DNA from: a virus
DNA length: 30,975 nucleotides
Virus record (IMG/VR): IMGVR_UViG_3300042504_002803
Span: 1-30,975 of that record
Strand: one strand, 5' to 3'
In this document: piece by piece, positions 1 through 30,975 of the stretch
How positions within the stretch are numbered: position 1 is the stretch's first letter
How the letters are laid out: the number at the start of each line of letters is the position of its first letter
Notes under the pieces: generated by a model
What the model saw: the letters and a program-made list of their open reading frames with translations, nothing else
What the model was told of the DNA's origin: nothing
The model's database searches: none
Program-made: the position numbers and the translations under genes

Positions 1-5
1 TAATA

Positions 6-2354
6 ATGCCAGCATCAAGTTATACAGGTCCAATTTTCCCAGCAACCTGGGGAGTAAATCCAGGAATTTTATTTATAAAAGTAAATAGAATAGACCAAAA
101 TGGAATTGATAATACTATATCTCTTCAATCTTTAGAAAAAATCAAAATCAAATATTCAGATATAGGTATTCAAACATATGATGTATTAAATATAACTGAA
201 TACCCGGATTACTATTTATTTTATGTAAATCCACCTACACCAGCAACTTCTTCAGCTGATAATACTATTTTAGATCACCATGTTAGTGGATCTGCAACTA
301 ATTCTTATCCTACTCTATCAGCTCATATAATCCAGAATTACACTACATCATTCTCATCCCCTTCAGGATGGTTTAATTCATCATCAGGAATTTATACTTT
401 TAATAAAACCCCCAATATCCCAGTAACCGTATCTGCTTCAGGACAAGTATCTGGATCAGGAGGTATATATGTTGTGTTTTTAAGTTCTTCAATTGAAGGA
501 ACTATAAAACAGACAACTTTTACAGGTTCAGGAATCACTCCATTTTCAATTTCTGCAAGTATTTCTCCTATAGAATCTGAAGAAATAACTTTAAGATTCT
601 CAAATACTGCTGGATCAGGAAACGAAACTGTAGTTGCCTCACTTTTATTAACTCAATCTATTCCTCCAACTTCATCTGTTATAGATCAAGTTATATTTGA
701 ACCATATCTTACTGAAAATTTCATAAATAGTGATTATAATGTATTATTTAATAATGCTACTACTGGAATATTTAGTAAAAAATATATGGAAGCTAGTTAT
801 GAAAGTGGAATTTTAATTCCTACAAATTTTGATCAAATAATAGATGATTCTGCTATTCTTGCTGAAGTACAAGATTATTATTATAATTTACAAAGACATA
901 TTCTTCCAAGATATAATGGTAGTAAAATGTATGCTGCTAATATTAATTATTATACTCCTCCCACAAATAATGCTATATTTGCTAATGGAGAAATTAATCA
1001 ACAATGGGGAGGAGATAGTTTATCGTCTAGAGATGTTATAGTATCAAATCCTGCTACATACATATTATATTTTGAATGGATAGGAGGTTCACCTCCTGAA
1101 TATAAGAATGGAGCAGGTGCAAAAATAAAATATCTTATAAATGAAAATGGAGAAGTTTCTTCACCTTTATTAGATAATCCATATTACTATAATTTAATTA
1201 ATGCATTTGAAAAAAATTCCTTAGTTCAAGTTTCTCAACCTTTAACATCACCAAATGATATCCCATCAAACGATTACTTTCCAATATATGCTGCTGGAAA
1301 ACAATTTGCTCCCATAATATATTCTCAAACTGGAAGTAATGTTAATGCTATTCCAACTATGAGTTTTGGAAATAATTCAAATACTACTGATTTTAAATTT
1401 ATTTCATATATATCTTCTTCTTACTATCAAGATGGAGGAGGATTTCCAGGAGAAGCTATACAATTTTTAACATCTTCTGGATATTCACCTACAAATGTTA
1501 ATTGGTCTCCTGCTCCTAATAGTTATATAACATGTAGTTTAGCAAATAATAATAGAATAAAATTAAAAACTAAAATTACATTAACTGCTACTACATTTTC
1601 ACCACTAATTGATAATCCATCTGACTCTAGAGGTATATGTACTGGTGTAATTCAAATTCAATCTGTTCCTTCTACTACAAATTTTAATGGAAATGATACT
1701 CAAGTATTAGCTCAATTAAATTTTTCTGTAGGTTTAGAGCAAACAATAACCAAAACTTTAGAAACCAATTACTTTTATCCAGATGGAGATTCTAAACTTA
1801 GAGTAGGAGTATTTTACGAATCTGAATTAGGAGAATTATATGTACAACCCCCTGGTACATTTTTAGTTATTCCTGAATTATTTACTTCATTGGAAGTATA
1901 TTCAGGAAGCGGTCAGTTTTATTTTCAAACAGGCTCTACTGCTAAAAATATATTAACAGGATCTCCACAATTTAATGAAATTATATATGATAGAGATCAA
2001 ACAGATGTTAATGGATCAGGTTATTTTACAACTATCCCTTTTACAGTTGAAATTGGAGATACTATAAGATTTGAATATAATGAAAATAAATCATATTACA
2101 TAAAAGAAATATCCACTCCAGAAGATTCAGGATCATTATATTTAACATTAGATAGAAATATAGAAAATGGAACAAACGTTAATTCATTCCTTATAAGAAG
2201 ATTAGTAGATGATCCTTCATTTATATTATTAAATGATATAACAGCTGCTAATATTAATGGTGGAGGTTTCATGATTCCTCAGTATATTAGTCCTACATTA
2301 AAAAAAGAAATACCAAATATAATTAAAAAATTAAATAGTGAAAGTTTAATTTAA
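6..2354 (+). CDS. Large Ser/Thr/Gly-rich virion structural protein (782 aa)
   Basis: Long protein rich in Ser, Thr, Gly, Asn and Tyr with few charged stretches, the composition of beta-rich phage tail, baseplate or decoration proteins. No catalytic motif, signal peptide or membrane helix is visible. Residues about 110-220 alternate short hydrophobic strands with SGSG-type turns and end in LTQSI; a similar strand-turn pattern ending in LITQSI occurs in the 458-residue protein at 4127-5503, suggesting related beta-sandwich domains. The ATG overlaps an upstream TAA (TAATG), so it probably follows another gene outside the window. It is first of four adjacent structural-type genes. The exact virion location is not known. 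That it is a structural protein is inferred from composition and neighbours. Confidence 0.7.
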   Translation: MPASSYTGPIFPATWGVNPGILFIKVNRIDQNGIDNTISLQSLEKIKIKYSDIGIQTYDVLNITEYPDYYLFYVNPPTPATSSADNTILDHHVSGSATNSYPTLSAHIIQNYTTSFSSPSGWFNSSSGIYTFNKTPNIPVTVSASGQVSGSGGIYVVFLSSSIEGTIKQTTFTGSGITPFSISASISPIESEEITLRFSNTAGSGNETVVASLLLTQSIPPTSSVIDQVIFEPYLTENFINSDYNVLFNNATTGIFSKKYMEASYESGILIPTNFDQIIDDSAILAEVQDYYYNLQRHILPRYNGSKMYAANINYYTPPTNNAIFANGEINQQWGGDSLSSRDVIVSNPATYILYFEWIGGSPPEYKNGAGAKIKYLINENGEVSSPLLDNPYYYNLINAFEKNSLVQVSQPLTSPNDIPSNDYFPIYAAGKQFAPIIYSQTGSNVNAIPTMSFGNNSNTTDFKFISYISSSYYQDGGGFPGEAIQFLTSSGYSPTNVNWSPAPNSYITCSLANNNRIKLKTKITLTATTFSPLIDNPSDSRGICTGVIQIQSVPSTTNFNGNDTQVLAQLNFSVGLEQTITKTLETNYFYPDGDSKLRVGVFYESELGELYVQPPGTFLVIPELFTSLEVYSGSGQFYFQTGSTAKNILTGSPQFNEIIYDRDQTDVNGSGYFTTIPFTVEIGDTIRFEYNENKSYYIKEISTPEDSGSLYLTLDRNIENGTNVNSFLIRRLVDDPSFILLNDITAANINGGGFMIPQYISPTLKKEIPNIIKKLNSESLI

Positions 2355-2355
2355 C

Positions 2356-2370
2356 AATATTTATAATAAA
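2356..2370 (+). promoter_or_regulatory. Recurrent AATATTTATAAT element, copy 1
   Basis: AATATTTATAATAAA begins two bases after the stop of the 782-residue gene and ends about 17 bases before the next ATG. The 12-base core AATATTTATAAT recurs exactly at 20965, 23501 and 29545 and with small changes in other gaps. A promoter role is inferred from recurrence and placement only. Confidence 0.4.
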
Positions 2371-2386
2371 ATAATAATTTACACTA

Positions 2387-3046
2387 ATGGGATACCTTAA
2401 TAATACTGTAGTTACTGTAGATGCAATATTAACTACCAAAGGCCGTGAACTTTTAGCAAAAAATGATGGTTCTTTTAGAATTACTCAATTTGCATTATCT
2501 GATGATGAAATAGATTATACACTATATAACCCCGACCATCCATCAGGTTCATCATATTCTGGAGAAGCAATAGAAGGAATGCCTCTTTTAGAAGCATTTC
2601 CTTTAAATACTCAAATAATGAAATATAAACTAGTCACTTTACCCAGGGGTACTGCTAGAATGCCAATATTAGACATTGGATATACTTCAATAGTATTAAA
2701 ACAAGGAGCTTCATTAGCAATTACTCCTCAAACTTTAAATTATTTAGGAGGCACATCAGTTTATGAATCTTCAGGATATACTGCAACTATTTCAGATATT
2801 AGATTACTATCTACATTTAATGGTGTAGGTATTAACACAACCCAAGCTGAAGCTTTAAATTCAAATCAAACATTAGGAACAAATGTTTCTAAAACTGTAG
2901 TAGGAACTACATTTAATTTAAAAGCCACAACTATTAATACTTTATTTGGTTCTAATACCCAAATACAAGCAAGTATGATATTTGAAGGAAGAGACAGTGG
3001 AGCTCGTATAACCATTCCTATAACAGTTACTAAAATACAATCATAA
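2387..3046 (+). CDS. Probable phage tail/baseplate structural protein (219 aa)
   Basis: Begins MGYLNNTVVTVDAILT, then a conserved-looking N-terminal part (residues 1-90) containing KGRELLA, DDEIDY and PLLEAFP, followed by a Ser/Thr/Asn-rich beta-type C-terminal part. I associate this N-terminal pattern with uncharacterised structural proteins of marine T4-like phages; no enzyme motif is seen. The DAILTTKGRELLA segment looks like a short helix used for assembly contacts. It lies between two other Ser/Gly-rich virion proteins and has its own upstream AATATTTATAAT element. The role within the virion is not determined. Confidence 0.65.
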   Translation: MGYLNNTVVTVDAILTTKGRELLAKNDGSFRITQFALSDDEIDYTLYNPDHPSGSSYSGEAIEGMPLLEAFPLNTQIMKYKLVTLPRGTARMPILDIGYTSIVLKQGASLAITPQTLNYLGGTSVYESSGYTATISDIRLLSTFNGVGINTTQAEALNSNQTLGTNVSKTVVGTTFNLKATTINTLFGSNTQIQASMIFEGRDSGARITIPITVTKIQS

Positions 3047-3063
3047 TTAAAAAAATATAAAAC

Positions 3064-4116
3064 ATGTCATTTACAAGACTCGAAAATTCAGATTTTTTAG
3101 TAGGAGTTGATTCAATAACAGCAACTTGTTGGAGTAACAATACTCCAACTTTAACTAAATTCTATACTTCATCAACACAGGAAGCTGGATCATCAGGAAA
3201 TTATTATTTAAGTGTATATCAAACTGCCTCTAGCCTTTCATCAGCTGAAAAACAATTTGATATAGTTTATGGAAATAAGGTGGGTAGTGGAAGTGTAAAT
3301 TATAATGATTTAGTACCTGGAGTGTCATACACTAAAACAATGTATGGACAATATAGAAATTTAGTTTTAGGAGATGAAAATTCAGATTTTAATTTTGGAG
3401 GAACTACTGTTACTGATATTTATGTATTATCAATTTCAAGAACACTATATAAAGAAAGTTTATTTCCAGGATCTTTAAATTTAACTTTATATTCTGGTAG
3501 TGGAGCTGGTAAAAGAACAATTAATATTACTGATAATAGTAATGACGTAACAACAATAACTTATACAGATGCTGGAAGAGTATTCAACTTAGTTAGTGGT
3601 AGTAATGGTTCGGCCATAACTACTTCTCCTTTTTCAGGAGTAACAGCAGGTTATACTCCTTCTGGATCTTATGGTTGGTTTTTACCAGATATAGGAACCA
3701 TTATTTTAAATCCAGCAGCATTAGATTTACCATATGCTAGTGGAGGTATAAATTTAGCAACAAGTAGATCTTCTGACTCTTCAGGAAATAATAATAGTAG
3801 AATTTTCCAAAGAATAGCCTCAGGAAGTGATGTTAGTGGAAGTTTCTCATTAAATAGTCAAGAAACTATCACTTCAGATTATATATATGTAAGAGTAAAA
3901 AATGCTGAATTTAATTATTCTGAAAATCCTAGTTTTATATCAGGAAGTACAGGAGAATTAGTATTCTCGGACTTTATTAATAATCCTAAAACATATGTTA
4001 CTACAGTTGGATTATATAATGATAATAATGAATTATTAGCCGTAGCAAAAATGTCAAGACCTCTTAAAAAAGATTTTACTAAAGAGGCACTTGTGAGGAT
4101 TAAATTAGATTTTTAA
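3064..4116 (+). CDS. Virion structural protein sharing a C-terminal module with its neighbour (350 aa)
   Basis: Ser/Gly/Thr-rich beta-type protein with many SGS turns and no catalytic motif. Its last 71 residues (280-350) align without gaps to the last 71 residues of the next protein, about 45 percent identical by hand count. Shared landmarks are EFN, NPS, SGS, TTVGLYN and ELLAVAK followed by PL. The N-terminal portions are not obviously alike, so the C-terminal module is probably a common docking or assembly domain with different heads attached. It follows the 219-residue gene by 17 bases. A tail or baseplate role is inferred from context. Confidence 0.7.
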   Translation: MSFTRLENSDFLVGVDSITATCWSNNTPTLTKFYTSSTQEAGSSGNYYLSVYQTASSLSSAEKQFDIVYGNKVGSGSVNYNDLVPGVSYTKTMYGQYRNLVLGDENSDFNFGGTTVTDIYVLSISRTLYKESLFPGSLNLTLYSGSGAGKRTINITDNSNDVTTITYTDAGRVFNLVSGSNGSAITTSPFSGVTAGYTPSGSYGWFLPDIGTIILNPAALDLPYASGGINLATSRSSDSSGNNNSRIFQRIASGSDVSGSFSLNSQETITSDYIYVRVKNAEFNYSENPSFISGSTGELVFSDFINNPKTYVTTVGLYNDNNELLAVAKMSRPLKKDFTKEALVRIKLDF

Positions 4117-4126
4117 CAAATATTAA

Positions 4127-5503
4127 ATGGGTGCATATAAACAATTTACAACCCAGGATACAATAATAACTCCTTTTAATGTTAAAAAAGGTTTTACATT
4201 TTTATCTAATGAATTTACCTCTAGCGATGTAGGTATTGATAGATTTATAGGTAAAAATATTTCAAGTAATATTTTATTTTCTCCATTAACTTTTTCTTCT
4301 GAACCAACAACAGGATTTTTAACAACTCAATATCAAAGATTAGTATATAATTCAATTAAACAATTATATTATACTAATTATATAACTAATCCAATACCAA
4401 CATCTAGTGATTTTATAGGACAAGATGTTTATTCTAGATTTGATAATTATTTACAATCTCCTAGTCTAGATTACAGAACATTCCCTACAGGTACTAATGA
4501 TGAAATAGGAATAATTTCTATCCCTTCAAAATTATTCGGAAATAGAATTCATCCTGGAAGTTTTAAATATGAACAAAATTATCCATTATCACACACACAA
4601 TCTATTATATTTTCTGCTAGTTCAACATCAGCTAATGAACAACTGTTTATTACAGAATTAACAGCAAATAATTTTAGCGCATCTATAGATCCATTAAATG
4701 GTTTAACATACTTAGACTACTTAGGATTAACAGCATCTAATGCTGCTTATTTATTTAATCAATCATATACCTCACCCCTTTTACTTACTGCCTCTTTAAA
4801 TTTAATATTTACAGCATCTTTGGGGAATAACATTACTTTTTATATAAATTCAGGAATAGGAAATAATACAGGAACATTTTTATATTCTCAATCTATTTCA
4901 TATACTACTACAGGAAATCCTATAGTATCTATGTCTTTTCTTATCACCCAATCTATAACTCCAACAATTAATACTAATTATAGTTTATTTTTTACTAATA
5001 CAGGAATGACTATGGATGTATTTTCAGCTAGTATTAGTATTATTGATCCTGCTTATACTCAACCCTATACAAGCTCTGTTATTTTATATGATGATGGTGA
5101 GGGAAATGTTTATAACAATATTAATAACTTAAAATGTGGAAATATAATTTATCCACATGGGCTAATAACAATAACAAGTGGAGGATTCCATTCTAATTTA
5201 AAAGAATTTATTACAGGTTCTGGGGTTACTTGTTCTTTTTCTAGTAGTATGACAATATTTGAAACACAATATAAATGTACTATTAGAGAAAATGAATTTA
5301 ATTTTAGTTTAAACCCTAGCCTAATGTCTGGAAGTGAAGGACAAACCTATAATTTTGTTACAGGTTCTATATTTACTCCATATATCACTACAGTTGGATT
5401 ATATAATGAAAACCAAGAATTATTAGCTGTTGCTAAATTAGCTAAACCTTTAAATTCATCTGATACAACAGATACAACAATATTAATAAATTTTGATAGA
5501 TAA
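4127..5503 (+). CDS. Virion structural protein with the shared 71-residue C-terminal module (458 aa)
   Basis: Asn/Ser/Thr/Tyr-rich protein of predicted beta type. Residues about 210-310 contain strand-turn repeats (SASLNLIF, LITQSI, SASISIID) like those of the 782-residue protein at the left edge. Residues 388-458 match residues 280-350 of the preceding protein, with TTVGLYN and ELLAVAK at the same spacing. It starts ten bases after the preceding stop and is last of the structural cluster; DNA-enzyme genes follow. The tandem arrangement with a shared C-terminus suggests divergence after duplication, or transfer of an assembly module. Confidence 0.7.
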   Translation: MGAYKQFTTQDTIITPFNVKKGFTFLSNEFTSSDVGIDRFIGKNISSNILFSPLTFSSEPTTGFLTTQYQRLVYNSIKQLYYTNYITNPIPTSSDFIGQDVYSRFDNYLQSPSLDYRTFPTGTNDEIGIISIPSKLFGNRIHPGSFKYEQNYPLSHTQSIIFSASSTSANEQLFITELTANNFSASIDPLNGLTYLDYLGLTASNAAYLFNQSYTSPLLLTASLNLIFTASLGNNITFYINSGIGNNTGTFLYSQSISYTTTGNPIVSMSFLITQSITPTINTNYSLFFTNTGMTMDVFSASISIIDPAYTQPYTSSVILYDDGEGNVYNNINNLKCGNIIYPHGLITITSGGFHSNLKEFITGSGVTCSFSSSMTIFETQYKCTIRENEFNFSLNPSLMSGSEGQTYNFVTGSIFTPYITTVGLYNENQELLAVAKLAKPLNSSDTTDTTILINFDR

Positions 5504-5505
5504 AA

Positions 5506-5952
5506 ATGTGGATATACAAAAATGAAGTTATAAAAGATTTAAGTGATTTTCCTTTAAATACTTATGGGTTTATATATAAAATAGTTCATATACCAACTCA
5601 AAAATTATATATAGGTAAAAAAAATCTTTATCATAATGTGAAAAAAAAATTAACAAAAAAAGAACTAGCAGAACAAACTGGTCCTGGAAGAAAGCAATTA
5701 TCAAAAACAGTACAAAAAGAATCTGATTGGAAAACGTATTGGGGGTCTAATAAACAATTATTAGAATTAATAAAAAATGAACCTAAAGATAATTTTTATA
5801 AAGTAATATTACAATGTGTTTTTGATAAAAAACTTTTAACATATTATGAATGTAAATGTCTTTTTAAACTAGGAGTATTAGAATCCCCAGAAAAATATTT
5901 TAATGATAATATTCAGGGTCGTTTTTTTACTAAAGATTTTAAAAATATCTAA
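5506..5952 (+). CDS. GIY-YIG family endonuclease (148 aa)
   Basis: The GIY-YIG core is visible: GFIYKI at residues 21-26 stands for GIY and YIGKK at 35-39 for YIG. A basic segment (KKKLTKKELAEQ) follows, then the SDWKTYWGS motif at 73-81, and a glutamate in YYECK (E115) fits the catalytic metal-binding Glu. The family cuts DNA through a single-metal mechanism. At this size only the nuclease domain is present, with no separate DNA-binding domain as in large homing enzymes. Freestanding T4 Seg-type endonucleases belong to this superfamily and spread by gene conversion, but whether this copy is a homing element or a housekeeping nuclease cannot be told. It is followed by primase. Confidence 0.8.
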   Translation: MWIYKNEVIKDLSDFPLNTYGFIYKIVHIPTQKLYIGKKNLYHNVKKKLTKKELAEQTGPGRKQLSKTVQKESDWKTYWGSNKQLLELIKNEPKDNFYKVILQCVFDKKLLTYYECKCLFKLGVLESPEKYFNDNIQGRFFTKDFKNI

Positions 5953-5997
5953 TAAATAAAATTTGGAAAATCAAATTTTTGTTTGTATTTTATATTA

Positions 5998-6933
5998 ATG
6001 GTTGATCAACTTTTAATCACACTAACAAATTCAGTTTTGGGAACAGGGAAACCTACTTCCCGAGGTAATTATGCATACCATTGTCCTTTTTGTAAACACC
6101 ACAAACCTAAATTAGAAGTAAATTTTACTGAAAATAAAAATAGAGAAAATCCATGGCAATGTTGGGTATGTTTAAATAAAGGAAAAAGATTAATAAATTT
6201 ATTTAAAAAAATACATGCTCCTAAAGATAAAATTCAAGAATTAAATTCATTATTAAAAATTAATTATCAAATAGGAGAACAAAACCATGCAAATGAACAA
6301 ATTACATTACCTAAAGAATTTATTTCTTTAATAAATAATAATAATTTAGATATTATAGGAAGACATGCTTTAGCCTATTTAAAATCAAGAGGATTTAATG
6401 AAAACGATATAATAAAATATAATTTAGGATATTGTGATAAAGGAAAGTATGAAAAAAGAATTATAATCCCGTCATATGACAATAATGGAAATATAAATTA
6501 CTTTACAGCTAGAAGTTTTGATAAATTTACCTCCAAAAAATACGACAACCCACCAATATCCAGAAATATAATTCCTTTTGAATTTTTTATAAATTGGTCA
6601 TCTCCTATAATTTTATGTGAGGGGTCATTAGATGCTATGACTATAAAGCGAAATGCAATTCCATTATTAGGTAAAAATATTCAAGAAAATTTACTTAAAA
6701 AAATTGTTGAATCTAAAGTTAAAAAAATATATATAGCTTTAGATAAAGACGCTTTAAAAATTTCATTAAAACATTGTGAATATTTAATGAATGAAGGAAA
6801 ACAAGTATATCTTATAGAATTAGATAAAAAAGATCCTAATGAATTAGGATTTATAGAATTTACTAAAATTTTGCATAAAGCTAAACAATTAACATTCTCT
6901 AAATTATTAGAGAAAAAACTCCAAATTTTATGA
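5998..6933 (+). CDS. DnaG-type DNA primase with zinc finger and TOPRIM domain (about 311 aa)
   Basis: Makes RNA primers for lagging-strand synthesis. The N-terminal zinc motif is clear: HCPFCKHH (C29, C32) and CWVC (C55, C58). The TOPRIM core has ILCEGSLDA with E208, then IALDKDA with D249 and D251, then DPNELG at about 289. The length is close to that of the T4 gp61 primase. A longer frame opens at TTG 5983, but the ATG at 5998 gives a natural MVDQLL start and is preferred. The stop overlaps the next gene by four bases (ATGA), so primase and the following nuclease are probably translationally coupled. No helicase is in the window. Confidence 0.85.
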   Translation: MVDQLLITLTNSVLGTGKPTSRGNYAYHCPFCKHHKPKLEVNFTENKNRENPWQCWVCLNKGKRLINLFKKIHAPKDKIQELNSLLKINYQIGEQNHANEQITLPKEFISLINNNNLDIIGRHALAYLKSRGFNENDIIKYNLGYCDKGKYEKRIIIPSYDNNGNINYFTARSFDKFTSKKYDNPPISRNIIPFEFFINWSSPIILCEGSLDAMTIKRNAIPLLGKNIQENLLKKIVESKVKKIYIALDKDALKISLKHCEYLMNEGKQVYLIELDKKDPNELGFIEFTKILHKAKQLTFSKLLEKKLQIL

Positions 6934-7736
6934 TTGAAAAAAATGTTAACATTTATAAAAAAAATGTTACCCGTATACTAGAAATAGATTCGGACTCAAA
7001 AAAAGCTAGTATATTAGATAATAGGTTTTATACAAGATATGGAAAATTCTACCCCTCAGTAACTAGCATTTTACAATTTATGCCAAAAAATAAATTTTTT
7101 GAAAATTGGCTTAAAGATGTAGGACATAATGCCGATGTTATAGCTAGAAAAGCAGCAGAAGAAGGAACACAAACCCATGATGCTATTGAGCATTACTTAA
7201 AAGGTGAAAAAATTCAATGGATTGATGATAATGGAAATTCTAAATATTCATTAGAAGTATGGAAAATGATTTTAAAATTTCATGAGTTTTGGAATACATA
7301 TAAACCTGTTCTTATAGAAAGTGAAATCCATCTTTTTTCAGATAAATTTGAATATGCTGGTACTTGTGATTTAGTAGTTGAAATAAATAATGAAAGATGG
7401 TTATTAGATATTAAAACATCTAATTCTTTACATAGAAGCCACGATTTACAGTTAGCAGCATATACACAAGCATGGAATGAAAATTTTGCAGAAAAAATAG
7501 ATCGTATTGGAATTGTATGGTTAAAATCTTCTAAAAGAGGCGAAGATAAAAGTAATAAAAAAATACAAGGTAAAGGTTGGGAAGTTTATGAACCCGATCT
7601 TAGTATAGAAAAAAATCTTGAATTATTTAATTCTATTTTTAGTTTATATAAATTAGAAAATCCTAACCCTAAACCAAATTCAGAACAATTTCCTTTAGAG
7701 ATTCAATTAGATCCAAATATTTATGATAAACCCTAA
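6930..7736 (+). CDS. PD-(D/E)XK nuclease, RecB/Cas4-like (268 aa)
   Basis: The RecB-family motifs occur in order: a His in GTQTHDAIEHYL (H83), a Glu in the ESEIHLF strand (E130 or E132), Asp in GTCDLVV (D147), the D-x-K of LLDIKTS (D160, K162), and QLAAYTQ (Q174, Y178), the Q-Y motif of RecB-type enzymes. Together they form a two-metal DNA exonuclease/endonuclease site. It overlaps primase by ATGA, which places it in replication or recombination. Candidate roles are end resection or recombination-linked repair. There is no cysteine cluster of the Cas4 iron-sulphur type and no CRISPR array nearby, so it is not called Cas4. Confidence 0.8.
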   Translation: MIEKNVNIYKKNVTRILEIDSDSKKASILDNRFYTRYGKFYPSVTSILQFMPKNKFFENWLKDVGHNADVIARKAAEEGTQTHDAIEHYLKGEKIQWIDDNGNSKYSLEVWKMILKFHEFWNTYKPVLIESEIHLFSDKFEYAGTCDLVVEINNERWLLDIKTSNSLHRSHDLQLAAYTQAWNENFAEKIDRIGIVWLKSSKRGEDKSNKKIQGKGWEVYEPDLSIEKNLELFNSIFSLYKLENPNPKPNSEQFPLEIQLDPNIYDKP

Positions 7737-7738
7737 GA

Positions 7739-8698
7739 ATGATATCATTAGTTGGAATTTTAAAAGATATAATTTCTGAAGGAGGTAATGTATTTGGTAC
7801 TACTTCTTCTATTAAAAAAGAATATATCCAACCTACTTTAGAAAAATTTACTAAAGAACTAAAACGTGTTTATCCAAAAGTTGATTTCAAATTTAATACT
7901 TTAGGATCAGTAGGTAAAAAAGACGAATCTGGAGATATAGATTTAGCTTTAAATGTAGATCAATTTATGTCTAAAGAAGGTGAACCATTATTAGATAAAT
8001 GGAATCTAAATCCTACAGAATTTGAAAATTTATTTGAAAAAATTAGAAAACGTGCCCGATCTGCTTCTGAAACACAAAGTAAACTTAGAACAATGTTAGA
8101 GTTAATAGCAACTCAACTAGAAGAAAAATCTCAACTTATAACAACTGATATTAAAGCTGCAGGTGGAGGTTCTATATTTTGTAATTTCCCCCAATTTGAT
8201 AAAAATGGAAAAGAAATATTTGAAAAATCAGTTCAAATTGACATTAATGTTGGAAATATAGATTGGTTAAGTTTTAGTTATTATTCTAATACTTATAAAG
8301 ATAATGTAAAAGGATTACATAGAACTCAATTAATGTTATCTATGTTTTCTGAAGCAGGTTTATCTTTTAATCATAATAGAGGGGTAACAGATAAAGAAAC
8401 TGGTGAATTAGTAGCTTCAAATCCTCAAGAAGCTATACAAATTTTAAATGATAAATATAATATTAATTTAACTCAAGATATTTTAAATGATTATTTTGAG
8501 TTAATGGATTATATTAAAAATAATCTACCTAAAAATAAATTAAATAATATTTTAGATAGATATTTAAAAATATTAGACTCTACTAGAGCTGATATTCCTT
8601 TAGATTTACAAGACTATTGGATTAAAAACCAAGATAGGTTAGAATTAAAAGGAAAATTCCTACCAGATAACTCTAATTTAATAAAATATAAAAAATAA
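7739..8698 (+). CDS. Polymerase-beta-fold nucleotidyltransferase (319 aa)
   Basis: Has the minimal nucleotidyltransferase signature: GSVGKK at residues 56-61, GDIDLAL at 65-71 (D66, D68), and a third acidic residue in SVQIDIN (D168). The family transfers a nucleotide from NTP to protein, RNA or small molecules; the target here is unknown. The C-terminal half is helical and Lys/Asn/Leu-rich. The N-terminus MISLVGILKDIISE has the leader shape discussed under findings, with I-S-E at residues 12-14. The stop TAA overlaps the ATG of the next gene, whose N-terminus is another nucleotidyltransferase with the same VQID third strand. Possible roles include modification of a host factor or antagonism of a toxin system; neither is shown. 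Confidence 0.7.
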   Translation: MISLVGILKDIISEGGNVFGTTSSIKKEYIQPTLEKFTKELKRVYPKVDFKFNTLGSVGKKDESGDIDLALNVDQFMSKEGEPLLDKWNLNPTEFENLFEKIRKRARSASETQSKLRTMLELIATQLEEKSQLITTDIKAAGGGSIFCNFPQFDKNGKEIFEKSVQIDINVGNIDWLSFSYYSNTYKDNVKGLHRTQLMLSMFSEAGLSFNHNRGVTDKETGELVASNPQEAIQILNDKYNINLTQDILNDYFELMDYIKNNLPKNKLNNILDRYLKILDSTRADIPLDLQDYWIKNQDRLELKGKFLPDNSNLIKYKK

Positions 8699-11600
8699 TG
8701 TCAGGATCAGCAGGTGGGAACAGAATACCTAGAGCAGTAGTAGAAAAAACTGTTCAAGATTATATAGACAAAATTCTATCCAAATTCCCAGGCTTTAAAA
8801 AAGCTAAAATAACAGGTTCATATAATGCTGGAGTTAAACAAGATTTTGGAGATATTGATTTAATAGTTCAATTAGAGGGTACAGATAAAAAATTAATTAA
8901 ACAAGATTTAGCTAAATATTTTGCTACTTTTCCTGATTCAGTTATAGTACCATTTAAAAGTGATAAATATAAAGGTAAAAAATCACTTAGTAGTGGTGAA
9001 TTAGTAACTATATTATATCCAATAATTAATACATCTGATCAATTTGTTCAAATAGATAACATTGTTTCTATTAGTGAAGAAGAATTAACCTTTAAAAACT
9101 CATTCCTAGACTACCCAGCTGAAATACAAGGTTTACTTTTAGGTTTAGCTAAAATAATTTGTTTAGAAGAAAATCCAAAAGATATATTTAAACGATTAGG
9201 TATTACCAATGTTCCTGAACTTGAACCTAATCAAGAATATGAATTTAATTTATCTGGAGCAGGCTTAACATTACGTATAGTAACATTAGATAATTTTAAA
9301 GAAATAGATAGAACTGATGTATGGAAATCATCGGATTGGAATACTGTTAAAAAATTATTTATTAATTATAATATTAATACTGATTTTGAAACATTATTAA
9401 AAGATTTATCTACTAATTTGAAAAATCCACGTTCTAAAAATCGTGTTAAAGGCTTATTTAAATCTATGGTATCTGTTAAAAGTGGAGAAAAAAATACTCC
9501 AAAAGGAGATAATAAAGAAAAAGCATTACAAGCAGTAGATAAATTATTAGAAAACAATTATATTAAAAATTTAGGAGAATATTTAGTAGCTTCTTTACTT
9601 CCTGAAGAATTTATTAATTCTCTCCCTAAACAAACTATAGCTTTATACCCAGGTAAATTTAAACCACCACATAAAGGACATTTAGAAGCTGTAAAATATG
9701 CATTACAAAAAGCTGATAAAGTTATAATTATAATCTCCCCAAAATCCTTTGAAGAATATAATGATGAACAATCAAAACAAATTTGGGAATTATATGAAAA
9801 AACATTAGGCTCAGATGCTTCTAAAGTTGAAATAAAAATTTCAAAAGATCCTTCACCAATTAAAACAGCATATGAAATTATAGAAAATGATCCTGTAAAC
9901 AATTACATGGCATTATATGGTAAAGGAGAATCAAATAGATGGAAATCTTTAAATAATAAAGAAAAATACCCAAATGCTGAACCTTTAGATTTAGGTAGTA
10001 TTGAAAATAAAAATATAGAAGGAACTTCTGAAGTTATTAGTTCTACTAATTTAAGACAAGCTATTAAAGATGGTGATAAAGATCGTATAAAAACCTTTTT
10101 ACCATATGGAGTAGATATAGATCAATTTTTAGAGATAATAAATAAAAAACCCGAAGATAAAAATATTCAAGAAAAAATATTATCTTATGAATTAGATGAT
10201 ATTGATTATTATGCTGATCAAAAATTATCTCCTTTAGATGTAAAATTTAGTAATCATTTTTTTGATAGAGTAAATGACCCTAGAAACAAAAAAGATATAA
10301 CCGATATTGAATTAATAGCATTTTTTGATAGATTATCAAAATATAAAAATAAACTCATAGATTTTCTAAATAAATATAAAGAAGTATTAACCACAGATAG
10401 TAAATCAAATATTAATATCCCATTTGTAAAACAAGCTAATAATATTATAGCTAAAACAGTAATGAGGAAATCTAATTTTGCAACTAATGATGTAAAATTA
10501 ATATTTGAACAAATAAATAAAATTAATGAAAACAATAATAATTTAGAAAAAAAATGGATACTTGATTTACCTAAATATAATCAATCTCAAACTTTAAGTT
10601 CACAGTTATTTACTCAATTATACGAATTAAAAATAAATGAGATATCTCTTAATCCAAATAATGCTGTTGAAATATATGGTGATATAGATAATGGAGATTT
10701 TACTGTAGGAGAATATGATTATAATTATAGAATAATAAAATTAGATAAAAATCCATATAATAGTGATTCATATTATAATATTGATTTTCATGAAATAGGA
10801 AATACAAATCCGAATCCTTCTTTACCAACAAAAAATGCTAAAGGAAATTATATAAAAATATTATCAACAATTTATAAAATTATACTAGATTTTACTCAAG
10901 AAAAAAAACCAGAATACATAGGAATATCAAGTTTAGATGAAAGTGGATATGGAAATATCTATAATAATTTAACTAAAACTAATAAAATTCCTGGGTATTC
11001 TAGAAAAGATGCAGGTTTACAATTTAAAACTAAAGATGGAAAATCTGGAAAAGTTATAGTTTTAAAGAAAAATAATAATTTAAACGAAAAAAATATAAAT
11101 GAGGTAGGTGAAGGAACATCTCAACCATATGAAACATTTTCTAGGTACTCTAATAATGAAAAATTCCTAAAATTCTCTACAGATTCAGGAATTGATTATG
11201 AAATATCTTTATTTCCTATAAATAAATTTCTTCAAGTAGATTTTCATTTAGATACTTTTAGTGATGATATTTACCAAGAAACAAATAAAGGAGAATTATT
11301 TAGAATAATGTCTACTGTTATAAAAGAAGTAAAAGAATTTTTAAAAGAAAATAAAGATTTAGAAATATTAGGAATAAGATATGTTCCTCAAGAAAAATCT
11401 AAAAATAAAGGTGCATTTTTATCTTCAAATCAAAGAAATAAATTTTATAAAGCTTTTATATCTAAAATAGTTCCTGGAACTACTTATGTTGAACAAGGAG
11501 GAGTAGTATTTGCAATTTTTCCAAAAAAAGAAAATATTCAAGAAAATACTATAAAAAATCAAGCTTTATATATAAATAAATTAGTAAATTATTGTTGTGA

Positions 11601-11916
11601 TGTTTTACATTTAAAAGAACGTCCAAAAATAGTATTAATAAATAATAATGATTATTCTCAAAAACATAAAAGTTTTGGAGGATATATTCCCGGAGAAAAA
11701 AAGATTTTTGTAGTATTAAAAGGAAGAAATTTAAGTGATATATGTAGAAGTCTTAGTCATGAAATGAAACATTTTGAGCAAGATTTAAAAGGAGTATTAA
11801 CTCCTGAATCTGGACAAGATGGATCTGAACATGAAAATGAAGCAAATAGTTTTAGTGGAAAAATAATGAGAGAATTTAACAGAAAATATCCCGAAATATT
11901 ATCAATAAGTTTATGA
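8698..11916 (+). CDS. Multidomain protein: nucleotidyltransferase, NMNAT-like domain, duplicated unknown domain and HExxH metallopeptidase (1072 aa)
   Basis: Five or six modules. Residues 1-300 form a polymerase-beta-type nucleotidyltransferase (GSYNAG 40-45, GDIDL 51-55, third acid D120). Residues 311-480 form a cytidylyltransferase-fold domain of NMNAT type, with YPGKFKPPHKGH at 317-328 carrying the HxGH motif and ISSTNLR at 447-453. Residues 500-604 are an unassigned domain (HFFDRVND, TVMRK). Residues about 650-790 and 803-943 look like two copies of one domain, each with RI(L/M)ST followed by a helix. Residues 950-1072 carry HEMKH at 1021-1025 and an EHENEAN segment at 1044-1050, resembling ImmA/IrrE-type zinc peptidases. 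All six (I/L)-(N/Q)-E triplets (ending at 492, 611, 648, 797, 802, 949) fall between modules, which suggests a processed polyprotein. The NMNAT and peptidase calls rest on motifs only. Confidence 0.7.
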   Translation: MSGSAGGNRIPRAVVEKTVQDYIDKILSKFPGFKKAKITGSYNAGVKQDFGDIDLIVQLEGTDKKLIKQDLAKYFATFPDSVIVPFKSDKYKGKKSLSSGELVTILYPIINTSDQFVQIDNIVSISEEELTFKNSFLDYPAEIQGLLLGLAKIICLEENPKDIFKRLGITNVPELEPNQEYEFNLSGAGLTLRIVTLDNFKEIDRTDVWKSSDWNTVKKLFINYNINTDFETLLKDLSTNLKNPRSKNRVKGLFKSMVSVKSGEKNTPKGDNKEKALQAVDKLLENNYIKNLGEYLVASLLPEEFINSLPKQTIALYPGKFKPPHKGHLEAVKYALQKADKVIIIISPKSFEEYNDEQSKQIWELYEKTLGSDASKVEIKISKDPSPIKTAYEIIENDPVNNYMALYGKGESNRWKSLNNKEKYPNAEPLDLGSIENKNIEGTSEVISSTNLRQAIKDGDKDRIKTFLPYGVDIDQFLEIINKKPEDKNIQEKILSYELDDIDYYADQKLSPLDVKFSNHFFDRVNDPRNKKDITDIELIAFFDRLSKYKNKLIDFLNKYKEVLTTDSKSNINIPFVKQANNIIAKTVMRKSNFATNDVKLIFEQINKINENNNNLEKKWILDLPKYNQSQTLSSQLFTQLYELKINEISLNPNNAVEIYGDIDNGDFTVGEYDYNYRIIKLDKNPYNSDSYYNIDFHEIGNTNPNPSLPTKNAKGNYIKILSTIYKIILDFTQEKKPEYIGISSLDESGYGNIYNNLTKTNKIPGYSRKDAGLQFKTKDGKSGKVIVLKKNNNLNEKNINEVGEGTSQPYETFSRYSNNEKFLKFSTDSGIDYEISLFPINKFLQVDFHLDTFSDDIYQETNKGELFRIMSTVIKEVKEFLKENKDLEILGIRYVPQEKSKNKGAFLSSNQRNKFYKAFISKIVPGTTYVEQGGVVFAIFPKKENIQENTIKNQALYINKLVNYCCDVLHLKERPKIVLINNNDYSQKHKSFGGYIPGEKKIFVVLKGRNLSDICRSLSHEMKHFEQDLKGVLTPESGQDGSEHENEANSFSGKIMREFNRKYPEILSISL

Positions 11917-12428
11917 AACTTAAAGAAATTTATAATTCAATAAAATATACCATATACGAAGATTTGGATGGTTGTCTTGCAGATTTCGATAAAAGATATT
12001 TTGAAATAACAGGTGTTTCAACACATCATGCCGATGCTCAAGGTAAAAATGAGTTTTGGGAAATTTTAAAAGATGGATTGAAAAATAAAAAGATGACCGA
12101 ACAACAATTTTGGGAAACAATAGAATGGATGCCTGATGGTAGAGAATTATGGAGTTATATAAAAAAATATAAACCTATAATTTTAACCGCTCCATCAAGA
12201 AATAAAGAATCAATAATAGGTAAAAATGAGTGGGTTAAAAAACATTTAGGTTATGTTCCTATAATATTTAGATCTGCTAAACAAAAACATTTAGAAGCGG
12301 GTGAAAATAAAATATTAATAGATGATAGAGCCGATACTATAGAAAGATGGATTAATACTGGAGGTATTGGAATACATCATACTAGTACTGATAATACTAT
12401 AAAAAAACTTAAAGAATTAGGATTATGA
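11913..12428 (+). CDS. HAD-family 5'(3')-deoxyribonucleotidase-like phosphatase (171 aa)
   Basis: The HAD motifs are in order: DLDG (D17 nucleophile, D19 acid/base), T92 in ILTAPS (motif II), a Lys-rich SAKQKH at about 121-126 (motif III), and ILIDDR (D137, D138, motif IV). The short length and DLDGCLADFD signature fit the deoxyribonucleotidase branch, which removes phosphate from nucleoside monophosphates and could tune nucleotide pools during infection. It starts in a four-base overlap with the 1072-residue gene and itself overlaps the next gene (ATGA). The first 15 residues look like the leaders elsewhere in the block, but the I-Y-E here abuts the catalytic DLDG, so cleavage there is unlikely. 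Confidence 0.75.
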   Translation: MKLKEIYNSIKYTIYEDLDGCLADFDKRYFEITGVSTHHADAQGKNEFWEILKDGLKNKKMTEQQFWETIEWMPDGRELWSYIKKYKPIILTAPSRNKESIIGKNEWVKKHLGYVPIIFRSAKQKHLEAGENKILIDDRADTIERWINTGGIGIHHTSTDNTIKKLKELGL

Positions 12429-12997
12429 AAGATAATATTTTAAAAAAGGAATTTTCTAAGAAAGATGTTCAACGTATTAGAAATTTAGTTACTAAAAAAC
12501 ACAACGATAAAACAACAATTGGAATTGGATATAATCCTGAAAAAGAAGATCATGTTGAAGGAGATATATGGGTTGAAAATGGAAAAAAATGGACTATTAA
12601 AGATGGAATAAAACAAAATATAACTAAATTAGATAAAATTAAAGAATTATCTTTAGTACCACTGTTTTGTCCTTCATGTTCAAATATAATGAATCATAGA
12701 AATGACAAGGTAATATATAATAATCATAAAAAATGTTTCAATTGTATGGTTGAATATGAAACAGAGTTAAGAAAATTAGGATTGTGGGAGGAATATGAGA
12801 AAAAAATACATAATGAAGGAATAGATAATTTTATTAATGATTTTCAAATGTGGGTTGAAGAAAGTATAAAAGATAATAATCAATCATATGTAACAGAACA
12901 AGGAGATATTGAAAAATGGGATAGTAATTTAAATATAGATAAAATAAACCAAAATATGGAAGAATCTATAAAATATCTCAAAAATTTAAAAAAATAA
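12425..12997 (+). CDS. Zinc-ribbon protein of unknown function (190 aa)
   Basis: Two CxxC pairs, FCPSC (C82, C85) and CFNC (C104, C107), 18 residues apart, form a likely zinc ribbon. They are flanked by charged, Lys/Glu-rich helices, and the Trp-containing C-terminal helix EDxxW-like segments (WEEYEKK, MWVEESI) suggest a protein-binding surface. The N-terminal third contains EKEDHVEGDIWVENGKKW, a compact beta segment. No enzyme motif is present. It overlaps the HAD gene by four bases, so the two are probably co-translated. Proteins with this arrangement are familiar to me from T4-like marine phages but have no assigned role. Confidence 0.65.
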   Translation: MKDNILKKEFSKKDVQRIRNLVTKKHNDKTTIGIGYNPEKEDHVEGDIWVENGKKWTIKDGIKQNITKLDKIKELSLVPLFCPSCSNIMNHRNDKVIYNNHKKCFNCMVEYETELRKLGLWEEYEKKIHNEGIDNFINDFQMWVEESIKDNNQSYVTEQGDIEKWDSNLNIDKINQNMEESIKYLKNLKK

Positions 12998-13001
12998 TAT
13001 G

Positions 13002-13017
13002 TATTTATATATAAATA
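13002..13017. promoter_or_regulatory. Perfect 16-bp palindrome containing TATAAATA
   Basis: TATTTATATATAAATA reads the same on both strands and includes TATAAATA, the T4 late promoter consensus, at 13010-13017. It lies 22 bases before the GTG of the GAF-like gene, in a 42-base gap. It could be a promoter on either strand or a binding site for a dimeric protein. Extreme AT content makes short palindromes less surprising. Confidence 0.4.
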
Positions 13018-13039
13018 GTTAATATATAATTCTTTAATA

Positions 13040-13657
13040 GTGGAATCACTCATAATTACTGCAATAATAACCGGAATTTTAGGTCCTATAATAGTTATAA
13101 TTGTAAAGAATAAATTAGCTAAACAAAAACCAAAATCCGATCCACTTATTGAGGTTATGGAATTTAATAAGCTAATAGATCAACAATTAGATATTCTTTT
13201 AAAAGAATTACACTGTGATAGAACATGGATAATTCAGTTCCACAATGGTGGTAATTTATATCCAACGGGAAAATCAATTCAAAAATTCTCTATATTTTAT
13301 GAACATTTAACCCCAAACACTCCCAGTATTAAAGATACCCTTCACAACATTCCAGTATCATTATTTAGTAAATCACTTTCTAAATTATATGAAGATGGTG
13401 AAATATTAATAAATGATTATGATGAAAACAAACATCAAGGATTAGAAATATATAATAATGATTTAAATACAAAATCGTATTATATGTTTGCGTTATTTGA
13501 TTTAAATGATAATTTTATAGGAATATTAGGTGTAGAATATATTAAGAAAAAAACAAAAATATCTGAAGATAGTTTAGAATTTATAAAACATAAAACATCT
13601 TCATTAGGAACCCTTTTTAATTCATATTTATATACAAATAATACATTAAAAAAATGA
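13040..13657 (+). CDS. Membrane-anchored GAF-like domain protein (205 aa)
   Basis: Starts at GTG (read as Met). Residues 4-23 form one hydrophobic helix (IITAIITGILGPIIVIIV) followed by a basic stop-transfer stretch, giving a single N-terminal anchor with a cytoplasmic C-terminal domain. Residues about 45-195 have a GAF/PAS-like sequence order: a long helix, WIIQFHNGG, a variable loop, ALFDLNDNFIGILGVEY, and a C-terminal helix. GAF domains bind small ligands or mediate signalling; no effector domain is attached here. It ends in ATGA with the next gene. A phage-encoded inner-membrane sensor or lysis/exclusion factor is possible; the fold call is moderate. Confidence 0.55.
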   Translation: MESLIITAIITGILGPIIVIIVKNKLAKQKPKSDPLIEVMEFNKLIDQQLDILLKELHCDRTWIIQFHNGGNLYPTGKSIQKFSIFYEHLTPNTPSIKDTLHNIPVSLFSKSLSKLYEDGEILINDYDENKHQGLEIYNNDLNTKSYYMFALFDLNDNFIGILGVEYIKKKTKISEDSLEFIKHKTSSLGTLFNSYLYTNNTLKK

Positions 13658-13941
13658 AAAAATCAGAATTTAAATATTTTATTAAAGAAAATATTAAAAA
13701 AATTGTTAGAGAAGCAAAAAACGAAGAAACTGAAACTGAAGAAGATTTAAACATAGACACACCTTCAGGTGAAGAAAATATCGATATATCATCTGAAACT
13801 GATGGTGGAGATGTAGCAGTTGAAATGGATAATGCTTTAGATGCTGCTATAAAAGTAGCTAATTCATATGGAGATCCTAAATTATCTACTTTATTAGATA
13901 ATGCTAAAATTTATTTAGCTAGAACTTTAGCTAGAAAATAA
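13654..13941 (+). CDS. Small acidic protein with capsid-targeting-like leader (95 aa)
   Basis: Begins MKKSEFKYFIKE, with I-K-E at residues 10-12 and a second hydrophobic-x-E (V-R-E) shortly after. The middle (residues 23-58) is strongly acidic and Thr/Ser/Asp-rich, probably disordered. The C-terminal 35 residues form a helix ending in KIYLARTLARK. Short acidic proteins behind an (I/L)-x-E leader are typical of T4 prohead core and internal proteins, which is the basis for the suggested role. It overlaps the GAF-like gene by four bases. Removal of the leader by a prohead protease is inferred. Confidence 0.6.
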   Translation: MKKSEFKYFIKENIKKIVREAKNEETETEEDLNIDTPSGEENIDISSETDGGDVAVEMDNALDAAIKVANSYGDPKLSTLLDNAKIYLARTLARK

Positions 13942-13949
13942 TATAAAAT

Positions 13950-14420
13950 ATGACCAAAGAGGAATTTATTAACCAAATAAAACAGGCGGTTGGAAGTATT
14001 TACTCTAATGGAAAGTTTACTTATCAAAAAAGTGAAAAAGATTTCTATAAAGAAGAAGAACCTAAAGAAAAAATTTATTTTCTTGCTAAATTTCCAAATT
14101 TAAAAAGTATAATAATTAGTCTTTTAACCCCGTCTTACTCAGATTTTATAGAAGATATACATTGGGTATCACCAAAACCTACTACTTTTAAAGTAGTATT
14201 ACATAATGGTCAATTTTTTTATCTTAAATATACAAACAAATCATGGATTGCTCAGGTAGAAGGTAAAAATTATTATTTAAGTAATGTATCTAATGAACAA
14301 CAAGCTACAGAATCTATATCTCGTATATTAAGATACCCATCATCCGGTCTTACAAAAACAACTGAAACTCCTTCAGAAAAAGAAACCCCACCAGAGACAC
14401 CTCCCACAGAAGAAAAATAA
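13950..14420 (+). CDS. Unknown protein with Pro/Glu/Thr tail (156 aa)
   Basis: Unrecognised. Residues 1-20 form an amphipathic helix (MTKEEFINQIKQAVGSIYS). Residues 40-120 are a mixed alpha/beta region with several beta strands (TFKVVLHNGQFFYLKY, KSWIAQVEGKNYYL). Residues 132-156 are a low-complexity Pro/Glu/Thr tail, likely flexible. The N-terminal helix resembles the leaders of neighbouring proteins but lacks an (I/L)-x-E site, so it is not counted among them. It sits eight bases after the acidic protein and one base before the Cys-cluster protein. Confidence 0.55.
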   Translation: MTKEEFINQIKQAVGSIYSNGKFTYQKSEKDFYKEEEPKEKIYFLAKFPNLKSIIISLLTPSYSDFIEDIHWVSPKPTTFKVVLHNGQFFYLKYTNKSWIAQVEGKNYYLSNVSNEQQATESISRILRYPSSGLTKTTETPSEKETPPETPPTEEK

Positions 14421-14421
14421 A

Positions 14422-14646
14422 ATGAAATTAAAAGAATTAAAACAGCTTATAAAAGAAATACATAATTCACAAAACAAATGTGGTTGTGGGTGTAATAAAT
14501 GCGCTATAAAAAGTGATTCTGATTTAATCAATAATTTTGTTGGTGAACAAAGACAATCGATACTAAAAAATAAAAATGCGCCTATAAATAAAAATATTAA
14601 TGAGGTATTATCTCATAATATAAAACAATATAAAAAAGAACAATAA
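14422..14646 (+). CDS. Tiny Cys-cluster protein with capsid-targeting-like leader (74 aa)
   Basis: Leader MKLKELKQLIKE (I-K-E at 10-12) is followed by a compact cysteine cluster CGCGCNKC at residues 20-27, four Cys in eight residues, which could bind a metal ion or cluster. The rest is basic and probably unstructured, with a second site-like I-N-E at 59-61. The leader is almost the same as that of the 351-residue protein at 19376 (MKISQLKQLIKE). Function is unknown; packaging with the other leader-bearing proteins is inferred. It starts one base after the preceding stop. Confidence 0.6.
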   Translation: MKLKELKQLIKEIHNSQNKCGCGCNKCAIKSDSDLINNFVGEQRQSILKNKNAPINKNINEVLSHNIKQYKKEQ

Positions 14647-14657
14647 ATAAAATAGTC

Positions 14658-15725
14658 ATGGATGTATTGGATTTATTTTTTAAAAAATATTCATATAAGT
14701 TTCCCAAAGGATATCCTGACATGAATGATGAACAGGATGTTAAAATTTTAAATAGTTTATTAGAAAGAATAGGTATTAGTTTGGATGAAAAAGAAAAACC
14801 AGAACCAAAAGATTATGATAGTGAAATTTTAAATTTATTAACAACTTTATCTGATGAAGAAGCTAAAAAGAAAGTAATTAAATATTTAGAAAAAATAAAT
14901 AAAAAGGAAGATAAAGAAGATAATAAAATAGAAGACAATTTAGAGAAAGAATTAAAATTAAAAGAATTTAATAAAGAAACAATAGAATATATTTTATTAT
15001 TAACCTCAAAATACAAAACCACAGAAGAATTAGAAGAATATTTAAAATCTAATAATTTATTATCATTAAATGATTTAGGTAAAAGTGGAAATTTATATAA
15101 TATAATAAAAACTAAAACTGATTTTCCTGAAAACTTTATTAAACGAATATTAACTTATACTCCTGTTGAAAAGGGTAAAGGGTTAGGGGTTGGTGAAATT
15201 GCTTTAGCATTATTTTTTAATGCTACAAAACAAAAAATAGGAGACATTCAAATAGATAACAAAACAATTGAACTTAAAGGATCTGGTGCTAGATTCCCAG
15301 GAACGGGAATGAAAAGATCGGGAGATATTAGTTTATTATACCAAGATTTTGCTAACAAGTATTCTAATGTAAAACTTGAACCTAAAAATTCTTCTCTTGT
15401 ATTTTATATAAGTAAAATTTTCAAACAGAATCCAGATAGTTTAAATTTTATCAATGATGAGTTAAATAAACTTTACCCAAATACTGATAATATAAAATTA
15501 GATAAAGAAAATATATCTAATATTAAAAATATACTATATAAAAAATATATATCTAGTTATGTTAATTCACATAAAGAAAATGATTATTATATGATTATAT
15601 CAAGCAATACATTTAATTATAATTTATATACTCCTGATGAACTCATAGATAGTACTGAAAAAGGCAATATACATTTTATGAGTAATATAGTATTATCAAC
15701 ATCATATCCTCAATTGAAAATATAA
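14658..15725 (+). CDS. Probable PD-(D/E)XK nuclease with Lys/Glu-rich N-terminal arm (355 aa)
   Basis: Residues 45-110 are a highly charged Lys/Glu helical arm. The core after residue 165 has GLGVGE (E180), then GDIQID (D196), then IELKGSG (E205, K207), the spacing of an E...D...ExK active site of restriction-endonuclease-fold enzymes. The following ARFPGTG and SGDISLL look conserved. No transport or membrane feature is seen. It could be a structural or end-processing nuclease, or a defence-type enzyme aimed at host or rival DNA. The nuclease call rests on this motif alone. A 52-base gap with AATATTTATAAT-like elements follows it. Confidence 0.5.
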   Translation: MDVLDLFFKKYSYKFPKGYPDMNDEQDVKILNSLLERIGISLDEKEKPEPKDYDSEILNLLTTLSDEEAKKKVIKYLEKINKKEDKEDNKIEDNLEKELKLKEFNKETIEYILLLTSKYKTTEELEEYLKSNNLLSLNDLGKSGNLYNIIKTKTDFPENFIKRILTYTPVEKGKGLGVGEIALALFFNATKQKIGDIQIDNKTIELKGSGARFPGTGMKRSGDISLLYQDFANKYSNVKLEPKNSSLVFYISKIFKQNPDSLNFINDELNKLYPNTDNIKLDKENISNIKNILYKKYISSYVNSHKENDYYMIISSNTFNYNLYTPDELIDSTEKGNIHFMSNIVLSTSYPQLKI

Positions 15726-15754
15726 TATATTTATTAAAAAACAAATTAATTTAT

Positions 15755-15769
15755 ATATTTATAATAAAA
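15755..15769 (+). promoter_or_regulatory. Recurrent AATATTTATAAT-like element before the ferritin-like gene
   Basis: ATATTTATAATAAAA ends nine bases before the ATG at 15778. A second, weaker copy (AATATATTTATT) begins at 15724 in the same 52-base gap. The pairing of two copies in one gap is unusual in this window. Promoter function is inferred. Confidence 0.4.
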
Positions 15770-15777
15770 AACACAAA

Positions 15778-16323
15778 ATGAGCAATAAATTAAATAATAT
15801 TAATGAAATACAGATTGCACAACAATCTGAAATATTAATTCCTAAAACTTTAACCCCTGAAGTAACAAAAATGTTAATTGAAAGAATAGGGGATGAATAC
15901 ACAGCTCATTATTTTTATAGAAATGCTGCTAACTGGTGTGAAGATAAATCATATAAAAAAGCAGCTGCTTATTTTACAGGTGAAGCTGAAAGTGAATTAA
16001 CTCATGCTAAAAAAATACAGGATTATTTAACAGGATGGAATGTAATGCCTTTTGTACCTCCGGTAAAAATGGTACCTTCTTTTATAAATCTTATAGACAT
16101 TATAAATAAGGCATATGTGATGGAATATAATTTATTTTTATCATATAATAGTGATTCATCAATAGTATTCCCAACAGATTTAGCAACATTTGATTTTTTA
16201 CAAGAATTAAGACAAATCCAAACAACTTCTGTAAAAGAATATGCTGATTTATTAAATGCTGCTCAATTAGTTAATGTATCAAATAATTTTGAAGTATTGT
16301 ACTTTGAACAAACATATTTTTAA
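15778..16323 (+). CDS. Ferritin-like diiron protein (181 aa)
   Basis: The four-helix ferritin pattern is visible. Helix A has GDEYTAHYFY with E40 as first metal ligand; helix B has ESELTHAKK with E73 and H76 (ExxH); helix C has VMEYNLF with E116; helix D has LRQIQTTSVKEY with Q148. By alignment with bacterial ferritins the acidic ligand just before that Gln is replaced by I147, so the ferroxidase site may be incomplete or altered. Ferritins oxidise and store Fe(II) in 24-mer cages. The N-terminus is longer than usual and holds L-N-N-I-N-E at residues 5-10. Two promoter-like elements precede it, so it may be a separately driven gene. Confidence 0.7.
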   Translation: MSNKLNNINEIQIAQQSEILIPKTLTPEVTKMLIERIGDEYTAHYFYRNAANWCEDKSYKKAAAYFTGEAESELTHAKKIQDYLTGWNVMPFVPPVKMVPSFINLIDIINKAYVMEYNLFLSYNSDSSIVFPTDLATFDFLQELRQIQTTSVKEYADLLNAAQLVNVSNNFEVLYFEQTYF

Positions 16324-16647
16324 ATGATAAAATTAATAGACATATTAAACGAATCATATAATCCTAAAATATATCAAATAAAAGGAATTTTTCTTCTTTC
16401 AGAAGAAAGAAATATATCTGATATTTTGTCAGATATTAGAGCAGTTCAAGGGGTAACAGTAATAGATGTTTTAGATAGATATGATGTTGGAAAAAATTAT
16501 AAATATGTTTTATCATTAAAAATAGATCCTTCTCCATTTTCACCTTTTAATTTTAAAAGATTTAAAGAAATACTAAAAAATATTTTAAATATCCCCGGAG
16601 TAATTACAGGTAAATATATATCTCGTCCTAAAGATGTAAAAGATTAA
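16324..16647 (+). CDS. Small protein with capsid-targeting-like leader and ferredoxin-like fold (107 aa)
   Basis: Leader MIKLIDILNE places L-N-E at residues 8-10, exactly the position of I-A-E in the T4 leader. After it, a beta-alpha-beta-beta-alpha-beta order can be read: IYQIKGIFLL, a helix with ISDILSDIRAV, VTVIDVLDR, KYVLSLKI, a helix with FKEILKNIL, and GVITGKYI, suggesting a ferredoxin-like or ACT-like domain. Partner and ligand are unknown. It starts immediately after the ferritin-like stop codon (TAAATG). The same leader (MIKLIDIL) recurs in the protein at 17749. Confidence 0.6.
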   Translation: MIKLIDILNESYNPKIYQIKGIFLLSEERNISDILSDIRAVQGVTVIDVLDRYDVGKNYKYVLSLKIDPSPFSPFNFKRFKEILKNILNIPGVITGKYISRPKDVKD

Positions 16648-16654
16648 AAGGGGT

Positions 16655-17752
16655 ATGAAAATATTAAAATTAAAACAAAAAGAAAAATCTAATATTTCCG
16701 AATATGTAAATCAAGAAATATTAAATCCTTTAATTTTTGATAAAACCACAATTAAGCCTAAAGTTAAAAATGTTTTAATTAAAATAGCTGAATATTTCTG
16801 GAAAGAACTAGAAATGCCATACCCATATAAAGATATAATCCTATTAGGCAGTTCAGCAAATTATAATTGGACCCAATATTCTGATATTGATCTTCATATT
16901 TTAGTAGATTTAAACAAATACTCAGACCCTGATTTAGTTAAAAAATATTTTAATGAAGTTAAAAACAATTGGAATAAAAATCATAAATTAAAAATAAATA
17001 ATAGCAATATTGAATTATATATTCAAGATATAAATGAACCTAATGCATCTCAAGGAATTTATTCTTTATTAAAAGATAAATGGATTAAACTACCAACATA
17101 CGAAAAAATTGAAATTCCTGATTCTGAAATTAATAAAAAAGCAGATTCATATAAAAAAGAAATTGATAATTTAATAAATAATCCTGATTTAGAAAAAATA
17201 AAAAAATTAGTACAACATTTAAAAAATTTACGTAAAACAGGATTAGAAAAAGAAGGAGAATATTCTATTGAAAATTTAGCTTTTAAAGAACTAAGAAATT
17301 CAGGATATATAGAAAAACTACTTACTTTAAAAAATAAAATAGTAGATCAAGAACTATTATCTTCTACCACAATAACAAAAGATTCTAACATACAAGAAAA
17401 AAAAGAAAAACGTGATCGTTGTCTTCGTATAGCAGATCGTAAATACGACAAACCTTCCGCTTATAAATCAGGTGCTGTAGTTAGATGTCGTAAAGGTAAA
17501 ATTTGGAAAGGCATAAGTGAAGAATTAATTCGAGAAAAAGCCAAAGAAACATTACGTACTTGGTTCAAACGTAAAGGACCTAAAGGTAAAGAAGGTGGAT
17601 GGGTAGATTGTAATGCACCTGATGGAGATGGAGGTTATAAAGCATGTGGTAGAAAAGAAGGAGAAAAACGCTCCAAATACCCAGCATGTCGTCCAACACC
17701 TGCTCAATGTAAAACACCTGGTAAAGGTAAAAAATGGGGAAAAACAAAATGA
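16655..17752 (+). CDS. Nucleotidyltransferase fused to basic Cys-containing C-terminal modules (365 aa)
   Basis: Residues 30-150 hold a polymerase-beta-type nucleotidyltransferase: GSSANYNW at 65-72, SDIDLH at 76-81 (D77, D79), and a third acid in IELYIQD (E120). A helical region follows to about 240. An I-Q-E at 246-248 marks the junction to a Lys/Arg-rich C-terminus with two Cys-containing modules: DRCLRIADRKY to VVRCRKGKIW (C256, C278), and WVDCNAPDGDGG to PAQCKTPGKGKKW (C319, C331, C345, C352). The latter modules recur in marine T4-like phage proteins and look nucleic-acid or capsid associated. Arg codons switch to mostly CGT in this C-terminal part. The N-terminus ends in I-S-E at 14-16. 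The stop overlaps the next ATG. Confidence 0.65.
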   Translation: MKILKLKQKEKSNISEYVNQEILNPLIFDKTTIKPKVKNVLIKIAEYFWKELEMPYPYKDIILLGSSANYNWTQYSDIDLHILVDLNKYSDPDLVKKYFNEVKNNWNKNHKLKINNSNIELYIQDINEPNASQGIYSLLKDKWIKLPTYEKIEIPDSEINKKADSYKKEIDNLINNPDLEKIKKLVQHLKNLRKTGLEKEGEYSIENLAFKELRNSGYIEKLLTLKNKIVDQELLSSTTITKDSNIQEKKEKRDRCLRIADRKYDKPSAYKSGAVVRCRKGKIWKGISEELIREKAKETLRTWFKRKGPKGKEGGWVDCNAPDGDGGYKACGRKEGEKRSKYPACRPTPAQCKTPGKGKKWGKTK

Positions 17753-18177
17753 TTAAATTAATAGATATATTACTTGAAAGAGACCCCAAAACTGGTACTG
17801 GTAAAAAACCTAAAGGATCAGATCGTCGTTTATACACAGATGAAGATCCAACTGATACAGTACGTATAAAATTTAAAACTGTTCAAGATATAAAAGATAC
17901 ATTATCTAAAACATCATTTAAATCTAAATCACATGCTCGCCAGTCACAAATAATTAATTTAATTCATCAACGTGTTAGAGCAGCATATCAAAATGCTAAA
18001 GATCCTGAAGCAAAAGCCCGTTTGAAAAAAGGATTAGAATATATTACTGCAAAAAAAGAAGCATCTAAAGAAAAAACAGAACGTTTACGTAAATTAAAAG
18101 AAACAACAAACCCACAATCAGGTAAAGCAGCACCATATGGTTCTGGTTATGCTCCTGTTAAAAATGTAAAAAAATGA
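17749..18177 (+). CDS. Basic phage protein with capsid-targeting-like leader (142 aa)
   Basis: A longer frame starts at ATG 17734, but the ATG at 17749 gives a four-base overlap with the upstream stop and the leader MIKLIDILLE (L-L-E at 8-10), so it is preferred. The body is strongly basic: GTGKKPKGSDRRLYTDEDP, then DTVRIKF, a SKSHARQSQIINLIHQRV helix and a second charged helix, ending in GSGYAPVK. I recognise the GTGKKPKGS..RLYTDE pattern as a conserved uncharacterised domain of T4-like marine phages. The charge suggests DNA contact inside the head. Arg is almost always CGT, unlike the structural genes. Confidence 0.65.
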   Translation: MIKLIDILLERDPKTGTGKKPKGSDRRLYTDEDPTDTVRIKFKTVQDIKDTLSKTSFKSKSHARQSQIINLIHQRVRAAYQNAKDPEAKARLKKGLEYITAKKEASKEKTERLRKLKETTNPQSGKAAPYGSGYAPVKNVKK

Positions 18178-18494
18178 TAAAATTACTTCAACTACTAACT
18201 GAAGCTAAAGAAAGCTTTGAACAATTTGCTGTTACCCGTGGTAAAGGCGCTGCTAAAATTGCTGCTACTGCTGAAGAAAAGGGTGGATTGTCTTTATTAA
18301 CATGGCATCATTTTAAAGTTAAGGCTCCATACTATAAAAAAGCAACTGAAGGTAAATTTGACAAAGAAGCCGCCAAAAAAGAGTTTGAAGAAACGTACAA
18401 AAAAATCTCATTAGATATGACTCAAATTGAATTTCAACGTGAAGTTGGTCGTTTAGAAGTATTAGGTGAACTATTAATAAGAGATAAAAAATAG
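18174..18494 (+). CDS. Small conserved phage protein with capsid-targeting-like leader (106 aa)
   Basis: The leader MIKLLQLLTE, followed by Ala, has L-T-E at residues 8-10 and is the closest match in the window to the T4 internal-protein leader (MKTYQEFIAE before Ala). The remainder is one alpha-helical domain rich in Ala, Lys and Glu, with SLLTWHHFKVKAPYY near the middle and IEFQREVGRLEVLGEL at the end. No enzyme motif is seen. It overlaps the basic protein by four bases and ends one base before the next gene. Internal head protein is the best guess. Confidence 0.6.
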   Translation: MIKLLQLLTEAKESFEQFAVTRGKGAAKIAATAEEKGGLSLLTWHHFKVKAPYYKKATEGKFDKEAAKKEFEETYKKISLDMTQIEFQREVGRLEVLGELLIRDKK

Positions 18495-18495
18495 T

Positions 18496-19119
18496 ATGTT
18501 AAATAAAAATATCCCAAGTTTTAAAGCATTAGTTCGCAAATCATATTTTACCAAAAACCACAAAGATTCAGATGAGTTTTATAATGTGTATGTTTTTGGT
18601 ATCCAATCGTGTGCTGGAGTTATATTAACCTTTCATGTTATGACAGATAATGGGATGGTTCGTTCTAGAGTTCCACTTTCTGAAATATATACAAAGATTC
18701 CAACAAAAGATATACCATTTAATTTTAAACAACTTTGGGATTGTTTTAGCGAAAATGTTTCTATAATAGAATATAGTTTTTTAGCATACCATAGAGCGCA
18801 AATTGTTTTAAGAGATGAAAGTAAAGTTTGGGGAACATATATGTTTACAGTAGATTGGTATGATAACCCATATAGTGATGAACCCACAGATTATAAATGT
18901 GGTCATATATTCGAATCAGATGAAGGATATTTAATGTGTATGCCTAATAATAGAATATTTTGGAAAGATTCAAATTGGGTAACTAAATCACTTCCACAAG
19001 ATCTAAAACAATTTAAAGTAGACACTGAATTGCCATCAGTAGAAAACCAATCTGATAGATGGATAACTGAAGATGGAGATTCATTTTATTATAATATAAT
19101 TGATACTAAAATTAAATGA
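18496..19119 (+). CDS. Unknown conserved-looking protein (207 aa)
   Basis: Not recognised. Beta-rich, aromatic-rich protein with no leader of the type found in its neighbours. Landmarks are SCAGVILTFHVMTDNG near residue 40, a Trp-Gly-Thr-Tyr segment at about 113, and WKDSNWVTKSLP near 157. No membrane helix, no catalytic motif. It sits between a leader-bearing protein and the cupin and overlaps the cupin by four bases, so the two are probably translated together and may act together. Confidence 0.55.
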   Translation: MLNKNIPSFKALVRKSYFTKNHKDSDEFYNVYVFGIQSCAGVILTFHVMTDNGMVRSRVPLSEIYTKIPTKDIPFNFKQLWDCFSENVSIIEYSFLAYHRAQIVLRDESKVWGTYMFTVDWYDNPYSDEPTDYKCGHIFESDEGYLMCMPNNRIFWKDSNWVTKSLPQDLKQFKVDTELPSVENQSDRWITEDGDSFYYNIIDTKIK

Positions 19120-19379
19120 CCCCATACACCGACATAGAAGTAACAGACAAATATATTATTCGTGAATTTAATGAAAATATAGATCCAATAGAATTAATGT
19201 GGCATCGAGATTTAAAATTTCGTAAAGTAACAGTTCTAGAAGGTGAAGGATGGAAATTTCAAATGGATAACCAATTACCCCTTGAACTTAAAAAAGGAGA
19301 TATTATATTTATACATGCATATGAATGGCATAGAACCATAAAAGGTAATACAGCTTTAAAAATAAAGATAGAAGAATGA
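19116..19379 (+). CDS. Small cupin-fold protein (87 aa)
   Basis: Single-domain beta barrel of cupin type: the strand order YIIREF, MWHRDLKFRKVTVLEGEGW, FQM, LELKKGDIIFIHAYEWHRTI, ALKIKIEE matches a minimal cupin, with GDIIFIHAYEWH forming the second conserved motif. His residues at MWH and HAYEWH could bind a metal, although the first cupin motif lacks the full GxxxxHxH pattern. A short sugar- or metabolite-binding role is possible. It overlaps both neighbours by four bases (ATGA). Confidence 0.6.
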   Translation: MTPYTDIEVTDKYIIREFNENIDPIELMWHRDLKFRKVTVLEGEGWKFQMDNQLPLELKKGDIIFIHAYEWHRTIKGNTALKIKIEE

Positions 19380-20431
19380 AAATTTCACAATTAAAACAAC
19401 TTATTAAAGAACAATATGATAAAAATCATAAAGTTATAATATCTGAAAATTTAAAGTATCATTTAAATAATAAATTATCATTAACTGAGAATACGTTTCG
19501 TTATGGTTCACAAGCTTTTTTAGATTTATGGCATGAAGCTAGAGAATTATTAAAAGAAAATAAAATTATTATAACAAATCCTATTGATTTAGAAATATTA
19601 AATGAAACTGATTTAGGAGAATATGATATATATGAAGGTGAATTAGTACCTTTAGATTTACCTATGTTAGAAGAACAAGAAGAAACTACAGAATTTAATA
19701 TAAACAAAGTTTGGGATTTTATAGAAAGTAGACCTTTTTATAATAAAGATTATATGCCCAAATTTAATACAGCTGAAAAAATATGGGACGAATGGGGACC
19801 AGAAGAAAAACAAATGTACACTGAATTTGAATGGAAAGATACATATGGAAATAAGTTACACCCAAGAGAACTGGCAAACATGAAACGTCAAGCAAATTAT
19901 AATGCATTGAAAGGATTAAAAGAAGTAGTTGAAGAATGGCCTAAAGAAGTATTTTCTAGACATAGAGATATGAAATTCATCCTACAAAAATCTTCTTCTG
20001 ATAAAGCAACTTATCAAATAGTAGATTTAGAAAACAATAATAAAGAAATAGGCACTATGACTTTTGGATCTGTTTTCAATTTAAAAGATTTTGCTAATGA
20101 TTATATTAAACCTCAAGGTGGAACAATATCAACTTATTTAGGTGAAATAAAAGATAAAAAGAAAACACCTCCAATTGGTAAACCAAAACGTGGTGGATCT
20201 AAAAAATTCTATGTTTATGTTAGAGATAAAGGTAAAATTAAAAAAGTATCATTTGGAGATACAACAGGCCTTTCAGCTAAAATAAATAATCCAAAGGCAC
20301 GTAAAGCTTTTGCTGCTCGTCACGATTGTAAAAATAAAAAAGATAAAACAAAAGCATCTTACTGGTCATGTAGGTTACCACGTTACAGTAAGCTTTTAGG
20401 TCTAAAAAGCTCTTTTAGTGGTTTTTGGTAA
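19376..20431 (+). CDS. Multidomain internal-protein candidate with leader and C-terminal Cys module (351 aa)
   Basis: Leader MKISQLKQLIKE (I-K-E at 10-12) is nearly the leader of the Cys-cluster protein at 14422. Residues 41-97 contain FRYGSQAFLDLWHEAREL to LVPLDLPM, a segment I know from uncharacterised marine T4-like phage proteins. Residues 275-322 form a basic module: KKFYVYVRDKGKIKKVSFGD, ARKAFAARHDC (C308) and ASYWSC (C322), also common near prohead genes in such phages. No catalytic motif is seen. The mosaic of conserved phage modules behind a leader fits a packaged or prohead-core protein. The gene is followed by a 61-base gap rich in T. Confidence 0.6.
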   Translation: MKISQLKQLIKEQYDKNHKVIISENLKYHLNNKLSLTENTFRYGSQAFLDLWHEARELLKENKIIITNPIDLEILNETDLGEYDIYEGELVPLDLPMLEEQEETTEFNINKVWDFIESRPFYNKDYMPKFNTAEKIWDEWGPEEKQMYTEFEWKDTYGNKLHPRELANMKRQANYNALKGLKEVVEEWPKEVFSRHRDMKFILQKSSSDKATYQIVDLENNNKEIGTMTFGSVFNLKDFANDYIKPQGGTISTYLGEIKDKKKTPPIGKPKRGGSKKFYVYVRDKGKIKKVSFGDTTGLSAKINNPKARKAFAARHDCKNKKDKTKASYWSCRLPRYSKLLGLKSSFSGFW

Positions 20432-20492
20432 AAACTAAATAAAATTTGGTTATTACAATTTTTTTTATTAGTTTTACAACAAATTAAAGGTT

Positions 20493-20966
20493 ATGAACAT
20501 ATTTTATATTAATGAAGATCCAATTATTGCTGCTCGTGAATTAGCAGATGATCACATCCGTAAAATGCAAATCGAAAGTGCTCAAATGTGTTGTACTGCA
20601 CATTGGGAAACAGGGGGTGAAGCACCATACAAACGTGCTCACAAAAACCATCCTTCTACAATTTGGGCAAGACAATCTATTCAACATTATATATGGTTAG
20701 TTGAACATGGTTTAGAAATATGTAATGAATTTAAAAAACGTTATGGTAAACGCCATAAAACACAAGACATATTAGAATGGTTACTAATAAATCATCCTAA
20801 TATTCCTGATGTTGATTTTATACCTCCACCAAAATGTATGCCTGTAGAATTTCAAGTAGAAGATACTATTCAATCATATAAAAATTTTTATATTAAAGAT
20901 AAAATAGGTGTTAAAGGATTAGGTTGGAAAAAAATACCTGAAAAAAAACCTTTATGGGTTTTATAA
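20493..20966 (+). CDS. Conserved phage protein of unknown function (157 aa)
   Basis: Compact, His/Trp-rich protein: MNIFYINEDP, a helix AARELADDHIRKMQIESAQ, CCTAHW, AHKNHPSTIWARQS with a long helix, RYGKRHKTQDIL, and PPPKCMPVEF. I recognise this overall pattern as widespread in T4-like and cyanophage genomes, without a known function. The conserved His, Cys and acidic residues would suit a metal site or nuclease, but none is established. Arg is CGT in many positions. Its stop codon overlaps an AATATTTATAAT element and the small-RNA candidate region. Confidence 0.65.
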   Translation: MNIFYINEDPIIAARELADDHIRKMQIESAQMCCTAHWETGGEAPYKRAHKNHPSTIWARQSIQHYIWLVEHGLEICNEFKKRYGKRHKTQDILEWLLINHPNIPDVDFIPPPKCMPVEFQVEDTIQSYKNFYIKDKIGVKGLGWKKIPEKKPLWVL

Positions 20967-20976
20967 TATTTATAAT
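20965..20976 (+). promoter_or_regulatory. Exact AATATTTATAAT element before the structured intergenic region
   Basis: The exact 12-base core overlaps the stop codon of the preceding gene and is placed directly upstream of a hairpin-rich stretch that ends in a terminator, as expected for the promoter of a short transcript. Confidence 0.4.
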
Positions 20977-20978
20977 AT

Positions 20979-21080
20979 ATGACCAACATTGTAGACCGAT
21001 TCATAGCCGGTCGCTCTAATAAGAGATAAAATTATGGTAGCTGTGGCACCCTTAAAAAAGGTGCTACTTTTATTTTGGTT
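20979..21080 (+). ncRNA. Candidate small structured RNA in the 159-base gap
   Basis: The gap between the genes at 20493-20966 and 21126-21764 is visibly richer in G and C than the other gaps. It holds a 5-bp hairpin (GACCG 20994-20998 with CGGTC 21008-21012), a 4-bp hairpin (CTCT 21014-21017 with AGAG 21022-21025), and the terminator at 21043-21075. A promoter-like element lies just upstream. A 16-codon reading frame, ATG 20979 to TAA 21029, covers the first part (MTNIVDRFIAGRSNKR), so a tiny peptide is the alternative. No tRNA cloverleaf could be drawn. No homologous RNA family was recognised. Confidence 0.4.
21043..21075 (+). terminator. Intrinsic terminator
   Basis: GTGGCACC (21043-21050) pairs with GGTGCTAC (21060-21067) as an 8-bp stem containing one G-U pair, with a nine-base A-rich loop, followed by TTTTATTTT. 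It ends the small-RNA candidate or the upstream gene block. The core GCACC/GGTGC is shared with the terminator at 24751. Confidence 0.75.
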
Positions 21081-21125
21081 TATTAAATAAAAAATTATAT
21101 ATTATATTATATAAACTATTAATTT

Positions 21126-21764
21126 ATGACATGTATAGTAGGTTATCTATATAGAGATACTGTTTATCTTGGAGGAGACAGTGCAGGAACGGATGATAGC
21201 TTTTCTCAACAAATAAGAAAAGATCCTAAAGTATTTAGTAATGGTCCTTTTATATTTGGTTTTACTTCTAGTTTTAGAATGGGACAATTATTAATGTCTT
21301 CAAAATTTCAACCATGGGAACAAAACCCAAACCAATCAGATTATGATTATATGGTAACAGATTTTATAGATAGTATTAGAAAACTATTTAAAAAAGGAGG
21401 ATATTTACAAAAAAATTCTGAAGGAGATGAAATTGGAGGAACATTTTTAGTTGGATATAAAGGAGTATTATATTATGTTGAAGATGATTTCCAAATTGGA
21501 ATAATTGAAACTCCTTATCTATCAATAGGATGTGGATGTGATCTAGCATTAGGTTCAATGTATACTAGTGTTGAAACATTAGGAGGAGAACAACAAATCA
21601 GAAAACACCATATAAATGATATTTTAACCAAAGCATTAGAAGCATCATCTAAATTTAGTGCAGGATGTAAACCCCCATTTAATTTTGTATCAATGAGTAA
21701 ACACCACTCAGAAGAAATAGCTAAAAATTTAAAACCTAAACCCATCCCACTTAAAAAGAAATAA
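21126..21764 (+). CDS. Proteasome-beta/HslV-like Ntn hydrolase (212 aa)
   Basis: The N-terminus MTCIVGYLY would expose Thr2 as nucleophile after Met removal. GGDSAG gives D18 and the KVF strand gives K35, close to the Thr1/Asp17/Lys33 triad of proteasome beta subunits. The GPFIFGFTSSFRMGQLL strand-helix and LSIGCGCDLALGSM (about 132-145, the usual GSG-type strand) also fit the Ntn fold. Family members are peptidases of the proteasome/HslV type or related amidohydrolases; no partner ATPase is in the window. The C-terminal 15 residues are Pro/Lys-rich. It begins after the terminator and is one base from the FAD gene. Confidence 0.65.
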   Translation: MTCIVGYLYRDTVYLGGDSAGTDDSFSQQIRKDPKVFSNGPFIFGFTSSFRMGQLLMSSKFQPWEQNPNQSDYDYMVTDFIDSIRKLFKKGGYLQKNSEGDEIGGTFLVGYKGVLYYVEDDFQIGIIETPYLSIGCGCDLALGSMYTSVETLGGEQQIRKHHINDILTKALEASSKFSAGCKPPFNFVSMSKHHSEEIAKNLKPKPIPLKKK

Positions 21765-21765
21765 A

Positions 21766-22293
21766 ATGAAAGAATATAAAAAGAAAATTGTAATTGTAGG
21801 AAGTGGAGTGGCTGGAATAAATGCTGCTACCAAACTAGTAGATAACGGTTATCCTGGTGAACTGATAACAATAATAGATAAGGGAAACGATCCTCATAAT
21901 CGTTTACCTGAAGAGGTAATGACAGGCATGTTAGGTGCTGGTGGATGGTCAGATGGTAAATTAACATACCATACTGCTATCGGAGGTGTACTATCTAAGT
22001 ATTGTGGTGAAGACAAAGCAATGGAATTGATGGATCAAGTTATTAGTAACTTTAGACGTTTCCATCCTAAACCAGAAGAAATATTTTGTTCTGATCCTCA
22101 AGCAGAACCTGATTTTATTAAACCGTATTTTGGATTACGTTTATTTCCTGTATGGCACATAGGAAGTAATTATCTTCACGAGATTGCTAAAGCATGGTAT
22201 CAATATTTGTTAGATAAAGGTGTTAAGTTTGAATGGGAAACTGAAGTTGAGGATATTGATTTTGAAACTGGTGAGATAATATTAAAAGATTAA
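21766..22293 (+). CDS. FAD-dependent oxidoreductase, N-terminal half (175 aa)
   Basis: Carries the Rossmann dinucleotide-binding motif VGSGVAG (G12-x-G14-x-x-G17) and an acidic end of strand 2 (IIDKG, D38). AGGWSDGKLTYH at about 58-69 resembles the GxxSDGKL motif of uncharacterised COG2509-type FAD-dependent dehydrogenases, which are about 450 residues or longer. This ORF stops after EDIDFETGEIILKD, a natural boundary just before the second GxG strand, and the rest is encoded at 22722-23501. The pieces have different reading frames and an unrelated gene between them. Either the two polypeptides assemble, or the enzyme is being lost. The substrate is unknown. Confidence 0.7.
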   Translation: MKEYKKKIVIVGSGVAGINAATKLVDNGYPGELITIIDKGNDPHNRLPEEVMTGMLGAGGWSDGKLTYHTAIGGVLSKYCGEDKAMELMDQVISNFRRFHPKPEEIFCSDPQAEPDFIKPYFGLRLFPVWHIGSNYLHEIAKAWYQYLLDKGVKFEWETEVEDIDFETGEIILKD

Positions 22294-22308
22294 ATACTTA
22301 TAATAAAA
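22293..22308 (+). promoter_or_regulatory. Variant AATACTTATAAT element before the intervening gene
   Basis: AATACTTATAATAAAA differs by one base from the recurrent core and sits seven bases before the ATG of the gene lying between the two oxidoreductase halves, as if the intervening gene came with its own signal. Confidence 0.35.
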
Positions 22309-22315
22309 CATAAAT

Positions 22316-22693
22316 ATGAAAAAATTAAAATTACAACAAATTATTAAAGAAGAAATTAATAATATTTTAAAAGAAAATCTATCTCAAGATATTATTACCT
22401 TTCTTGAAACTAATGGATTCATTAAGATAAGAAATAGAGAAGAATATCTAAAAGTTATTCCTATCTTAACCCAAGCTGGATATTCATTGGTTGGTGATAA
22501 ATTTCCAATAAAAATAACCCCTTTTGATGTTGGTTATGGGCAAAGAAGACAACCTAGAAAAAATAGTATATATTTAACTCGAAATACTATTGACCCCAAA
22601 TATGATAAAAAAAAGTGGTTATGGATAGCTGATGTTTTAGATAAAAATAACATTGATGATAGATTTCCTATTGGAAAACCTTACGCTTTATAA
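22316..22693 (+). CDS. Leader-bearing unknown protein lying inside the split oxidoreductase (125 aa)
   Basis: Leader MKKLKLQQIIKE (I-K-E at 10-12) is followed by further Glu/Ile/Leu helix (INNILKE). The body has mixed helices and strands: DIITFLETNGFIKI, YLKVIPILTQAGY, FPIKITPFDVGYGQRRQ, SIYLTRNTID and KKWLWIADVLD. No motif of an endonuclease, intein or recombinase is visible, so it is not an obvious homing element even though it interrupts an oxidoreductase gene. Base composition and Arg codons (AGA) differ from the flanking halves, supporting a separate origin. Confidence 0.6.
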   Translation: MKKLKLQQIIKEEINNILKENLSQDIITFLETNGFIKIRNREEYLKVIPILTQAGYSLVGDKFPIKITPFDVGYGQRRQPRKNSIYLTRNTIDPKYDKKKWLWIADVLDKNNIDDRFPIGKPYAL

Positions 22694-22721
22694 ATTTTAA
22701 AATATAAAAATTGGATAAAAC

Positions 22722-23501
22722 ATGAGAAAAATTAAATTTGACACTTGCATAGTAGGCACAGGTAAAGCAGGAATAGACTTTTCAGCTAAATTAGCTCAAA
22801 AATATAATTTACCTACCGAGCAAAAGTCGGTCCAAATAGGCTGTAGATTTGAAAGCCCACAAAAATACTTCCAAAAATTAATTGATATTAGCTATGATTT
22901 CAAATTATATCAAAAACCAAATGATAAAGTATCTTTAAGATCATTTTGTACAAATAATAATGCTGCTTATGTAGCTGTTGAAGAAACATATGGGGATATT
23001 AGTTATAATGGTCATGCTAAAAAAGGTGAAGAATTTAGAAATGATATGACTAATTTTGGTATTTTAATGGAGATTAAAGGTATTGAAGATCCATTTGAGT
23101 GGTGTAGAGAAGTAGTAAATAAACTACAGGTGGATGGAAAAGGATTATATTATTCACCAAATAAAACACGTACACCAGGTATAACATCAGAAGGTAATAC
23201 TGTATCAGCATATCAAATGTCTAGTTTAGAAGTATTTTATGAAGTACTAGGACAATATGCTACATACATTGATACTTTTATTGAACAAATGAATGAAGTA
23301 TTTGAGTTTGGTGATGACTTTGGAATCTATATACCGGAGGTAAAATATCTCTCACCAGAGCCTCTTGTAAATTACAACGATTTGTCATTAACTAAATATC
23401 CAAATGTGCACTTTGTTGGAGACGCCCTAAGTGCAAGAGGTATTAGTGTTAGTGGGGCTCATGGTATTTATGTGGCTTCTTCGATTCTTCAAAATTCTTA
23501 A
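22722..23501 (+). CDS. FAD-dependent oxidoreductase, C-terminal half (259 aa)
   Basis: Starts with FDTCIVGTGKAGIDFSAKL, the second nucleotide-binding strand and glycine loop expected in the middle of such an enzyme, and continues through RSFCTNNNAAYVAVEETYGD to the C-terminal FAD-binding segment VHFVGDALSARGISVSGAHG. Nothing equivalent appears in the N-terminal half at 21766, and the two add up to about 434 residues, the size of one complete enzyme. It has its own ATG, but no clear Shine-Dalgarno sequence. Activity would require association with the N-terminal polypeptide. Confidence 0.7.
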   Translation: MRKIKFDTCIVGTGKAGIDFSAKLAQKYNLPTEQKSVQIGCRFESPQKYFQKLIDISYDFKLYQKPNDKVSLRSFCTNNNAAYVAVEETYGDISYNGHAKKGEEFRNDMTNFGILMEIKGIEDPFEWCREVVNKLQVDGKGLYYSPNKTRTPGITSEGNTVSAYQMSSLEVFYEVLGQYATYIDTFIEQMNEVFEFGDDFGIYIPEVKYLSPEPLVNYNDLSLTKYPNVHFVGDALSARGISVSGAHGIYVASSILQNS

Positions 23502-23515
23502 ATATTTATAATCGA
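23501..23515 (+). promoter_or_regulatory. Exact AATATTTATAAT element before the P-loop kinase
   Basis: AATATTTATAATCGA overlaps the stop of the preceding gene and ends about 16 bases before the ATG at 23532. It carries the exact 12-base core. Confidence 0.4.
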
Positions 23516-23531
23516 ATAAAAATTAATTTAT

Positions 23532-24062
23532 ATGAAAATAGGTTTTTGTGGTACAGTTTCAGTAGGTAAAACTACTTTAGTTAATTCATTAAAAGAATTA
23601 CCCGAATTTAATGGATATAATTTTAGTACAGAACGTTCAAAATATTTGAGAGATTTAGGTATTCCTTTGAATACTGATAGTACTTTAAAAGGTCAAACTA
23701 TATTTTTAGCTGAGCGTTGTTCTGAATTAATAAGAGAAAATACTATTACTGATAGAACAGTAATTGATGTTATGGCATTTACCAAATGTGCTAAATCAAT
23801 TAATGATTATAATAAAAAATCATTTATTGAATATGCTTCTCCATTTATTTGGGATTATGATTATATATTTTATGTTTCTCCTATTGGTATTAAGATTGAA
23901 GATAATGGAGTTAGAGAAACTAATGCTGAATATCGTGATTTAATTGATTTTACTATTAAAAATATTATTAATAGTAATCTTCATAATATTAAAAATTTTG
24001 GTATTATCTCTGGTACTACTGAAGAAAGAATTAAACAAATTAAATTTTACTTAGGTTTTTAA
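23532..24062 (+). CDS. P-loop kinase/ATPase of the AAA_28/NadR type (176 aa)
   Basis: Walker A is GTVSVGKT at residues 7-14. A conserved FSTERSKYLRDLGI follows, then ITDRTVIDV (D74, R75), and late DNGVRETNAEYRDLID resembles the substrate-side DG-R...YR motif of NadR ribosylnicotinamide kinase domains and other AAA_28 proteins. The size fits a single-domain nucleoside or nucleotide kinase. If it phosphorylates nicotinamide riboside, it would feed the NMNAT-like domain of the 1072-residue protein to make NAD. Thymidylate or other nucleotide kinase activity remains possible. It has its own promoter-like element. Confidence 0.7.
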   Translation: MKIGFCGTVSVGKTTLVNSLKELPEFNGYNFSTERSKYLRDLGIPLNTDSTLKGQTIFLAERCSELIRENTITDRTVIDVMAFTKCAKSINDYNKKSFIEYASPFIWDYDYIFYVSPIGIKIEDNGVRETNAEYRDLIDFTIKNIINSNLHNIKNFGIISGTTEERIKQIKFYLGF

Positions 24063-24075
24063 TATTTATATTAAA
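24061..24075 (+). promoter_or_regulatory. Variant AATATTTATATT element
   Basis: AATATTTATATTAAA begins inside the stop codon of the kinase and ends 12 bases before the ATG at 24088. It differs from the core in the last positions. Confidence 0.35.
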
Positions 24076-24087
24076 ACAATATATTAA

Positions 24088-24726
24088 ATGAAAAATATTA
24101 AAAATCAAATCAAAGAAATAATTCGTGAAGAATTAAATAAAATTAAAGAAAATATGTCTTCAAAATGGGATTCTTTATCCCATGAACAACGAGAAGATTT
24201 AATTTCTACAGTTGTTAAAGACCCAGATGACTATTTAAAATATATTGGATGGAAATGGGCTGAATTACCTGATGAAATAACTAATTTATTAGATACTATT
24301 CAAGATAATGAATTAAATGAAAATGAAATGGATTTTAATAAAGGAGATATTGTTAAAATAGATCCATTTTTAGACACAGATCCTTATAGCAAACGAGGTG
24401 AAGAAGGAATAATTTCTGATTTTGATGATGAAATAGCAACTATAAAGTTTGATGATGGTATAACTGGAAAATACCAATGGGGAACTTTTAGTAAAGTAGA
24501 TATAGAAGAAGCTGGAACATATGCTGGTAATAAATCTATTGATGACCTCAAAAAAGATTCAGACTATAACACATTGAATCCCCAAACCAAAACAGATGTT
24601 GAAAAAAAATTAAAAACTGGAGGAAGTATCACAATTGGAGAAAATAATTCTTCAAAAACATCATTTACAGGTCGTCCAATAACAGAATCTTTAAATGATA
24701 GATTTAAAAGATTATTAAATTCTTAA
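24088..24726 (+). CDS. Leader-bearing protein with SH3/KOW-like domain (212 aa)
   Basis: The N-terminus MKNIKNQIKEIIRE has I-K-E at 8-10 and I-R-E at 12-14. A helical region follows (LSHEQREDLISTVV). Residues about 85-135 read as a small beta barrel: KGDIVKIDPF, EEGIISDFDDEIATIKFDDG and KYQWGTFSKV, like SH3/KOW or hypothetical T4-like domain proteins. The C-terminus GRPITESLNDRFKRLL carries another site-like I-T-E (198-200) before a terminal basic helix, an arrangement typical of leader/tail peptides released during head maturation. It is the last gene before the terminator at 24751. Confidence 0.6.
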   Translation: MKNIKNQIKEIIREELNKIKENMSSKWDSLSHEQREDLISTVVKDPDDYLKYIGWKWAELPDEITNLLDTIQDNELNENEMDFNKGDIVKIDPFLDTDPYSKRGEEGIISDFDDEIATIKFDDGITGKYQWGTFSKVDIEEAGTYAGNKSIDDLKKDSDYNTLNPQTKTDVEKKLKTGGSITIGENNSSKTSFTGRPITESLNDRFKRLLNS

Positions 24727-24750
24727 AATTACTTTTTAATTTATTTAATT

Positions 24751-24776
24751 AAGCACCTTATTAGGTGCTTTTTTTT
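24751..24776 (+). terminator. Strong intrinsic terminator before terminase
   Basis: AAGCACCT (24751-24758) pairs perfectly with AGGTGCTT (24763-24770), leaving a four-base loop TATT, followed directly by six T and then ATTTTT. It closes the accessory block and separates it from the head-assembly genes. Confidence 0.85.
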
Positions 24777-24815
24777 ATTTTTCATATATGTATATACGTA
24801 ATTATATACTAATAT

Positions 24816-26390
24816 ATGTCTGAAAAAGTAGACTTTAAACAAATAATAAGAGAAGAATATGTTAAATGTATTAAAGATCCTTCTCATTTTATGAACAAAT
24901 ATTGTTATGTACAACATCCCCAAAGAGGTAGAGTTTTATTTAATTTATATCCTTTTCAATCTAAAGTATTAAATCTTTGGCAACATAATCAATATAATAT
25001 TGTATTAAAATCAAGACAGTTAGGTATATCAACATTAGCCGCTGGTTATTCACTTTGGTTAATGTTATTTCATAAAGATAAAAACATATTATGTGTTGCT
25101 ACTAAATCCGAAACAGCAAAAAATATGGTAACTAAAGTTCGATTTATGTTTGAACAATTACCAACATGGCTTAAAATAGGTGTAGAAGAAAATAATAGAT
25201 TATCTTTAAGATTATCGAATGGTTCACAAATAAAAGCAGTTTCTGCAGCTAGTGATGCAGGTAGATCTGAAGCAGTATCACTATTAATAGTAGATGAAGC
25301 AGCATTTATAGACAATATTGAGGATATATACACAAGTATCAAACCCACAATTTCAGCTGGAGGAGGTTGTTTAATTTTAAGTTCTCCTAATGGTGTTGGT
25401 AATTGGTTTCATCAAACATGGGCTAGATCTGAAGCAGATAATAATGACTTTTTACCCATTAAATTACCATGGTATGTTCATCCTGAAAGAAATAAAAAAT
25501 GGTTTGAAAAAGAAACCAACAACATGTCACCAAAATTAGTTGCTCAAGAATATGAATGTGACTTCATATCATCAGGAGATACTGTATTCTCTCCAGAACA
25601 TATTGAATTTTATGAAAAAACATATCTAAAAGAACCAATTGAACGTAGAGGAGTAGATAAAAATTTATGGATTTGGGAATCTGTTGATTATAATAAAAAT
25701 TATATGGTTATAGCAGACGTAGCTAGAGGTGATGGAAAAGATTATTCTGCTTTTCATATAATGGATATACAAAACAATATTCAAGTTGGAGAATATAAAG
25801 GACAACTAAATACTACAGATTTTGGACATTTATTAGTGGGTATAGCCTCAGAATATAATGAAGCATTACTTGTAGTAGAAAATGCTAGTATAGGGTGGGC
25901 AACAATACAAACTATATTAGATAGAGGATATAAAAATTTCTATTATTCTCCTAAAAGTGAAGCAATGAATTTAGAATCATATTTGGATAAATATGATAAC
26001 CCTAATAATTTTGTTCCTGGATTTACTATGTCTTTAAAAACTAGACCTATGGTAATATCTAAAATGACTGAATATTTTTCTGAAAAAAGTGTTATTATTC
26101 AAAGTAAACGTTTATTAGAAGAAATGAAAACTTTTATTTGGAAAAATGGAAGATCTGAAGCTCAACAAGGATATAATGATGATTTAATAATGAGTTTTGG
26201 AGTAGGATTATATGTTAGAGATACTGCTCTTAGATTTAAACAACAAAACTTAGATTTAACTCGTGCAGCTTTAGACAGCTTTAAAACTACTAAAACATCA
26301 TATAATGGAGTTTATAGTCCTTCAAAATCTGATAACCCATATAAATTTGATGTTAATGGAAATAATGAAGATTTAAGGTGGCTTTTTTAA
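24816..26390 (+). CDS. Terminase large subunit, T4 gp17-like (524 aa)
   Basis: Packages and cuts phage DNA. The ATPase half has a Walker A-like KSRQLGIST at 65-73, Walker B LLIVDEA at 156-162 (D160, E161) and the coupling motif SSPNG at 189-193. The RNase H-fold nuclease half has D311 in IADVARGDG, E375 in VVENASIG and D455 in NDDLIMS, the three acids of the cutting site. Length fits the family. The upstream gene is not a recognisable small terminase, and the tail sheath and tube genes that lie between terminase and portal in T4 are absent. It is preceded by a terminator, so it must start from its own promoter in 24777-24815. Confidence 0.93.
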   Translation: MSEKVDFKQIIREEYVKCIKDPSHFMNKYCYVQHPQRGRVLFNLYPFQSKVLNLWQHNQYNIVLKSRQLGISTLAAGYSLWLMLFHKDKNILCVATKSETAKNMVTKVRFMFEQLPTWLKIGVEENNRLSLRLSNGSQIKAVSAASDAGRSEAVSLLIVDEAAFIDNIEDIYTSIKPTISAGGGCLILSSPNGVGNWFHQTWARSEADNNDFLPIKLPWYVHPERNKKWFEKETNNMSPKLVAQEYECDFISSGDTVFSPEHIEFYEKTYLKEPIERRGVDKNLWIWESVDYNKNYMVIADVARGDGKDYSAFHIMDIQNNIQVGEYKGQLNTTDFGHLLVGIASEYNEALLVVENASIGWATIQTILDRGYKNFYYSPKSEAMNLESYLDKYDNPNNFVPGFTMSLKTRPMVISKMTEYFSEKSVIIQSKRLLEEMKTFIWKNGRSEAQQGYNDDLIMSFGVGLYVRDTALRFKQQNLDLTRAALDSFKTTKTSYNGVYSPSKSDNPYKFDVNGNNEDLRWLF

Positions 26391-26403
26391 TATTTATTAA
26401 TAT
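26389..26403 (+). promoter_or_regulatory. Variant AATATTTATTAA element before portal
   Basis: AATATTTATTAATAT overlaps the terminase stop codon and ends 23 bases before the portal ATG. Further TATTATAAAT lies between, so the gap could hold more than one element. Confidence 0.35.
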
Positions 26404-26426
26404 ATTATAAATCACAATATTTTAAA

Positions 26427-28301
26427 ATGGCAGATAAAAGTTTATTCTCAAGATTAAGAAGATTATTTTCTACAGATGTTGTTATACGCAACATTGGTGG
26501 TAATGAATTAAAAGTTATTGATACCAACCAAATCCAACAATCTGGAGATATTTTAACCAATTCATTATATGATAGATATAGTAGATTATATGTAACTGGA
26601 AATTCCCCAGTTTATAATCCTGCTATGAATTATCCATTAATGAGAACCCAATTATATAATGACTATGAAGCTATGGATACCGATGCTATATGTGCTTCAG
26701 CATTAGATATATTATCAGATGAAAGTACTTTAAAAAATGATATGGGTGAAATGCTCCAAATAAAAAGTACAGATGAAAATATTCAAAAAATACTATATAA
26801 TTTATTTTATGATATATTAAATGTAGAATTTAATCTTTGGTCATGGGTTAGAAATATGTGTAAATATGGTGATTTCTTTTTAAAACTAGAAATTGCTGAA
26901 GGATTGGGGGTATATAATGTTATCCCTTATACAGCATATAATATAGCAAGAGAAGAAGGATATGACCCAAAATCAATGAGTTCAGTTAGATTTAGATTTG
27001 ATCCAAATGGTATTGGGTCTGAAACTCAAAATAGTTTTGGATTATTAACGGCAAAATCAGATGTAGGTGTATATTTTGATAATTATGAAATAGCTCATTT
27101 TAGATTATTAGCAGATGTAAATTACTTACCATATGGACGTTCTTACCTAGAACCAGGAAGAAAGCTCTTTAAACAATTAACTATGATGGAAGATGCTATG
27201 TTAGTTCATCGTATAGTTAGAGCTCCTGAAAAACGAGTATTTTATATGAATGTAGGTGGGATTCCTCCAAATGAAGTAGATGCATTTATGGAAAAAACAA
27301 TTTCCAAAATGAAACGCACCCCTTATATAGATCCAAATACTGGTCAATACAATATGAAATTTAACCTTCAAAACATGATGGAAGATTTTTACATCCCAGT
27401 AAGAGGAAATGATTCCTCTACTAAAATAGATGTTACTAAAGGATTAGATTATGACGGAATCACAGACGTTACTTATTTAAGAGATAAATTATTTGCTGCA
27501 CTTAAAATACCTAAAGCTTTTTTAGGATATGATGATAAATTGCAAGGTAAAGCTACATTAGCTGCTGAAGATATAAGATTTGCTCGTACCATAGAACGTA
27601 TTCAAAAGATTATTTTATCTGAGTTATATAAAATAGCATTAATACATTTATATTCTCAAGGATATAAAGATGAAAATTTAGTTAATTTTGAACTATCATT
27701 AACTACTCCTTCTATAATTTATGAACAAGAAAGAATAGCATTAATGAAAGAAAAAGTTGAATTAGCTAAAAATATGCTTGAAGCTAACTTACTACCCTCA
27801 GATTTTATATATGATTATATATTCCAATTTAGTCAAGACCAATATGATGAATATAGGGATTTAATAGTTTATGATAAAAAACGTAATTTTAGATATAAAC
27901 AAATTGAAGATGAAGGTAATGATCCATTAGAAAGTGGTGCATCATATGGAACTCCTCATGATTTAGCAACATTATATGGTCAAGGTAGATATCAATCTAA
28001 TTCTAAAGATGTACCTTTGGGATATAATGAAGATACACCACTAGGAAGACCTAAAAAGAAAGTATCTAAAATAAATACTCAAGAAGATCCTTTAGGAAGA
28101 GATAGATTAGGTAGAAAAGACATGAAAGTAGATGATCAACCTGGTATAGATAAAAGTGTAAAAGAAATTTCAACCGATAATACTAAAACAGAATATTTAA
28201 AAAATAAAACATTGTTAGAAAATTTATCTAATAAAAAAATATTTACTAAAAATGATAAAAACAAAGAATCACTTTTAGATGAAGATCAATTAATTGATTA
28301 A
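26427..28301 (+). CDS. Portal protein, T4 gp20-like (624 aa)
   Basis: Forms the dodecameric ring at the head vertex through which DNA enters and leaves. Diagnostic parts are the N-terminal LFSRLRRLF, the clip/wing region with YEAMDTDAICASALDIL, RKLFKQLTMMEDAMLVHRI (family-typical helix), VFYMNVGG, KMKRTPYIDPNTG and the RLxDVTYLRDKLFAALKIPKAFLGYDD-type segment near residue 355, then a long C-terminal helical arm ending in a charged, Lys/Asp-rich disordered tail. The size is near that of T4-like portals. It follows terminase directly and precedes prohead-core type genes. Confidence 0.92.
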   Translation: MADKSLFSRLRRLFSTDVVIRNIGGNELKVIDTNQIQQSGDILTNSLYDRYSRLYVTGNSPVYNPAMNYPLMRTQLYNDYEAMDTDAICASALDILSDESTLKNDMGEMLQIKSTDENIQKILYNLFYDILNVEFNLWSWVRNMCKYGDFFLKLEIAEGLGVYNVIPYTAYNIAREEGYDPKSMSSVRFRFDPNGIGSETQNSFGLLTAKSDVGVYFDNYEIAHFRLLADVNYLPYGRSYLEPGRKLFKQLTMMEDAMLVHRIVRAPEKRVFYMNVGGIPPNEVDAFMEKTISKMKRTPYIDPNTGQYNMKFNLQNMMEDFYIPVRGNDSSTKIDVTKGLDYDGITDVTYLRDKLFAALKIPKAFLGYDDKLQGKATLAAEDIRFARTIERIQKIILSELYKIALIHLYSQGYKDENLVNFELSLTTPSIIYEQERIALMKEKVELAKNMLEANLLPSDFIYDYIFQFSQDQYDEYRDLIVYDKKRNFRYKQIEDEGNDPLESGASYGTPHDLATLYGQGRYQSNSKDVPLGYNEDTPLGRPKKKVSKINTQEDPLGRDRLGRKDMKVDDQPGIDKSVKEISTDNTKTEYLKNKTLLENLSNKKIFTKNDKNKESLLDEDQLID

Positions 28302-28309
28302 AAATTTAC

Positions 28310-28325
28310 ATATATTTATAAAAAA
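28310..28325 (+). promoter_or_regulatory. Variant ATATATTTATAA element after portal
   Basis: ATATATTTATAAAAAA lies nine bases after the portal stop and ends eight bases before the ATG at 28334. Confidence 0.35.
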
Positions 28326-28333
28326 TACATTTG

Positions 28334-29191
28334 ATGAAAATCGCACATTCTAAGTACCGTAATACTGGAATATTATTTGAAATTCTAATACGCCAAGTAA
28401 CATCTGATACTTTATCTGGAAAAGATTCCTCAGCATTGCCTATTATTAAAAAGTATTTTACTAAAACTGAACTTAGTAAAGAATATAGATTATATGAAAC
28501 TTTATTTAAAAATAAAAACCTTTCAGAATCAAAAGCAGAAATACTTATAAATACTTTATTGGAAGCTTCAACTAAATTAAATAAAACTTCATTAAGAAAA
28601 CAAAAATATAATCTTATAAAAGAATTAAAAGAACATTATAATTTAGATGAATTATTTAAAACTAAATTACCAAATTATAAATTCCAAGCTGCATTTTTTA
28701 TTCTTATAGAAAGTAAAAATTCTAAAGAAAATATAGATACTGAACAAGTATTTAATAATAAAATTACTTTATTAGAATCTTTAACTTCTTCAAAAATTAA
28801 TAAAGAAGTCCCAAAGCCAACAGTACTTGATGAATTTAATGATTATGATAAAGATACTAGAATATTAACATATAAAATATTACTAGAAAAATTCAATAAC
28901 AAGTATAAAAATTTAAGTGATAGACAAAAAAATATTTTAAAAGAATATATTAATTCTATAGATTCTACTCCAAAATTAAAAGAATTTTACAATCAAAATA
29001 TTTTTGAATTAAAAACTGAAATTGTAGAATTAAATAAAAAAGTTAAAGATAAATCTGTTAGTATTAAGTTAAATGAAGTGGTTAAATTATTAAAAGAAAT
29101 TGATAAAACTTCTTCTATTAAAAGTGATGATATAGTAAATTTATTACAATATTATGATTTATTAAACGAATTAAAAGTAGTTAATAAATGA
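28334..29191 (+). CDS. Unknown helical protein between portal and prohead-core genes (285 aa)
   Basis: A TTG at 28331 is directly before the ATG at 28334; the ATG start (MKIAHSKYRNTGILFEIL) is preferred. Almost wholly alpha-helical and Lys/Glu/Leu/Asn-rich, with GILFEILIRQVTSDTLSG near the N-terminus and long charged helices that could form coiled coils at about 200-280. No catalytic motif. In T4 the genes after portal encode prohead core and protease proteins; a core or scaffold-associated role is inferred by position. It overlaps the next gene by four bases. Confidence 0.6.
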   Translation: MKIAHSKYRNTGILFEILIRQVTSDTLSGKDSSALPIIKKYFTKTELSKEYRLYETLFKNKNLSESKAEILINTLLEASTKLNKTSLRKQKYNLIKELKEHYNLDELFKTKLPNYKFQAAFFILIESKNSKENIDTEQVFNNKITLLESLTSSKINKEVPKPTVLDEFNDYDKDTRILTYKILLEKFNNKYKNLSDRQKNILKEYINSIDSTPKLKEFYNQNIFELKTEIVELNKKVKDKSVSIKLNEVVKLLKEIDKTSSIKSDDIVNLLQYYDLLNELKVVNK

Positions 29192-29541
29192 AACGTGATC
29201 AATTAAAAGAAATAGTAAAGAAAAAACTTCAAGAGAATGGAGATGCAGTGGCTGCATTAAGAGATAAAAATTTAAAAGAAGTATTATCTCCTATGAAATT
29301 AGCAGATTTATTAGCTAAAGAAGGAGTTATTAAAGATGAATTTTTAGACATGAGAGGTGGAGCATCATCTAAACTTGGATTCATATTAGACAAATGTATT
29401 AAAGAATTAGAAATAGTAAAAGAAATATCTTCTACTGGGGGTGGAGCTTCTTTCACTCCAGGAGTTGGAGAACAATATGCTACACCAAAAGCATTTAATG
29501 GAAAGAAAAAACTTCCAATAATTAGAAAACCATTAAGATAA
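29188..29541 (+). CDS. Leader-bearing prohead-core candidate (117 aa)
   Basis: The N-terminus MKRDQLKEIVKKKLQE has L-K-E at 6-8 and L-Q-E at 14-16. The middle is helical (SPMKLADLLAKEG). The C-terminal STGGGASFTPGVGEQYATPKAF is a Gly-rich segment I know from several T4-like marine structural proteins, preceded by I-V-K-E and E-I-S-S, possible processing points. Small size, position two genes after portal and the leader all suggest the place of T4 gp67/gp68, although no sequence identity to them is claimed. Confidence 0.6.
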   Translation: MKRDQLKEIVKKKLQENGDAVAALRDKNLKEVLSPMKLADLLAKEGVIKDEFLDMRGGASSKLGFILDKCIKELEIVKEISSTGGGASFTPGVGEQYATPKAFNGKKKLPIIRKPLR

Positions 29542-29544
29542 TTC

Positions 29545-29556
29545 AATATTTATAAT
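29545..29556 (+). promoter_or_regulatory. Exact AATATTTATAAT element next to a start codon
   Basis: The exact 12-base core ends one base before the ATG at 29558. If it is a promoter, transcription would begin inside that gene, so it may instead serve the next gene at 29813 or act in another way. Confidence 0.35.
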
Positions 29557-29557
29557 C

Positions 29558-29806
29558 ATGAATAATTCTCGTAAAATAAAAGATTTAAAAATTAAAATTG
29601 CTAATCTTGAATTAGAAATCAGATCACTGCTAGATGCAGGAAAATCTGAGCCCGGCATTATAGACGCTATAGCTGCGGATATAAGCGATTTTACTGACGA
29701 GATTATGAAAGTAAAAAAAGAACTAAAAAGTATGGGAGTTAAAATTGATGAATCCATTAAATTAGTTGATTTATATGAAGATTTAACAAAAAATAAAAAC
29801 AATTAA
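29558..29806 (+). CDS. Small coiled-coil protein, prohead-core candidate (82 aa)
   Basis: Two charged amphipathic helices (IKDLKIKIANLELEIRSLLDAG and IDAIAADISDFTDEIMKVKKELKSM) separated by a Gly/Pro break give a helical-hairpin or coiled-coil dimer. No leader of the (I/L)-x-E type. The size equals that of small T4 head-core proteins. No other function can be assigned. It lies between two leader-bearing genes. Confidence 0.55.
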   Translation: MNNSRKIKDLKIKIANLELEIRSLLDAGKSEPGIIDAIAADISDFTDEIMKVKKELKSMGVKIDESIKLVDLYEDLTKNKNN

Positions 29807-29812
29807 TCATAA

Positions 29813-30975
29813 ATGAAAACACTACAAGAACAATATAATTTAATTAAAGAAGGAAAAGGTAATAAAGATTTTTTCATGAAATCTACTTTAACTCAATTTC
29901 CTAATTTAGTTAATAAATTTACTTCATTTAACTCAGCAATTCAAATATTATCTACAAAAGGTATTATTTCTGAAGGAATAGGAGGATTAGTATGTAAACC
30001 TGAAAAAGAACCAGATTGGTTTTCTATTTTTAAAGAAAATATAAATGAAGAATATGGTCATCAAGAAGCTAAAGCTGAAGAAAAAAAACCAACTAAAGAT
30101 GTAGTTGATACTGAGATTGAAGGATATGATTATAAAGATTTAGATAACATAGATAATATCTATGGTGAACAATTTTTAAAAGGATTTTATACTGAAATGA
30201 GAGATCCTAAAAATGAGGAAAAATCTGTAGAAGATCTTAAAAAAATTGTAGCTAAAAATTTAAAAAAAGATAGATTACACTATGTAAAGGATGGTCAATT
30301 TGGAGTTAAAGGATTAGGATATACTGAAGATGCACCTGGCTTAGGTATTCCAAAAGAAGCAAAAGGTAAATATAAAAGTAGTGGATATGGTACTTTGAAA
30401 GAAAACCAAGAAAAAAGAAAATTATCATTACAGTTAATTGATAAAAAAGATAAAAAGGGATTAGCTCTTTATAGAAATACTGAAGATCAAAATGATTTAT
30501 ATTATTATGATGGAAAAGTATTATATAATGTTAGAGATGACGGATCAAAAGGACCTTCTGTTAGAATGAGTTTATTTAATATAATTGGGTTAAAAGAAAA
30601 CCAAGAACAAAAACTAACTGAAAATTACATGATTTCTAAATCTGGTTCTAAAACAAATCCTTCATATGTTATAGAAAAAACAGACGGATCTGAACAAATA
30701 GATATGTTTTTTGATTCTGAAGAAAAAGCTAAAGAATACGCTGATAAAAAAGGATTAAAAATTAGCCCTAAAAAGGGATATAATATGGAAGAATCATTAG
30801 ATGAATATAAAAGCACATTAGGTGATTTTGATGGATCTGGTTTAATAGTAGTAGGTTCTACTCAACTAAATAACAATGCTATAGGTGATATGCTAGAAGA
30901 AACTGATTTTTATGGTATTTGGAATACTAGAGAAGGATATTGGTTTTTTCCAGAAGCAGAAGAAACTTTAGATAT
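29813..30975 (+). CDS. Leader-bearing large internal or prohead protein, 3' end missing (at least 387 aa)
   Basis: The ATG at 29813 opens a frame that is still open at the right edge. The N-terminus MKTLQEQYNLIKE (L-I-K-E, site at 11-13) shares MKT.QE with the T4 internal-protein leader MKTYQEFIAE. Further site-like triplets are I-S-E at 52-54 and I-N-E at 77-79. Residues 118-170 (EQFLKGFYTEMRDP to GVKGLGYTEDAPGL) match a module I know from marine T4-like phage proteins near head genes. Later regions hold a beta-rich YYYDGKVLYNVRDDG and GLIVVGSTQLNNNAIG. A prohead protease or scaffold may lie further downstream. Confidence 0.65.
   Translation, partial: MKTLQEQYNLIKEGKGNKDFFMKSTLTQFPNLVNKFTSFNSAIQILSTKGIISEGIGGLVCKPEKEPDWFSIFKENINEEYGHQEAKAEEKKPTKDVVDTEIEGYDYKDLDNIDNIYGEQFLKGFYTEMRDPKNEEKSVEDLKKIVAKNLKKDRLHYVKDGQFGVKGLGYTEDAPGLGIPKEAKGKYKSSGYGTLKENQEKRKLSLQLIDKKDKKGLALYRNTEDQNDLYYYDGKVLYNVRDDGSKGPSVRMSLFNIIGLKENQEQKLTENYMISKSGSKTNPSYVIEKTDGSEQIDMFFDSEEKAKEYADKKGLKISPKKGYNMEESLDEYKSTLGDFDGSGLIVVGSTQLNNNAIGDMLEETDFYGIWNTREGYWFFPEAEETLD

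Follow-up and report, generated by a model that had tools for sequence, protein, structure and literature searches.

A strongly covarying pseudoknot RNA beside an intrinsic terminator ahead of a dehydrogenase operon in uncultured phages

The locus and the extent of the RNA family

The window, i.e., the whole stretch of DNA that was analysed, comprises positions 1 to 30,975 of the IMG/VR virus record IMGVR_UViG_3300042504_002803. As shown in Table 1, a gap between a pyrimidine-dimer glycosylase-like gene and an HslV-like peptidase gene contains a hairpin, an intrinsic terminator, and two promoter-type sequences. The dehydrogenase gene further downstream (21766-23501) is split by an inserted 125-aa ORF (22316-22693); in the relatives, it is a single ORF of 430-450 aa.

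The first-pass annotation had described this gap as a hairpin-rich candidate for a phage small RNA. The promoter-like sequence at its left end, the first hairpin with its GACCG/CGGTC arms, the terminator stem with a T-rich tail, and a 16-codon frame (20979-21029) were all recovered, and the comparative GC richness was borne out (G+C of 0.34 versus 0.17 just downstream). The second, smaller hairpin exists in the window, but it is not kept in the relatives. The folding of the stretch was better than that of dinucleotide shuffles, with z values of -2.3 and -2.5. An automatic scan overlooked the terminator because its loop is 9 nt long and the scan accepted 8 nt at most.

Table 1. Positions of genes and sequence features around the element in the window
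Feature	Position	Strand	Basis or remark
Upstream gene, 157 aa, pyrimidine-dimer glycosylase-like	20493-20966	+	PF03013 at threshold; phrog_624
AATATTTATAAT, recurrent promoter-like motif, candidate phage late promoter	20965-20976	+	Exact sequence
Conserved unit	20985-21103	+	One family member
Single-stranded leader, conserved, AA-Y-n-T-w-y-A, final A invariant	20985-20993	+	Alignment
Pseudoknot helix S1, 5' arm GACCG	20994-20998	+	Covariation
Pseudoknot loop 1, AUU, with the A and the first U almost invariant	20999-21001	+	Alignment
Pseudoknot helix S2, 5' strand CAUAGC	21002-21007	+	Covariation with 21040-21045
Pseudoknot helix S1, 3' arm CGGUC	21008-21012	+	Covariation
Pseudoknot loop 3, A-rich; variable except first G and last A	21013-21039	+	Alignment
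Small hairpin CTCT/AGAG inside loop 3, non-conserved	21014-21025	+	
Pseudoknot helix S2, 3' strand GCUGUG; final three bases also in terminator stem	21040-21045	+	
Intrinsic terminator, stem followed by T-rich tail	21043-21076	+	
Terminator stem, 5' arm GTGGCACC	21043-21050	+	
Terminator stem, 3' arm GGTGCTAC	21060-21067	+	
Bacteroidota sigma-A-type promoter, TTTG (21074-21077)-N20-TATATT (21098-21103)	21074-21103	+	Consensus of PMC7366714, PMC9723704
HslV-like peptidase gene	21126-21764	+	phrog_1040; separates element from dehydrogenase only in this phage
FAD-dependent dehydrogenase, N-terminal part; element-linked gene	21766-22293	+	phrog_12409 family
FAD-dependent dehydrogenase, C-terminal part	22722-23501	+	Gene split in this phage

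A search for exact copies of the 19-nt first hairpin, GACCGATTCATAGCCGGTC, returned 63 IMG/VR stretches. When their surroundings were aligned, a conserved unit longer than the hairpin alone was observed, with the order of leader AACATATA, hairpin, A-rich linker, ATGgnAGCTGTGGC, terminator of variable sequence, and TTTGG. Relaxed patterns retrieved at least 120 stretches and 12 more from IMG/VR, and a detector requiring full S2 pairing and, around a loop that was defined only loosely, a stem of 5 or more pairs found at least 209 distinct instances in the IMG/VR viral contigs. A covariance model of the core (R1) scored the window at 66 bits. Two candidates were discarded: the pattern GACNGATTCACARYCNGTCG, which retrieved tRNA-like sequences in two contigs and nothing else, and contig L279, in which S1 and the loop occur without a pairing partner and were regarded as a chance match.

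No Rfam model matched at the curated gathering thresholds, and only chance-level matches were obtained at permissive thresholds (best E value, 0.33). The stretch contained no tRNA or tmRNA. Searching 50,697 phage records with the window and two consensus sequences gave no credible match, and one exact pattern had zero matches in 84,980 bacterial and archaeal genomes. Since the genome scan used a single exact pattern, diverged copies in cellular genomes may escape it, as two binned contigs illustrate. A scan of the bacterial and archaeal genome collection for the dehydrogenase returned five contigs, two of which were titled as Flavobacteriaceae/Flavobacteriales MAGs, and a diverged element was present in one MAG so titled (L374) and in an unclassified bacterial bin (L377). 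This suggests that L374 and L377 are phage contigs binned alongside their hosts. The carrier phages, which are uncultured, probably infect Flavobacteria-like bacteria. The element thus represents an RNA family that was previously uncatalogued and is without an Rfam entry.

A pseudoknot with two covarying helices

The decisive feature of the element was absent from the first-pass annotation. The loop of the first hairpin, CAUAGC, pairs with the downstream GCUGUG, and an H-type pseudoknot is formed. Helix S1 may have 5 or 6 pairs; loop 1 has 2-3 nt, there is no loop 2, and the A-rich loop 3 has a median length of 22 nt.

In the first core alignment, whose sequences had partly been found via the motif itself, 99.5% of the cells were paired. 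Two further alignments are less biased. In alignment A2, for which the 157-aa protein served to retrieve the loci (66 matches), S1 and S2 were paired in 99.7% and 99.2% of the cells, respectively. The corresponding values were 99.8% and 96.4% in alignment A5, which mostly contains dehydrogenase-anchored loci, and the pairing fell to 26-29% when A5 was shifted by one column. Changes on both sides of a pair occupied 136 cells of A5 compared to 26.7 in shuffles, and none of the 500 shuffles reached this count; however, shuffles overstate the significance because the sequences are related, and the stronger argument lies in how many and how varied the S2 pair types are. The model-made alignments were fitted to S1 rather than to S2. 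Three S2 pairs were changed on both sides (C-G to U-A; A-U to U-A; G-C to A-U and U-A), and two further pairs varied on one side. The combinations found were CATAGC/GCTGTG, CATAAC/GTTGTG, CATTGC and CATTAC with GTAGTG, TATAGC/GTTGTA, and TATATC/GATGTA; the final S2 pair (C-G) was missing in 22 sequences. The element is a strongly conserved knotted RNA fold, in which both helices covary. Covariation and sequence conservation, whose absence among relatives had been named beforehand as evidence against the proposed RNA, are both found.

A U-G wobble in S2 (U27-G78) was kept in 90 of the 92 alignment rows, suggesting that the RNA of this strand is the folded form; a newly arising G-U was seen at pair 29-76 in 10 cells. 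Covariation alone fits RNA or folded single-stranded DNA, and only one strand is concerned, as might be expected of an origin, a primase site, or a packaging site. Nevertheless, it is very unlikely that the element acts as single-stranded DNA, given that G-U wobbles of this strand are both kept and newly gained, that the element is strictly coupled to an intrinsic terminator, and that it is always located on the coding strand.

The 16-codon open frame of the window had raised the alternative of a translated leader or micro-peptide with attenuation, for which the codon-substitution pattern was the proposed check. S1 varies by pairs rather than by codons, TGA occupies the second S1 codon in 66 of the 209 instances, and there is no conserved ATG. 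A translated leader is therefore extremely improbable.

ToxIN-type (type III) antitoxin RNAs also combine a pseudoknot RNA with a following terminator. This assignment was rejected, since each aligned instance has one pseudoknot without tandem repeats and no ToxN-like gene lies downstream.

Terminator, promoters, and neighbouring genes

A stem of at least 5 pairs through a conserved GGC, followed by a T-rich tail, was found in 114 of the 124 nonredundant instances. The terminator stem includes at least 3 nt of the S2 3' strand in 92 of these 114, all six in 21, and at most 1 in 22. Overlap with S2 is thus present in most members, but the two structures are not strictly exclusive in all of them. 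In the window, three bases are common to S2 and the terminator stem, and the terminator weakens from -10.9 to -5.6 kcal/mol without the shared pairs and the next pair. In L159, where the overlap is full, the loss of the shared pairs changes the terminator from -23.5 to -3.8 kcal/mol. S2 by itself is weak (-5.9 to -7.4 kcal/mol versus -10.9 for the window terminator); hence, to prevail, the pseudoknot needs either a kinetic advantage or some stabilisation.

After or overlapping the terminator, TTTG-N19/20-TAnnTT was present in 73 of the 93 nonredundant regions, compared with approximately 1 expected, and the terminator and this promoter overlap at a fixed spacing. The Bacteroidota housekeeping promoter has TTTG near -33 and TAnnTTTG at -7 (PMC7366714, PMC9723704), and the downstream promoter matches this type. 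No conserved promoter was found across the instances from -75 to -10 upstream of the element. The first-pass annotation had noted an exact promoter-like sequence at the left of this gap. AATATTTATAAT is there, but it is not unique: the window contains four exact copies, all on the + strand and each after one ORF and before the next. The motif thus recurs at gene junctions and is likely to be a general promoter of the phage. A short transcript of approximately 90 nt from AATATTTATAAT is possible in the window phage. In a separate observation, ATATTTATAA occurs on the + strand just before ORFs at window positions 2357, 15755, 20966, 23502, 28312, and 29546. It is a candidate late promoter of the phage group, and, read as its reverse complement, it includes the T4 late consensus TATAAATA.

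An FAD-dependent dehydrogenase or its companion gene lay within 3 kb downstream on the same strand in 206 of the 209 instances, and the other three were all cut by contig ends; in 140 instances, the dehydrogenase was within 200 bp. Conversely, 77 matches, all on the + (gene) strand, were found in 85 dehydrogenase-anchored loci. Some of the loci without a match are truncated, L324 (300-557) has an extra insert of approximately 60 nt in loop 3, and L305 retains the terminator and the promoter without the pseudoknot. Four large records (G008, G010, G014, and G015) have the dehydrogenase gene and no element. The genes downstream of the instances were the dehydrogenase, the glycosylase-like gene, or GIY-YIG-like genes. 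The upstream genes formed 46 clusters, the largest of which may be chained, and gene-specific 3'-UTR control of the upstream gene was rejected on this ground.

Exactly 6 nt separate the upstream stop codon from S1 in 70 of 201 instances, and the majority have a distance of no more than 20 nt; in the window, the spacer measures 27 nt and contains the AATATTTATAAT motif. A stop-codon read-through or frameshift signal was considered because of the frequent 6-nt distance and was rejected, as the downstream frames are unconserved and often meet an immediate TGA.

In five loci (L038, L034, L056, L064, and L070), the 157-aa gene lies between two diverged copies, the first ahead of this gene and the second ahead of the dehydrogenase; their S2 sequences differ, and each is internally matched. 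Elsewhere in the window, many unrelated ORFs, with starts at 14422, 16324, 17734, 18174, 19376, 24088, and 29188, have in common an N-terminal leader of the type M[IK]KLxxLIKE, which we take to resemble the capsid-targeting peptides of T4 internal proteins.

The element lies a few bases past varying stop codons and ahead of one downstream operon, and the recurrent promoter-like motif is close upstream in 3 of 124 instances, including the window. It is therefore a 3'-UTR/operon-boundary element, and a free-standing sRNA gene with an upstream promoter of its own is unlikely as its general state. Of the small RNA originally proposed, the functional structured RNA stands, on the grounds of conservation and covariation, but an independent gene is not supported for the family at large. 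A trans-acting sRNA could still arise by cleavage in the A/U-rich leader past the stop codon or, in this phage, from a start at AATATTTATAAT, giving a pseudoknot-plus-terminator RNA of approximately 90 nt that binds a protein or a target RNA. The position right after stop codons suits known 3'-UTR sRNAs, the promoter-like motif is just upstream in the window, and conservation extends to the unpaired leader, loop 1, and flanking bases. Moreover, large records (99-175 kb) have 1-2 model matches and usually one full copy. However, complete elements were found only at the dehydrogenase operon, the conserved unpaired bases available for target pairing are few, and the upstream motif is confined to the few instances mentioned. 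A trans-acting role is thus considered rather unlikely.

Promoter-early stem-loops (PeSLs) of T4-type phages, described by Arbiol 2010 and Comeau 2014 as cited in PMC4503421, are dense in shuffled regions, and that description mentions no pseudoknot. A PeSL places a host-type promoter and a terminator stem-loop between T4-like phage genes whose neighbours are shuffled by recombination. The boundary architecture of the element resembles this in function: the promoter and the terminator stem-loop are both present, and the diverse upstream genes and partial copies may reflect shuffling by recombination. S1-only partial copies stand directly before another gene at L113:254, L120:3134, L065:4594, L290:956, and L385:659; these are probably recombination scars and a moving gene cassette. 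The second match in record G004 is an S1-only partial copy of this kind, beside unrelated genes. S1-only copies are often near genes with an EEFxRMQKLAGI-like leader. The element differs from PeSLs, as they are described there, in that PeSLs occur in many copies in hyperplastic regions, compared to the one or two matches per record here; it also has a covarying H-type pseudoknot before the terminator, a promoter of the Bacteroidota type, and a link to one operon.

In a PeSL-like boundary, the terminator would shield the host-type promoter from upstream transcription, upstream genes would be exchanged by homologous recombination at the conserved sequence, and the pseudoknot would do no more than aid termination or protect the mRNA 3' end. 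The variety of upstream gene clusters against essentially one downstream operon, the fixed overlap of terminator and promoter, the partial copies beside inserted genes, and L305 are consistent with it. Nevertheless, a recombination site would keep its sequence, whereas here the bases change and the pairs stay, and a plain terminator needs no pseudoknot sharing its stem bases. We regard a boundary of this kind as somewhat improbable.

Possible roles of the element

Because of the shared bases and the operon link, we tentatively favour, with less than even confidence, an operon-boundary RNA in which a pseudoknot-controlled terminator is predicted to set the read-through into the dehydrogenase operon. 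Transcripts of the respective upstream gene would carry the element at their 3' end, and in the window phage its transcription possibly also starts from AATATTTATAAT. In the nascent RNA, S1 and S2 would form first. With an intact pseudoknot, the base of the terminator stem beside the U-tract could not close, and the polymerase would read through into the dehydrogenase operon. If the pseudoknot were absent or disrupted, the terminator would form and the operon would then rely on its own promoter. Disruption might come from a protein, from a ligand, or from a ribosome that terminates at the stop codon immediately before the element. Since the operon has its own promoter past the terminator, read-through may matter little.

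In preQ1-I and fluoride/crcB riboswitches, an H-type pseudoknot shares bases with an intrinsic terminator before a fixed gene. A covarying fold and an association with a same-strand downstream gene are also found here, and S2 and the terminator stem share bases to the variable extent described above. The element differs in having no Rfam match and a promoter that comes after the RNA, with none conserved before it. Only transcripts that read through would carry the RNA ahead of the operon. A putative new phage riboswitch or protein-sensing RNA controlling termination before the dehydrogenase operon, whose pseudoknot would bind either a metabolite or else the FAD-dependent dehydrogenase or the product of this enzyme, is distinctly doubtful.

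The 5' leader of T4 gene 32 mRNA contains an H-type pseudoknot that is bound by gp32; in contrast, the present element lies at a 3' end, beside a terminator and before an unrelated gene. The manA and wcaG RNA motifs, found in T4-like cyanophages and marine metagenomes and proposed to be cis-regulatory, are likewise conserved structured RNAs of T4-like aquatic phages (PMC2864571). They set a precedent for regulatory RNAs of T4-like phages but belong to other families; the element matches no Rfam model, and it is coupled to a terminator where the upstream genes end.

With more than 200 distinct members from uncultured phages, this strongly covarying RNA family, absent from Rfam and tied to a single phage operon, offers a defined and readily testable entry point to RNA-based control in Bacteroidota phages. 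It also indicates that promoter-terminator boundary cassettes of the T4 type can carry structured RNA. If the element is a ligand or protein sensor, it would hint at the role of the phage dehydrogenase. A covariance model of this type could annotate the family in viral metagenomes.
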